Shown piece by piece: positions 1-64,000 of a stretch of 64,000 nucleotides of DNA. Position 1 is the stretch's first letter. The number at the start of each line of letters is the position of its first letter. A program made the position numbers and the translations under genes. This DNA is from Rhodospirillaceae bacterium (lineage in GTDB: Bacteria; Pseudomonadota; Alphaproteobacteria; UBA8366; Aestuariispiraceae): contig PAQY01000022.1 in NCBI GenBank assembly GCA_002709955.1, positions 124,001 to 188,000 of the forward strand, read 5' to 3'. The notes beneath the pieces were generated by a model that did no database searches, was not told where the DNA came from, and saw nothing but the letters and a program-made list of their open reading frames with translations.

Positions 1-1815
1 CACAGGATCCAGTAACAGGCGCAAATCCACCTGCTGGCGAATACCAATGACTGCGGTATTCAGATTGACCAGATTGGCTTTGATCTCCGGCAAGGACACC
101 TCGAATCGTGCCCAATAAACCGCTTCAAACGCTGCCTGCAAATCTTCTCTGGAAATGGCAGGGTCGGCAATGGGCACAGACAATAGGTGACTTTGCCCGA
201 TGAATTGCATGTCGGCCCTGTGGATCACCCGGACCTCTCCGGTACCACCGCCATCCCGGTCCAGACGCGCGCGCCCTTCAGTGATTTGCGCTTCAAATAT
301 ATCCCGCACCGAGCCCATATCGACACTGGCCATCGGTTTATTAATCGTGTTGACGAAGTCGTGGCGCAAATCCGCAACCGCACAGCCCAGGGCATTCGTG
401 ATGCCGGGCCGCGCCGGGATCAGCAGCGTTGGAACGCCCAATTCCCGGGCGATAGCACCGGCATGCAATGGACCCGCCCCACCAAAGGCGAAAAGTGAAA
501 AGTCCCTTGGATCATGGCCACGGCTGAGCGATACCATACGCACCGCACCCGCCATGCGATCATTGGCGATACGCAGAATAGCGGCCGCCGCATCCTCCCA
601 GGACAGGCCCAAAGGATCCCCGATAACCTCCCCAATCCGGGCCTGTATTGCCGTGATGTCACGTGCCCCCTCCACCGCCAGCAGACGCGCTGGATTCAGG
701 CGACCCAACACCAGATTGGCATCTGTGATCGTTGGCTGGGTACCGCCGCGCCCATAACAGATGGGGCCTGGCTGTGCCCCGGCACTTTCTGGACCGACCT
801 GCAGCAAGCCGCCTGCATCAATGCGCGCAATGGATCCACCGCCAGCCCCAATGGTGTGAACATCAACCATGGGCACATGGACCGGCATGGCATATTCGAT
901 TTCCAGCTCGCTGGAGACCTGTGGCGTGCCATCCTTGATCAAGCCAACATCACAGGATGTTCCGCCCATATCAAAGGTAATCAGATTTTCCCGACCCGAC
1001 ACGCTGCCGGTACGGGCCGCGGCCATAACGCCAGAGGCCGGGCCGGACATGACCGTATTGACCGCCAGTTTGGAAATCGCTTCTGCCGAAACCGTGCCGC
1101 CATTGCCCTGCATCACCAACAGGTCCTTTGTATAGCCACGCTGTGACAATCCCTTGGTCAGGCGCGCCAGATAGCGTTCCAGAATGGGCTGGACGGCGGC
1201 ATTCACTGCTGCTGTCACACCCCGTTCATATTCACGAAATTCCGACAAAATCTCATGCCCCGCCGTGACATAGGCGTTGGGCCAGACCGACAGGGCAATT
1301 TCCTTTGCCCGCTTTTCATGGGTTGGATCGGTATAGGAATGCAGGAAATGGATCAGCAGAGACTCGCACCCCTCCGCGACCAAGGTTTCTGCGGCCCGCT
1401 TCACGGCCGCTTCGTCCAGCGCGATGACGACATTGCCATCCACATCCATACGTTCTGGCACTTCCAGGCGCAGATTACGGGGGATCAGCGGTGTGAAACT
1501 GCCAGTCAGACCATAGGCGCTGGGCCGTGTGCGCCGCCCCAGTTCCAGAATATCCCGGAACCCCGCTGTTGTGATCAGCCCGGTCTTGGCCAGTTTCCGC
1601 TCCAACAGGGCATTGGTTGTTGCCGTCGTGCCATGCACCAGGCTGTCCAGGGCGGCAATATCCACCTGGGCCTTATCCAGGGCAGCCAGGACGCCTTCCG
1701 ATTGATTGGCGACTGTTGTTGGAACTTTCGCAATACGCGCACTGCCCGTCGCTTCATCCAGGTAAATCAGGTCTGTGAAGGTTCCCCCAACATCGCAGCC
1801 AACAATCTTCGCCAT
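1..1815 (-). CDS. Hydantoinase/oxoprolinase family protein (HyuA-like), 3' end beyond the window
   Basis: Reverse-strand reading from ATG at 1815 gives MAKIVGCDVGGTFTDLIYLDEATGSARIAKVPTT...LVHGTTATTNALLERK...GFRDILELGRRTRP; no stop before position 1, so it is missing from the ORF track. Confidence 0.9.
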   Translation of the reverse strand, partial: MAKIVGCDVGGTFTDLIYLDEATGSARIAKVPTTVANQSEGVLAALDKAQVDIAALDSLVHGTTATTNALLERKLAKTGLITTAGFRDILELGRRTRPSAYGLTGSFTPLIPRNLRLEVPERMDVDGNVVIALDEAAVKRAAETLVAEGCESLLIHFLHSYTDPTHEKRAKEIALSVWPNAYVTAGHEILSEFREYERGVTAAVNAAVQPILERYLARLTKGLSQRGYTKDLLVMQGNGGTVSAEAISKLAVNTVMSGPASGVMAAARTGSVSGRENLITFDMGGTSCDVGLIKDGTPQVSSELEIEYAMPVHVPMVDVHTIGAGGGSIARIDAGGLLQVGPESAGAQPGPICYGRGGTQPTITDANLVLGRLNPARLLAVEGARDITAIQARIGEVIGDPLGLSWEDAAAAILRIANDRMAGAVRMVSLSRGHDPRDFSLFAFGGAGPLHAGAIARELGVPTLLIPARPGITNALGCAVADLRHDFVNTINKPMASVDMGSVRDIFEAQITEGRARLDRDGGGTGEVRVIHRADMQFIGQSHLLSVPIADPAISREDLQAAFEAVYWARFEVSLPEIKANLVNLNTAVIGIRQQVDLRLLLDPV

Positions 1816-2086
1816 GTGTTCCTCGACGTTTTCCAATATGAAAATTCAGCCTGACAGCAGACCAGCACGCGGTCAATTCGTTCGTGTACAAATGAATCTA
1901 TCTGGTGAAACAATGATACCAAATGGGGGGAAGGAGCCCATCAACAAAACTTATTATACACGAAAAAGAAACAATTCTTTTCGATATGGCCTCTTTGTTT
2001 CCCTCGTAATTGATCGTATATATCCGCCATCGTAAAGGCCATTGGGGCCTGGAAACCAGATCGATGATCACTGAAGGGACTTACAA

Positions 2087-2542
2087 ATGGCGTATACAAC
2101 GACAGAACCAAAACCGATTATCCCGTTTACCAAATCCATCACCACGGCGCTGACACCCTATACAGATCCGCTTTTGCGCATCACCACCGGCGCACTGTTG
2201 ATACCGCATGGCTATGGCAAGTTGTTTGGGGGCGGCCTGGAAGGAACCGGGCAGTTCTTTGAAAGCGTGGGCTTAACGCCAGGCTATGAACTGGCCCTGT
2301 TGGTCGGCTTGGTAGAATTCTTTGGCGGATTGATGCTGGTTCTGGGGCTCTTAACCCGTCCGGTAGCAATTGCCGTCGTGATCTTCATGGCTCAGGCTGC
2401 CCTGTTCCATGCGTCGAATGGGTTCATGTGGTCGAATGGCGGGTATGAATATCCCCTATTTTGGGCTATTGCCGCCTTGATCCTGGCCATACGGGGCGGT
2501 GGCTACCTGTCCGTCGACCGATTGATCGGTCGCGAATTCTAA
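2087..2542 (+). CDS. DoxX family membrane protein
   Basis: 151 aa with TM segments and DoxX-like RITTGALLIPHGYGKLFGGG...VGLVEFFGGLMLVLGLLTRPVA. Confidence 0.85.
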   Translation: MAYTTTEPKPIIPFTKSITTALTPYTDPLLRITTGALLIPHGYGKLFGGGLEGTGQFFESVGLTPGYELALLVGLVEFFGGLMLVLGLLTRPVAIAVVIFMAQAALFHASNGFMWSNGGYEYPLFWAIAALILAIRGGGYLSVDRLIGREF

Positions 2543-2552
2543 GATTAATCGC

Positions 2553-3656
2553 CTATGGTTTTTGCGCGGTGGCGGGGACATCCTTGCCGCCGCGCAATTC
2601 TTTCAGACACCATAAAGCCAGACAGAATGTCATTGCGGCACCGGCCTGATGCATCACCGCCAGCGGCAGCCAGACAATGCTCAACAATGTCGCGATCCCC
2701 AGACAGACCTGAACACAGACCATTGCGAACAGCGCATGAATGGCGGCCTTGGTCCGGCGTGGCAAGGTCATCCGGCGGGACCACCAGAACAGGCCAAGCA
2801 CCGTGATCACAGTGATGTAAGCCAAAATCCGATGGTTAAACTGCACGGCTTCCAGCGTTTCAAACAGACTGGCAAAGCCCAATGCCTCGTCCCAATATCC
2901 ATCGGGAATGAATTGGCCGCCCATGGTTGGCCATTCATTATAAATAAAACCCGCATTCAGGCCCGCCACCAGGGCGCCCGACAGGATAGTGATAAAAATA
3001 ACGCCATGCGCCCATGCACCCAACCGCCGGAAGGGGCGCGGGGCGGGCTTGCGGTTCTCCTCAATTGGCAACAATAGCCCCAGCGCCAGCCAGACCGTAT
3101 AGCCCAGAATGAAGAAGGCGATGCCCAGATGCATGGCCAGGCGATACTGGCTGACCTCAACACGGTCGACAAAGCCGCTTTTCACCATCCACATGCCGAT
3201 CACGCCCTGCAAACCGCCCAGGAACAGCAATGCCCAGAAATGGCCTGTATAGCCTTTTGGAATCTGGCCCCGGATCAGGAAATAGAAAAACGGCACGGCG
3301 AAGACAACACCGATCAGCCGCCCCCACAGGCGGTGAAACCATTCCCAGAAGAAAATATGCTGAAACGCGTCCAGCGTCATACCCTGGTTCATCATCGCAT
3401 ATTGCGATGTCTGCTTGTACAGCGCGAAAACCCGCTCCCATTCTGTGGTTGAGATTGGGGGCAGAAACCCCATCAAGGGTCGCCATTCAACCATGCTGAG
3501 ACCCGATTCCGTCAGTCGGGTAATAGCGCCAATAATCATCATGGCAAAAACCATGAAGGCGACGGCGACAAGCCAGAAGCCAATCGCGCGTGGGCGGGCT
3601 TTTGGATTTTGAGAGGCATCGATAAAGGATGCAGTTGGGGCGGTATCTGTGCTCAT
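2553..3656 (-). CDS. ctaA: Heme A synthase, COX15/CtaA family
   Basis: ITRLTESGLSMVEWRPLMGFLPP, FFWEWFHRLWGR, FNHRILAY, MHQAGA; the ORF extends to 3728 but internal Met at 3656 (MSTDTAP) is a better start. Confidence 0.92.
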   Translation of the reverse strand: MSTDTAPTASFIDASQNPKARPRAIGFWLVAVAFMVFAMMIIGAITRLTESGLSMVEWRPLMGFLPPISTTEWERVFALYKQTSQYAMMNQGMTLDAFQHIFFWEWFHRLWGRLIGVVFAVPFFYFLIRGQIPKGYTGHFWALLFLGGLQGVIGMWMVKSGFVDRVEVSQYRLAMHLGIAFFILGYTVWLALGLLLPIEENRKPAPRPFRRLGAWAHGVIFITILSGALVAGLNAGFIYNEWPTMGGQFIPDGYWDEALGFASLFETLEAVQFNHRILAYITVITVLGLFWWSRRMTLPRRTKAAIHALFAMVCVQVCLGIATLLSIVWLPLAVMHQAGAAMTFCLALWCLKELRGGKDVPATAQKP

Positions 3657-3730
3657 GGCGGTATATCTACCCCGATACAGACCATCGGGAAAGCGCGACC
3701 CGGCGTCGCGGGGCAAACCTTCTAACAAAT

Positions 3731-4027
3731 CTAGGCGCGGAAATAGGCCCAGCCTTCCATCTGACGCCGCGCGATATATTCAATCGCAGCAGCCTCTATC
3801 CTATATCCTTCTGGTGCCGCCAGATTCGCGGCCTTCAGACTGTTCTGACACAACACCAGATAAGGGTCAGTGTCCGGGTCTGGTGCGGCCAAAGCCTCCG
3901 GCACTGCCTTGCCATTGATCACCAGTTCAACCTGCGCGTCCGGATTGGCCCGCAATAGGTTCTGAATGTTGCGTCGGGCGCGGATCAGTGCGTCCGGGGT
4001 CGGTGCATGGACGATCAATTTCATCAT
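3731..4027 (-). CDS. DsrE-like small protein
   Basis: 98 aa, MMKLIVHAPTPDALIRARRNIQNLLRANPDAQVELVINGKAV...; start overlaps the stop of the ABC ATPase gene by 4 bp. Confidence 0.6.
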   Translation of the reverse strand: MMKLIVHAPTPDALIRARRNIQNLLRANPDAQVELVINGKAVPEALAAPDPDTDPYLVLCQNSLKAANLAAPEGYRIEAAAIEYIARRQMEGWAYFRA

Positions 4028-4782
4028 ATCTGGAAATCCAGGGCACCCGCGACGCTGTCTGCATAGCGGCTGAGGTCTTGCGAATCGCGCCGCAAATCCC
4101 GGTCCACGGGGACAGTGGTTTCGTTCACGATGCGCGCCGGACTATCGCCCATCACAATGATCCGATCTGCCAGAAAGGCGGCTTCATCAATATCATGCGT
4201 AACAAAGATAATCGCCGTCCCGCTTTGCTGCCAGATCCGCACCAATTCTGTCTGTAAATGGCGGCGGGTCATGGCGTCTACCGCGCTGAAAGGTTCATCC
4301 ATCAGCAAGACATCAGGCTTAACCGCCAGGGCACGGGCAATGCCGATACGCTGTACCTGTCCCCCTGACAATTGATGGGGCCAGCGATCCGCCATGTCAG
4401 ACAGATTGACCAGTGCCAGAACATCAGCGATGCGGCGGGTTTTCTCAGCCTCACTCAAGGCCAGCCCTTCCAGGCCAAGGGCAGTATTCTGGGCGACCGT
4501 CCGCCAGGGCATCAGGCGACCATCCTGAAACACAAGGGCCCGACGGCGACGGGTCGGTTCTTTCGCGATTGCGATCTCAACCGTCCCGGATTCCGCCTTT
4601 ATCAGACCAGAAGCGATGCGCAAAATCGTTGATTTCCCAACCCCAGACCCACCCACAATGGCGACAAATTCGCTGCCGCCGACAGACAGGGAGAAATCCC
4701 TAAAAACCGGAGACGTCGCGCCCGGATACGTGAAGCTGAGATTGCGGAGGGATACGACCGGCTTGTCCGTCATGGCCGCCAC
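4024..4782 (-). CDS. ABC transporter ATP-binding protein (nitrate/sulfonate/taurine type)
   Basis: Walker A GGSGVGKSTILR, signature LSGGQVQRIGIARAL, Walker B DVLLMDEPFSAVD. Confidence 0.93.
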   Translation of the reverse strand: MAAMTDKPVVSLRNLSFTYPGATSPVFRDFSLSVGGSEFVAIVGGSGVGKSTILRIASGLIKAESGTVEIAIAKEPTRRRRALVFQDGRLMPWRTVAQNTALGLEGLALSEAEKTRRIADVLALVNLSDMADRWPHQLSGGQVQRIGIARALAVKPDVLLMDEPFSAVDAMTRRHLQTELVRIWQQSGTAIIFVTHDIDEAAFLADRIIVMGDSPARIVNETTVPVDRDLRRDSQDLSRYADSVAGALDFQI

Positions 4783-5540
4783 CGTAAGAGTCGGCCCTCC
4801 ACCGTCGCAAACAGAATATCACTGAGGGCATAAACTGCAGAGATCGCCAGCATATAGACCACCACTGCCTCATAGGCACCAACACCTGCCGCTGAGTTCA
4901 TTTCCTGACCCAGCCCCGGCACGCCCAATAATTCGGCGGCAATCAGGGTCATCCAGGCCTGCCCCACGCCGGTGCGCACGCCCCCCATGACGCCGGGCAT
5001 CGCTGCGGGCAGCGTGACCTTCATACTGCGCGCCAGGTAGTTGCCTTGCCCAAAAGCCTTCGCCAATTCGTAATAGCGGGGATCGACATTCTGAACGGCG
5101 GTATAGGTGGCAAAATAGTTCACCCAGAAGACGCCAATGGAGATGACAAAGGCTGCGCCTGCATGGCTGACCTGGAACCAAGCAATCGCGAACACAACCC
5201 AGGCCAAAGGCGGGATTGGCCGCAACACCCGGGCAAGATAGCGCTGAAAATCATCGAATGACCGGATGGTCGCAGCCAGGGCTCCAACGATGAACCCCAT
5301 CACCGTCCCCAACCCAAGTCCCCAGAAGTAATGGATAAGACTGGACCCTATAGCCGGCAGAAAGCGCCCGGACCGCAATTCATCCATCGCCGCGGCTGGA
5401 ACCAGAAGAGGGTCCGGCATCGTCCCGCGACGGACCCATTCAAAGCTTTCCGTCGCTTTCCACAACAGCAGAAAGGTCAGCAAACCGGCAACGCCCAGCG
5501 CAACCCGGCGCAAATGTGCAGTGCCCGTTATCATGCCCAA
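4770..5540 (-). CDS. ABC transporter permease (SsuC/TauC-like)
   Basis: Multi-TM with VTLPAAMPGVMGGVRTGVGQAWMTLIAAELLG permease loop; adjacent to ATPase and SBP genes. Confidence 0.92.
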   Translation of the reverse strand: MGMITGTAHLRRVALGVAGLLTFLLLWKATESFEWVRRGTMPDPLLVPAAAMDELRSGRFLPAIGSSLIHYFWGLGLGTVMGFIVGALAATIRSFDDFQRYLARVLRPIPPLAWVVFAIAWFQVSHAGAAFVISIGVFWVNYFATYTAVQNVDPRYYELAKAFGQGNYLARSMKVTLPAAMPGVMGGVRTGVGQAWMTLIAAELLGVPGLGQEMNSAAGVGAYEAVVVYMLAISAVYALSDILFATVEGRLLRWRP

Positions 5541-5576
5541 TGTCCTACCGCGCAGTCCCCACTGGCTTGGGGAAAT

Positions 5577-6587
5577 TTACTTCAATCCATCGTAAAAGGA
5601 TGTGTCGAACAAGCTGTCGATATCAACCTCATCCTTCAACGTCCCGATTTCAAGTTGGAAATCGTGCATTTCGCGCGTTCCGTCAACAATTTGCGTTGGG
5701 TCGGCAACAAAACTATTCGCCGACGCAGTCAACGCCGCCAGGACTGTTTCAGACTCCATGCGCCCGCCACCGACATATTTCTGAACCGCCGCAACGGCCT
5801 GATCCGGATTGTCATTCAAGACCGCGGTCGCGCGCTTATGCGCATCAACAAGGCGGGTCACGATGTCTGGATGCTGGGCAATCAGGCCCTCCCGAACCGC
5901 CATGACCGCGCCGGGTTGTCCCTTGAACATCTGCGCACCGGCGGCAACGACTTTCGATCCTTCCACTTTCTTCAGAACGCTGGTCACGACAGGTTCCAGG
6001 ATCGCCGCGCCATCCACCGCACCGGTCAACAATGCCTGTTGAACCTGGGCCGCCCCCTGAAAGATAATCTCCACCTGGTCAGGATTGATCTTTATCCCCT
6101 TGCGCAACCAGTATTGCAGCACGGTTTCGGGAACCGACCCGACCGGGAAGGTCGTGATAACTGCTTTACGGCCGGTATCCGCCTGGAAACGCGCAAAGGC
6201 GGTTGCGGGGTCCGTTTCAAAATATCCGGCCAAATCCGCCAATGCGATCAGGCTGATCTGTTCCTGAATGCTGGCGGCGACAACCTTGATATCCGCACCC
6301 TTGGCTCGGGCGACCATGGCAGGACCGATCCCAAAATGGGCGACATCCAGCTGTCCCGCCAACAACGCCTGCACCATGGCCGGGCCGTTTTGAAACTGCA
6401 CCAGTTTGACCGTGACGTCATCGCCTTCCAGCCAGCCGTTTTCCAGCGCAACAAATAACTGCGATACCGGCAGGATTGGCATATACCCAACCTCAATCAC
6501 CGTATCGGCCTGGGCGCGCACCGGCAGAACAGATGCAAACAGAACCGTCACCACCATCAAAATGCGTTTCATAAAGGACATGATCAA
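5577..6587 (-). CDS. ABC transporter substrate-binding protein (SsuA/TauA-like)
   Basis: Signal peptide; IEVGYMPILPVSQLFVALENGWLEGDDVTVKLVQFQNGPAMVQALLAGQLDVAHFG. Confidence 0.9.
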   Translation of the reverse strand: MIMSFMKRILMVVTVLFASVLPVRAQADTVIEVGYMPILPVSQLFVALENGWLEGDDVTVKLVQFQNGPAMVQALLAGQLDVAHFGIGPAMVARAKGADIKVVAASIQEQISLIALADLAGYFETDPATAFARFQADTGRKAVITTFPVGSVPETVLQYWLRKGIKINPDQVEIIFQGAAQVQQALLTGAVDGAAILEPVVTSVLKKVEGSKVVAAGAQMFKGQPGAVMAVREGLIAQHPDIVTRLVDAHKRATAVLNDNPDQAVAAVQKYVGGGRMESETVLAALTASANSFVADPTQIVDGTREMHDFQLEIGTLKDEVDIDSLFDTSFYDGLK

Positions 6588-6685
6588 ACCTCCGCTGCGA
6601 AAAATTCTGACCCAGCAAATCGGTCTTTCCAGCTATTTTGTCAATCAAAACCGTAAAATATTATAAACAACATATTTTATGTGTT

Positions 6686-8296
6686 TTATCGTTTCGCATC
6701 CTCCAGGATCATGGCTGAGGCTTTTTCGGCGATCATGACGACGGGGGAATTGGTGTTGCCAGATGTGATGGTCGGCATGATGGAGGCGTCGACCACCCTT
6801 AGGCCTGCGATACCCCGCACTTTTAGCCTGGAATTGACGACAGCACTGTCATCGCCATCGGGGCCCATTTTAGCCGTGCCGACCGGATGGAAAATGGTCG
6901 TTGCGATATCCCCCGCTGCCTTCGCCAAAGCCTCATCCCCATCAATATCGATCCCCGGCTTGAATTCTGTTGCCTTGAATTTTTGCAGGGCGGGTGCCTT
7001 GGCGATGCGCCGGGTCAGTTGAATGGCCTGGGCGGCGACACGACGATCCGCCGGGTCGTGCAGATAGTTCGGGCGGATGACCGGCTTGTCCATCGGATCC
7101 GCAGAGCGCAGGCGTACCGTGCCGCGGCTTTCCGGTCGCAGATTACAGACAGAGGCGGTGAAGCCCGGAAAAGAATGCAGGGCCTCCCCCAGTTTTTCTG
7201 TCGACAGCGGCTGGATATGATATTGCAGATTGGGCGTTTCCCGATCCGGGTCGGATTTCGCAAAACAGCCCAGCTGGCTGGGGGCCATGCTCAAGGGGCC
7301 TGATTGAAACACGGCATATTCCAATCCCATCATGGCCTTGCGGATCGGGTTATGACTCAATTCATTTAAGGTTCTGACGCCTTGCACCTTAAAAGCCAAC
7401 CGAACCTGAAGGTGATCCTGCAGGTTTTCCCCTACGCCCTTCAAATCCTGGCGGACCGAAATACCCTGCTGGGACAGGACAGCGCCCGGCCCAATGCCAG
7501 AGCGTTGCAGGATCACGGGAGAGGCGACAGCCCCGGTGGCCAAAATCACCTCACCGCGCGCGGCAACAGTCGCATCCACCCCCGCGACCGATAGGGTCAG
7601 CCCGGTTGCGCGCCCCTCTTCCAACACGATGGTCTTGCACAGGGCATCGGTAATCACACGCAGGTTCTTGCGGTTCCTGGCTGGTTTCAGGAAGCCCTTT
7701 GCAGAAGACCATCGAAAACCGCGCCGTTGATTGACCTGGAAATACCCGACCCCTTCATTATTGCCAGTGTTGAAATCATCTGTCGCGGGAATGCCGGATT
7801 CCATCGCGGCCTGACGAAACGCATCCAGAATATCCCAGCGCAGCCGCTGATGCTCAACCCGCCAGGGCCCGCCACTGCCATGAACGTCCGTCGGGCCATC
7901 AACATGGTCTTCAGACCGCATGAAATAGGGCAGGACATCGTCCCAGCCCCAACCGGGATTGCCCTGTTGGCGCCACTGATCATAGTCACGCGCCTGACCG
8001 CGCATATAGATCATGCCATTGATAGATGAACATCCCCCCAGAACCCGGCCCCTGGGATAATCCAGGGCGCGCCCATTCAGGCCTGGCTCCGCCTCAGTCT
8101 TAAACAGCCAGTCCGTGCGCGGATTGCCCATGGTAAAGAGATATCCAACGGGAATATGAATCCAGGGATAGGTATCACGCGCCCCCGCCTCTAACAGCAG
8201 AACCTGGTTTCCTGGGTCGGCGCTCAACCGATTGGCCAGCACGCATCCGGCAGTTCCAGCCCCAACGATGACAAAATCATAGCTGCCTAAATCCAT
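6686..8296 (-). CDS. GMC family oxidoreductase (choline dehydrogenase-like)
   Basis: YDFVIVGAGTAGCVLANRLSADPGNQVLLLEAG, GCSSINGMIYMRG, IFHPVGTAKMG, VVDASIMPTITSGNTNSPVVMIAEKA. Confidence 0.95.
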   Translation of the reverse strand: MDLGSYDFVIVGAGTAGCVLANRLSADPGNQVLLLEAGARDTYPWIHIPVGYLFTMGNPRTDWLFKTEAEPGLNGRALDYPRGRVLGGCSSINGMIYMRGQARDYDQWRQQGNPGWGWDDVLPYFMRSEDHVDGPTDVHGSGGPWRVEHQRLRWDILDAFRQAAMESGIPATDDFNTGNNEGVGYFQVNQRRGFRWSSAKGFLKPARNRKNLRVITDALCKTIVLEEGRATGLTLSVAGVDATVAARGEVILATGAVASPVILQRSGIGPGAVLSQQGISVRQDLKGVGENLQDHLQVRLAFKVQGVRTLNELSHNPIRKAMMGLEYAVFQSGPLSMAPSQLGCFAKSDPDRETPNLQYHIQPLSTEKLGEALHSFPGFTASVCNLRPESRGTVRLRSADPMDKPVIRPNYLHDPADRRVAAQAIQLTRRIAKAPALQKFKATEFKPGIDIDGDEALAKAAGDIATTIFHPVGTAKMGPDGDDSAVVNSRLKVRGIAGLRVVDASIMPTITSGNTNSPVVMIAEKASAMILEDAKR

Positions 8297-8535
8297 AAAA
8301 TAACCCGGACAATTTCCCCCAACACACCTGAATCCTTTCTGATTTCTTGCAATGCGCTGTGACCATGATAGCGTTACGCATCAGAGGCGGAAAGAGTGAT
8401 TGGCTGAGTGGTGAATTCAACTAAACCAAAGGCGAATTTAGTTTCGCTTACAATTTGCCGCGCATATCTTTACCGTCATCGCTTTAATGCATGCACTGGG
8501 GCACGCAACACACACGAAACAGGGAGTGTGGATAT

Positions 8536-10158
8536 ATGACCACCAAGATGGACGGGGAACTCCGTCAGAAATTTAACCGCATCAAATCCGCGTTTGAGAA
8601 AGGTCAATTGGACCGGCGCGGATTTATCGTCGCCGCACTGGGCGTCGGTGTCGCATCCAGCACGGTTTTCGGCCATGTTAAACAGGTTGAAGCTGCCACG
8701 CCTAAAGCAGGCGGGCGATATCGTCAGGCACTGACCGGCGGGGGATCGGGTGATACACTCAATCCAGCACAGATTCTTGATTCTTACATGATCAATGTCA
8801 GTTCCGGGATGCTGCGCAATAACCTGACGGAAATCGGGTCGGACAATCAGCTGACCAGTGAACTGGCCGAAAGCTGGGAAGCAACGCCCGACGCAGCACA
8901 GTGGACGTTCAAAATCCGCAAGGGTGTTGAATTTCACAATGGCAAGACACTGGATGCAACCGACGTGGTCGATTCAATCAATCACCATCGGGGCGAAAGC
9001 GATTCAGCGGCAAAGGGCATCGTTTCCGCCATCACGGATATTAAAGCCGATGGGGACACGGTTATTTTCACCTTGTCGGGCGGCAGCGCCGACTTCCCAT
9101 TCCTGATGTCCGATTATCACTTAGGAATCTGCCCATCCAAAGGCGATGGCACGATTGATTGGGAATCCGGCGTTGGAACAGGCGGATACAGCCTGGACAG
9201 CTTCGAGCCTGGCGTTCGCACCGTTGTGAAAAAGAACCCGAATTATTGGAAAGAAGGCCGTGCATGGTTCGATGAAGTCGAATCCCTGTTCATTGCCGAT
9301 GCAAACGCCCGCAACACCGGCCTGCAAACCGGTGAGTTGGACAGCATCACGAACCTGGATTTGAACACGGTCAGCCTGATGCGCATGGTACCGACGGTGA
9401 ATGTTTTCGAAACTTTCGGGAACAAGCACGCGACGCTGCCAATGAATTGTCAGGCCGCCCCGTTCAACAACAACGACGTCCGTCTGGCGCTGAAATATTC
9501 TCTGAATCGCCAGGAATGGGTGGACAAGCTGTTGCAAGGCCTTGGCGAAGTTGGGAACGATCACCCGATCGGACCGGCAAACGTCTATCGCGCCACCAAC
9601 GAAGAACTGCCACAGCGCCAGTTTGATCCGGAAAAGGCGAAATTCCACCTGAAGAAGGCGGGGATGGAAAACCTGAAGGTTGACCTGAACATTGCCGACA
9701 CTGCCTTTGAAGGCGCGGTCAACGGGGCACAGTTGTTTTCAGAAACGGCCAAACAATCCGGTATCGAACTGAATGTGGTGCGTGAGCCGGATGATGGCTA
9801 TTGGTCGAATGTGTGGCTGGTAAAGAACTTCTGCGGCAGCTATTGGGGCGGACGCCCGACCGAAGACTGGATGTTCAGCCAGGTTTATTCCAAGGGTGCT
9901 GACTGGAATGAATCCCGCTGGGAGAACGAGCGTTTCAATCAGCTGTTGATCGAAGCCCGCGCAGAGCTGGATTCGGCCAAACGCCGCGAAATGTATGTTG
10001 AAATGCAGACACTTTGTAACGAAGACAGCGGCAATATCATTCCAGTCTTCATGGCCTATACCCATGCTGCCAGCACGAAAATTGGTATGCCCGAACAATT
10101 GGCCAGTAACTGGGAATTGGACGGACATAAAAACGCTGAGCGTTGGTGGTTCAAGTAA
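8536..10158 (+). CDS. ABC transporter substrate-binding protein, family 5 (peptide/opine type)
   Basis: N-terminal RRGFIVAALGVGVASS signal (Tat-like); SBP_bac_5 features WTFKIRKGVEFHNGKTLDATDVVDSINHH; ORF opens at 8491, likely Met at 8536. Confidence 0.9.
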   Translation: MTTKMDGELRQKFNRIKSAFEKGQLDRRGFIVAALGVGVASSTVFGHVKQVEAATPKAGGRYRQALTGGGSGDTLNPAQILDSYMINVSSGMLRNNLTEIGSDNQLTSELAESWEATPDAAQWTFKIRKGVEFHNGKTLDATDVVDSINHHRGESDSAAKGIVSAITDIKADGDTVIFTLSGGSADFPFLMSDYHLGICPSKGDGTIDWESGVGTGGYSLDSFEPGVRTVVKKNPNYWKEGRAWFDEVESLFIADANARNTGLQTGELDSITNLDLNTVSLMRMVPTVNVFETFGNKHATLPMNCQAAPFNNNDVRLALKYSLNRQEWVDKLLQGLGEVGNDHPIGPANVYRATNEELPQRQFDPEKAKFHLKKAGMENLKVDLNIADTAFEGAVNGAQLFSETAKQSGIELNVVREPDDGYWSNVWLVKNFCGSYWGGRPTEDWMFSQVYSKGADWNESRWENERFNQLLIEARAELDSAKRREMYVEMQTLCNEDSGNIIPVFMAYTHAASTKIGMPEQLASNWELDGHKNAERWWFK

Positions 10159-10200
10159 TCACCATTGCAACGCCATTCGCAAGAATGACGCCCTGAATGG

Positions 10201-10233
10201 AACGACCCGGCTCTGTCCGGGTCGTTTCTTTTT
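10201..10233 (+). terminator. Rho-independent terminator downstream of the SBP gene
   Basis: Perfect 10 bp stem aacgacccgg/ccgggtcgtt, loop ctctgt, followed by a T-rich tract (tctttttgg). Confidence 0.85.
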
Positions 10234-10364
10234 GGCACATAGCATACTAAACTCGTCTTCCCCCCGATATCCTTGTTATACACAGGGTGCGTTCGCGCAT
10301 GTTCTCCCTGCACGTTGGGGCGACTCAGGTTACAGTGTCCGACCCTACAGAAAGCAATTGCACC

Positions 10365-11921
10365 ATGGATCGCGCCGAACCAACCAAATCAGACACCGCC
10401 GCCAATAATGTGCGTCCCCTGCACGGGGATCGCGCCCAGACCGGCGAAGAGGCACAAAAGGCCTTTCGCCAGCCCCCCTACAATGCGGAAGTTGAACAGG
10501 CCCTGCTGGGGGCGATCCTGCGCAACAACCGCGCCTATGAGGCGGCCGCAGACCTGTTGCGCCCGATGCATTTTTATGTGCCGGAACATCAGCGCCTGTA
10601 TGAACATATCAAAAAGCTGATCGACAAAGGACAGGTCGCCAGCCCCGCAACCCTGAGCCATATCGCGCAAGGCGATGAAATCCTGCGAGAGGCCGGCGGC
10701 ACAGCCTATCTGTATGAATTGGCGACCAATGTTGTCACGGTCCTGAACGCATCTGATTACGCCAAAACAATCCACGACCTGCATCTGAAGCGGGAACTGA
10801 TCGGCCTTGGCGAAGACATCGTCAATGATGCCTATGACAATCAGGATATGGATTTCACCGCCGACAAGCAGATCGAAAAGACGGAACAGCGCCTGTACGA
10901 CCTAGCCACGACAGGGGAAGTGGACCGCACCGTCAAATCAATCGATTTCGCTGCAAAGGCCGCCCTGATGATGGCGGAACAGGCATTCAGCCGGGATTCC
11001 CATATCGTGGGGGTCACGACGGGGCTGCGGGATATTGATGACCGGTTAGGCGGTCTGCACAAATCAGATTTGCTGATCCTGGCCGGGCGTCCCGCCATGG
11101 GGAAAACAGCCCTGGCCACCAATATCGCCTATAATGCCGCATCGGCCTATAAAAAGATCGTAACCGACGATGGCCGTGAAATCGAAGAAGGCGGCGTTGT
11201 CCTGTTCTTCAGCCTGGAAATGAGCGCCGAACAGCTGGCCGGGCGTCTGATCTCCACCTGTGCCGGGGTGCCGTCTGACAAGATCCGCCGTGGCGACATT
11301 CAACAGGAAGAGTTTGAACGGGTGGTGGTTGCCAGTCAGGAACTGGGTCGCCTGCCGCTGTATATTGATGATACGCCCGCCTTGTCGATTACCGGCCTGC
11401 GCCAACGCGCCCGCCGCGTGAAGCGCCAATACGGCCTGCATCTGGTCGTGGTCGATTACCTGCAACTTCTGCAAGGCCCCCCGGAAAAGCGTATGGACAA
11501 CCGCGTCCAGGAAGTGTCGGAAATTACGCGGGGCCTGAAAACCCTGGCGAAAGATCTGGAAATCCCGGTTCTGGCCCTGTCACAGCTCTCGCGACAGGTC
11601 GAAAACCGCGAAGACAAACGCCCACAACTGTCTGACTTGCGGGAATCAGGCTCCATCGAGCAGGATGCCGACGTCGTATCCTTCGTCTATCGCCCGGAAT
11701 ATTATCTGGAGAAAGAAACCCCTGAACAGCGCCCGAATGAGGCCCCCGATAAATTCGAAGAACGCCGCCTGCGTCACGAGCAATTGCTGGTGGAAAAGCG
11801 CAATGTCGCGGAATTCATCATCGCCAAACAGCGCCACGGGCCGGTTGGCACGGTGGAACTGTTCTTTAACGGTGAACTGACCCTGTTTGATGACCTGGAC
11901 CGCCAGCATGACGGCTATTGA
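10365..11921 (+). CDS. dnaB: Replicative DNA helicase DnaB
   Basis: PPYNAEVEQALLGAILRNNRAYE, LAGRPAMGKTALATNIAYNAA, VVVDYLQLLQG, LSQLSRQVENREDKRPQLSDLRESGSIEQDADVV; start uncertain (ORF opens 10287). Confidence 0.96.
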   Translation: MDRAEPTKSDTAANNVRPLHGDRAQTGEEAQKAFRQPPYNAEVEQALLGAILRNNRAYEAAADLLRPMHFYVPEHQRLYEHIKKLIDKGQVASPATLSHIAQGDEILREAGGTAYLYELATNVVTVLNASDYAKTIHDLHLKRELIGLGEDIVNDAYDNQDMDFTADKQIEKTEQRLYDLATTGEVDRTVKSIDFAAKAALMMAEQAFSRDSHIVGVTTGLRDIDDRLGGLHKSDLLILAGRPAMGKTALATNIAYNAASAYKKIVTDDGREIEEGGVVLFFSLEMSAEQLAGRLISTCAGVPSDKIRRGDIQQEEFERVVVASQELGRLPLYIDDTPALSITGLRQRARRVKRQYGLHLVVVDYLQLLQGPPEKRMDNRVQEVSEITRGLKTLAKDLEIPVLALSQLSRQVENREDKRPQLSDLRESGSIEQDADVVSFVYRPEYYLEKETPEQRPNEAPDKFEERRLRHEQLLVEKRNVAEFIIAKQRHGPVGTVELFFNGELTLFDDLDRQHDGY

Positions 11922-11927
11922 TCGCCT

Positions 11928-12638
11928 TTATTGAAGGCTGCAGACATTTCCATTCTGGCGATAGGGGCGATTACAGTCCCATCCGTTTCCAGAATAATCC
12001 AGATGGGCATTTTCCGGCAGGATAACGGGAACGCAATCGTCCCGGGTTGCCCTGAACCCGCGATTGCACAGCCATCCGGTACCATCGGACCGTTCCGCCA
12101 GATACCCATTCTTTGGCACGATGATCTCTACGCAAGTCTCACCGGATTCACGATACCCGTACTTGCATTCCCAGCCGCTGCCATAGGCTTTGTCGACCAG
12201 ATAACCATGTTCGGGGATTTTGATCTTCTCGCAGGTGTCGCGCGCCGTGCGATAGCCCCGTTCGCATTCCCAACGCTCTCCTGACGAGTCCAGAAAGCCA
12301 TTGGCGGGCACCCGGATTTTCGCACATTGACCTTTGCTTTCGCGATACCCGTAATTGCATTCCCAGCCCGGCCCATAACTGGACTGAATGGCATAGGCAT
12401 GATCCGGTACCTGAATTTTCAGGCATGCCCCATTATCCAGGCGATACCCGTCATTGCATTCCCACCCGCCGCCATAGCTTTTCTCATGCGCATTCGCGGG
12501 CACGGGGCCAGTTTGGGCCAGCGACATGGACGACATACCACCAACGATTAGACCTGACATAAATATGGTCGTCATCAAAAAGGCAATGCTGCGCCTCAGC
12601 CCGCACAAAAGTGCAGACATCGCAAAAAGTGAAATCAT
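11928..12638 (-). CDS. Putative secreted/surface protein with six Cys/Trp tandem repeats
   Basis: N-terminal hydrophobic signal, then ~32-33 aa repeats of the form [IV]xVPxxxxxxxxSxGxGWECNxGYRxxxxxC; 711 nt ORF; antisense frames show no family. Confidence 0.7.
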   Translation of the reverse strand: MISLFAMSALLCGLRRSIAFLMTTIFMSGLIVGGMSSMSLAQTGPVPANAHEKSYGGGWECNDGYRLDNGACLKIQVPDHAYAIQSSYGPGWECNYGYRESKGQCAKIRVPANGFLDSSGERWECERGYRTARDTCEKIKIPEHGYLVDKAYGSGWECKYGYRESGETCVEIIVPKNGYLAERSDGTGWLCNRGFRATRDDCVPVILPENAHLDYSGNGWDCNRPYRQNGNVCSLQ

Positions 12639-12686
12639 TAAATACCGCCTAAATTTTTGAAAACCCGGTTATCCCGGTAAATCCCA

Positions 12687-12812
12687 TTAGGATTTTGCAG
12701 GAGCAGCCGGCGCTTTTGGCGCTGTCGCCTTGGGGTCTGCGGCAGCCGGTTTTGCGGCATCAGCAGATTTCTTGTTTTCGGATGTCTGTGTAGAAAAGCT
12801 TTTAAAAGACAT
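12687..12812 (-). CDS. Small Ala/Lys/Pro-rich protein (41 aa)
   Basis: Reverse strand gives MSFKSFSTQTSENKKSADAAKPAAADPKATAPKAPAAPAKS*; AAAGGAAAC ribosome-binding-like sequence just upstream of ATG; below the ORF-track size cutoff. Confidence 0.55.
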   Translation of the reverse strand: MSFKSFSTQTSENKKSADAAKPAAADPKATAPKAPAAPAKS

Positions 12813-12829
12813 AATTGTTTCCTTTAAAT

Positions 12830-12851
12830 ATGCGATAATTATTTATCGCAT
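12830..12851. promoter_or_regulatory. Inverted repeat in the leader of the 41-aa ORF
   Basis: atgcgataa-ttat-ttatcgcat, perfect 9 bp arms, ~18 bp upstream of the start codon at 12812. Confidence 0.45.
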
Positions 12852-12954
12852 CGCTAATAAATGGGTGTTTTTTATTTTTTTACAACACAGAATAATTTTA
12901 TAATATAACCTCAATATTGTTTTTATATTTTGATTTTTATTTAAAAAACAGCAT

Positions 12955-13662
12955 CTAACGCATCGCCAAAGAAGCCCCGCTGATTTCCCGGATCAGCTTT
13001 CGTTTCATGGCCTGGGCATAATCCTGATATCCATTGGCCACCTCGACAAAGGAACCGGGTCCCTTGGCAACTTGGGTGCGATAGAATTCTTCCGGGTCCG
13101 GGTCAGAGCCCTTGATGACCAATCCGTTGACTGTGATATCGGTAAAATCAAAGGCGCGATAGGCGGATTCCGGCGGGAAACCCTCATTATTGACGCCGTC
13201 GCCAGCAACATCCACAACCTGCCTGGCACAGCGTTCGGGAACTTTCCGCAGATGAACCGCCGCAAAGCCCAACGCATATCCCAGTGATGTTGGATAGTCG
13301 GCATGCCCGCGCGGCGCAGCAGCGATGGTTTTCGCCACCCGTCCTATCGCGGCCAGACTGTCCAAATAGGTCCAGTCGACATGCACGATCTGGTTGGTGC
13401 GACCGCTCCATTCAAAGGCGGAGATCCACATACCGCCGCCCGACAGGATTGCGGCGACAACGTCTGGATCTGTCAAGGCAGAGGCCAAGCCGCGCGATTG
13501 AAAATCATGTTCCCCCGCATCGACGCTGGAAGAAACATCCTGCGCCAGCACCAACGCCAGGCTGCAGGCTTGGACGGGCAAACCAACAAAAAGCCAGCCG
13601 ATCAGGCCCACGGTCCCGGCAAAAATGCGTCTTTGGAAAACGGTTTTTGTCATCCATTGCAT
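12955..13662 (-). CDS. DUF1194 domain protein (VWA-like, secreted)
   Basis: Signal peptide then CSLALVLAQDVSSSVDAGEHDFQSRGLASALTDPDVVAAIL...RQVVDVAGDGVNNEG. Confidence 0.85.
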   Translation of the reverse strand: MQWMTKTVFQRRIFAGTVGLIGWLFVGLPVQACSLALVLAQDVSSSVDAGEHDFQSRGLASALTDPDVVAAILSGGGMWISAFEWSGRTNQIVHVDWTYLDSLAAIGRVAKTIAAAPRGHADYPTSLGYALGFAAVHLRKVPERCARQVVDVAGDGVNNEGFPPESAYRAFDFTDITVNGLVIKGSDPDPEEFYRTQVAKGPGSFVEVANGYQDYAQAMKRKLIREISGASLAMR

Positions 13663-13791
13663 TCTAATATCTCTTTTGCGGCCATCCCAAGTCTAAAAAA
13701 TATTGCGATGCAGCATTCGATCCCTCTATACACCACCCTTAGCATGCTCGCGGCGTCGCGTCATAACCCCTCCCCTAGAGTCAGGAACAAC

Positions 13792-15276
13792 ATGATCTCG
13801 CTCAGCGCCTATCGTGACCAATGGTTTGGCAATATCCGTGGCGACCTGCTGGCGGGTCTTGTCGTATCGCTGGCCCTGATTCCTGAAGCCATTGCGTTTT
13901 CGATCATTGCCGGGGTCGATCCCAAGGTTGGGCTTTATGCCTCCTTCGCGATTGCCGTTGTCATCGCCATTACAGGCGGCAGGCCGGGCATGATCTCTGC
14001 CGCGACAGCCGCCACAGCGGTGCTGATGGTGACCCTGGTGCGCGATCATGGGCTGCAATATCTGCTCGCCGCCTCTGTCTTGGCGGGCCTGATGCAGATC
14101 GCCGCCGGTTTCCTGAAGCTGGGGGCCTTGATGCGATTTGTGTCACGCTCTGTCATGACAGGGTTCGTGAACGCATTGGCAATCCTGATCCTGATGGCGC
14201 AATTGCCGGAACTGATCAATGTACCCTGGTTGACTTATGTTTTGGTCGCCTCTGGTCTGGGGATCATCTATCTGTTCCCCTATGTCACCAAGGCCGTCCC
14301 ATCGCCGCTGATCTGCATTCTGGTCCTTACCGGTATTTCCATATATTTTGGTCTGGATGTCCGCACGGTTGGCGATATGGGGGAATTGCCCTCGACCCTG
14401 CCGATGTTTCTGATCCCGGATATCCCCCTGACAGTGGAGACCTTCCTGATCATTCTGCCTTACTCTGCGGCAGTTGCGGCGGTGGGTCTGTTGGAATCGC
14501 TGATGACGACCAATATCGTCGATGACCTGACCGACACAACGGGCGACAAGAACCAGGAATGTATCGGCCAGGGCCTATCGAACACAGCCTCCGCCTTTAT
14601 CGGCGGGATGGCGGGATGTGCCATGATCGGGCAATCCATCATCAATGTGAAATCCGGGGGCCGGGGCCGCCTGTCCTGTTTTGCCGCCGGGGTGTTTCTA
14701 TTGTTCATGATCGTCGTTCTGGGTGATTGGGTGCGCCAGATACCCATGCCCGCCCTGGTCGCGATCATGATCATGGTGTCCATCGGGACCTTCAGCTGGT
14801 CGTCTATCAAGAATTTGCGCAGCCACCCGCGCAGTTCCTCCATCGTCATGCTGGCCACCGTTGTCTGCGTGGTTGCCACCCATAATCTGGCGATTGGTGT
14901 CTTTGTCGGTGTATTGCTGTCCGGCCTGTTTTTCGCCTGGAAGATTGCCCAGATTTTCCGCGTCACATCCCATCGCAGCACCGATGGAAAAAGCCGGACC
15001 TATATTGTCGAAGGCCAGGTCTTCTTCGCCTCTGCCGAGTCCTTTACCAATGCTTTCGATTTCAAGGAAGCGCTGGAACATGTCACCATTGATGTCAGCC
15101 GCGCGCATATCTGGGATATCTCCAGCGTCGCCGCCCTGGATATGGTCGTACTGAAATTCCGCCGGGATGGCGCGACCGTGGACATTATTGGCATGAACGA
15201 GGCCAGCGAGACCATCGTCGATCAGTTGGGCGTGCATGACAAACCAGGTGCCCTTGACCGATTGTTCGGACACTAG
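13792..15276 (+). CDS. SulP family inorganic anion transporter with C-terminal STAS domain
   Basis: [35 protein letters not shown]...[18 protein letters not shown]-terminal STAS; Met at 13792 chosen over the 13303 extension. Confidence 0.93.
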
Positions 15277-15374
15277 TGTGGTGCATTTGCTTTAAAATAT
15301 GAAATGCTGGAGCATCTTGTATGCACTCATGCGACCGCATGAGGCTCCAGAACACTGACGGTGGGAGGACGAGT

Positions 15375-16223
15375 ATGACGAACATCATCGCCCTGGTGGA
15401 TGGATCAACCTATTCAGAAAGCGTCTGCGATCACGCTGCCTGGCTGGCCGAGCGTCTGGAGGCCTCAATTGAAATCACCCATGTTCTAGGCCGCCGCCAT
15501 ACGGAAAGCACACCGCAAAACCTCAGTGGCAATATCACACTGGGCGCGCGCAGTTCTTTGCTGGCCGAACTGACCGCGCTGGACGAACAACGCAACAAGC
15601 TGTCGCAAAAACGGGGGCGCGCCATCCTGGACGATGCCAAGGCCCGGATCGATGCCAAAGGCAGTGCGACGATCACCACCACCCTGCGCATCGAAGATAT
15701 CGTTGATACCGTGACAAATTCCAAGGCGGATATCGTCCTGTTGGGCAAGCGCGGCGAAGCCGCCGATTTCGCCAAGCTGCATCTGGGCTCGAACCTGGAG
15801 CGGATCGCGCGGGCCAGCCACCAGCCCCTTTTTGTTGCATCCCGCGCCTTCCGCCCGATCAAACGCTTCCTGATCGCCTATGATGGCGGGACCAGCAGCC
15901 TGAAAGCCGTCGATTATGTCGCCCGCAGCCCCCTGTTTCGCGGCCTGGACTGTACCCTGCTGACCGTCGGCGCATTGTCGCCAGAAGTACAGAAGCAACA
16001 GGATAATGCCCTGGCTATCCTGGCGGCTGGGGGCATCAAGGCCCAGGCAGATATCGTCCCCGGCCAGGCCGACTCGGTGATTTCAAATATTGTCGACAGC
16101 GAGTCCATCGATCTGCTGGTCATGGGCGCCTATGGCCATTCCCGCATTCGCACCCTGATCATCGGATCCACCACCAGCACCATGCTGCGTCTGTGCAAAA
16201 TCCCGGTGATGATGTTCCGATAG
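15375..16223 (+). CDS. Universal stress protein with tandem UspA domains
   Basis: IIALVDGSTYSESVCDHAAWLAERL...; C-terminal DLLVMGAYGHSRIRTLIIGSTTSTMLRLCKIPVMMFR. Confidence 0.9.
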   Translation: MTNIIALVDGSTYSESVCDHAAWLAERLEASIEITHVLGRRHTESTPQNLSGNITLGARSSLLAELTALDEQRNKLSQKRGRAILDDAKARIDAKGSATITTTLRIEDIVDTVTNSKADIVLLGKRGEAADFAKLHLGSNLERIARASHQPLFVASRAFRPIKRFLIAYDGGTSSLKAVDYVARSPLFRGLDCTLLTVGALSPEVQKQQDNALAILAAGGIKAQADIVPGQADSVISNIVDSESIDLLVMGAYGHSRIRTLIIGSTTSTMLRLCKIPVMMFR

Positions 16224-16298
16224 GAATTGCCCGCCTGCGCGCGCCTGACGCGCGTTTCTTAAGATGCCCCCAGCCCCCCCTAACACACACTCTTTCTC

Positions 16299-16325
16299 GT
16301 CATCCCGGACTTGATCCGGGATCCA
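16299..16325. repeat. Short palindromic intergenic repeat
   Basis: gtcatcccggacttgatccgggatcca, hairpin tcccgga-cttga-tccggga; this type of intergenic palindrome is common in alphaproteobacteria. Confidence 0.6.
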
Positions 16326-16394
16326 GGGCAGCAGGCACCGGGTGCAAGGTTGGCTCTGGGTTCCGCCAAGTCACGCGAAAAATTTAACTCTATT

Positions 16395-16496
16395 CTCCTC
16401 CTGAGGAGGCGCGATAGCGCCGTCTCGAAGGAGCGGCGGCAAGCGCGGTGCCTACAGTGAGGTCACCCTTCGAGACGCGTCGCTCCTCAGGGTGAG
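16395..16496. repeat. Dispersed inverted-repeat element, copy A
   Basis: ctcctcctgaggaggcgc...gccgtctcgaaggag...cttcgagacgcgtcgctcctcagggtgag; related copy at 51423-51526. Confidence 0.7.
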
Positions 16497-16603
16497 GGTG
16501 CACTGACCTTCCCCATCGTCGTTATCCAGAAACGACCCCACAGCCACGGCACCCCTGACACCACCCTTGCGTTCCGCCCCCCTTTTCCTATATCTCAGGC
16601 CTT

Positions 16604-17794
16604 ATGAGCAGCGCAGAAACCCTTCTCGCCGGATTTGACCCGGCCACACTCGACATGCCCGCCGGTGCGCGCGTGGTCGTTGCCATGTCCGGGGGCGTCG
16701 ATTCCTCCGTCACCGCCGCCCTGTTGAAAGAATTGGGCTATGACGTGGTGGGGATCACGCTGCAACTGTATGATCATGGCGCGGCGATCCAGAAAAAAGG
16801 GGCCTGTTGCGCTGGGCAAGACATCCATGACGCCCGCAATGTCGCCGACCGGATCGGCATTCCCCATTATGTGCTGGATTACGAAAGCGCCTTCCGCGAT
16901 GCGGTGATTGAGGATTTTGCCGATTCCTATGCACGGGGCGAGACACCGATCCCCTGTGTGCGCTGTAACCAGACCGTGAAGTTCCGCGACCTGTTGAGCA
17001 CCGCACGGGAACTCAACGCCGTCGCCCTCGCTACCGGCCATTACATCCGGCGCCAACGCCCCACAGACGGCCCCTCGGAGCTGCATGCCGCCGTAGACCC
17101 CGGCAAGGACCAGAGCTATTTCCTGTTCGCCACAACGCAGGAGCAGTTGGATTATCTGCGCTTCCCACTGGGCGGATTGACCAAGGCGGAGACCCGCCTG
17201 CTGGCCGATTATTTCGACCTGCCCGTCGCCGACAAGCCAGACAGCCAGGACATCTGCTTCGTCCCCGACGGCTCCTATGCCCGCATCGTCGAAAAACTGC
17301 GCCCGGAAGCCGCCCGCCCCGGCAATATCGTGCATCTGGACGGCACCGTGCTGGGCCAGCATGACGGCGTGTTGCGCTATACCATTGGTCAGCGCAAGGG
17401 GATCGGCATTGGCGGGCGCGCCGACGACACGGACCGGCTGTATGTCATCCGCCTGGACCCCGAAAACGCACAAGTCATCGTCGGCCCGCGTGAAGCCCTG
17501 GCGGTCAGCAGCCTGACATTGGGCACGGTTAACTGGCTGCACCCGTCGCGCCTATCCGATGGGCCGCAATCGGTGCTGGTCAAGATCCGCAACACCATGG
17601 CCCCGGTGCAAGCCACCGTCGCCACAACACCGCTGGGCGATGTCACAGTCGCCTTCGACCAGCCGCAATTTGGCGTGTCCCCCGGCCAGGCCTGTGTTTT
17701 CTATGCCCCAAATGACCAGGCACAAAGCCGCGTTTTGGGCGGCGGATGGATTTTACGGCAAGGAATGTCGACCCAAGGCAATGTCGCCGCTTGA
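16604..17794 (+). CDS. mnmA: tRNA-specific 2-thiouridylase MnmA
   Basis: [72 protein letters not shown]. Confidence 0.97.
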
Positions 17795-17884
17795 CAGGTC
17801 GGGTCAGTCTTTATATTGAAGCGCACCTCCGCAGTGCAAAGGCCCCCGCGCCCCAGCCTGCAGAGAAGATGCCCAGCGCATCGT

Positions 17885-17961
17885 GGCGGATTAGCTCAGC
17901 TGGTTAGAGCGGCGGAATCATAATCCGTGTGTCCGGGGTTCGAATCCCTGATCCGCCACCA
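17885..17961 (+). tRNA. tRNA-Met (anticodon CAT), CCA encoded
   Basis: GGCGGAT acceptor pairs ATCCGCC; D arm GCTC..GAGC; anticodon stem gcgga/tccgt with loop atCATaa; T arm ggttcgaatcc; ends ACCA. Confidence 0.96.
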
Positions 17962-18126
17962 TTTTTCTCCAAGCACTCCCAATAAAGCCAAATCCCAAAA
18001 CTTTCCCTGTGCGGACGGCCCATTGCGCGTTAGCCTGTTGTGGCTACTATTTCGCATGGACCGTCGTAACCCTACCCCCGTTGACCCAATCCGTTTCCCC
18101 CTGGGCGGACCCTTGGAGCGTTTATC

Positions 18127-20466
18127 ATGACTGAGCAACAGCGTGTGCCTGCCTTTTGTACGCAATGTCGGTCGCGCTGTGGGTGCGAGGTGTTGGTTGA
18201 GGATGGGGCGATTGTGGGGGTTGAGCCGATGCCCTCTCATCCCAGTGGCAAGACACTGTGCCCCAAGGGGAAGGCGGTGACGGAACTAGTCTATCACAAG
18301 GACCGCCTGACCCAGCCGTTGCGGCGCACATCGCCCAAAGGGGCCAAGGTACCGACCTGGGAGCCGATTTCCTGGGATGCGGCGATGAGCGAAATTGCGG
18401 GCCAAATGGGGCGCATTCGCGACGCGCATGGGGCAGAGCAGGTTGCCTTTTCCGTTACCACGCCCAGCGGTACCCATATGTCGGATTGTATTTCCTGGGT
18501 GGAGCGTTTCATCCGTGCCTATGGCAGCCCCAATACGATTTATGGGACAGAGATTTGTAACTGGCACAAGGATTTCGCGGCCCGGCTGACCTATGGCAGC
18601 GATATCGGCACGCCGGATTTCGCCCATACGGATTGCGTGTTGCTGTGGGGTCATAACCCGGCGGCGACCTGGCTGGCGCGGTCGATTGAGGTGCAAAAGG
18701 CGATGCGGCGCGGCGTTAAGATGATCGTCGTCGATCCCCGCCCGACCCTGTATGCCAAGCGGGCGGAGTGCTGGCTTAAGGTGCGGCCCGGAACCGATCA
18801 GGCGCTGGCCTTGGGGCTGGCGAATCTAATGCTGAAGTCAGGCCGGTTTGATGTCGCCTTTGTGCGGGAATGGACCAATGCGGCCTTTCTGGTGCGCGAT
18901 GATACCGGTGCATACCTGCGCCAAAGCGATGTGGACCCACAGGGGGACCCGGCTGTCATAATGGCCGCTGGATCAGGGGATGACTCGCTGTTGGCCTTTG
19001 ACACGGCGGGGCCTGGACAGTGGCGGGCAGACCCCGCAAAGGCCACCCTGATGGCCAGGAATCAGGTGTCCACGGTTGCGGGAGACATCCCCTGCCGGAC
19101 CGCCTTGCAGATCTTCGCAGAGGCGGCGGCGGAGTACCCCCCCGCCCGCGTGGCGGAGATAACCGGCGTTCCGGAAGAACAGCTACAGAAGGCTGCAGGC
19201 ATTCTGACCGACAGCGCATCGGTCGCCTATTACGCCTGGAACGGTGTGGGGCAGAGTGCGACGGCAAGCCAGACCGACCGCGCGATTTCCATTCTGTATG
19301 GCTTGACCGGCAGCTATGGCCGCGCGGGCGGCAATGTGCCGGGCGGTGCCGGGCGGTTCAATGATATTTCAGGTCAGGACCTGCTGACCGATGCGCAACG
19401 ATCCAAGGCACTGGGCCTGGAAGCGCGCCCCATTGGCCCCGGCAGGCAGGGCTGGGTGACGGCCAGCGATGTCTATGACGCGATCCTGACCCACAAACCC
19501 TATCCGGTGCGGGCACTGATTTCCTTTGGCGGCAATCTGTTGGCGGCGCAGCCCGATCCACAGAAGGCCAAGGAAGCTTTCAATCAGCTTGAGTTTCACG
19601 TCCACACAGATTTCTTCCTGAATGCCACCGCCGACTATGCGGATATCGTTCTTCCGGTCGCAACCTCGTGGGAGCGCGAAGGCCTGAGGCCCGGATTTGA
19701 TGTCAGCCTGGACGGATTGCGCAAGGTGCAACTGAGGCCCGCCATCATTCCCCCGATTGGTGAGGCCCGCAGCGATACGGATATCGTGCTGGACCTGGCC
19801 CGGCGTTTGGGATTGGCCGATGTCATGTTCGACTGTGACGCCGATCAGGGACATGCCCATATTCTGGCCCCGTCAGGCATTGATCTGGAGGATCTGAAGG
19901 CCAATCCCGAAGGGGTCACGCTGCCCGTCAGTGTGAAACTGTCTGCCTATCTGGAAGCGGGTTTCGCCACCCCCACGAAACGGCTGGAAATCTATTCCGA
20001 ACAGTTGTTGCAGCACGGATATGACCCGGTGCCGTCCTTGGCAGCAGAGACCCTGCCCGCCCCAACCGATGCTGCCTATCCATTGCGCCTCGGCTCTGCC
20101 AAGACCATCACTTATTGCCATTCCCAGGGACGCAATATTGCCTCGCTGCGGCGGCTGACCCCGGACCCGGTTCTGGAATTGTCGCTGGAAACGGCAGACG
20201 CCTATGGGATCGCGCTGCATGACTGGGTGGAGATTTCCACCAAGACTGGCCGCTTCATCGCCCGGGCCAAGCCAACCAAGGAACTGGCCCCGGACGCTGT
20301 CTTTGCACAGCATGGCTGGGCGGTCAGCACCCACGACGATTCCCCCAATCCGGACGGCGACAGGCTGGCAACCAATTTCAATCAGGCGATCTCAACCGAA
20401 CACCGGGACCCAATCAGCGGCTCCATCGCGCTTCGCTGCTCCTGGTGCGAAATCCGCAAGGCCTGA
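18127..20466 (+). CDS. Molybdopterin-dependent oxidoreductase (DMSO reductase superfamily)
   Basis: N-terminal FCTQCRSRCGCEVLVEDG...KTLCPKGKA Fe-S motif; PNTIYGTEICNWHKDF; WGHNPAATW; VVDPRPT; C-terminal molydop-binding region. Confidence 0.93.
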   Translation: MTEQQRVPAFCTQCRSRCGCEVLVEDGAIVGVEPMPSHPSGKTLCPKGKAVTELVYHKDRLTQPLRRTSPKGAKVPTWEPISWDAAMSEIAGQMGRIRDAHGAEQVAFSVTTPSGTHMSDCISWVERFIRAYGSPNTIYGTEICNWHKDFAARLTYGSDIGTPDFAHTDCVLLWGHNPAATWLARSIEVQKAMRRGVKMIVVDPRPTLYAKRAECWLKVRPGTDQALALGLANLMLKSGRFDVAFVREWTNAAFLVRDDTGAYLRQSDVDPQGDPAVIMAAGSGDDSLLAFDTAGPGQWRADPAKATLMARNQVSTVAGDIPCRTALQIFAEAAAEYPPARVAEITGVPEEQLQKAAGILTDSASVAYYAWNGVGQSATASQTDRAISILYGLTGSYGRAGGNVPGGAGRFNDISGQDLLTDAQRSKALGLEARPIGPGRQGWVTASDVYDAILTHKPYPVRALISFGGNLLAAQPDPQKAKEAFNQLEFHVHTDFFLNATADYADIVLPVATSWEREGLRPGFDVSLDGLRKVQLRPAIIPPIGEARSDTDIVLDLARRLGLADVMFDCDADQGHAHILAPSGIDLEDLKANPEGVTLPVSVKLSAYLEAGFATPTKRLEIYSEQLLQHGYDPVPSLAAETLPAPTDAAYPLRLGSAKTITYCHSQGRNIASLRRLTPDPVLELSLETADAYGIALHDWVEISTKTGRFIARAKPTKELAPDAVFAQHGWAVSTHDDSPNPDGDRLATNFNQAISTEHRDPISGSIALRCSWCEIRKA

Positions 20467-20509
20467 GGGTTGCATGGCACTGGAATACTCAACCGCACGA
20501 GAAAGTGAG

Positions 20510-20581
20510 TTGGTTGCTCAGGTCGTTAGGACTGAGCATCATAATCTATTTGTCCTGAGTACAAACCCCTGATCTGCCGCA
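20510..20581 (+). pseudogene. Decayed tRNA-Met(CAT) copy
   Basis: gctcaggtcgttaggactgagcatcataatctatttgtcctgagtacaaacccctgatctgccgcaa aligns with the intact tRNA at 17885; from atcataatc onward 41/54 positions match, including 3' flank (hand alignment). Confidence 0.65.
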
Positions 20582-20696
20582 ACTTTCCTCCTAACATAGA
20601 CTCAATTTTCTTAATCCTTAGTTTTGTTGGTTTTACACCAATTTAAAACCATCCTCATAAAAAGTATCAATCGAGAACCCGAAACACTGTTCGGTT

Positions 20697-22898
20697 TTAG
20701 ATTTTCGGCTCTTCTACGTATACATCTCGATCTTCTTTACTATCATTATTTTCATCTTTTTCGCTATCGGACAATGGCATTGAGAGCGCCAAGCTAGCAT
20801 CAAGCTTTTTTTGATCGAAATCTCGGCGAAGTATAATTGGCCTTTCAGCTTTGATTGCCTTTCCGTATGCGAGAAACTCGAACCGGCCAAGATTTGGAAT
20901 CAAACGCGTGTGTTGCGCGCTGTAAACGCTCTCAAGGAAAGTTAAGCTGGTCTGATCAATTAGGCTATGGGTCAAGAATGTATTGCATTGTGACAGTATT
21001 GTTTTGCTTACAAGAGCGGTGCGCTGACTTATTACCATTAAACCCACCCCATATTTTCGACCCTGTAGGGCAATCTGCCCAATTCTACTGACAACATACT
21101 GCGTATCCGCATCAAATCCTGACCCAAATACTTCCGGTATAATTGTATGGGCCTCTTCCAGAACTATCAATACTTTTCGAGCTCTCCTGTTTGCGCGTGC
21201 CCATTCCATTATGCTTGAGAGGTATAATTCCGTAAGTCGAAGAGACGCCTTCGTGTTTGTAATGTCAGGTAGTTCAAATATTGCTAAGAATTCTGATTTA
21301 CTTTTTAAGAAGGTGTTTATTTGTTCTCTCGTTGATTCACGCAGAATATCGAGTCCCTCCTTAAGAATTTTCTTCTCCTCTGGGGCACCGTATTTACCTG
21401 TTTCGACATCAAACAATTTTGCTTCTAGTGTTGTGGCTTCTTCTTTGGTTGGGGCGGGATAGCATGGATTCAACTCGTTAAGTCGATGCTTGTAGTCACC
21501 AGTGAAATCTACACAAAATACTTTCACTCCATTCTTTACAGCTTCCCGAACAATATCGAGCGCTAATTCGGTCTTTCCTGTTCCCGTTACTCCAAGAACA
21601 GCGGAGTGGTATTCCACTAACTCATCGATGTTTGCTATGGCTTCGATATTTGTCGAAGGCACTTTCCCTATCGCGAACTCTCTGGCAGTTTGGTGCGGCT
21701 TTTGAAATGTACGACTCTCTGCAGAGAAAATTGGAATGTTCATACTTGGCAACCAAGCGTACTTCGTAAAGCCATCTTTAGCAGAATAAACACCAAGCTG
21801 AGATGCCCGCACCACATGCGTTCCGCGCGGATTTTGATCGAAACTTTCTTCGAATGTTTCTGCTCCAATAATTTGATAGAAAACATCTACGTTGGATAAT
21901 CTTACAAAGACAACATCTCCCTCTTTGATTTCCGCGTTAGCGGCAATTTCAAAGGCGATTACTCCAATGTTGGAATTTTCTACAACAAACCCCACTAAAC
22001 GAGAACTTACCGATCCACTTAGATTTGCCAAAAACTCGGCGGTTTTCTTATCATCGTGGCTACGGCACACAGAGCCAGCGGGCAATGAGATCATCTCTTG
22101 TGCTTCAGCAACGCAAAGCCCGGTACCAACAACTTCAATCCCTTGAATTTGTGAGAAGAGAGATACTGCATATCGCTGACTCCCGTCTGGCATGCTGGCG
22201 GTGAAGAGACAATTTGGTTTCCACGCATTAGCCGAGGAAAGTTTCACGCGAATAATATTTGGGTGGTCTACTCGGCTGATAACACCAACCGTTGGCATTT
22301 GTTTTTCACTCTTGCTACCGTCGTTTAACTGCCGAACTGCAGACACAATGCGCTCGATTGGCTTAGCGATCATTATGGTCAACCAGAAAAGGAGTAACCA
22401 TGCCATCGCTGCAAATGAGGCTTGGTATGCGACGATGATACTGATCACCGCAGGGAGAGAAAAAAGGATCTCACCGCAACCAAATGTGTTTGTTAGCTTG
22501 AAGGCAAACCGCCCTATTGATGACCTCTGGTCTTTGTCATGAAGAAACAAAGCCACAATGGCTAAAAATACTACTAAGACTGTGTATGCAGCTCCCCAGC
22601 CCTTGATTTGCTCCAGCTCCGCTGCAAACTGCGCCTGTGTTCCAATATCCATCGTAGTAAGGAGTAAGAGGGAAGTTATACCTGAGGCAACAACATCCCT
22701 TGGCGGTAAAAACCATGGAGCAGAAAACAAGCTTAGAAACCAATATGGTATAGCGCATAGTATCCAAACAGATTCCGCTGCACCCGTTGGCAACCAAACT
22801 CCTGTTACAGTCACGAAGAGCGCATATGCGACAGCCGAATTCACAAAAAGTGTTAGTGCTCGCTCACGTATTGAAGGGAAATTTTTCATGAATTCCAC
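20697..22898 (-). CDS. Membrane-anchored HerA/FtsK-superfamily ATPase (DUF87-like)
   Basis: 733 aa; N-terminal hydrophobic TM block; Walker A VLGVTGTGKTELALDIVREAV; FCVDFTGDYKHRL; Walker B VLIVLEEAHTIIPE; RIGQIALQGRKYGVGLMVISQRTALVSKTILSQCNTFLTHSLIDQTSL. Confidence 0.88.
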   Translation of the reverse strand: MEFMKNFPSIRERALTLFVNSAVAYALFVTVTGVWLPTGAAESVWILCAIPYWFLSLFSAPWFLPPRDVVASGITSLLLLTTMDIGTQAQFAAELEQIKGWGAAYTVLVVFLAIVALFLHDKDQRSSIGRFAFKLTNTFGCGEILFSLPAVISIIVAYQASFAAMAWLLLFWLTIMIAKPIERIVSAVRQLNDGSKSEKQMPTVGVISRVDHPNIIRVKLSSANAWKPNCLFTASMPDGSQRYAVSLFSQIQGIEVVGTGLCVAEAQEMISLPAGSVCRSHDDKKTAEFLANLSGSVSSRLVGFVVENSNIGVIAFEIAANAEIKEGDVVFVRLSNVDVFYQIIGAETFEESFDQNPRGTHVVRASQLGVYSAKDGFTKYAWLPSMNIPIFSAESRTFQKPHQTAREFAIGKVPSTNIEAIANIDELVEYHSAVLGVTGTGKTELALDIVREAVKNGVKVFCVDFTGDYKHRLNELNPCYPAPTKEEATTLEAKLFDVETGKYGAPEEKKILKEGLDILRESTREQINTFLKSKSEFLAIFELPDITNTKASLRLTELYLSSIMEWARANRRARKVLIVLEEAHTIIPEVFGSGFDADTQYVVSRIGQIALQGRKYGVGLMVISQRTALVSKTILSQCNTFLTHSLIDQTSLTFLESVYSAQHTRLIPNLGRFEFLAYGKAIKAERPIILRRDFDQKKLDASLALSMPLSDSEKDENNDSKEDRDVYVEEPKI

Positions 22899-23166
22899 CT
22901 CACTCCTAATTAACAGTTTATTCTAATAATATTCCAAGACTGCACGACTTATTACGCTTTGAAAACTGGCTGTTTGGGCCTCAGGCAAAAATGTGAGAAA
23001 TAATTTGGACAGAAACTTGAATGACTTTCGCATATTCATTGCCAACTTCTAATAAATCCATTGTCGTTCAAAAATTTATTTGACGATGGCCAACTCTTTC
23101 CTTGACCCAATGCACCATACTCTGCCCCTTAATCCTCCCTTGACCACCACATCACATTCCATTATT

Positions 23167-23186
23167 GAATTCTGAATTCAGAATTC
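23167..23186. promoter_or_regulatory. Perfect 20 bp palindrome upstream of GntR gene (putative operator)
   Basis: gaattctgaattcagaattc equals its reverse complement; ends ~15 bp before Met at 23201. Confidence 0.5.
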
Positions 23187-23200
23187 TAAATGTGGACAAG

Positions 23201-23923
23201 ATGAAACCATTGACGCAGACAGTTGGGCTTACGGAACGGGTGTATTCCGCGATTCTGGATGAGATTCTGGACGGGCGGTTGCCGACTGGGGCGCATTTGA
23301 TTCAGGAGCAATTGGCCGCTGATTTGGGCGTGTCGCGCCAGCCGGTGCAGCAGGCCATGGCGCTGTTGAAGGCCGACGGGTTGGTGGAGGAGATCGGGAC
23401 GCGCGGGCTGAAGGTGGCGGCGCTGGATCTGGGGCGCATGAACAACCATTATGACATCCGCGCCGTGCTGGATGCCTATGCCGCGCGATCATCGGCGCAA
23501 CGGGTGCGGGATCACCAGACCAGCCGGCACGTGGTCCAGGACAAGCTGAACCGCATTCTGACAGCGGGACGCGATGCGGTGCGTGCGGCATCGTTCAGTG
23601 ACCAGATCCGACAGGATGAGGCCTTTCATACCTGCCTGTATGCCTTTTCAGGCAATGCCGTTCTGGCAGAGTCTGCCGAGCCGCATTGGCGGTTTTTGCG
23701 CCGTGTCATGGCCGATGTTTTGCGCCATGCCGAACCACCGCCCGAAATCTGGGACCAGCATACACAAATTGCAGAGGCCGTCATCGCGGGTGACCCGGAC
23801 CGGGCCCATTCCCTGGCACAGTCCCATATCGATACGGCCGCGCGTAAGCTGTCCCGGGCGGCGGCGGAACATGCCGAACACACCAACGCCGAACACACCA
23901 ATGCTGTAGGGGTGCAATCATGA
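23201..23923 (+). CDS. GntR family transcriptional regulator (FCD type)
   Basis: TERVYSAILDEILDGRLPTGAHLIQEQLAADLGVSRQPVQQAMALLKADGLVEE wHTH; FCD-like DEAFHTCLYAFSGN; ORF track opens at TTG 23165. Confidence 0.9.
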   Translation: MKPLTQTVGLTERVYSAILDEILDGRLPTGAHLIQEQLAADLGVSRQPVQQAMALLKADGLVEEIGTRGLKVAALDLGRMNNHYDIRAVLDAYAARSSAQRVRDHQTSRHVVQDKLNRILTAGRDAVRAASFSDQIRQDEAFHTCLYAFSGNAVLAESAEPHWRFLRRVMADVLRHAEPPPEIWDQHTQIAEAVIAGDPDRAHSLAQSHIDTAARKLSRAAAEHAEHTNAEHTNAVGVQS

Positions 23924-25470
23924 CACCAATCCTGTTGACCACGGGTCAGATATTGAGCGCCCATGCCAGACTGCGCCCCACCGAGATCGGCGCACGGGAC
24001 ATGGAACGGTCGTTGAGTTATCAGGAATGGAATGCGCGGGCCTGCCGTTTGGCAAATGCCCTGATCGGCCTGGGCCTAGCAAAAGGTGACCGGGTCGCCG
24101 TGCTGGCCTATAACCGTCTGGAATGGGCGGAAATCTATACCGCGACGGCCAAGGCTGGATTGATCCCCGTGCCGATTAACTTCCGACTGACCGGGACAGA
24201 GGCCGCCTTTATCATCAATGACAGTGGCGCTGCAGCTGTCATCGTCGAAGACGCATTACTGCCAACACTGGACGCGGCACGGGCGGATATCCACATCCCG
24301 GAGGATCGGTTCATCCTGATTGGCGGGACCCCGCGCGCTGGGTATCGCGGCTATGAAGATCTGTTATCTGCGGCCAGCGACACGGAACCAAAGGCGATGG
24401 TGCTGCCCGATGACCCCTGGTGCCTGATGTACACATCGGGCACGACGGGCAATCCGAAAGGGGCGATCCGCAGCCATCGGGGCATGGCGATGTTGGCCCT
24501 GATGACCGATATTGAATTCCATCTGCACCGCCAGGATGATGCCCTGTTGGTCATGCCGATGTGCCATGCGAATTCTCTGAACTTTTTTACCGCATTCCTG
24601 TATTGCGGTGGGAGGATTACGATATTCTCCCGCCCCAGCTTTGATCCTGAACTGTGCCTGAAGGCGCTGGGCCAGGCGACATTCTCCTCTCTGGTGCCAA
24701 CGCATTATGCAATGATGCTGGATATCCCGTCTGGGAAGCGTGGCAACACCACAAATGTCGAAAAATTGCTGATTTCCTCTGCGCCGTCTTTCGCGGAGAC
24801 GAAAAGACGGATCATGGAGATGTTTCCCAATTCCGGCCTTTTTGAGTTATACGGATCAACGGAATCCGGATGGGTCACCATGCTGCACCCCCATGAGCAA
24901 TTTGATCATCTGGGAACGGTCGGGCGGGAAGTTGTCGGGTCTGCGCCGATCCGGCTGTTGGATGATAACGGCCAGGACGTCCCGGATGGCGAAGCCGGGG
25001 AGCTTTTTAGCTGTAACCCCTATCAGTTCGATGGCTACTGGAATCTACCAGAGAAAACCGCAGAGGCTATGCGCGGCCCCTATCTGAGCGTTGGTGATGT
25101 CGCCATGCGCGATGAACAGGGTTTCATCCGCTTGCTGGATCGCAAGAAGAACATGATCATCTCCGGGGGTGAAAATGTTTATCCCTCAGAGGTTGAGCAG
25201 GCCCTGATCAAGCACCCTGATGTGCGTGATGTTGCGGTGTTTGGCATAGAGGACCCCAAATGGGGCGAACGTGTCGTCGCCGCCGTGGTTCTGGACAATG
25301 GCGCGACCCACACGGCAGAGACATTGATCGATTGGTCGCGGGGACATCTGGCCGGATTCAAACGACCGCGTGAGATCATCTTTTTGGCACCGGACCAAAT
25401 GCCCCGCAATGCGACGGGAAAAATCCTGCACCGCACCCTGCGCGAAATATTCAATAAAGGCCGCAGTTAA
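23920..25470 (+). CDS. AMP-dependent acyl-CoA synthetase/ligase
   Basis: [84 protein letters not shown]. Confidence 0.95.
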
Positions 25471-25489
25471 CGCGGTGGGAGGAACTATC

Positions 25490-27238
25490 ATGAAAAACCC
25501 TGATCCAAAAATACAGGAAGACCTGAATACCGACCGACACAGTGTCGCCGCCTGGATCGCAAAATCGCTGGTGCGCCGGGGTGTGACCCGTGTGTTTGGA
25601 TTGCAAGGCGGTCACATCCAGCCGATCTGGGATTTTTTGGCACAGGATGGCGTGCAGATCGTCGATGTCCGGGACGAAGGGGCTGCGGTTCACATGGCCC
25701 ATGCCCATGCTGAACTGACCGGCGAACTGGGTGTATGCCTTGCGACCGCAGGCCCGGGGGTCACAAACTGTGTTTCCGGCATAGCCAATGCCCATCTGGC
25801 GCGGGTCCCGGTGCTGCTGATCGGGGGCTGTCCACCCCGTCCACAAACCAATATGGGCCCGCTGCAGGATATCCCCCATGTCGATATCATGGCCCCGGTC
25901 GCGCGCTACTCCCGGACCGCGCGGGTGCCTGAACAGGCCTTGCGGGAATTGGATGAAGCCATCGCCCGCGCCATGGGTGATATGGGGGAGGCCGGGCCTG
26001 CCTATATTGAATTTCCAACGGATGTGCTGCGCGTGTCTGTCCCACCGGCTTTGGTGCTGGAGGATTGGCTGGCCCCCAAACCCCGCCGACGGATCGCCCC
26101 AGACCGGACCGCGATTGAAGACGCCGTTGCGGCCATTCGCGCCGCCCGTCGCCCGCTGGTTGTCAGTGGCCGGGGGGCCGTGGGGGCAAATGCCGCCCTG
26201 ATACATTTCCTGGATGCGTCCGGTGCGCTGTATCTGGACACCCAGGAAAGCCGTGGACTGGTGCCAACCGATCACCCTTCCGTCGTTGGGGCGGTCCGTG
26301 CCGCGGCGATGGGCCAGACGGATCTGGTGATCACCCTGGGCCGCAAGCTGGACTATCAGCTTGGCTTTGGGTCGCCAGCGGTTTTCCCGGACGCCCGATT
26401 CCTGCGCATTGCCGCCACACCAGGGGAATTGATCGATAATCGACGGGGTACGCCCGAAATCCTGGCATCTGTTGATCTGGCATTGCAGGCCATCACCGAT
26501 GCGCTGGGAAATGATCCAGGGGATAGAGACAATGTATGGCTGTCAGGTTTGCAGGCAAAACATCGCGAACGGATTTCCAAAGGGGCGGCCACACCAGCGC
26601 CTAAAACCGGATCTGATGGAAAGATCCACCCGATGGCAATTTTCGAAGCCATCCGGGAATGTGCCGATCCAAGCTACATTGCCGTCGCCGATGGCGGCGA
26701 TTTTCTGAGCTTCGCGCGTGTCGGTCTGGAGGCGAAGACATATCTGGATGCCGGTGTTTTTGGTTGCCTTGGCGTCGGTGCCCCTTTTGCCAATGCGGCG
26801 GCCCTGGCCTGTCCGGATCGTCAGGTGATTTGTGTCAGTGGCGACGGGGCCTTTGGCATCAATGCAATAGAAATCGATACCGCCGTCCGTCATAACTGCA
26901 AGGCCGTTTTTATTATCTCTAACAATGCTGCCTGGAACATTGAACGGTTTGATCAGGACAATAATTATGGGGGCCGCGTGGTCGGGACAACGCTGCGCCA
27001 TTCTGATTATGCTGGAATGGCCCGCGCGCTGGGTGCATATGGGGAGCGTGTTGAGCATGCGGATAATTTGAAAGGTGCGATCGAGCGCGCGCTGGCAAAT
27101 GCGCCTGCCGTTGTGGATGTCGTAACGTCCCAGGATGCGATTTCTTCCGATGCCACCAAAGGGCTTGGCTTTGTGCCAACCTATCAGGCACTGGCGGCAT
27201 GGGACGACGCAGAAAGAAAGCGTCGGGGCGAGTCATAA
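25490..27238 (+). CDS. Thiamine pyrophosphate-dependent enzyme (acetolactate synthase-like)
   Basis: [59 protein letters not shown]-terminal [35 protein letters not shown]. Confidence 0.92.
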
Positions 27239-27267
27239 AGTGTTGGTTTTGAGATAAAGGATATAGT

Positions 27268-28386
27268 GTGACATTTGCGGTCAGCATTGGATCGAACATT
27301 CGGAAATCCCCCTATTTTGACGCAACTGTCGCGGATGGGGTGCGCAGTTTTTCCGTCTATAATCATATGTATATCCCTGGCAATTTCGGGGACCCTGATG
27401 CCGAATATGACCGGCTGATCCATGGGGTCTGTATGTGGGATGTCGCCGCCCAGCGGCAGGTTGAAATACAGGGCCCCCAGGCCGGAGAATTGGCGCAGTA
27501 TCTGACCACCCGCGATCTTTCTAAAACCACGATTGGTCAGGGACGTTATGTCCCGGTCTGTGACCATGACGGTATTCTGATCAATGATCCGGTCTTGTTG
27601 AAACTGTCTGAAGATCGCTACTGGATGTCGATTGCCGATAGTGACATCCAGCTATGGGCCAAGGCAATCGCCCGGGAACGGGGACTGAATGCTGCGGTTT
27701 TTGAGCCGGATGTTTCCCCATTGGCCATTCAAGGCCCCAAGGCACTGAACGTCGTCCGCGATCTGTTTGGCGATTGGGTGGCAGACCTGCGCTATTTCAT
27801 GTTCCGGGAGACCCATCTGATGGGCATTCCTCTGGTCCTTGCCCGCTCCGGCTGGTCAAAACAGGGCGGGTTTGAGCTGTATCTGATGGATCAAACGCGC
27901 GGTGCGGATTTGTGGGCGATTGTTAAATCGGCCGGTCAGCCGCATGGTATTGGTCCCGGTGCCCCAAATGATGCTGAACGGATTGAAAGCGGGCAGTTGT
28001 CCTTTGGTGCGGATTGCCGATTTCAGACCTATCCCGCCAATCCATTCGAAGTGGGACTGGGGGCCCTTGTCAGCACTGACTCTGGGATTGATTTCGTCGG
28101 TCGCGATGCTTTGATAAAAATTCAGAAGGACGGCATCAAGCGTCACCGGGTGGGTATCATCATCGACGGCGACACCATCACCCAGAACCAGCACCCGATC
28201 ACACTGTTCCAAAACGAAACGCCCATTGGCTATGCCAGTGAGGTTATTTATTCTCCTCGTTTGCAAAAGAATATCGGGATCGCACTGGTCGATATCCGCA
28301 TCACACCAGAATCGAAGGACCTGTCGATCTCGATTGATGGGGATCATCGTAAATTAAGCACGACGCCCCTGCCCTTCATCTCATAA
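27268..28386 (+). CDS. GcvT-fold methyltransferase, DmdA-like (DMSP demethylase-related)
   Basis: IRKSPYFDATVADGVRSFSVYNHMYIPGNFGDPDAEYDRLIHGVCMWDVAAQRQVEIQGP...GQGRYVPVCDHDGILINDPVLLKLSEDRYWMSIADSDI resembles recalled DmdA sequences. Confidence 0.75.
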   Translation: MTFAVSIGSNIRKSPYFDATVADGVRSFSVYNHMYIPGNFGDPDAEYDRLIHGVCMWDVAAQRQVEIQGPQAGELAQYLTTRDLSKTTIGQGRYVPVCDHDGILINDPVLLKLSEDRYWMSIADSDIQLWAKAIARERGLNAAVFEPDVSPLAIQGPKALNVVRDLFGDWVADLRYFMFRETHLMGIPLVLARSGWSKQGGFELYLMDQTRGADLWAIVKSAGQPHGIGPGAPNDAERIESGQLSFGADCRFQTYPANPFEVGLGALVSTDSGIDFVGRDALIKIQKDGIKRHRVGIIIDGDTITQNQHPITLFQNETPIGYASEVIYSPRLQKNIGIALVDIRITPESKDLSISIDGDHRKLSTTPLPFIS

Positions 28387-28391
28387 AGGGA

Positions 28392-29183
28392 TTAAAAGCT
28401 GAACAATCTTGCCATCTTCCAGGATTTCTTTTCCCCTGAAAGTATCTCCGGCACGCCGATATAACTGCCGTCCAGGAATAGATTGAAATAGGCGGGGAAG
28501 ACGCCACTAGTTATTGTTGCCTTGATAGAAAGCGGGTTCAGATCGGTTTCGAAGTCTGACTTTTTTGCACGCAGGGCATCAATCAAAGACATTGGATCTG
28601 AACAGAAATCATAGAAATACGATATTTTGGTCGTGATGCTGAGATCGCCCTTCTCATAAAACAGCATCGGCAGGTCGACCGGCAGGGAATAGACCAGACC
28701 AGTATCAGCCTCAAATACCAGGCGAAATGAAAGGCCCTGTTGGATCGCCTTGCGCAACGCTTCAAGGTTATTGCGGTCGTCGGAATCCCAGACTTTTTGA
28801 AGCGGGTCCCTCACAACAAACTTGAATTCGCTATATTGACGTAAACTACATAGGGTCAGTTGCTGGGTCTGATCCCGCAAGGCAGTTTCGAAAAACTTAC
28901 GCGCGGCTGAAAAATAGAGCGGTGCGCTGTTCGTATAGCCAAAATGAAGCGGGTCAGAGATACCCTTTTGCGTTTGGTACAGAAGGTGTTCCCCATCGGT
29001 CAATCCCCAGAACTTGTCCCCCAATAAACATAACCGACTTAGACTATAGCATTCCTCATATCGGGGCAGAGGGTTTATGTAATGGGCGGCGAGAGAATCA
29101 TCAGGCACCATAACCGCAACAACCTGCCCGCCATCCAGAATTTTCTGTCGGGCATTGTCCAGACTGTAATCAAAAACCGACAT
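28392..29183 (-). CDS. Hypothetical protein (263 aa)
   Basis: ORF of 792 nt, no family recognised; convergent with the DmdA-like gene with a ~5 bp gap. Confidence 0.6.
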   Translation of the reverse strand: MSVFDYSLDNARQKILDGGQVVAVMVPDDSLAAHYINPLPRYEECYSLSRLCLLGDKFWGLTDGEHLLYQTQKGISDPLHFGYTNSAPLYFSAARKFFETALRDQTQQLTLCSLRQYSEFKFVVRDPLQKVWDSDDRNNLEALRKAIQQGLSFRLVFEADTGLVYSLPVDLPMLFYEKGDLSITTKISYFYDFCSDPMSLIDALRAKKSDFETDLNPLSIKATITSGVFPAYFNLFLDGSYIGVPEILSGEKKSWKMARLFSF

Positions 29184-29240
29184 AAACTCACTTTCACTCA
29201 GGATTGCCGGTCAGATATTACCGTAACCGATATCTGACCC

Positions 29241-29504
29241 TAGTGTGGTGCGCGGTTATTTGGGATCGACCAGGACGCTGTTTGCGGCGCTCCGGTTAGG
29301 AGCGTTTCGCGAAACGATGCGGGGCATCGCAAGCGGAAGGCGACGCGGCCCGGAGCGCCGCAAACAGCGCCTTTGGTCCCTTTATCGGCCTGTCGGCTAG
29401 AAGAGAGCGTGCAGGCGATGTGGTTCATCGTCAAGGGCTCTCGACGCCGTCCGACGGGCCGATAAAGGGATCCTGGTGAGTCCAAATAACCGCGCACCAC
29501 ACTA
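29241..29504. mobile_element. MITE-like inverted-repeat element, copy 1
   Basis: 23 bp perfect TIRs tagtgtggtgcgcggttatttgg/ccaaataaccgcgcaccacacta; internal 20 bp perfect hairpin (29276-29295/29350-29369); inner 13 bp IR ccctttatcggcc/ggccgataaaggg around a 66 bp core. Confidence 0.85.
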
Positions 29505-29543
29505 AAGGAGCGGCGATGTCTGTCCAACCCTTAAACCTAATGA

Positions 29544-30344
29544 TCATGCCGTTTCACCGCGTGTCAGTTCCTGCAAACCTTTCAGGTCCCCTGAGTCCAA
29601 AGGAAGCTCAAATGCGCAACTGACAAGATCACCACGATGGAGACTGCGCCCCGTCAGGAGAATAGCGCCCTTTGGGTCCAGATAGGTCATTGCCCGTTCT
29701 AGCACCGGAGCCCCCTGTTGAATGCTGAGATTCAGTGCCAGGTCTTTATCGGCCAACAGGGCGCTCATTTGCCATTTTGCACGGGCCAGCGGTACCGCGC
29801 GCCGCAACCGGGCAATGATGGATTGTGCGGCATTATCGGCGGTAAAACCCGCCTGGTCGGCAATGACGGCGGGCATGATACGCTCGTCCAGGGCCAGTGG
29901 CAGGCCATTAGCGGATCGCAACCGGCGGATATGAACCACCGTCTCGCCCAATTGCGGCCCGAAAAGTTTCCGCTCACGCTCCGTCATCGCGCGGCGGTCA
30001 AAGCTTAAAACCCGCGTTGTCTGGCTGTGCCCGGCGGCGGCATATTGCTGATCAATATCCAAGACAGGGTCTAATTGTTCAACAAAGGCGCGATCTGTCA
30101 CAAAGGTACCGCGCCCGCGATGCCGTTCCAGCAGGCCTGCTTCGACCAGATCATCAATCGCCTGGCGTACCGTCATCTTGCTGACTTTGAAACGCTGGGC
30201 CAGGGCCATATCGGTAGGAAACTGTGCCGCCGTATCCGGCCAGCTACGGATATCCGCCAGTAATGCCTGTCGAATCTGCAGGAACAAGGGAACTGGTGAA
30301 TTCCTGTCGATCTGGCTTACGCCATTAAATCCTGACACGCACAT
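29544..30344 (-). CDS. GntR family transcriptional regulator, HutC/UTRA type
   Basis: ALAQRFKVSKMTVRQAIDDLVEAGLLERHRGRGTFV; C-terminal UTRA-like region. Confidence 0.92.
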   Translation of the reverse strand: MCVSGFNGVSQIDRNSPVPLFLQIRQALLADIRSWPDTAAQFPTDMALAQRFKVSKMTVRQAIDDLVEAGLLERHRGRGTFVTDRAFVEQLDPVLDIDQQYAAAGHSQTTRVLSFDRRAMTERERKLFGPQLGETVVHIRRLRSANGLPLALDERIMPAVIADQAGFTADNAAQSIIARLRRAVPLARAKWQMSALLADKDLALNLSIQQGAPVLERAMTYLDPKGAILLTGRSLHRGDLVSCAFELPLDSGDLKGLQELTRGETA

Positions 30345-30388
30345 TTTCTCCTGAAATGTATGACCTTAAAGAATCCCTCTAGACGAAT

Positions 30389-30403
30389 TAGTCTATAAGA
30401 CTA
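30389..30403. promoter_or_regulatory. Putative GntR/HutC operator between divergent genes
   Basis: Palindrome TAGTCT-ata-AGACTA in the divergent intergenic region; resembles HutC-type GTCTATA-GAC-like operators. Confidence 0.5.
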
Positions 30404-30469
30404 TACTAATTGATCAAAGGGCAATCCAGCCCTTTTCATGATCACTGTTTTGACACCGGGAGCCGTGCG

Positions 30470-31408
30470 ATGGAAGCCTCAATGCTGGAAGAAACTGTTC
30501 AGAACCCCAATCCCTATCCGGTCGTTGGCAAATTGCACTATGATGATATCTGGCAGTTATGCCTGCAGGCGCGCGATATGGCGTGGGACCCGGCCCAGGA
30601 TATTGATTGGGCGGCATTGGCAAAAGAAACTGCATCCCTGCCGGCTGAGGTAAGGGAAGCAGGCGCGGAATGGTGGTCGCTGCGGGCCTGGATGGAACAT
30701 GGCGCGACACCCTATGGTGCGGAGCGGCTGCGCCAGGCGATTTATGAGCACCTGCCCTTTGAGGTGAAGCAGCATGTGGCGAACTTCATCATGGAAGAAT
30801 TGCGCCATCATGAAGCATCCTTCCGCATCGCCGATGCCCTGGGTGGATACCAGCCAACACCCCGCAGTGATTATTTCCAACTGATCATTCCAAAATTCCA
30901 TACGGAGTCGGAAGAAAAGCAGATGTCCTTCTATGCGGGCATGGCGGTCAACACACTGTTCGAACAATTGTCCGGCGAATTGTTAACTGCTCGGTACAAA
31001 AACGCGACCTTCCCCGAAATCCGCAAGGCCTGTCAGTTGATCCTGCGCGACGAAGCCCGGCATATTCAATTCGGCCGCATCCTGATGCGTCGGTTCTTTG
31101 AGCAGTTAAGCCAGGACGAAAAAGTCCTGCTGGGGGAAAAGTTTGCGAAAAAACTGCGGGGCAGCCTGTTGAACGGCGTCTATTCCGTCGTGAACCTGCC
31201 GAAAGAGGAGCGTCAACGCTCCGCCCGCGCCCGCGCCCTGGCAACAGAATACGGACTGGGCGCCACCCATCCCGATGAAGAGGTCGATATCATCGTAGCG
31301 GCCTTACGCAAAATTCGCGAAGACGTCGCCCCCTATAACGTACCAATCCCCCTGATCCCAGAAATCGAAGGCGACGGTAAGCGCGAAAGCACATTGGCGG
31401 CCGAGTAA
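30470..31408 (+). CDS. Ferritin-like di-iron protein
   Basis: Two EExxH-like ligand motifs: FIMEELRHHEASFRIADAL and LRDEARHIQFGRILMRRF; Met at 30470 preferred over 30410. Confidence 0.7.
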   Translation: MEASMLEETVQNPNPYPVVGKLHYDDIWQLCLQARDMAWDPAQDIDWAALAKETASLPAEVREAGAEWWSLRAWMEHGATPYGAERLRQAIYEHLPFEVKQHVANFIMEELRHHEASFRIADALGGYQPTPRSDYFQLIIPKFHTESEEKQMSFYAGMAVNTLFEQLSGELLTARYKNATFPEIRKACQLILRDEARHIQFGRILMRRFFEQLSQDEKVLLGEKFAKKLRGSLLNGVYSVVNLPKEERQRSARARALATEYGLGATHPDEEVDIIVAALRKIREDVAPYNVPIPLIPEIEGDGKRESTLAAE

Positions 31409-31582
31409 TAGGCCACCAATGGCGCGCGCCAGGTTGGAATTGGTATTGACGGTCAAAACCGGATCCAGCGCCAACCGCACAACTGCTGCCCACCGCCTTG
31501 AACCCCAGATCACGGTCCGGGGTGACAGTTTAAAGCTGGCAGCCCCCCCTGGATGTGGATGGTCTGATGTTCCCTCGTCTCT

Positions 31583-32857
31583 TTACTCTGCTGCCTGGCT
31601 TTCCCGGGCGACTTTGGTGCGCCAGTCTACTTCTTTGGGCATAACTTCCTGATAGGATTGAACGCCGTGCAGGGTGGCACCGACGCCAAAAGCTTCGCCG
31701 GTTTCTGCCATGGCTTGGGCGGCATCGACCATCAGGCGGCGGAATTCAACAATTGCCATGTCGGATGCGCCAAGAATGTCCTTGCTGCGATCCGCTATGG
31801 GACCCATGCCGACCCACATGGCGATATCCTGATTGGGAATGCCGGGAATGCCGGTGAAGCTGTCCTCTCCACGCATTGCATCGCGATCCTGTAGGAAATT
31901 GTTTTCCAATGTGCGGATCGGGGACCAGTCAGGGTTCAAATCCACCCCTGGAACCGCATGGCAGAAGCGTCGCCATTCGTCGGTCGGGGTGCAGGTCTCC
32001 GGGTTGCCCCAGGCGATGAAGTAAAACATCGTCGTTGTGTCATCGACCGGGACATTGATGCTGGCGACATTATAAATATTGTTTGGCGGGATCAGGGAGA
32101 CAAAGGGTGCCAGATACTCTGTCACGCGGATATAGTTATGGGTCGCGGCATTCTTGATGGGCCGGCGAATGGCCGCATAGTGAAAGCCATAGGGCGTCCG
32201 TTCAATCTGCAGTTTCGGCGATTTGTCGGTCGAGGGACGATACCAGCTTTTATCATCCGCTTCCGCGCCACCAACCCGCGCTGGTTTCATATCTGAGTAA
32301 TGCAGGGAAGAGGAATGGGCGGAATCGATCTGCCCTTCTTGAATCTGCGCCCAATTGCAGGGGATTTTGATTTTCAGAATGCTGACCTGTGCCGAGGGAT
32401 CCGCGGCAAAGGGGGGCGGTTCAAAGGCTGGCATGGCGTCGCGAGGCCCCAGATAGGCCCAGACGAAGCCGCCAGCCTCCTGCACTGGAAAGGCTTTGTG
32501 CTTCACCTTTGTTTTCAGGGCACTTTCGGGCGGCTCTGACGCCATTTCCTGGACGGTGCCTTCGACATCGATTTTCCAGCCGTGATACAGGCACCGCAGA
32601 CCACAGTCTTCATTGCGGCCCAGCGCCAGCAGCGCGCCACGATGCGGACAATGGCCGTCCAGAACCCCCAACCGACCTTCGCTGTCCCGAAAGGCGACAT
32701 ATTCCCCACCCAGGATGCGCAGCCGCACGGGCGCGCCATCTGGTTGGGCAACTTCTTCCGACATGCAGACCGGGATCCAATGGCGGCGCATCAAGTGTCC
32801 CATCGGGGCGTCATTTTCGACCCGACACAGCAGATCATTTTCTTCTGATGTTAGCAT
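31583..32857 (-). CDS. Rieske non-heme iron oxygenase, phthalate 4,5-dioxygenase oxygenase-like
   Basis: GHCPHRGALLALGRNEDCGLRCLYHGWKID Rieske cluster; MGHLMRRHWIPVCMSEEV N-terminus; DSAHSSSLHYSDM downstream. Confidence 0.92.
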   Translation of the reverse strand: MLTSEENDLLCRVENDAPMGHLMRRHWIPVCMSEEVAQPDGAPVRLRILGGEYVAFRDSEGRLGVLDGHCPHRGALLALGRNEDCGLRCLYHGWKIDVEGTVQEMASEPPESALKTKVKHKAFPVQEAGGFVWAYLGPRDAMPAFEPPPFAADPSAQVSILKIKIPCNWAQIQEGQIDSAHSSSLHYSDMKPARVGGAEADDKSWYRPSTDKSPKLQIERTPYGFHYAAIRRPIKNAATHNYIRVTEYLAPFVSLIPPNNIYNVASINVPVDDTTTMFYFIAWGNPETCTPTDEWRRFCHAVPGVDLNPDWSPIRTLENNFLQDRDAMRGEDSFTGIPGIPNQDIAMWVGMGPIADRSKDILGASDMAIVEFRRLMVDAAQAMAETGEAFGVGATLHGVQSYQEVMPKEVDWRTKVARESQAAE

Positions 32858-32881
32858 CTCGTGTCCTCCAACATTTTTATT

Positions 32882-32893
32882 ATTAGATATCTA
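32882..32893. promoter_or_regulatory. 12 bp palindrome upstream of the Rieske gene
   Basis: ttagatatctaa, in context attagatatctaagaa; near-identical motif at 36186. Confidence 0.4.
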
Positions 32894-33012
32894 AGAAAAA
32901 CTAGCGCAATCGGGTCTTTCCGTCTAGAGTGTTTCTAAGAGCTGAGGAAACGCATCACCCGGAATGAGGTGATACGCTATAAAAACAAATAGTTACGGAT
33001 GGGCGTTCTGGC

Positions 33013-33948
33013 ATGATGGATTTGGTGATCCGCGGCAAACGGGAAATTGCCGAGGGCATTTGGGAGTTCGAACTGACCGCTGCGGACGGGTCAGACCTGC
33101 CGCCTTTTACGGCGGGCGGGCATCTGTCGCTGGAAACGCCCAGCAAGGCGATGCGACACTATTCGCTGAGCAATATTTGCACGGAACGTCATCGCTATGT
33201 CATCGCCGTTAAGCATGAGCCAGACAGTCGCGGCGGGTCCCGGTCGATGGTCGAAGAAACCGAGATTGGTTCCACGCTAAAGGTGGATCAGCCTGGCAAT
33301 GACTTTCCCCTGGTGGACGCACCAAACTATGTGTTGATCGCGGGTGGTATCGGCATCACCCCAATCCTGTCCATGGCGCGTCAGTTGAGTGCCGAGGGAA
33401 AACCGTTCCAGGTGATTTACTGCACACGCTCTGCAAAACAGGCGGCGTATTTGGATGTGCTGCACTCTGATGAGATTACCGGTGATGTAATCATTCATCA
33501 TGATGGGGGCGATCTGGATCAGGTCTATGACTTCTGGGATCATTTTGAGCGCCCGTCAAATGCACATATCTATTGCTGTGGTCCAAAGCCCCTGATGGAG
33601 GAAGTGCGCGGCATGACCGGACATTGGCCGGAATCCGCGGTTCACTTTGAAGATTTCAAACCGGTAGAAGTCGTGCGCGCCGATGATGTGGCCTTTGAGG
33701 TTCATCTGTCCAAATCTGGCAAGACCCTGACCGTACCGGCAGATCGCACGATCCTTGAGACAGTGCGAGAGGCCGGCGTGTCTGCCGTCAGTTCCTGTGA
33801 AAGCGGCACCTGTGGCACGTGCAAGACACGCTACAGCGCCGGAGTGGTTGATCATCGCGACATGGTTTTGATGCCAGAGGAAAAATCATCCTGCATCATG
33901 ATTTGCGTATCCAGGGCCAAAGAAGGGGATCTGACCCTTGACCTGTGA
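33013..33948 (+). CDS. PDR/VanB family reductase (FMN/NAD + C-terminal 2Fe-2S)
   Basis: FTAGGHLSLETPSKAMRHYSLSN, IAGGIGITPILSMARQL, YCCGPKPLMEEV, SSCESGTCGTCKTRY ferredoxin motif. Confidence 0.93.
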   Translation: MMDLVIRGKREIAEGIWEFELTAADGSDLPPFTAGGHLSLETPSKAMRHYSLSNICTERHRYVIAVKHEPDSRGGSRSMVEETEIGSTLKVDQPGNDFPLVDAPNYVLIAGGIGITPILSMARQLSAEGKPFQVIYCTRSAKQAAYLDVLHSDEITGDVIIHHDGGDLDQVYDFWDHFERPSNAHIYCCGPKPLMEEVRGMTGHWPESAVHFEDFKPVEVVRADDVAFEVHLSKSGKTLTVPADRTILETVREAGVSAVSSCESGTCGTCKTRYSAGVVDHRDMVLMPEEKSSCIMICVSRAKEGDLTLDL

Positions 33949-35143
33949 TCCCCCGATCCGGCTGGGCGTGGCGGGTCTGGGCCGCGCCTTCATGCTGATG
34001 CTGCCCAGCTTCGACAAGGATCCCAGGGTAGAATTGGCCGCCTGTGCGGCGCCTCGGGAATCATCGCGAGACGCCTTCGTGCAGCGCTTTGGCGGTGTCG
34101 CCTATGACAGTGTTGAGGCCTTGTGCGAAGACCCGACACTGGATGCGATTTATATTGCAACGCCACATCAGATGCACCGCGCCCATGCCACCTGTGCTGT
34201 GATGGCGGGCAAGCATGTGCTGCTGGACAAGCCACTATGCGTCACTGTGGAAGATGGGGAGGCGATTGCCCAGGCAGCAGAGCGCGCCGGGAAAATTGTC
34301 ATTGTCGGGCCCAGCCACAGCTTCGACGCGCCGGTCCTGAAAGCCCGCGCCTTGATCGAGGATGGCAGCCTGGGCCAGGTGCGCATGGTGCATGCGCTGA
34401 ATTACACGGACTTTCTGTATCGTCCCCGTCGACCGGAAGAATTGGTGACATCGGAAGGGGGCGGCGTGATTTTCAGCCAGGGCGTGCACCAGATCGATAT
34501 TGTGCGCTTGCTGGCGGGGGGCATGGTCTCCACGGTTCGCGCATCGACCGGGCAATGGGATGACACACGCCCCACGGAATGCGCCTATTCCGCCCACCTG
34601 ACCTTTGCCCAAGGGGCGTTTGCCAGCCTGACCTATTCTGGATTTGCCCATTTCAACAGTGACGAATTCTGTGACTGGATCGGGGAATTGGGCCATGACA
34701 CCGACCCCACAGCCTATGGCAAGGCCCGCAAGGCGCTGCAATCGGTCCAAACGCCCCAGGATGAAATCCGGTTGAAAACAGAGCGCACTTTTGGGGCCTC
34801 TCCAGATCCCGCTATTCCCACCCATAATGAGCATTTTGGAACGATCCTGGTCAGTTGTGACGGGGCGGACTTGCGCCTGACGCCGGACGGGGTCTGGGTC
34901 TATGGACATACACAGCGGGACTTTGTGCCAACCCCGTTGGGGGGGGTACCGCGTCAGGGTGTCTTGGACGCTTTGGTTGACGCCGTAGGCCAGGATCAGG
35001 CCCCGGTTCAGGATGCCCGATGGGGGCTGGCCAGTCTGGAAGTCTGTCATGCGATCATTCAATCATCAGAATCCAGACAAGAAATCAGCCTGAAACATCA
35101 GGTACCGGTACGCAGTAAAGATGAGAGGAAAAGTCAGATATGA
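33938..35143 (+). CDS. Gfo/Idh/MocA family oxidoreductase (Pht4-like dihydrodiol dehydrogenase candidate)
   Basis: LGVAGLGRAFMLMLPSFDKDPRVELAACAAP; DAIYIATPHQMHRAHATCAVMAGKHVLLDKPLCVT; overlaps adjacent genes at both ends. Confidence 0.9.
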   Translation: MTCDPPIRLGVAGLGRAFMLMLPSFDKDPRVELAACAAPRESSRDAFVQRFGGVAYDSVEALCEDPTLDAIYIATPHQMHRAHATCAVMAGKHVLLDKPLCVTVEDGEAIAQAAERAGKIVIVGPSHSFDAPVLKARALIEDGSLGQVRMVHALNYTDFLYRPRRPEELVTSEGGGVIFSQGVHQIDIVRLLAGGMVSTVRASTGQWDDTRPTECAYSAHLTFAQGAFASLTYSGFAHFNSDEFCDWIGELGHDTDPTAYGKARKALQSVQTPQDEIRLKTERTFGASPDPAIPTHNEHFGTILVSCDGADLRLTPDGVWVYGHTQRDFVPTPLGGVPRQGVLDALVDAVGQDQAPVQDARWGLASLEVCHAIIQSSESRQEISLKHQVPVRSKDERKSQI

Positions 35144-36132
35144 GTAAATTACAGCTGTCCATCGCGATGGGCGATTATGACCGAACCCGTGCCATTTATG
35201 ACGGGCGCGTGCAGATCGATGGCGTTGATCCTGTCTGCATGTTGCAAGTTCCAGAAGAGATGTTCTTCCGTGCCTTCCGCCATCAGGCCTATGACGCGTC
35301 GGAAATCTCCTTTTCCTCCTATGTCGTCAGCCTGACGCGGCCCGACCCCCACTACATTGCCATTCCGGTATTCTTGTCGCGGGCCTTCCGTCATACATCG
35401 ATTTACATCAACACGACCAAGGGCATTAAAACGCCGAAGGATTTGATTGGTAAGCGCATCGGTATCGCGGAATATCAATTGACCGCCAATGTCTGGGTGC
35501 GCGCGATCCTTGAGGATGAATACGGTGTGAAGCCGTCGGATGTCCAATGGGTGCGGGGCGGCATGGATACGGCTGGTCGCCCGGAGAAGCTGAAAATTGA
35601 TCTGCCCGCAGAGGTAAAGCTGGAACAGGCCCCGGAGGGCGCGACCCTGAACCAGATGCTGGCAGAAGGGGAGATCGATGCCTTTGTCGGTCCCCGCTGG
35701 CCGCGCAGCTTTAACGAAGGCGATCCCCGCGTCGGGCGCTTGTTCGAAGATACTGTTGGGGTCGCGGAAGAATACTATAAACGAACACAGCTATTCCCGA
35801 TCATGCATTTATTGGGATTGCGCCGGTCCTTGGTTGAAGACCATCCCTGGCTGCCTGGCGCATTCCAGAAGGCCTTTACCCAGGCAAAAGCGCTGTCGCA
35901 ATCAGCCTTGGACGACACATCCGCGACAAAGGTTACGATGCCGTTTGTCGAAGATACGCTGCAACGGGCCAGGGCGCTGATAGGTCCGGATTTCTGGTCC
36001 TATGGTGCGGCACCCAATTACAAGGTTCTGGATTATTTTCTGGAACAGCATCACCGCCAGGGCCTGTCGCCACGGCGTGTAACGGTCGAAGAATTGTTTC
36101 ATCCCTCCACTTACGAGGCCTACAGTTTATAG
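35140..36132 (+). CDS. 4,5-dihydroxyphthalate decarboxylase-like protein (Pht5 family)
   Basis: LQLSIAMGDYDRTRAIYDGRVQIDGVDPVCMLQVPEEMFFRAFRHQAYDASEISFSSYV; periplasmic-binding-like fold without a signal peptide. Confidence 0.85.
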   Translation: MSKLQLSIAMGDYDRTRAIYDGRVQIDGVDPVCMLQVPEEMFFRAFRHQAYDASEISFSSYVVSLTRPDPHYIAIPVFLSRAFRHTSIYINTTKGIKTPKDLIGKRIGIAEYQLTANVWVRAILEDEYGVKPSDVQWVRGGMDTAGRPEKLKIDLPAEVKLEQAPEGATLNQMLAEGEIDAFVGPRWPRSFNEGDPRVGRLFEDTVGVAEEYYKRTQLFPIMHLLGLRRSLVEDHPWLPGAFQKAFTQAKALSQSALDDTSATKVTMPFVEDTLQRARALIGPDFWSYGAAPNYKVLDYFLEQHHRQGLSPRRVTVEELFHPSTYEAYSL

Positions 36133-36185
36133 AGGGATGCGTTTGGTAAATTGACAGGCTTAAAAAAGCCGGTCTAAGGTAATGA

Positions 36186-36197
36186 TTAGACATCTAA
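36186..36197. promoter_or_regulatory. Second copy of the TTAGAYATCTAA motif, upstream of the TAXI gene
   Basis: attagacatctaagaa vs attagatatctaagaa at 32881: 15/16 identical. Confidence 0.4.
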
Positions 36198-36294
36198 GAA
36201 TATGTCCGTCGGGACAACCGATGGCGCTAGAGCCGGCCGGATATTCCGGCGGTAAACAAATGGCCCGGATTAAGGGCTCAATTGGGAGGATAGA

Positions 36295-37290
36295 ATGAGA
36301 AAAACCATCAAAACGAGTCTGCTTGCATTGTCGGTCGTTGCTGGGGCGGCACTGACATCTGCACCGGCCAGCGCGGCTTATAACTTAACCTTATGTGGTG
36401 CCAGCCCGGGGGGCCTTTGGTCTCTGCTGGGTGCGGGTGTCGATAATGCGGTCAAGGCTGCATTCCCTGGCTCGACGGTTACCTATCAGACCTCTGGTGG
36501 CGGTTTTGCCAATGTCGTGCAGTTGGACCAAAAGAAATGCGACATCGCCATTATTCATGATGCTGAAGTGAAATCAGCGCTGGCAGGGGCAGAGCCATTC
36601 AAGGGTCCGGTCAATTCCATGCAGACCCTGGCGGTTATGTATACCTGGGCACCGATGCAATTGTTGGTGAACAAGGATTATGCGGCCGAGCATAACATCA
36701 ACACGATGGAAGACATCGCGACCCAGAAACTGCCGATCCAGATCCTGTTGAATCGGAAAGGCAATGTGGTCAGTGATATTGGGGCGACGATGCTGACAAC
36801 GGTTGGCGCGTCTCCTGAAAACATTGAATCCTGGGGCGGTGGCGTGACCTATGCCGCGTCCAAGGAACAGGGCGAATTGATGCGTGATCGTCGCGCGGAT
36901 GCGATCCTGAACTCTTTGTTCGTGGGCCATGGGTCGATCCGGGAGCTGGCTTCCGCAATTGATCTGAAACTGGTGCCGGTCCAACAAGAAACGGCCAATG
37001 CCGTTGCCAAGGAATGGAATATCAGTGAATTCGTGATCAAGGGCGGGTCTTATGACTGGGCACCGGACGATACGCTGACGGTGACGGTTTCCGCGCAGCT
37101 TTTCGTGCGGGAAGATGCTGATCCGAAAATGGTAGAGGATCTGGCGACAGCATTGGCCGATCATGCCGATCAGGTCAGCAGCGTCCATAAGGCCATGGGA
37201 TCTTTGGATGCCAAGCTGATGGCGTCGGGAACGGCTGCGCCGTATCACCCGGCGGCGGCTGCGGTCTATAAGGCCAAGGGTCTGCAATAA
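36295..37290 (+). CDS. TAXI family TRAP transporter solute-binding protein
   Basis: Signal peptide; LTLCGASPGGLWSLLGAGVDNAVKAAFPGSTVTYQTSGGGFANVVQLDQKKCDIAIIHDAEV. Confidence 0.92.
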   Translation: MRKTIKTSLLALSVVAGAALTSAPASAAYNLTLCGASPGGLWSLLGAGVDNAVKAAFPGSTVTYQTSGGGFANVVQLDQKKCDIAIIHDAEVKSALAGAEPFKGPVNSMQTLAVMYTWAPMQLLVNKDYAAEHNINTMEDIATQKLPIQILLNRKGNVVSDIGATMLTTVGASPENIESWGGGVTYAASKEQGELMRDRRADAILNSLFVGHGSIRELASAIDLKLVPVQQETANAVAKEWNISEFVIKGGSYDWAPDDTLTVTVSAQLFVREDADPKMVEDLATALADHADQVSSVHKAMGSLDAKLMASGTAAPYHPAAAAVYKAKGLQ

Positions 37291-37307
37291 TCTGAATTGG
37301 GACTTCT

Positions 37308-37340
37308 GCCCCCGCTGAACCAATTTGGGTCGGCGGGGGC
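37308..37340 (+). terminator. Strong intercistronic hairpin between TAXI and TRAP permease genes
   Basis: gcccccgctgaacc ... gggtcggcgggggc, long GC-rich stem with no clear T-tract; possible attenuator/mRNA stabiliser. Confidence 0.45.
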
Positions 37341-37392
37341 GTGGTTTCCGAAATAGAACCTCACATCCGCATCTCAGGTTTGGAAAACAGCT

Positions 37393-39237
37393 GTGTCTTT
37401 TCTCTCTATTGCTTTTGATACCGGTTTGCGCAGACGCCCTGTTGGGACGCTGGCGTTGGTTACCAAGTTATATGCGGCCATTGTGGCCGGTTGGACAATT
37501 TATGCGGCGGGGTTTTCCCGAACCGATATTTTACCCCTGACCATTACATTTTTATCTTTGATGCTGGTTTTAACCTTCATCCTGATCACGCCGACAACTA
37601 AGTCCAATCCGGATAAGTTTCCCTTTTACGAATGGATTCTGGCGGCGGCCGCTTTTGCCTGTGGGGCCTATTTCGTAACGGAAAGTGATACCATTTCACA
37701 GCGGATCACATTGCTGGATCCGTTGTCTGACCTGGATATTCTGGCATCCCTGACATTGATCATTTTGTCGATTGAGGCGATGCGGCGCACGGTTGGCCTG
37801 GGACTGACATTCATTGTTCTTGCCTTCATTGCCTATAACCTGTTCGGCGATAAAATTTCCGGTCCTTTGGGGCATGGCGAGATCAGCCTGGAGCATTTCC
37901 TGGATATTATGGTGTTTACCACCGATGGACTGTTTGGTGTGCCAATCCGGGTGGCGGCGACCTATGCCTTCTTGTTTGTTTTGTTTGGAACAACCCTGTC
38001 CAAGACCGGCGGGGCGGATTTCTTCTTCAACTTCGCTGCCTCACTGACGGGTGGGTCAAAGGGTGGCCCAGCAAAAATTGCCGTTATCTCCTCTGGTCTG
38101 TATGGGACGATATCCGGCAGTCCAACATCTGATGTTGTGACCACGGGGTCGGTCACCATCCCGATGATGAAACGGTTGGGCTATAATTCTGCCTTTGCCG
38201 GGGGTGTTGAAGTCGCGGCCTCAACCGGGGGCAGCCTGGTGCCGCCTGTCATGGGCGCTGCTGCGTTTATCATGTCTGAACAGATTGGGATTCCCTATAT
38301 CGATATCGCCATCGCGGCCCTGATACCGGCCATTCTGTACTATCTGCCAATCTATATGCAGGTTCATCTGCGGGCCAGTAAGGAAAACCTGCAGGGGATG
38401 GATATGTCAAAAATCCCAGCCCTGATGCAAACCATGAAGGAAGGGGGATTGTTCCTGGTGCCCCTGGTTGTCATCACCTGGGCCCTGGTGAATGGCTATA
38501 CGCCCACCTATGCCGCAATTTATGGGACATTGACTGTTCTTGCGGTGTCCATGGTCCGGCGCAGCACCCGTTTAACCCCGGCCAAGGTGTTCGATATCCT
38601 GTCTGATACCTGCATTAAGATGGTCGCGGTCACAGGGGCCTGTGCGGCGGCGGGACTGGTCATTGGTGGCATTACCATGACCGGGCTGGCCTCTAAATTC
38701 GGGACATTGGTTTTCCTGATTTCCAATCAGGATGTCCTGATCTCTTTGATTGTCGCAGCAGGGCTGACCATCCTGCTTGGCTTGGGCATGCCAACGCCCA
38801 GCGCCTATATTCTGGCGGCGGTTCTGATTTCGCCGGTCATGCAGGATCTGGGAATTGATCTGATGGCCGGGCATTTATTCCTGTTGTATTTTGCGGTGAT
38901 GTCCGCCCTGACCCCGCCTGTTGCGGTGGCGGCCTATGCCGCCAGTGCGATCGCGGATGAAGCCCCAATGAAAATTGCAGGGGCGGCTGTGCGTATCGCC
39001 ATCGGTGCCTTCCTGATCCCCTTTGCCTTCGTCTTTGATCAGGCATTGCTTTTACAGGGCAGTGTGATCGGGATCATCACGGCCACAGTATGCACCGCGA
39101 TAGGCCTGATCCTGTTTGTCGTCGCGCAGGAAGGCTATTGGAAGCAGCGCCTAAACGCCCCTGTTCGGGTACTTCTGGGGGCTGCGGGTTTGCTGATAAT
39201 CTTCATTCGTCCCCTGTCGGATTATGCTTTGTCCTGA
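37393..39237 (+). CDS. TRAP transporter permease, 4TM/12TM fusion
   Basis: GTG start; GGPAKIAVISSGLYGTISGSPTSDVVTTGSVTIPMMKRLGYNSAFAGGVEVAASTGGSLVPPVMGAAAFIM. Confidence 0.94.
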   Translation: MSFLSIAFDTGLRRRPVGTLALVTKLYAAIVAGWTIYAAGFSRTDILPLTITFLSLMLVLTFILITPTTKSNPDKFPFYEWILAAAAFACGAYFVTESDTISQRITLLDPLSDLDILASLTLIILSIEAMRRTVGLGLTFIVLAFIAYNLFGDKISGPLGHGEISLEHFLDIMVFTTDGLFGVPIRVAATYAFLFVLFGTTLSKTGGADFFFNFAASLTGGSKGGPAKIAVISSGLYGTISGSPTSDVVTTGSVTIPMMKRLGYNSAFAGGVEVAASTGGSLVPPVMGAAAFIMSEQIGIPYIDIAIAALIPAILYYLPIYMQVHLRASKENLQGMDMSKIPALMQTMKEGGLFLVPLVVITWALVNGYTPTYAAIYGTLTVLAVSMVRRSTRLTPAKVFDILSDTCIKMVAVTGACAAAGLVIGGITMTGLASKFGTLVFLISNQDVLISLIVAAGLTILLGLGMPTPSAYILAAVLISPVMQDLGIDLMAGHLFLLYFAVMSALTPPVAVAAYAASAIADEAPMKIAGAAVRIAIGAFLIPFAFVFDQALLLQGSVIGIITATVCTAIGLILFVVAQEGYWKQRLNAPVRVLLGAAGLLIIFIRPLSDYALS

Positions 39238-39303
39238 ATGCAGGTTAAAGAAACGGTGGCAATTATCGGATAGATAGATCAAAATGGTCCAGTAATGGTT
39301 CAT

Positions 39304-39565
39304 TAGTGTGGTGCGTGGTTATTTGGGATCGACCAGGACGCTGTTTGCGGTGTTCCGGTTAGGAGCTTTTCGCGAAGCGATGCGGGGCATCGCGAGCGGA
39401 AGGCGACGCGGCCCGGAGCGCCACAAACAGCGCCTTTGGTCCCTTTATCGGCCCGTCGGACGGCGTCGAGAGCACTTGACGATGAACCACATCGCCTGCA
39501 CGCTCTCTCCTAGCCGACAGGCCGATAAAGGGATCCTGGTGATTCCAAATAACCGCACACCACAC
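39304..39565. mobile_element. MITE-like inverted-repeat element, copy 2 (core inverted relative to copy 1)
   Basis: TIRs tagtgtggtgcgtggttatttgg / ccaaataaccgcacaccacac; same 13 bp inner IR (39441-39453/39520-39532); 66 bp core 39454-39519 is the reverse complement of copy 1 core with 2 mismatches. Confidence 0.85.
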
Positions 39566-39577
39566 AAGGGTGATCCG

Positions 39578-40264
39578 ATGTCCGATATGCGGGGGCATGC
39601 CCGTAAGGCCCTGGCGGCATTGCGTCAATTTGTGGAAACGCAGGTTCTGGAGGGGCATTGGCCCCCCGGAACGCAATTGCCGACAGAGCGTGAACTGGCG
39701 GATCAATTCGCGATCAGCCGCAACACAGTGCGCCGTCAAATGCTGCAACTGGTCAAGGATGGCTGGATCGACCGCCATGTTGGGCGGGGCACCTTTGCCT
39801 GCGCGCCGCCTGGCGCATCGGGCGCTTCTGATCCTGACGCCAGTACGGTGAACCCCGAAGAGGTTATGGAAGCCCGCCTGCTGATTGAGCCCTTGCTGGC
39901 GAAGTTGGTGGTGATCCGTGCCAGCAATGCAGAACTGGCCTCTATGGAAGACATACTCGCCGCCGGTGCGAAATCGGAAACCATGGCGGAATTTGAATAT
40001 TGGGACAATAAACTGCACCGCGCCATCGCTGAGGCGTCAAAAAACCAATATCTGATCACGATTGTTGAAGGGATCCATAAGGCGCGCCAATCCCCCGCCT
40101 GGTTTGGCTTGAGGCGCCGCGGGTTGACGGACGAGCGTCGACAGATTTACCAACAGGACCATACGGCGATTGTTCAGGCTCTGGTACGGCGCGATGGGGA
40201 ACAGGCCAGAGAGGCGATTTTAAGCCATCTGAGCCGGGTTCGGACGAATTTAATGATTACATGA
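39578..40264 (+). CDS. GntR family transcriptional regulator (FCD type)
   Basis: WPPGTQLPTERELADQFAISRNTVRRQMLQLVKDGWIDRHVGRGTFA; the ORF track 39308 start runs into the repeat, so Met at 39578 is preferred. Confidence 0.9.
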   Translation: MSDMRGHARKALAALRQFVETQVLEGHWPPGTQLPTERELADQFAISRNTVRRQMLQLVKDGWIDRHVGRGTFACAPPGASGASDPDASTVNPEEVMEARLLIEPLLAKLVVIRASNAELASMEDILAAGAKSETMAEFEYWDNKLHRAIAEASKNQYLITIVEGIHKARQSPAWFGLRRRGLTDERRQIYQQDHTAIVQALVRRDGEQAREAILSHLSRVRTNLMIT

Positions 40265-40363
40265 CAGATTCCTGTTGGAATTATTTTAGGATTGCGTCAC
40301 TATTGGTTCACTAATTTGTCACATTGGTTCAAAATTGGATCAAATATAGGCTGAGGGGTGAGC

Positions 40364-42178
40364 ATGCAGGTGTCACGGCCAGAGGTACAGGGATGGTTCG
40401 GCGTTGCGACGTCGACCTATGCCGCTGCCAGCCAAGCTGCGATGCGCATGTTGGAACTGGGCGGAAACGCCTTTGATGGGGCGGTGGCAGGCGGCTTTGT
40501 CCTGCAGGCAGTGGCCCCCCATTTGAATGGTCCCGCCGGGGATGTCGCCATGCTGGTCTATGACGCAGCCGACGGACAGGCGCAGGCCGTGTGCGGTCAA
40601 GGCCCCACGCCCAAAACCGCGACGATAGAGGCGATACGCGCCCTGGGTCTGGACCGTATTCCCGGAACAGGCCTGTTATCAGCAGTGGTGCCAGGCGCAT
40701 TTGACGCCTGGATGCTGCTTTTGGCGGAAAAGGGGACCTTGCCGCTGCGCACGGTGATTGAACCCTCTTTGACCTATCTGGATCGGGGCGTCCCGGTGGA
40801 TGGTCGCCTGCACGCCACGCTGGCTGCGGCGCAGTCTGTCTTTCAACGCTATTGGCCCAGCTCGGTGCAGGTGTTTCTTCCCGATGGCAAAGTTCCGGCG
40901 GTTGGGGAGTTGCTGCGCAATCCAACACTGCATTCCGTTTTTCGCCGTCTTTTGGATGAAGCAGAAGCGGTTGGATCGGACCGGCTGGCACAGATCGAAG
41001 CCGCCCGTGCGATATGGTCCGATGGTTTTATCGCCCAGGAAATCGATGCTTTTTGCCGTCAGACCGAAGTGATGGATGTGTCTGGTCAGGTGAATGGTGC
41101 CCTGTTGCGGGGATCAGATCTGGCGGGATGGCGGGCCTGGTTCGAACCGGCCCTGTCGCTGGAATATGCAGGCTATCAGGTGCTGAAATGCGATAGCTGG
41201 ACGCAGGGGCCTGTTCTGCTGCAAGCGCTGGCCTTGTTGCCTGCCCAAGAGATGGCGGGGCTGGACCCCAATGGGGCGGAATTTGTGCATCGGGTGACCG
41301 AAGCCTTGAAGCTGGCCTTTGCGGATCGGGAAGTATTCTATGGCGATCCGAACACAGCCCGCGTCCCGATGAGCCGATTGTTATCGCAAGACTATGCGGC
41401 CTTGCGCCGTGACGAGATATCCGCGCGGGCCTGCAATGATTGGCGACCAGGCAATATTGCAGGATGTGGCGCACCGATCGATTACGCCGCCGCCTGTGCC
41501 CGCAAACGGGAAACCGGATTGCTGGCCGCCTATGGCGGGGGGGAGCCGACGGTTCAATCGATTGAAGCACTGGGCTATCGCGCCAGTGTCAGCGGCGATA
41601 CCTGTCATATCGATGTGATTGATGCAGCCGGGAACATCGTGTCGGCAACGCCGTCTGGCGGGTGGCTGCAATCGTCGCCCGCTATTCCGTCTCTGGGATT
41701 TCCCCTGGGAACGCGGGCACAGATGATGTGGCTGGACCCTGCTGCTCCATCGGGTTTGGGGCCGGATCGACGCCCGCGCTCCACACTGACGCCAACGCTT
41801 GTCCTGGATAAAGCCGGTCGGGGGTATCTTGCCTGTGGCACACCGGGCGGGGACCAACAGGATCAATGGCAAACGGCCTTTCTGATTCGGCATCTGGTGC
41901 ATAATATCGGCCTTCAAGAAGCGATAGAAGCCCCTTCGTTTCACAGCGAACATTGGCCCAATTCGTTCTATCCCCGTCACGCCTCCCCCGGTCGCCTGGT
42001 AGTGGAGGGCCGGTTTGGGTCCCAGGTTTGCGATGATCTGAAGCATCGGGGACATGATTTAAGCATTGGTGATGATTGGTCAGAAGGTCGCCTGACCGCC
42101 GCTGCGCGAGACCCGGATGGGCGGATGCGGGCGGCAGCCAATCCACGGGGAGGGTTGGGCTATGCCGTTGGTCGATGA
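40364..42178 (+). CDS. Gamma-glutamyltransferase family protein
   Basis: ATSTYAAASQAAMRMLELGGNAFDGAVAGGFVLQAVAPHLNGPAGD; catalytic-type SGDTCHIDVIDAAGNIVSATPSGGW. Confidence 0.88.
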   Translation: MQVSRPEVQGWFGVATSTYAAASQAAMRMLELGGNAFDGAVAGGFVLQAVAPHLNGPAGDVAMLVYDAADGQAQAVCGQGPTPKTATIEAIRALGLDRIPGTGLLSAVVPGAFDAWMLLLAEKGTLPLRTVIEPSLTYLDRGVPVDGRLHATLAAAQSVFQRYWPSSVQVFLPDGKVPAVGELLRNPTLHSVFRRLLDEAEAVGSDRLAQIEAARAIWSDGFIAQEIDAFCRQTEVMDVSGQVNGALLRGSDLAGWRAWFEPALSLEYAGYQVLKCDSWTQGPVLLQALALLPAQEMAGLDPNGAEFVHRVTEALKLAFADREVFYGDPNTARVPMSRLLSQDYAALRRDEISARACNDWRPGNIAGCGAPIDYAAACARKRETGLLAAYGGGEPTVQSIEALGYRASVSGDTCHIDVIDAAGNIVSATPSGGWLQSSPAIPSLGFPLGTRAQMMWLDPAAPSGLGPDRRPRSTLTPTLVLDKAGRGYLACGTPGGDQQDQWQTAFLIRHLVHNIGLQEAIEAPSFHSEHWPNSFYPRHASPGRLVVEGRFGSQVCDDLKHRGHDLSIGDDWSEGRLTAAARDPDGRMRAAANPRGGLGYAVGR

Positions 42179-44078
42179 CGCTTTGTCTGGATATTCAAAG
42201 GATCAGGATGCCGACGGCACACCTCCGGTAACGGGACTGCGACTGGCGGCACAACGGGTCTTGGGTTTTTTCGACAGTGTCATTGGCGGGGCGGCGACGC
42301 TGGCGCTGATCGCGCTGATCCTGATCGTTCTGGCCAATGTTATTGGTCGCTATGGGTTCAACGCCTCCCTGACCTGGGGTGGGGAGGCTGCGCAATGGCT
42401 TTTTATTGGTGTAATCTTTCTGGCGGTTCCCCTGGCCCATAGGGGGCGGGCGCATCTGTCGATCCAGTTCCTGGTCGAACGCCTGCCGACCCCGTTGCAG
42501 ACAGTGGCAGGATTTCTCAGCGATCTGATTATCGCTTATGCGACGGTGATGTTGTTGCTGGGCGGGATGACATTGATTGATGTGGTCGGTGGCGTGAATT
42601 ATGCGCTGAACCTGCCAAGTTGGGTTAAATTTGCCCTGATCCCGGTGACCAGCGCCTTGGGTCTTCTCTATCTGGCGCTGCAAGGTCTGGACGAAGGGAA
42701 ACGCCCCTGGCGCGGGGTGATCAGCATAGCGCTTGCTTTCGGCCTGTATTTCCTGTTGCAGCCCGGCGGATTGGTCAGCCTGAAGGGTCTTGATCCTGGG
42801 GCAACAATGATTGTCAGCTTTCTGGTCGCCATGGCGATTGGAACACCGGTCGCGTTTGCCATGATCTTCGCAGCCTTTGTTGCCAATGCCGCCGGGGCGG
42901 TAATGCCGCCTGCTGCGGTGGTACAGACCATGGTGAATGGATCCAGCAAGTTCCTGTTGCTGGCCATCCCATTCTTTATTGCCGCAGGGGCATTGATGAA
43001 TGTCGGGGGGCTGACATCGCGCCTGATGGATTTCGCCTTTAAGCTGGTGGGGCATTTGCGCGGCGGTTTCGCACAGGTAAACATCGTGTCCAGCGGTTTC
43101 TATGCCGGGATCAGCGGATCCAGCTATTCAGAAGCCGCGCTGGGTACGAAGCTGTTGGTGCCGCAGATGGTCAAGCATGGCTATTCGCCGGGCTTTTCCT
43201 GTGCTGTTACAGCGGCGGCTGCGACATTGCCCAATGTCATTCCACCCTCTATCGCCCTGTTGATCCTGGCATCGGTCGCGAATCTTTCCGTTGGCAGTCT
43301 GTGGCTGGCAGGTGTTCTTCCCGGCCTGCTGATGGGCGGCAGCATGATGCTGTGTATCTATATTATTGCCCGGATGCGTGGGTATGGGACTGCTAACCAG
43401 GCCGCCAGTTGGGCCGACCGTGGGCGCGCCGGGATCAAGGCGCTGCCGGTTCTGGGCCTTGCTGTGGTGATCATTGGTGGGATTCGCGGCGGCATTGTTA
43501 CCCCGACAGAGGCCGGTGTTCTGGCGGTTGCCTATGCCTTTATTCTGGGGATTGCGGTCTATCGCACATTCACCTGGCTGGGACTGTGGCAGACCTTACG
43601 CGGGGCCTCGGTAGAAGCCGCGATGGTGGGGCTTCTGATCGGTGCGGCTGCGCCTTTCACCTTCGTCCTGGTGACGGAACAAATTCCACAATCCCTATCA
43701 TCCCTGATCACGGGCCTGTCGGATAACCCCTATATCGTGCTGCTGCTGGCCAATGTGCTGATGCTGTTTTTTGGCATGTTTCTGGATATCGGCGCGGCGA
43801 TCCTGATCTTAACGCCGCTGTTGATGCCGGTCATGGTCAGCATGGGCGTAGATCCGATCCATTTTGGCCTGATCGTGGTGGTCAATCTGATGCTGGGCGG
43901 TCTGACGCCCCCGGTTGGCATGCTGGTCTTTATCTCGTCGGCGATATCGAAAACGCCAGTGCATGAGGTTTTCCGTGCGATGTATCCCCTGCTGGGTGCG
44001 CTGTTGATTGCCTTGGCGATCATCACCTATGTGCCCGCAGTATCGCTCGGTCTTGGTTGGCTTTTACAAGGACAGTAA
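42162..44078 (+). CDS. TRAP transporter permease, fused small (DctQ) and large (DctM) subunits
   Basis: N-terminal DctQ-like FDSVIGGAATLALIALILIVLANVIGRYGFNASLTWGGEAAQWLF; C-terminal DctM-like SGFYAGISGSSYSEAALGTKLLVPQMVKHGYSPGFSCAVTAAAATLPNVIPPS; start overlaps the end of the GGT-like gene. Confidence 0.93.
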   Translation: MPLVDDALSGYSKDQDADGTPPVTGLRLAAQRVLGFFDSVIGGAATLALIALILIVLANVIGRYGFNASLTWGGEAAQWLFIGVIFLAVPLAHRGRAHLSIQFLVERLPTPLQTVAGFLSDLIIAYATVMLLLGGMTLIDVVGGVNYALNLPSWVKFALIPVTSALGLLYLALQGLDEGKRPWRGVISIALAFGLYFLLQPGGLVSLKGLDPGATMIVSFLVAMAIGTPVAFAMIFAAFVANAAGAVMPPAAVVQTMVNGSSKFLLLAIPFFIAAGALMNVGGLTSRLMDFAFKLVGHLRGGFAQVNIVSSGFYAGISGSSYSEAALGTKLLVPQMVKHGYSPGFSCAVTAAAATLPNVIPPSIALLILASVANLSVGSLWLAGVLPGLLMGGSMMLCIYIIARMRGYGTANQAASWADRGRAGIKALPVLGLAVVIIGGIRGGIVTPTEAGVLAVAYAFILGIAVYRTFTWLGLWQTLRGASVEAAMVGLLIGAAAPFTFVLVTEQIPQSLSSLITGLSDNPYIVLLLANVLMLFFGMFLDIGAAILILTPLLMPVMVSMGVDPIHFGLIVVVNLMLGGLTPPVGMLVFISSAISKTPVHEVFRAMYPLLGALLIALAIITYVPAVSLGLGWLLQGQ

Positions 44079-44126
44079 AGACGGAAAAGCCAGATATTCA
44101 CAGGTACAACACAAGGAGGCAGAGGG

Positions 44127-45125
44127 ATGTTTGTTAGACGCACATTGAAGACAGGACCAAGGCTGTTGCTGGCCGCGGCGATGGGATTATCACTGACCTG
44201 GGCCGGGGCCGCCCAGGCCGACCCGACACAGATCACGGTCGGTGTTATCTATGGAATAGACAAGCCGCAGGGTAAGATCTGGACCAAGATGAACGAATTG
44301 GTCGAAAAGAAGATTCCTGGTCAGATCACCTTTAACATCGTCCCGGACGGTGCCTTGGGTGGTGAGAAAGAGGAAGTCGAAGGCGTCCGTTTGGGCTCTA
44401 TTCAGGCTGGGATATCGACCCTGGCCAATATGTCCACATGGGTTCCGGAAACGTCCCTTTTTGACATGCCCTTCATCTTCCGCGACCAGGCTCATATCGA
44501 CAAGGTAATGGCCGGTCCAATCGGGGATGAGTTCAAGGACCTGTTCGCAAAACAGGGCTTTAAAGCCTTTGGCTTCATCACCTATGGCGCACGTCATGTG
44601 ATTTCCAAGGCCAAGATTACCGGCCCAGGTGATGTGAATGGCTTGAAGATGCGAGTTATTCAAAGCCCGTTGCACATTGCCCTGTGGGAATCGCTGGGGG
44701 CCAGCCCAACGCCGGTTCCAATTACAGAAGCCTATAATGCCCTGGAAACCGGTGTGGTGGATTACATGGATATGACCATGTCGGGCTATCAGGCGCTGAA
44801 GCTGTATGAAGTTGTGCCAAACTTTGCCAGGACATCCCATATCTGGGCGCTGGGCGTGATGTATATGAGCATGCCGTTCTGGGAATCGCTGACACCCGAA
44901 CAACAAGCGGCACTGGAAGAAGCCGCAGCAGAAGCAATCCCCTATTTCAATGGTCTGGCTGCTGGGGAACAGGAAGAATCCCTGACGAAAGCCGTTGAAA
45001 TGGGCGCAACCGTGGTCGAACAGGATACCGCCGAATGGCAAAAGGCGATGGCACCGTTCTGGGCCAGTTACGCCGATAAGGTCGGTGGGATCGAAAAAAT
45101 CGAAACCATTGTGAATACCAAGTAA
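44127..45125 (+). CDS. TRAP transporter DctP-type solute-binding protein
   Basis: Signal peptide; VPDGALGGEKEEVEGVRLGSIQAGISTLANMSTWVPETSLFDMPFIFRDQAHIDKV; GLKMRVIQSPLHIALWESLGASPTPVPITEAYNALETGVVDYMDMT. Confidence 0.94.
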   Translation: MFVRRTLKTGPRLLLAAAMGLSLTWAGAAQADPTQITVGVIYGIDKPQGKIWTKMNELVEKKIPGQITFNIVPDGALGGEKEEVEGVRLGSIQAGISTLANMSTWVPETSLFDMPFIFRDQAHIDKVMAGPIGDEFKDLFAKQGFKAFGFITYGARHVISKAKITGPGDVNGLKMRVIQSPLHIALWESLGASPTPVPITEAYNALETGVVDYMDMTMSGYQALKLYEVVPNFARTSHIWALGVMYMSMPFWESLTPEQQAALEEAAAEAIPYFNGLAAGEQEESLTKAVEMGATVVEQDTAEWQKAMAPFWASYADKVGGIEKIETIVNTK

Positions 45126-45134
45126 ATCAAGGTG

Positions 45135-45161
45135 GGGTCTGGGGTTTTGCGCCCCGGACCC
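45135..45161 (+). terminator. Intercistronic hairpin after dctP-type gene
   Basis: gggtctgggg-ttttgcg-ccccggaccc, 10 bp stem (one GU), no T-tract; attenuator/mRNA stabiliser candidate. Confidence 0.5.
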
Positions 45162-45194
45162 AACACCTATTGATTAAAGAGTGAGAGGTCCGGC

Positions 45195-45416
45195 ATGGCA
45201 GATTTCATCGAGGAAGACCGGGTTCGCGACGGGCCAATGGATCAGGAAATCCTGACAATGGTGGTTGAGGCCCTGCGTCATCAAGGCTTTCCAAACGCCA
45301 CCCATGAATCGATTTTTGGTGATCCGGATCATCGCGCGGCGGCAGTGGATTTGCTGAAAGACTGTCGCCCAATGCCGGTTGTCTTGTCCCTGATAGACGC
45401 GCTGCACTCACAATAG
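45195..45416 (+). CDS. Small hypothetical protein (73 aa)
   Basis: MADFIEEDRVRDGPMDQEILTMVVEALRHQGFPNATHESIFGDPDHRAAAVDLLKDCRPMPVVLSLIDALHSQ; co-directional between dctP-like and ALDH genes. Confidence 0.6.
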   Translation: MADFIEEDRVRDGPMDQEILTMVVEALRHQGFPNATHESIFGDPDHRAAAVDLLKDCRPMPVVLSLIDALHSQ

Positions 45417-45441
45417 ACGCACCGCGTATCCTGTTGATAGA

Positions 45442-46929
45442 ATGGAGAGAGCAATGGCCCAGGCCATGCCGTTAATGACTGCCAGTGCGGATCTGCGGGC
45501 CCGCTATCCTGAGGGTACGGTTTACATCGATGGCGCATTTGTCGTGTCCCCATCGCGTTTGACTGTGTATGGCAAACAGTTTGGCGACACGATTTGCGAC
45601 GTTGGGTCCGGAAACGCCGATGTGATCGATGCGGCTGTGACAAGCGCTGAAAAGGCCTGGCCCGCCTGGCGTTCAATGGCACCATCGGCCCGGGCGGCCC
45701 TGCTGTATGCCATGGCCGATCGTCTGGCCGGGGAGATGGATCAGTGGATATCCCTGGAGGCGCATCATGCCGGCAAACCCCTGTCGGATGCGCGGATCGA
45801 TATCGTATCGGCGGTCATGACTCTGCGCTGGTTCGCAGGTTACGCCGACCGGATTGATGGGCGCGTTGTCGCCTCTGCGGAGACGGTGCATCGCTACATT
45901 CGTCGTGAACCTCTTGGTGTATGCGGCCTGATCGTGCCGTGGAACTTCCCCCTTCTGATGATGGTGTGGAAGGTCGCGCCTGCTTTAGCAGCGGGCAATA
46001 CGGTGGTTGTGAAACCTGCCAGCCTGACACCGCTGACGGCCCTGTTGTTTGCGAAACTGGCCAGTGATGCCGGATTGCCCGCCGGTGTCTTGAATGTCGT
46101 GCCTGGACCGGGCGAAGCCGCAGGCATGGCATTGGTCCGCCATCCGCGTGTCACCAAGATCAGCTTCACCGGCTCTACAGAAATTGGCAAACAAGTTGCC
46201 CGGATTGCCGCCGATACGGTCAAGCGCGTTACCCTGGAATTGGGTGGCAAGTCCCCAACCATCATTCTGGACGATGCCGATCTGAACAAGGCGATTCCAG
46301 CCTCTGCAGCGGGGTGTTTCGGGCATGCCGGACAGAAATGCGCCGCCCGCACGCGGGTTATTGTCAGTGAAAGCCGCGCCGATGAGGTCGTAGACCGTCT
46401 GGCGAAAATCGCTACGGGCTTGAAGATCGGGGACCTGTCAGATCCTGCAACGCAATTGGGCCCTGTCATCGATACCAAAGCACAATCCAGAATTCTGGGG
46501 ATGTGTCAGGATGCACAGAAGGCAGGCGCGTCTTTGGTCTGTGGCGGGGATGCCCCGGATCACACCGGCCCCTATGTGTCCGCGACAATTTTCGATCAGG
46601 TGAAATCCAGTGATGTGCTGGCCCAGGAAGAAGTATTCGGTCCGGTCATGGCCGTCATTCGTGTACCCGATGAGGATGCCGCAATCGCCGCCGCCAATGA
46701 CAGTGACTATGGCCTGGCCGCGACCCTGTGGACACGGGATGTCGGCAAGGCGCACCGGATTTCCGGTCAGATTCAGGCTGGAACCGTCAGTGTGAACACG
46801 CCTGCCGTGGTCGGAATCGAAACCCCGTTTGGGGGGTATAAGCAAAGCGGATATGGCCGCGAATTGGGGCTGGAGGGCTTGGACGCCTATCTGCAATCCA
46901 AGGCGGTAATTATGGATATCAGTTCTTAA
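45442..46929 (+). CDS. Aldehyde dehydrogenase family protein
   Basis: PWNFPLLMMVWKVAPALAAGNTVVVKPA; ITSFTGSTEIG-like KISFTGSTEIGKQVA; VTLELGGKSPTII; FGHAGQKCAARTRV. Confidence 0.96.
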   Translation: MERAMAQAMPLMTASADLRARYPEGTVYIDGAFVVSPSRLTVYGKQFGDTICDVGSGNADVIDAAVTSAEKAWPAWRSMAPSARAALLYAMADRLAGEMDQWISLEAHHAGKPLSDARIDIVSAVMTLRWFAGYADRIDGRVVASAETVHRYIRREPLGVCGLIVPWNFPLLMMVWKVAPALAAGNTVVVKPASLTPLTALLFAKLASDAGLPAGVLNVVPGPGEAAGMALVRHPRVTKISFTGSTEIGKQVARIAADTVKRVTLELGGKSPTIILDDADLNKAIPASAAGCFGHAGQKCAARTRVIVSESRADEVVDRLAKIATGLKIGDLSDPATQLGPVIDTKAQSRILGMCQDAQKAGASLVCGGDAPDHTGPYVSATIFDQVKSSDVLAQEEVFGPVMAVIRVPDEDAAIAAANDSDYGLAATLWTRDVGKAHRISGQIQAGTVSVNTPAVVGIETPFGGYKQSGYGRELGLEGLDAYLQSKAVIMDISS

Positions 46930-46942
46930 GGAGTTTTGATCA

Positions 46943-48103
46943 ATGTCTGGTCCCTTCGTATTCCTTCATTCCACACACCGTGTGCAATTTGGTCCGGGCT
47001 GTCTGTCAGCCCTGCCGGATTTGGCAAGGGCAGAGGGCCGAAGGAAGGCTGCTGTTTTGCTGGATGCGTATTTCATGGGGGGGCCGTTGCAGGATCGGCT
47101 ATCAGAAATCCTGAAGGATTTTGCCCCTGTATTCCATGCGGTCCCACAGCATGAGCCTGATACTGACACGGTTGAAGACGCCCGTGCGGCCCTTTCGGAG
47201 GCTGAGGCGGATTTGATTCTGGCGGTTGGGGGGGGCTCCACCCTAGACACTGCTAAAGCGGCGCGCATGTTGTTGAGCAACCCCGGGCCGATAGAAAATA
47301 TCGTCGGCGCGATGGGTATGCCGATGATCGCCCATGACAGCCTGTTCGTTGCGGTTCCGACGACGGCAGGGACGGGCAGCGAGGTTTCTGAATCTGCGGT
47401 CATCGCAAAGACAGGGACCGATTATAAGATGGTGTTGCGATCCCCGAATATGGCGGCGCGTCTGGCACTGCTGGACCCAGAACTGGGCGTAACAGCACCG
47501 CCCAGTGTAACAGCAACAGCAGGCTATGATGCCATCACCCATGCGGTGGAAGCTTACACGTCAAAATTTGCGACCGTAATGACCGATCCGTTTGCGCGGT
47601 CTGCCATGGAGCTTCTGGCCGTGTCGCTGCCCGTTGCTTTTGAAAAGCCAGACGATATTGAGGCACGCGGGAATTGCCTGATTGGGTCGATGCAGGCGGG
47701 CATCGCGTTTAATTCCGCGCATTTGGGATTGGCGCATGCGATCGCGGGGGCGCTGGGTGCCTTGCATCATGTGCCGCATGGCCTGGCAAATGCCTTGGCC
47801 CTGCCGTGGAGCATGGCCTTTAACCAGCCAGCGCTGGGCGCGAAGGGGGAGATCGTGGCTGGGATCTTCAAGGGGGCAACCTCCGCAGCGGGCCTGTCTG
47901 CCATGCGCAAAAAGGTTGCGCTGGATATCGGTCTGGACAAATTTGTCCCAACCGATGCAGAACGGGATCTGGTGGCGGAAGGGGCTGCGAAAAGTGGCCA
48001 GATCAAGGTTAATCCGCGCCTTGCCAGTGCCGCGGAAATCCGGGTGATCCTGGAACATATGCGCCAGCCGACCGAAGGGCTGCAGCCCAATCTTAATTTA
48101 TAA
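46943..48103 (+). CDS. Iron-containing alcohol dehydrogenase (maleylacetate reductase-like superfamily)
   Basis: LILAVGGGSTLDTAKAARML; PTTAGTGSEVSESAVI; DAITHAVEAYTSKFATVMTDPFA; AHLGLAHAIAGALGALHHVPHGLANALALP. Confidence 0.94.
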   Translation: MSGPFVFLHSTHRVQFGPGCLSALPDLARAEGRRKAAVLLDAYFMGGPLQDRLSEILKDFAPVFHAVPQHEPDTDTVEDARAALSEAEADLILAVGGGSTLDTAKAARMLLSNPGPIENIVGAMGMPMIAHDSLFVAVPTTAGTGSEVSESAVIAKTGTDYKMVLRSPNMAARLALLDPELGVTAPPSVTATAGYDAITHAVEAYTSKFATVMTDPFARSAMELLAVSLPVAFEKPDDIEARGNCLIGSMQAGIAFNSAHLGLAHAIAGALGALHHVPHGLANALALPWSMAFNQPALGAKGEIVAGIFKGATSAAGLSAMRKKVALDIGLDKFVPTDAERDLVAEGAAKSGQIKVNPRLASAAEIRVILEHMRQPTEGLQPNLNL

Positions 48104-48119
48104 GGAAGGACACTCTGAC

Positions 48120-48503
48120 ATGACAATCCACAACCCTGACAGCATCGCCGCCCCGGTTGGGGCCTATGTCCATGGACTGGAAACCGCGCCGGGTGCACGC
48201 ATCCTGCATGTCTCCGGCCAGATTGGTATGGCAAAGGATGGCACCATTCCATCCGGCACCAAGGCGCAGTCGGAACTGGTCTGGCAGAATATCGCAGAAA
48301 TTCTTGCCTCTGCGGATATGCAGATTTCGGACATTGTGAAGATGACGGCTTACCTATTGGGCCCGGAAGACCTGGCAGACTATGGCGCTGCCCGCACCGC
48401 CGCCCTGGCAGGACATAAGCCGACATCGACGCTAATTTTCGTCGCAGGCCTGGTGAAACCCGAATTGCGGGTCGAAGTCGAAGTCGTCGCCGCCAAGGCT
48501 TAA
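48120..48503 (+). CDS. RidA family protein
   Basis: LHVSGQIGMAKDGTIPSGTKAQSELVWQNIAEILASADMQISDIVKMTAYL. Confidence 0.9.
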   Translation: MTIHNPDSIAAPVGAYVHGLETAPGARILHVSGQIGMAKDGTIPSGTKAQSELVWQNIAEILASADMQISDIVKMTAYLLGPEDLADYGAARTAALAGHKPTSTLIFVAGLVKPELRVEVEVVAAKA

Positions 48504-48621
48504 GTCCAGCTTTTGCTCCTCTGGGTGAAGGTGCTGTTCTCTTTAACATTGTCACCCCGGACCGTGATCTGGGTCTGGGCCGAAAGAAAAGGGTGCGGTC
48601 TGTAACCTGGGCTGGATTGGC

Positions 48622-49170
48622 TCAGACAGCGTGGCTGCGGGTGGCGGGAACGGATACGCCGTCGCGCAGGGCGGCGGCCTCGTCTTCGTCCAGGTTGCGG
48701 GCCATGACCAACAGGGCAGAGCGTAAATCTGCGATTTGCTGTTCGCTCAATCCCCTCAGGGAGGTTTCATTCACATCCTCGGCCAGGGGCTGCAAAAGTT
48801 TGCGGGCATTCTTGCCTTCCTGGGTCAGGTATACCAGCAACCGCTTTCGATCTCCGGGGGGATGTTTGCGGGTCAGATAGCCCAGCGCTTCCAGTTTTCG
48901 CAGGGCCGTATGGGTGGTGGGTTCCATCAAGCCCGCGCGCTTGCTGAGGTCCCGTTGAGACAATCCATCCTGTTCCCATAAGATGCGCAGGAACACCCAG
49001 CCGCCAAATTGCACCCCATGGTCTGTCAGACGCAATTGCAGGGACCGTGTCACCCCGCGCGCAACATATCGCACCAGATGCGCCATACGATCCTGCGCCA
49101 GATGCTCTGCCTCGCCCCCCACGGTGACACTCGCTTTCAGCGCCGCCGCCGCGTCGATATCATCCGTCAT
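48622..49170 (-). CDS. MarR family transcriptional regulator
   Basis: LSQRDLSKRAGLMEPTTHTALRKLEALGYLTRKHPPGDRKRLLVYLTQEGKNARKLL. Confidence 0.92.
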   Translation of the reverse strand: MTDDIDAAAALKASVTVGGEAEHLAQDRMAHLVRYVARGVTRSLQLRLTDHGVQFGGWVFLRILWEQDGLSQRDLSKRAGLMEPTTHTALRKLEALGYLTRKHPPGDRKRLLVYLTQEGKNARKLLQPLAEDVNETSLRGLSEQQIADLRSALLVMARNLDEDEAAALRDGVSVPATRSHAV

Positions 49171-49283
49171 AATGTTTCCAGTTTTCCTGTTTCTACAGCG
49201 CGAGTCGCAAAAAGGCTCTTAAACTCAGTATCATACACTTTTGCGGCGAAACAAGCTTAGACATCGAAGCATGACCATAAAAG

Positions 49284-49333
49284 ACAAGGGCCCGCAGCAA
49301 ACACCCAACAGGGCGGATGCTGCGGGCCCTTGT
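49284..49333 (-). terminator. Rho-independent-type terminator downstream of gabT
   Basis: Perfect 16 bp inverted repeat acaagggcccgcagca / tgctgcgggcccttgt, 18 nt loop; on the - strand followed by ctttta. Confidence 0.75.
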
Positions 49334-49342
49334 CGTCACGAC

Positions 49343-50620
49343 TTACGCAACGCGGGACTCTTTGATCGACTCTTCCAGGATATCCAGCGCTTCACTGAAG
49401 ACCGTATCTTGAATTGTGATCGGCGCCAGGAAGCGAATGACATTGCCATAAACACCACAGGTCAGAAGGATCAGACCCTTTTCCAATGCCTTGGCACGAA
49501 CCCGATTGGCAAAATCCGCGCTGGGCAGGTTGGTCTTCACATCATTGAACTCAACCGCGTTCATGAAGCCAGGCCCCCGGATATCGACAATTTCCGGCAC
49601 GGAGTCCCGCAGACTTTCCAGGCGCTGTTTCAAACGCTGGCCCAATGAATTGGCGCGATCGCACAGCTTTTCCTCGTCAATCACGTCCAGAACCGCATTT
49701 GCCGCGGCGATGCCCAATGGATTGCCGCCATAGGTGCCGCCCAGACCGCCTGGTGCGGGGCCATCCATGATCTTGGCCTTGCCGGTCACGGCTGCCAGCG
49801 GGAAACCACCCGCCAGGCTTTTCGCCATGGTCACCATATCGGGCTCAATCCCATAATGCTCCACCGCCAGCATCTTGCCGGTCCGGGCAAAGCCGGTTTG
49901 AACCTCGTCCACAATCAACAGAATGCCATGCTGGTCACACAGGGCGCGCAGGCTTTTCATGAAGCTGACAGGCGCGACGTAAAAGCCGCCTTCCCCCTGA
50001 ACAGGTTCAATCACAATCGCTGCGACCCGCTTTGGATCAACATCCGCCTTGAACAATTTATCCAGGGCCGCCATCGAATCCGCTTCGGTCACACCATGCA
50101 TTTCAACAGGGAATGGCGCATGGAAGACATCCGCAGGCATGGACCCAAAGCCCAGCTTGTACGGGGCGACCTTGCCCGTCAGGGCCATGCCCATAAAGGT
50201 CCGGCCATGGAACCCGCCGGTAAAGGCGATCACCGCATTGCGCCCGGTTGAGGCCCGCGCGATCTTGATGGAGTTTTCCAGCGCTTCCGCCCCGGTCGTG
50301 ACAAAAATCGTCTTCATCGGCTCAGACGACGGCACCAGCGCATTCAATCGCTCCGCCAGGGTCACATAATTTTCATAGGGAACGACCTGGTGGCAGGTAT
50401 GGGTGAAACGATCCAGTTGCGCCTTTACCGCCTCAATCACCTTGGGGTGACGATGGCCGGTATTCAGCACCGCAATGCCAGACGCAAAATCGATATAGCG
50501 ATTGCCCTCCGCATCCCAAATTTCTGAGTTTTCCGCGCGCTCTGCATAGATCTGGGTCATCACACCGACCCCGCGCGAAATTGCATCAACACGCCGCGCT
50601 TCAATTTCCTTATTCTGCAT
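49343..50620 (-). CDS. gabT: 4-aminobutyrate aminotransferase (class III)
   Basis: YIDFASGIAVLNTGHRHPKVIEAVKAQL; FHGRTFMGMALTGKVAPYK; LLIVDEVQTGFARTGKMLAVEHYGIEPDMVTMAKSLAGGFPLAAVTG. Confidence 0.94.
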   Translation of the reverse strand: MQNKEIEARRVDAISRGVGVMTQIYAERAENSEIWDAEGNRYIDFASGIAVLNTGHRHPKVIEAVKAQLDRFTHTCHQVVPYENYVTLAERLNALVPSSEPMKTIFVTTGAEALENSIKIARASTGRNAVIAFTGGFHGRTFMGMALTGKVAPYKLGFGSMPADVFHAPFPVEMHGVTEADSMAALDKLFKADVDPKRVAAIVIEPVQGEGGFYVAPVSFMKSLRALCDQHGILLIVDEVQTGFARTGKMLAVEHYGIEPDMVTMAKSLAGGFPLAAVTGKAKIMDGPAPGGLGGTYGGNPLGIAAANAVLDVIDEEKLCDRANSLGQRLKQRLESLRDSVPEIVDIRGPGFMNAVEFNDVKTNLPSADFANRVRAKALEKGLILLTCGVYGNVIRFLAPITIQDTVFSEALDILEESIKESRVA

Positions 50621-50769
50621 TCTTTCATTCCTTTGGGTTTCGAGGGGTTAGAATGCCCCGTGTCGAAATTCACAGTCGACATTGCATAACAATTGCTCAA
50701 TATATTTATCACCGAGGCGGTCCATCCGCAATATCACCTTAGGGACAGAATGCAGGGAGGTAAGACCAA

Positions 50770-51351
50770 GTGCGTGACGTGGATATCGGTGCAAGATTGA
50801 AGGCCTTTCGCGAGGCCCAAGACCTTTCGCAACGGCAACTTGCGCAAGTGGCGGGCGTCACTGGCTCAATGATTTCCATGATTGAACAGAACCGCACCAG
50901 CCCCTCTGTCGCGACCCTGAAAAAGATCCTGTCCGGGCTGAAAATCTCCCTGGGTGCTTTTTTTGAGGAGACCCCGGCTGATGGCGTGAAATGGCATTTC
51001 ACGCGCGCAGAGCTTGGCGAAATCAATCCAGAGATCAAACGCGGTGCCCCGCCAGAAGCCGCCAAGGCGATCAGCTTCTTACAAGTTGGTGGCGCAGGCA
51101 CCAGCGCCTTGCAAATGCTGTATGAACATTATCCGCCCGGTGCCGATACCGGCCCGGACCTTTACAGCCACGAGGCGGAAGAAGCCGGCATCGTCATCGA
51201 CGGCCAGATCGAAATCACGGTTGGCAGCGAAACCCGCCTGCTGAACACAGGCGACGCCTATCTGTTCAACAGCCGCCTGGCCCACCGTTTCCGCAACCCC
51301 GGCGACACCCCCTGCACCATCGTCAGCGCCTGCACACCCCCGACATTTTAA
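50770..51351 (+). CDS. XRE family regulator with C-terminal cupin (PuuR-like)
   Basis: GTG start; IGARLKAFREAQDLSQRQLAQVAGVTGSMISMIEQNRTSPSVATLKKIL; cupin SHEAEEAGIVIDGQIEITVGSETRLLNTGDAYLFNSRLAHRFRNPGDTPCTIVSACTPP. Confidence 0.93.
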   Translation: MRDVDIGARLKAFREAQDLSQRQLAQVAGVTGSMISMIEQNRTSPSVATLKKILSGLKISLGAFFEETPADGVKWHFTRAELGEINPEIKRGAPPEAAKAISFLQVGGAGTSALQMLYEHYPPGADTGPDLYSHEAEEAGIVIDGQIEITVGSETRLLNTGDAYLFNSRLAHRFRNPGDTPCTIVSACTPPTF

Positions 51352-51422
51352 GAATGTCGTTCAGGTGAACGGGCCGTTGTGCCCCCCCTTTGCAAAAATG
51401 ATATCCCATCAATCCCACAATC

Positions 51423-51526
51423 CTCATCCTGAGGAGGCGCATCAGCGCCGTCTCGAAGGAGGGGCTGTAAGTCCTGTGATTTCAGATAGATCATCCTTCG
51501 AGACGCTTCGCTCCTCAGGATGAGGG
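51423..51526. repeat. Dispersed inverted-repeat element, copy B
   Basis: ctcatcctgaggaggcgc...gccgtctcgaaggagg...tcatccttcgagacgcttcgctcctcaggatgag; termini ctcatcctgaggag/ctcctcaggatgag. Confidence 0.7.
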
Positions 51527-51532
51527 GCCCCC

Positions 51533-52465
51533 TCACCGATCTGCGGTGAAAACGGTCCAGTTCATGGCAGTCGAGAGGCGTTCCAGGGCGATGGTGCCCA
51601 GTTTGGAATTGCCGACTTCATTCAGGCCGGGTGACCAGACGGCGATGGAGGCCTTGCCGGGGACGATGGCCAGAATGCCGCCGCCGACGCCGGATTTTCC
51701 GGGGATGCCGACACGGAAGGCGAAATCGCCCGATGCATCGTAATGCCCGCAGGTCAGCATCAAGGCATTGATGCGCCGCGCCCTGGCCTGGGACACGACA
51801 TAGCCACCATCAGGATGCCGCCCGTCCAGCATCAGAAACCGCCCGGCCAGGGCAAGCTGCTGGCAGTTCATCTCTATGGCACATTGATGGAAATACGTGC
51901 CCAGAACCCGGTCCACAGGGTTTTCCAGATTGCCAAAGGCGCGGATATAATTGGCCAACGCGATGTTGCGGAAACCTGTTTCCGCCTCTGACTTTGCAAT
52001 TTCCTCATTGATTGTAATGGTATCATCGCCGGACAGATATCGCATGAAGCGGATGATCTCCCCAATCGCCTCCTTGGCATGATGGCCCGCCAGATTGACA
52101 TCATTGATGACAATCGCCCCGGCATTGATGAAGGGGTTGCGGGGAATGCCCTGTTCCCGTTCCAACTGAACGATGGAATTGAAGGCAGAGCCAGACGGTT
52201 CCCGCCCGACCCGCTTCCACAGGTGATCGCCAATCTTGCCCAGCGCCAGGGTCAGCGAGAAGACTTTTGAAATTGACTGGATAGAGAAACCGATATCGGC
52301 ATCGCCACCGGTCAGCATCTCCCCCTGTGCGGTTGCTACGGCGATGGCGAAACGGGACGGGTTGGCACTGGCGAGCCCTGGAATATAGGTCGCAACCTTC
52401 CCCCGGTCCTCAACGCTGCGCATATCCGTAACGATTTGATCAATGATGCCTTGCAGATCAGTCAC
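51533..52465 (-). CDS. glsA: Glutaminase
   Basis: [79 protein letters not shown]. Confidence 0.95.
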
Positions 52466-53969
52466 AATAGGGGCCTTGAAGATCGCCAGCCGCGATGCGG
52501 TGCGCCAGCGTCATAATATCCCCCCCCAAGGGCCGATCTTCCACCAAGGGGGCGGAGGTTTCGCGAATCCGTGACAGACAATCGGTCAGCCAAGGGCCCA
52601 TCTGATCCGCTGTGCCCCGCAATTCCACCGCCTGGGCCGCAACGATCAGCTCTATTGCCGTCAACATTCTTGCATGGTCAATCACCTGTGCCAGGGCACT
52701 GACCGCCGTGGGGGAATTGGTCAGACAATCTTCCACCCCATTGGCGTTGATGCTGGGCCACAGGGCAACCGGTTGCGCCGCATGCTGGACTTCTGACAGC
52801 AGCGATTCCACGACCTTCATCACCGGGGCAAAACCATTGGACCCGCTTTGCGACTGTGCCAGGAATGTCGGCAGATCACTGAATACGGGATTTAAGTGTT
52901 TTGACACCCGCGCGACCTGGGCGACCGTGACATGCACGAAAGCCCGGCTGATCGCTTCAATAACGTGAGTCAATTCAGCGGTGAAATAGGCCCCGCCTGA
53001 TACGATCCGATCCTCTGCCAATAATGTCACCGGGTTGTCGCTGGACCCGTTGAGTTCAATTTCCACCGTGATCCGCGCGACATCCAGTGCCGCCGCCAGC
53101 GTCCCGTGGATCTGGGGAATATTGCGCAGAGAGATCGGATCCTGTAGACGCCGGGCGGTTCCTTCCTGATACAACAGGCTGCCCTGTAACTTCGCATGCA
53201 GGTCCGCCGCCGCACGGCTTTGACCCGGCAGCGGCTTTGCCCCCAGAACACCGTCGGAGATCGGGGCCAGATTGGCGCGAAACGCCTCCATCGACAGCGC
53301 CCCTGCTGATTGCAGCGCATCGAAGACAGCTTCTGCCTGTGACACGGCAAGGGCCGCAGCGCCAGCGGCGCAACTGGAATGATTGGCTAGGGCCAGACCA
53401 TCGCGGGGGCCCAGGACCAGCGGCTCTATGCCATGGTCCCGCATCATTTGCGCGGCAGGTCCAGTCTTACCATCAGCGTTCTGCATCTCCCCCTGCCCCG
53501 TCAGGCACAGGCCGATCGTGGCATTGCGGATCAGATCCGCCGCCCCGATGGAGCCCAAGGACCCCACTACCGGTGTCAGCCCTGCATTCAGGCAGGCCAG
53601 TAAGTGATGGGCAATGGCGGGGCTGGCCCCGGAATACCCTTTCAGTAGGGTGTTCAGCCGCACGATCATGCTGGCCCGGATGTTTTCCACCCGGTCGGGC
53701 GGCCCGACTGCATGGGCGCGACCCAGCAGGGTCTGTTGCGAAAAATCCGCCAGAGTCTTGGCATCCAGGACTTCGGTCACACGCGCGCCCAGGCCCGTTG
53801 TGACGCCATAGACCGGAACCTTATCCTCAATCGCCCGGTCGATCAGGCGGCGCGCCCGTGCCATCTCTGAAAGACCCGCCGGATCCAGTTCCAGCGGGCG
53901 CCCCATAACCGCCGCTTGGGCCAGGTCTTCAATGGTAAGGGACCGACCATCCAGAACCAGCGGGGTCAT
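52458..53969 (-). CDS. Aromatic amino acid/histidine ammonia-lyase homologue lacking the Ala-Ser-Gly MIO triad
   Basis: [58 protein letters not shown] site reads [21 protein letters not shown] instead of GSVGASGDL. Confidence 0.88.
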
Positions 53970-53970
53970 A

Positions 53971-54978
53971 TCAGTCTTCCCGATACAGCAGATTCTGTGT
54001 CACGCCCATGGACCGGGCCTTTTCCAGAATGGCCGCCCCCAGCGCGATATCACCCGTCGACATGCCGCGATGCCAGAACAGGATCGTCTCCTCATCGGAC
54101 TCACGTCCCGGCTTCAGGCCCGCCGCAATTTCACCTATTTCCGCATAGAAGCTTTCTTCGGTGATTTTCCCAGCATTGATCTGTGGGCGCAGCGCGCCCA
54201 GGCTGCCTGCCCGCATTTGGCCCAGATCATCCATCACGAATTTATCGAAACCATCGGTGAAATCCAGCGGCAGGCTGCTCATCGTGCCATAGGGAACGAC
54301 CAGCGTGCCAGGCTTGACCCAGGACCGCTGAAACATCGGTGTAGGTTCGTTCAGCCGGGTGGCTTCGATCATGATATCGGCGTCTTTCAGACAGGTTTCC
54401 CAATCTTCCGTGACGATTACTTTCTTGCCCAGATCCCGGCTCAGCTTCTCCCCGAAGGCATCGCGGCTTTCCTTGCGGCGGGAATGGACGCGGATTTCTT
54501 CGAAATCAAACAGATGATCCAACAGGCGGACATTCCAATAGGCCGTGCCGCGCGCCCCGACATGGCCCAGCACACGCGGGTTCTTCGGTGCCAGCCATTT
54601 CGCACCCAGTGCCGTCAAGGCGCCCGTGCGCATATCGGTGATCCCTGCCGCATCAATCACCGCCTTTGGCATGCCGGTGCGAGGGTCGAACAAATTCAGC
54701 AGCGCCAGTTCCGACGGCAGTCCATGCTTATAATTATCGACATAATCGCCAACGATCTTCACCCCGGCATAGCCCAGCGGCTCAACATAACCACGCAGCA
54801 CGTTGAAATGGCCATTAAAGGCGGGATCGGGCGTCAGATGCATGCGGGGCTCGATCACCGTTTTGCCCTGCCCGGCTGCGATCAATCCCTGTTCAATCGC
54901 CGCCAGTATTTCCTCATCCGTCAGCGCAACTGCATCAATTTCCGCCTTGCCCAGATACTCAATCTCATGCCGTGCCAT
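53971..54978 (-). CDS. Ornithine cyclodeaminase / mu-crystallin family protein
   Basis: GKTVIEPRMHLTPD; LFDPRTGMPKAVIDAAGITDMRTGALTALGAKWLAPKNPRVLGHVGARGTAYWNVRLL. Confidence 0.9.
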   Translation of the reverse strand: MARHEIEYLGKAEIDAVALTDEEILAAIEQGLIAAGQGKTVIEPRMHLTPDPAFNGHFNVLRGYVEPLGYAGVKIVGDYVDNYKHGLPSELALLNLFDPRTGMPKAVIDAAGITDMRTGALTALGAKWLAPKNPRVLGHVGARGTAYWNVRLLDHLFDFEEIRVHSRRKESRDAFGEKLSRDLGKKVIVTEDWETCLKDADIMIEATRLNEPTPMFQRSWVKPGTLVVPYGTMSSLPLDFTDGFDKFVMDDLGQMRAGSLGALRPQINAGKITEESFYAEIGEIAAGLKPGRESDEETILFWHRGMSTGDIALGAAILEKARSMGVTQNLLYRED

Positions 54979-55221
54979 ACCAAATCCCTACATTGCTATC
55001 GGTTGATTACTCGCTTCCTAGAAAGCAACGAAATCATCGTGATGTCAAAGTGGTCAGTGATATTTTTTAGACGGCATTAATAGTCCGCCCAGATCATCAC
55101 AACACAAAAGGAAAGGTGAGCAGACACCAGCCCGGTCAGGCGGAAGGGTGCAGCAGGCTGGCTGGCACTTTGGCTGGCTTGCCTGCTGCGTGACGACCAA
55201 GCGGGTCGAGACGGTATCAAC

Positions 55222-55878
55222 TCACTGTTGGAATTCAGCCCCGATCAACAGTTCCCATTTGACCCACTGATCTGGGCCGATGAATTGGCGGGCCTGATGC
55301 AGACCATCGCGGCGTATCTTACCAGCCGCCGCCTTTTTGTCCTCTGCGCTGAGGTCGGAGGACCGGTGGATGCCGGACAATTTCTCACCCATGGACCGGG
55401 CCAGAGCGTTCAGATCTTTACGCTGCGTGGGCGTCAACTTCAGGTATTCCACAACAGTCGGGCGATCAAATGCCCGGATTCCAAATGTCTGCATTTCAAT
55501 TTGTTGGAGGCGTTCGTATTGAGACGCATTCATAACGCTGGCCAGCCCATCAAATGTATCTTTATTGACGGATATGAAGACCTGTTTCACCAAAGGTACT
55601 CGTTCCGCCTTGGTCTCCGGGCTTAGCGCCTTATCAAAAGCCGCACGATGCTTTTCCAAAACATCGTTGGAAACGGCCTGAGCTGACTGGGCCTGCTGAT
55701 CCGTGAGACCCAGATATTCAATCACCGCCTGATCGTGCAGCAACCGGTTCAGGTGCCCGCGGTTGCCATCCGGGCCGGGAGGGGCAGACACGGAAGGTTG
55801 CGGCAACAGCGCGACCGACACCAAAAGAATGGCTGCCATGCAAGATTTAAATAGTGTGCGGTTGGGTGACATATTCAA
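55222..55878 (-). CDS. Periplasmic LTXXQ/Spy-like protein (tentative)
   Basis: Signal peptide; two LTxxQ motifs (YLGLTDQQAQ, YLKLTPTQRK); downstream of the TonB receptor gene. Confidence 0.55.
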   Translation of the reverse strand: MNMSPNRTLFKSCMAAILLVSVALLPQPSVSAPPGPDGNRGHLNRLLHDQAVIEYLGLTDQQAQSAQAVSNDVLEKHRAAFDKALSPETKAERVPLVKQVFISVNKDTFDGLASVMNASQYERLQQIEMQTFGIRAFDRPTVVEYLKLTPTQRKDLNALARSMGEKLSGIHRSSDLSAEDKKAAAGKIRRDGLHQARQFIGPDQWVKWELLIGAEFQQ

Positions 55879-55925
55879 CTCCTATGATTATGGGACTGTG
55901 TTTGTCAGGTCAGTTGCCGGATGGA

Positions 55926-58352
55926 TCAGAATGTGAAATTGGCATTCAGGAAGATTGAACGGGGCAGACCCTGGTTTGAGAAGACACCGCTGGAGCCAGA
56001 CACATAATCTTCATCCAGGATATTTTCGGCCCTGAGGCGCAGATCCAACCCGTCCCGCTGCCATCCAATGTTGAAGTCCACGCGTGAATAGTCAGGCAGG
56101 GTGAAGGAGTTTTCGTTATCACCTTGACGGTCGCGGACATAGATGTAGCCGAGGCCGACATCCAAAGGACCGATATCTGTCGGAACTTCATAGTTCAGCA
56201 TGGCTGTCGCCTTGTGCGTCGGCACGTTGGCGGGGATGTTGCCCTCATATTGGGCAGATGTGGTGAATTCTGAGTTCAGATAGCTGTACCCACCGACGAC
56301 GCTGAGTTGATCCGTTACATTTCCAACTAATTCCAGCTCTGCCCCCCTTACAAGCTGGTCACCGGTAACAATGGACAAGGACCGATCATTGGGGTCTGTT
56401 TCAATCTGGTTGGTCTGTTCGATCTGGAAGACGGAGACGGTCGATGCCAGCGCGTCATCAAACCACTCACTTTTCAAGCCAACTTCGAATTGTTCGCCCA
56501 TCGAAAACGGGACGGGGCCACCCGTGTTCAATGTGCCAACCTGCGGGGTCAGCGATGTTGAGTAGCTGACGAAGGGATTGAGCCAACTGTTCTGATTGAA
56601 AATCGCACCGATCGAATAATCCAACGACGTGTCATTGCCATCATCAGCGTTGAAAGAGGTTGTGACATCGGTGTACCGAAGACCCCCAAACACTTTCAGT
56701 TTTGAGCCGACCTTGGCGAAGTTCTGCAGGTATATCCCATCTTCTTCGATGGCCCATTCGATGCTGCGCGTATAGGGACCCAGACTGCCGACTGAGGTAA
56801 ATACTGGATTTGTGGGAGAGATCGTGCCGCGCAGGGTGCGCTGAACCCGCTGACTTTCATAGGTTTCGTTGCGATGCGTAAAGCCAATCGTGGTCGTGTT
56901 CGAGACGCCACCCAGACTGTAATCGCCACGCAATTCCGCCTTGGCTTCTTTATGCTCAAAATCCGTGTTGAACCGAATAATGTCGCGATCAAGCAGCGTA
57001 TTCCTGGTCGGGGCCGTTCGGGTATTGGCGGAGTCCCAAAGGGCGTCGACGCTGTTCATGCCGTAACTGCCACCCAGGAATACCGACCATTGATCCGTGA
57101 CCGGATGTGTAATGTTCCCGGTGATGATGTTATTGGTCTGATCCGTGAAGCTGTCATCGCTGACCAGGGACGGACCGTGGAATCCGAAAGTTCCATCGCT
57201 GAACCGCAGGATACCGGGGTCTGCGACATTCTCCTGCTGGCTGAATTCATAAGACAGGTCGACCCGGGTTCCAGAGTCGTTCTTCCAGGCGAGCTGAGGA
57301 TTCAGAATGTAACGGTTGTCATAGCTGTTATCATGGCTTTCGCCGGTGAACGTCTGGTTGGCTTGCTGAGCCGTCGCGATCAGGCGGTAGGCAACATTGT
57401 CGGCATCCGGGATTGGCCCCGTCAAATCCACAGAGCCCCGCCGTGTGTCGAAGCTGCCAGCACTGACCGACACTTTATTTTGCGCCTCAAACATCGGCTT
57501 TTTGGACCGGTAGCTCACGATCCCGCCGGGCGATGCCGTCCCATAAAGCAGGGATGACGTGCCCTTCAACACCTCAACGCGCTCATATAAAGAGCGATCA
57601 AAGTGATAGCGACGGCTGGCCGGGCGATGACCGTCGATATAAACGGAATTTGACCGGGATCCCAGGCTCCCTCCCCTGGTCGTCGATGACTCGAACCCTC
57701 GGATTGTGAAGGTGTTGGTCATTGAAGACCCTGTCGCCCCAGGGGCAGTACCAGGGATATACTGCAGAATATCTTCAAGCCGCTGCGCGTTTATGCGCTC
57801 CAGCGTGTCTGATGACATGACGTTTACGGTCGCGGGGGTTTCAATCAGCGGCACGGGCACATTCGTCGCGCTGCCAGAACCGAAGGCGCGGAATCCTTCA
57901 TATGCTGGATCGTTCCGCCCTTCGACGGTGACTGGATCAAGCACAATGGCACCATCGGCATTCTGGCTGACTCTTTCGATGGCAACCGTTGATCCCGCCA
58001 TCGTATAGATGAGGCCACTGCCTGCCAGGAGTTGGCGCAACGCCTGCTCGCTGGTCATTATGCCCTGCACGGCGGGGGCAGAGACGCTGCGTGCGACCGT
58101 CCCGTCGACCGTGACCTGGACGCCGGACTGTTGGCCAAAGGCGACCAGGGCGTCGGTCAGGGGTTGGGCCGGAATGTCAAAATCTTGCTCCCCTTGAAGC
58201 TGGGCAACTTTGGGCGTCGCTGCCATGGCTTGTTGTGCCAGTGCCGGGGACACCGCAAGGGGCGTCACCAGAGCCGTTGTTACCATCAGTGCGGCGACCA
58301 GAGCCATTCCCCGATTGCCAGCACATGCACGCATCTTTACCCCCACCATCAC
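55926..58352 (-). CDS. TonB-dependent siderophore receptor with STN signalling domain
   Basis: N-terminal STN-like FDIPAQPLTDALVAFGQQSGVQVTVDG; plug PATVNVMSSDTLERINAQRLEDILQYIPG; RVEVLKGTSSLLYGTASPGGIV; C-terminal beta barrel ending NANFTF. Confidence 0.94.
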   Translation of the reverse strand: MMVGVKMRACAGNRGMALVAALMVTTALVTPLAVSPALAQQAMAATPKVAQLQGEQDFDIPAQPLTDALVAFGQQSGVQVTVDGTVARSVSAPAVQGIMTSEQALRQLLAGSGLIYTMAGSTVAIERVSQNADGAIVLDPVTVEGRNDPAYEGFRAFGSGSATNVPVPLIETPATVNVMSSDTLERINAQRLEDILQYIPGTAPGATGSSMTNTFTIRGFESSTTRGGSLGSRSNSVYIDGHRPASRRYHFDRSLYERVEVLKGTSSLLYGTASPGGIVSYRSKKPMFEAQNKVSVSAGSFDTRRGSVDLTGPIPDADNVAYRLIATAQQANQTFTGESHDNSYDNRYILNPQLAWKNDSGTRVDLSYEFSQQENVADPGILRFSDGTFGFHGPSLVSDDSFTDQTNNIITGNITHPVTDQWSVFLGGSYGMNSVDALWDSANTRTAPTRNTLLDRDIIRFNTDFEHKEAKAELRGDYSLGGVSNTTTIGFTHRNETYESQRVQRTLRGTISPTNPVFTSVGSLGPYTRSIEWAIEEDGIYLQNFAKVGSKLKVFGGLRYTDVTTSFNADDGNDTSLDYSIGAIFNQNSWLNPFVSYSTSLTPQVGTLNTGGPVPFSMGEQFEVGLKSEWFDDALASTVSVFQIEQTNQIETDPNDRSLSIVTGDQLVRGAELELVGNVTDQLSVVGGYSYLNSEFTTSAQYEGNIPANVPTHKATAMLNYEVPTDIGPLDVGLGYIYVRDRQGDNENSFTLPDYSRVDFNIGWQRDGLDLRLRAENILDEDYVSGSSGVFSNQGLPRSIFLNANFTF

Positions 58353-58510
58353 ACCAAATCTCCGCCTTTAAGTGTCATTTCGACAGCGACCGCACTCAGT
58401 TTAGTATTGAGAATGCGTCGCAATATCGTCTCTATAGAGGGAACGTCGGCAGAAAGGGGTTTTCTCAAAAAAAGTTTGGATTTTCTGAAAAAACGTAAAT
58501 TCAGTCGCCT

Positions 58511-59575
58511 TTAGGACCTGGAAACAATGACCAGCCAGGGCGTGATGCGCCGCACAACGGCATTCTGGGCCCGGGCGATACCGCGCAGCGCCTCCACCGG
58601 ATCGGTGAGGTTGTAAACACCAGTGACAGATTGCGCGGCCAGGACATCATCGGTGACGATGATCTTACCAGTGTAATACCGGCGCAATTGATCAACAACA
58701 ATGCCCAGCGGTTCATCGCGGGCGACAAGCTGGTTTTGCCGCCAGGCGGCAACCTGCTGCACCGGGCCATCGCTGCGCCTGGTGCGGCCCGACGCATTGA
58801 CACGAACTGCCTGTCCCGCTGTTAGGGTTTCAGTCACGGGGGGATCGACCGCCCCTGCATCCACGCGCACCACCCCCTGTGAAACTGCAATATCCGTTTC
58901 ATCCACCCCGCGCCGCACGTCAAAGGCGGTGCCGAGCACGGTAACAGTGATGGCCTGTACCGCCACCTGGAATGGACGGTCCGGGTTGGAGGAGACATCA
59001 AAATAGGCCTCTCCCGCCAGAAGCTGGATTTGCCGGTCACCGGGCGTGTATGTGACGGAAATCGCACTTTCCGGTGCCAGGGTTACCAGGCTGTCATCCG
59101 CAAGGCGCACAGTTCTGGTTTCCGCCGTGCCGGTCGCATAGTCCGAACGCAAATCCCGTAAAACATCTGGCCCCATGACAGCAATCATAAGACAGGCTGC
59201 CACCGCACTTGCACCAAGCGCCATCCCCTGGCGGCGACTGAAACGCCGTGTGTGGCGATGGGGGACCAAGTGGTGGATTTCTGACCGGCGATCCTGTGGA
59301 ATAGGGTCCGATACAGACGAGGGTTGCCCCATCTCCCGGCGCATATCTGCCAGCATTGGCCGCCATTGATCCGCATAGACCGGCACCGCCTGATCCATAG
59401 CCTCAGACGCGCGCTGCATTTCCTGCCATGCGGCCTTATTGACCGGATGCGCGTTCAGCCAGACCTCAAAGGCGGTGTTCAGGGCGGCGTCATCCGGGTC
59501 GTCCTTCAGCAGGATCATCCATTCCGTTGCCTCCCGTGACGCCTGTTTTTTATCGGGAACTTCATTCTCAGCCAT
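58511..59575 (-). CDS. FecR family anti-sigma/signal transducer
   Basis: N-terminal ATEWMILLKDDPDDAALNTAFEVWLNAHPVNKAAWQEMQ; TRTVRLADDSLVTLAPESAISVTYTPGDRQIQLLAGEAYFDVSSNPDRPFQV. Confidence 0.93.
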   Translation of the reverse strand: MAENEVPDKKQASREATEWMILLKDDPDDAALNTAFEVWLNAHPVNKAAWQEMQRASEAMDQAVPVYADQWRPMLADMRREMGQPSSVSDPIPQDRRSEIHHLVPHRHTRRFSRRQGMALGASAVAACLMIAVMGPDVLRDLRSDYATGTAETRTVRLADDSLVTLAPESAISVTYTPGDRQIQLLAGEAYFDVSSNPDRPFQVAVQAITVTVLGTAFDVRRGVDETDIAVSQGVVRVDAGAVDPPVTETLTAGQAVRVNASGRTRRSDGPVQQVAAWRQNQLVARDEPLGIVVDQLRRYYTGKIIVTDDVLAAQSVTGVYNLTDPVEALRGIARAQNAVVRRITPWLVIVSRS

Positions 59576-59693
59576 GCCATACCCTTAACCCTGACCAAAT
59601 CTGGACAGATCGTCCATGATCGTCGCGGGGCGTCCTATACATACAACGTATTTGGCCCCATATTTTCTCAAAAAGCACCTGACATGGGAATGG

Positions 59694-60239
59694 TTATGTC
59701 CATCCAAGCCGTTCCTTGCAATGCTGAACAGCATCGGCGACCAGCCTGTGTGCAAAGGGAAGGGAGATGTTCAGGGCAACCGCAATCTCCCGCAATTTTG
59801 CATCGCCGAACCGGTGCATTTCAAAGGCGATGCGGGTGCGCTCTGGCAATTCCGCCAGGGCCGCCATGACCACCGCATATTCGTCCCGATACAGGGCAAC
59901 CGTTTCCGGCGTGGGGACGTTATCCTGACAAACCTCGACCGTCGCTTCGTAATCATCGTTTGAGATATACTGGCTTTCGCGCTTCATGCGCCGCCTGCCA
60001 TCCAGCGCCAAATTGCGAACGATCCGGTAAAGATATCCGGTTGCATCTTCCAGAAGGCGACCCTTGTAGGCATCGTCAAAACGAAGCCAGGCTTCCTGTA
60101 CCACATCCTCTGCCTGCGCGCGCGTGCCGACAATGCTGCTGGCATAGTTCACAAGCGCGCGACGATGGGTCACAAAAAGAGTCAGATGGGTCATGTCCTG
60201 GCTCAATGCCGTTGGCTCCTTCTGGACCAAGAGGAACAC
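59694..60239 (-). CDS. RNA polymerase ECF sigma factor (FecI-like)
   Basis: RRALVNYASSIVGTRAQAEDVVQEAWLRFDDAY; GYLYRIVRNLALDGRRR; LPERTRIAFEMHRFGDAKLREIAVALNISLPFAHRLVADAVQHC. Confidence 0.93.
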   Translation of the reverse strand: MFLLVQKEPTALSQDMTHLTLFVTHRRALVNYASSIVGTRAQAEDVVQEAWLRFDDAYKGRLLEDATGYLYRIVRNLALDGRRRMKRESQYISNDDYEATVEVCQDNVPTPETVALYRDEYAVVMAALAELPERTRIAFEMHRFGDAKLREIAVALNISLPFAHRLVADAVQHCKERLGWT

Positions 60240-60543
60240 GATGGTCGGGTTTCAGGTCATTGCCGCGCCGCAAGAGGCCTGGTCCAGATGCGAATGATTC
60301 TTAATATTGTCTAACCCTTTAGCATCATTGCCGCAACACATCTTTGGGTCGTGATTTTTGGGCAATATCTGTCATTTGCCCTGCTATAGGTGAAAAATCA
60401 TTTCCAGGCAGACATAAGAATGCGTTCGGTAACTCTGCGGGACGGCGCAGGTTTATTGTAATGGTGACATTCTAGCGATTGCCGGTATGAAAACTCAGCC
60501 CTAGCCTGTTTCCCGATGCAGAAGATTGGTAAAGGAGACGGCC

Positions 60544-61167
60544 ATGCAAATCGCGGTGCTGACATTTGACGGCTTCAATGAATTGGATTCATTCATCGCG
60601 GCTGGCATATTAAACCGGATGCGGCCGCAGGGGTGGAAAGCTTTTATCACCTGCCCTTCAGAAACCGTCACCTCGATGAATGGCGTCACCGTTCAGGCAG
60701 AAAAACCGCTGGAATTTGCAACACAGGCGGATGCAGTCCTGATTGGCAGCGGCATGAAAACCCGCGACATCGCAAAAGACACCGCCCTGTTGGCGCAAAT
60801 CCAGCTGGACCCGACCCGTCAATTGATCGGCGCACAATGTTCAGGAACGCTGCTATTGTCTAAATTAGGACTGTTGGGGGATCGGCCCGCCTGTACCGAC
60901 CTGACCACCAAGCCCTGGGTGATTGAGGCAGGGGTGAAGGTTCTGGATCAACCTTTCTATGCCGATGGTAACATCGCGACAGCGGGGGGATGTCTGGCAT
61001 CCCAATATCTGGCGACCTGGATTCTGATGCGGGCCGCTGGAAAGGATGCGGCGGCATCAGCGATCCACTATGTCGCGCCCGTTGGACAGAAAGAAGACTA
61101 TGTTGCGCGCGCCATTACAGCGGTCCAACCTTTCCTGCCAGTTCAACAGGCTGTCGCTACTCATTGA
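60544..61167 (+). CDS. DJ-1/PfpI family protein
   Basis: MQIAVLTFDGFNELDSFIAAGILNR; nucleophile-elbow region LIGAQCSGTLLLSKLGLL. Confidence 0.85.
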   Translation: MQIAVLTFDGFNELDSFIAAGILNRMRPQGWKAFITCPSETVTSMNGVTVQAEKPLEFATQADAVLIGSGMKTRDIAKDTALLAQIQLDPTRQLIGAQCSGTLLLSKLGLLGDRPACTDLTTKPWVIEAGVKVLDQPFYADGNIATAGGCLASQYLATWILMRAAGKDAAASAIHYVAPVGQKEDYVARAITAVQPFLPVQQAVATH

Positions 61168-61531
61168 AGACTTTCTGGGCGGTGCGGAAACATTCCAGGG
61201 CCTGGGGAACGCCGCAATAAATACCAACGACATGGATAATGGCCCGTATTTCTTCCTTTGAGACACCATTGGTAATCGCGCCCCGGCAATGGATTTCCCA
61301 TTCATGCATTTTGCCCAGCGCCCCGATCATCGCCAGATTCATCATGGACCGGGTTTTGGCGTCGATCACCTCATCACCCCAGCCAAAGCCCCAGCACCAA
61401 GCGGTCATTGCTTCCTGAAACGGGCGAGTGAAATCATCTGCGGCGGCCAGGTTCTTATCAACATAGTCTGCGCCTAATGTGGCGCGGCGCTGTTCCAATC
61501 CCTTTTTGAACAGGTCCTCATCCATAATCAT
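61157..61531 (-). CDS. Carboxymuconolactone decarboxylase family protein
   Basis: WGFGWGDEVIDAKTRSMMNLAMIGALGKMHEWEIHCRGAITNGVSKEEIRAIIHVVGIYCGVPQALECFRTA. Confidence 0.92.
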   Translation of the reverse strand: MIMDEDLFKKGLEQRRATLGADYVDKNLAAADDFTRPFQEAMTAWCWGFGWGDEVIDAKTRSMMNLAMIGALGKMHEWEIHCRGAITNGVSKEEIRAIIHVVGIYCGVPQALECFRTAQKVFNE

Positions 61532-61539
61532 CCCCTTCC

Positions 61540-62307
61540 TTAACCTACTTCCGCCAACAGATCATCCGCACCCTTGACCAACAGTTTCAAATCCATCCCG
61601 CAAGCGACAAACAGGAAGCCCCAGTCGATATAGCGTTTCGCATCCACCGCTGTGGTTGCCAGAATGCCCGGTGCCTTGCCAGCGGCACGGATTTTCTGTG
61701 CCGCTTGTTTTATGGCCTCTTGCACCTCCGGGTGGCCCGGATTGCCCAGATACCCCATAGAGGCGGACAAATCCGCAGGCCCGATGAACACACCATCGAC
61801 ACCATCGATGGACGCGATTTCGGAAATTCTAGCCATCGCCTCCATGGTTTCAACCTGCACCAGGATACAAATTTGATCATTGGCATTCTGGGCATAATTG
61901 GGAATGCGACCATAGGCACTGGCGCGATGCATCCCGCCAACCCCACGAATACCATGTGGCGGATAGCGACAGGCTTGAACCGCGCTCTGCGCCTCTTCCG
62001 GTGTTTGAACGAAGGGCAGCAAGACAGATTGTGCCCCGATATCCAGAACCCGCTTGATCATCACCTTGTCGTTCCAGGCCGGACGCACAACCGATGCTGC
62101 CGACCCCGACGCCGCTGCCTGCAACAGGGGTTGCTGATCAGCAATCTCAGACGGGGCATGTTCGCCATCAAACAAGATCCAATCGAACCCGGACCGGGAC
62201 AGTATTTCAGCGACAATCGGGCTGCACAGGCTGCTCCATAAACCACGCTGCAATTGTCCTGCCGCAAGGGCTGCCTTAAATTTATTTTTCTGAATTTCCA
62301 TATGCAC
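61540..62307 (-). CDS. HpcH/HpaI aldolase family protein
   Basis: GLWSSLCSPIVAEILSRSGFDWILFDGEHAPSEI; LVQVETMEAMARISEIASIDGVDGVFIGPADLSASMGYLGNPGHPEV. Confidence 0.93.
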   Translation of the reverse strand: MHMEIQKNKFKAALAAGQLQRGLWSSLCSPIVAEILSRSGFDWILFDGEHAPSEIADQQPLLQAAASGSAASVVRPAWNDKVMIKRVLDIGAQSVLLPFVQTPEEAQSAVQACRYPPHGIRGVGGMHRASAYGRIPNYAQNANDQICILVQVETMEAMARISEIASIDGVDGVFIGPADLSASMGYLGNPGHPEVQEAIKQAAQKIRAAGKAPGILATTAVDAKRYIDWGFLFVACGMDLKLLVKGADDLLAEVG

Positions 62308-62526
62308 TGCTCCCCAAATTCAGCCTTAGACACTCTTTAAGGCTGTTATAATAGTTGTGCCGCAAACGCCATTGATCCCAACCTGGACCCTGCGTAGTGT
62401 TATTCGCAACGACGCATGAACGTCGCACCGGGACACAATGATGCCTGAATTAGAAGATCGCACGTTATTTTGTTCACTTAGCGTGAGCATATTGGCCTAA
62501 ACAAACAGCCAAATCGGGAGAGAGAC

Positions 62527-63339
62527 ATGCCTGACCTAGGAACACGCACATCGATTTATCAACCGGAACAGCCCGGTCGTATTTTTCCGGAAGAGCCTAA
62601 ATTCAACTCCCCCGAAGAATTGCGCATGGACCGCAAGAAACGGCTGGTTGCGGCCTGTCACGCCTTTGCCGAACACGGGCTGGATTATGGGTTTGCCGGC
62701 CACCTGACCGTGCGCGACCCGGAACGCCCGGAGCTGTATTGGACCAACCCGATGGCGGTTCATTTTGCCCAGGTATCTATGTCCAACCTGATCCTGGTCG
62801 ATCATGACGGAATGGTTATCGAAGGTGATTATGCGGTCAACCGGGCGGGCTTTGTCCTGCATGCTGCGATCCATGCCGCCCATCCCGATATTCTGGCCAT
62901 GTGCCATGCCCATTCGATCTATGGTACCGCCTTTGCCGCCCTGGGTCGCCCGCTGGAACCGATCACCCAGGATGCCTGTGCCTTTTTTGAAGACCATGCC
63001 GTTATCCTGGAAGAAGCTGGGCAGGTCGCGGTCGAGGCCGACGCAGGATCCAATTTTGCCAAGGCCTTTACCGGGGTGAAGGCTGCAATCCATCAAAACC
63101 ATGGCCTGCTGACCGCCAGCCGCCACAGCATTGATTCCGCTGCCTTCTGGTTCATCGCGCTGGAGCGGTGCTGCCAACAGCAATTGCTGATCGAAGCGAC
63201 CGGCCACAAGCCCATTCAAATCCCGGAAGACCGCGCCCGCTATAGCCGGGAGCATGTCGGTAGTGAATATATCGGCTGGCTGCACTTCCAACCACTTTAC
63301 GAAAACATCCTGGCCACGAAACCGGAAATGTTCAACTGA
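62527..63339 (+). CDS. Class II aldolase/adducin family protein
   Basis: ACHAFAEHGLDYGFAGHLTVRDPERPELYWTNP; VLHAAIHAAHPDILAMCHAHSIYGTAFAALGRPLEPITQDACAFFEDHAV. Confidence 0.92.
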   Translation: MPDLGTRTSIYQPEQPGRIFPEEPKFNSPEELRMDRKKRLVAACHAFAEHGLDYGFAGHLTVRDPERPELYWTNPMAVHFAQVSMSNLILVDHDGMVIEGDYAVNRAGFVLHAAIHAAHPDILAMCHAHSIYGTAFAALGRPLEPITQDACAFFEDHAVILEEAGQVAVEADAGSNFAKAFTGVKAAIHQNHGLLTASRHSIDSAAFWFIALERCCQQQLLIEATGHKPIQIPEDRARYSREHVGSEYIGWLHFQPLYENILATKPEMFN

Positions 63340-63369
63340 CCCGGCAGGCCAATCTGTAAGGAGATTTAA

Positions 63370-64000
63370 ATGCGTGGCGGAGTTATTGGTGTGGCCCAAA
63401 TGGGCCCGATTGCAAAGAGTGAAACCCGCCCGCAGGTGGTCAAACGTCTGATCGACATGCTGAAGGAGGCGAAGGGGCGCAATTGCCGCTTCGTCGTCTT
63501 CCCTGAACTGGCACTGACAACCTTCTTCCCCCGCTGGGTCTATCAATTGGGCGATCCAGAACTGGAAGCCTTCTTTGAAACCGAAATGCCCGGCCCGGAC
63601 ACAAGGCCCCTGTTTGAAACGGCAGCGGAGTTGGGGATCGGTTTCTATCTGGGCTATGCCGAGAAGACCAAAGACAAGCATTACAACACCGCCATCCTGA
63701 CCGACGACACCGGCAAGATCATTGGCAAGTACCGCAAGGTTCATCTGCCGGGCCATGTCGAACCAGACCCCAGCCGCAAAGGGGAGCATCTGGAAAAACG
63801 CTATTTCGATATCGGCAATCTGGGTTTCCCGGTCTATGAGGCCCTGGAGGGGCGCGTTGGCATGGCGATCTGTAATGACCGTCGCTGGCCGGAAACCTAT
63901 CGCGTCATGGGCCTGCAAGGGGCGGAGCTGATCACCCTTGGCTACAATACCCCGGTTGGTTTAGGGGAACCGTTCCAGGCCGCCGCCCTGGCAAATTTCC
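63370..64000 (+). CDS. Carbon-nitrogen hydrolase, N-carbamoyl-D-amino acid hydrolase-like (3' truncated by window)
   Basis: MRGGVIGVAQMGPIAKSETRPQVVKRLIDMLKEAKGRNCRFVVFPELALTTFFPRW...KIIGKYRKVHLPGHVEPDP...VGMAICNDRRWPETYRVMGLQGAELI; open to the window end, absent from the ORF track. Confidence 0.93.
   Translation, partial: MRGGVIGVAQMGPIAKSETRPQVVKRLIDMLKEAKGRNCRFVVFPELALTTFFPRWVYQLGDPELEAFFETEMPGPDTRPLFETAAELGIGFYLGYAEKTKDKHYNTAILTDDTGKIIGKYRKVHLPGHVEPDPSRKGEHLEKRYFDIGNLGFPVYEALEGRVGMAICNDRRWPETYRVMGLQGAELITLGYNTPVGLGEPFQAAALANF

Follow-up and report, generated by a model that had tools for sequence, protein, structure and literature searches.

The closest described relatives of the protein analyzed here are the HerA ATPases of SIR2-HerA (Nezha, Gao_19) and DUF4297-HerA, which were its best Foldseek and profile matches. 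Both systems are soluble and encoded by two genes, with the HerA subunit (a HAS barrel followed by the HerA ATPase, with a GRKYG finger) accompanied by a nuclease or NADase partner. In DUF4297-HerA, residues R455/K456 of the GRKYG element constitute a trans-acting finger, and one continuous channel runs through the HAS domains and nuclease layers (PMC11291478). In all of the HerA defense systems with solved structures met in this analysis, the ring is accompanied by a distinct enzyme.

A gene found in a 64,000-nucleotide window (the whole stretch of DNA analyzed, from an alphaproteobacterial genome) encodes a protein, designated TM-HerA, with the same succession of HAS barrel, HerA ATPase and GRKYG finger. 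Unlike the two systems above, it is a single gene, whose product has a transmembrane (TM) block joined to the N-terminal side of the HAS barrel, as well as an extra beta domain. HerA-based immunity is known, and the one-gene, TM-fused HerA is a new variant of it: PADLOC, NCBIfam and Pfam hold no specific model of the TM form, and a search of the open-access literature revealed no membrane HerA defense protein.

Gene and protein architecture of TM-HerA

The open reading frame at 20697–22898 reported in the initial annotation does exist; it lies on the minus strand, which had been left unstated, and its 733 aa correspond to an alternative GTG start at 22898. The ATG at 22889 is the more likely start, and residues are numbered from it throughout. 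With GC and GC3 values of 0.443 and 0.405, versus 0.566 across the remaining window, the gene exceeds every other 2.2-kb stretch of the window in AT content; the dip is well beyond local variation, as the lowest other non-overlapping 2.2-kb stretch has a GC content of 0.512. The AT-rich islet described earlier is real, and the hand counts given for it (21/60 and 37/60 GC) were exact.

Table 1. Features of the TM-HerA gene, its product and its locus (positions in the window; residues counted from the ATG).
Feature	Position	Strand	Residues	Basis or remark
TM-HerA CDS	20697..22889	-	730 aa	from the ATG at 22889, the presumed start
Ribosome-binding-like TAGGAGTGAGG	just upstream of the CDS	-		
Six-TM membrane block	22359..22859	-	11–177	hydropathy in family alignment, loop charges
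Extra beta domain	22023..22292	-	about 200–289	all-beta in AF2 model
HAS-barrel region	21690..22022	-	about 290–400	hhalign; PDB profile matches reaching in
HerA/FtsK-clade ATPase domain	20820..21677	-	405–690	profile matches, Foldseek
Walker A GVTGTGKT	21570..21593	-	433–440 (K439)	
Walker B VLIVLEEAH	21147..21173	-	573–581 (VLEEAH 576–581)	
QGRKYG	21048..21065	-	609–614	
Genus-variable segment holding TM-HerA	20474..28388			blastn and ORFs versus congener G385

The order TM block, beta domain, HAS barrel and ATPase is common to 13 relatives aligned end to end (from alpha- and gammaproteobacteria and Arcobacter). The membrane anchoring proposed in the initial annotation agrees with the six TM helices predicted by hydropathy in the family alignment and with their positive-inside loops; the loop charges favor an N-in/C-in topology, which would place the ATPase domain in the cytoplasm. 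Within the membrane block, which has no recognizable effector fold, P58 and P177 are invariant and P63 and W169 nearly invariant among the 13 relatives.

The "middle domain" noted earlier comprises two parts, the extra beta domain and the HerA HAS barrel (Table 1). The likeness between them is weak (hhalign E = 0.016, not significant), and for this reason a double HAS barrel, considered as a candidate, was dropped. The HAS barrel bears the family signature EESFDQNPRGTH ... WLPxMNxPxF, and from residue 317 onward the TM-HerA profile is collinear with that of DUF4297-type HerA (hhalign E = 8e-25), with the HAS segment by itself reaching a non-significant E = 0.014. The position of a HAS barrel N-terminal to the ATPase, a mark of the HerA branch, is thus seen in the collinear hhalign alignment and in Foldseek alignments spanning 450–590 columns.

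The earlier assignment of the protein to the HerA/FtsK-type ATPases was likewise confirmed: Walker A, Walker B, QGRKYG and SQRTALVSKTILSQCNT (residues 621–637) are all present, and the protein matches Pfam DUF87/HerA (E = 4e-14) and PADLOC HerA (E = 4.5e-30). Residues R611/K612 align with the GRKYG element of DUF4297-HerA. Further marks of the HerA branch were found, i.e., a DUF87 domain with Walker A/B motifs, an arginine finger near GRKYG, and a Q ending core strand 4 (SQR). A PDB profile search matched SIR2-HerA, DUF4297-HerA and Sulfolobus HerA. An AF2 model of residues 190–730 had a mean pLDDT of 62 (mostly 65–90 in the ATPase core), and its top 50 Foldseek matches in the PDB were all HerA chains, a result that is not fully independent, since the AF2 input alignment included three HerA rows. 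The full-length AF2 model, built from two sequences, was poor (pLDDT 42). By homology, TM-HerA may be expected to form a hexameric ring and to translocate DNA. SIR2/DUF4297-type HerA proteins have a long helical insert following the Walker A segment, as well as a C-terminal tail; TM-HerA has no counterpart of either.

Membership of the specific NCBIfam families was not indicated for (i) the anti-phage HerA models NF042943 and NF042944 (73.5 and 67.3 bits versus a cut-off of 800–850), (ii) the equivalog for the repair HerA of NurA-HerA (61.9 versus 970 bits), and (iii) the DNA-import equivalogs CedD (59.3 versus 600 bits) and CedB (27.2 versus 700 bits). In a tree of the ATPase domain, the TM-HerA proteins group together and are separated from SIR2/DUF4297-type HerA (support 1.0). 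The relatives sharing the TM-HAS-HerA architecture fall into two clades, A (including the window copy) and B.

Distribution and genomic neighborhoods

TM-HerA is present in a single copy in its own genome and absent from five other members of the genus, 13 other members of the family and 43 other genomes of the order. In the class, it was found in 6 of 385 genomes (about 1%, own genome included), belonging to scattered families, and in the Gammaproteobacteria in 4 of 369. The gene lies between a molybdopterin oxidoreductase gene and a GntR/AMP-ligase/TPP-enzyme/GcvT cluster; given these metabolic neighbors, the window copy has no partner gene and its description as an orphan holds. The locus is variable, as congener G385 matches the oxidoreductase side at 91% identity as far as 20473 and then has other genes until window position 28389. 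Neither a recombinase nor flanking repeats were found around the window copy, and no convincing mobility genes, terminal repeats or target duplications were detected there.

The variable segment, which adjoins the conserved molybdopterin oxidoreductase gene and a tRNA-Met gene, holds TM-HerA, GntR, AMP-ligase, TPP-enzyme and GcvT-like genes, replaced in G385 by genes of a Rieske-type oxygenase and a LysR protein. At its far edge, positions 28392–29183 (minus strand) encode a 263-aa protein with no Pfam match, whose G385 counterpart shows approximately 74% DNA identity. Elsewhere in the window, a region of low GC content for the window (11928–12638, minus strand) encodes a predicted secreted protein of 236 aa with tandem repeats of the GWxCNxGYR...C..I.VP.N type and no confident Pfam match.

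The accessory status suggested in the initial annotation is borne out by the patchy distribution and by lone insertion at unrelated loci, and neither conserved core synteny nor a housekeeping role was found. A housekeeping or DNA-repair HerA of the NurA-HerA type, to which the resemblance to archaeal HerA in sequence and fold would point, is very improbable: no NurA-like gene was present among the scanned genes near the window copy, the locus is variable, the composition foreign and a TM block present, and the distribution, with absence from the 43 other genomes of the order, already contradicts such a role.

The proteins of clade A are 43–58% identical to the window protein. At four loci (L001, L017, L018 and L019) the gene stands alone amid core or metabolic genes, and these four copies, like that of the window, have a GC content 12–16 points below their flanks. 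At L017, TM-HerA is the only gene on an exchanged stretch of 2.26 kb, where a congener has 0.52 kb; the right junction of this stretch lies inside a neighboring gene resembling that of a transport substrate-binding protein, the 5' part of which has been lost. Copies on Bradyrhizobium plasmids (about 60% identity) are located close to Abi, Fic and restriction-type genes. All three examined (L008, L009 and L010) carry frameshifts, which fall at two different sites, an indication that the gene decayed there repeatedly.

Another clade A copy was identified in a viral contig (L033) whose genes follow the P2 order: head-tail adaptor, terminase, capsid, scaffold and portal, then Dam and TM-HerA. Between gpA and gpQ, coliphage P2 has a verified hotspot of anti-phage genes (PMC9122126), and we interpret L033 as a P2-like prophage with TM-HerA on the portal side, matching this hotspot. 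No gpA homolog, which would mark the far border of the hotspot, was seen in the 15 kb of L033, where only a weak replication-initiation match at 12621–13349 was present. A tblastn search of phage GenBank records gave no TM-HerA match, and of four viral-contig scans two yielded nothing new and one an ordinary HerA only.

Clade B proteins share 22–26% identity with the window protein and have an unchanged architecture. The survey of homolog neighborhoods for defense genes proposed in the initial annotation revealed such genes as recurrent neighbors across the family, established ones being adjacent or nearly so in five of seven clade B loci (raw count). The neighborhoods are as follows: (i) L012, a type I restriction-modification (RM) operon containing TM-HerA together with an SMODS cyclase (PADLOC E = 1.5e-190) and SLATT_6; (ii) L028, TM-HerA between HsdS and PDC-S42 genes, with HsdM and type I R-like genes; (iii) L027, TM-HerA by HsdR/HsdM and PDC-S06, followed by Drt8 (1.4e-136) and AbiEii; (iv) L011, AbiE upstream and Drt8 downstream; (v) L034, IetA/IetS (5e-261) immediately before TM-HerA and a DNA methylase gene after it; (vi) L035, a transposase gene upstream and DUF4365 downstream; and (vii) L021, a serine recombinase gene upstream. 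The defense systems represented next to clade B copies are CBASS, IetAS, Drt8, AbiE and type I/III RM. The PDC-S42 candidate defense gene of L028 (7908–8810) lies directly downstream of TM-HerA in the type I RM locus. In L027 (8508–12361) and L011 (9401–13313), the Drt8 reverse transcriptase gene (E about 1e-136) comes next after TM-HerA in the same orientation, and the two may form a two-gene unit; no model of a Drt8-associated second gene was found in PADLOC.

The placement within RM operons (L012, L028) and directly before Drt8 (L027, L011) would suit a protein that serves restriction or Drt8-type systems as an accessory subunit, with the clade A proteins as solo offshoots using resident host nucleases. 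We regard this as quite unlikely: the partners vary from locus to locus and clade A moves as a single gene, which argues against an obligate partner, while the TM-HerA proteins of the two Drt8 cases share 85% identity and therefore represent one lineage. No adjacent SIR2 or DUF4297 effector gene was present among the neighboring ORFs of the window copy and its relatives.

Proposed function

The module put forward in the initial annotation, a single-gene accessory unit for defense or DNA translocation, is supported, as TM-HerA is lone, patchily distributed, membrane-anchored and, within its family, found in the company of defense genes. The choice between defense and DNA transfer was made on genomic context. 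Judged in this way, TM-HerA likely defends cells, and, somewhat less firmly, we consider it a gene that acts on its own against invaders (phages or plasmids) and encodes a membrane-tethered HerA ring. It moves alone, is patchy and occurs at defense hotspots, as expected of single-gene defense systems; a single-gene anti-phage system is the most likely form, because relatives recur among anti-virus genes and in a prophage defense hotspot. The counter-evidence is that clade A, to which the window copy belongs, is situated mostly amid metabolic or core genes and not in defense islands; the association with defense comes from clade B (22–26% identity), one prophage and the decayed Bradyrhizobium plasmid copies.

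The main rival is DNA export, i.e., a pump in which a membrane-anchored ring moves dsDNA across the envelope, as do FtsK/SpoIIIE and Thermus TdtA; Streptomyces TraB is a further example. HerA/FtsK motors do pump DNA, the TM-first-then-motor order fits the FtsK layout, CedD and CedB (NCBIfam) are among the weak matches, and the ring of the HerA-family protein TdtA is located partly at the membrane and needed for DNA donation (PMC5365140). However, no relaxase, mating-pair or import gene adjoins TM-HerA in the window or in its solo relatives, the recurrent neighbors of the family are defense genes, and no FtsK gamma-type DNA-reading domain was found in the protein, which ends in a short C-terminal tail. 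Such a pump is therefore unlikely.

For the defense reading, the following mechanism may be envisaged. A HerA-type ATPase ring, anchored by six TM helices per subunit to the inner membrane on its cytoplasmic side, would there encounter either DNA entering the cell or some component of a phage; the ring would then close and hydrolyze ATP, and the TM bundle would be driven to perturb the membrane or to trap DNA there. It is conjectured, tentatively, that the TM block itself acts as the effector in cis, in place of the usual partner enzyme. A membrane effector is favored because known effectors, SIR2 or DUF4297, dock on the HAS side, which the TM block occupies in cis; DNA capture or pumping at the membrane is a close alternative. 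TM-HerA may represent a class of HerA immunity not seen before: its ring, with as many as 36 membrane helices, would sense DNA and then either gate or breach the inner membrane or capture phage DNA on entry. If this is true, HerA rings would serve as a general scaffold for activation, with membrane events among their possible outputs, and TM-HerA would offer a minimal system for testing how such rings sense invaders. Current defense annotation misses TM-HerA or labels it as generic HerA, since PADLOC has no dedicated model for it.

Comparison with known systems

Interception of invader DNA by a HerA/FtsK motor, as envisaged for TM-HerA, has been proposed for DndFGH and other "HerA/FtsK capture" systems (PMC10853773) and for BREX-related capture (PMC12839542). 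Both are multi-gene systems with nuclease domains, and the parts of the two reports considered here describe no TM block (PMC10853773, PMC12839542). TdtA of Thermus resembles TM-HerA in being a HerA-family ring ATPase of a mobile island, found partly in the cell-envelope fraction, but it has a soluble-size length of 568 aa, adjoins NurA and restriction genes and acts in DNA donation; TM helices are not mentioned in the text of that report (PMC5365140).

FtsK and SpoIIIE share with TM-HerA an N-terminal TM block and a hexameric DNA motor. They belong to a different ATPase branch, possess a gamma domain and a long linker, and are essential or core proteins. TM-HerA, unlike them, has a HAS barrel and an accessory distribution. 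A single-gene defense candidate, tmn, encodes a TM-containing KAP NTPase, not a HerA, and like TM-HerA it is a one-gene membrane P-loop NTPase linked to defense.
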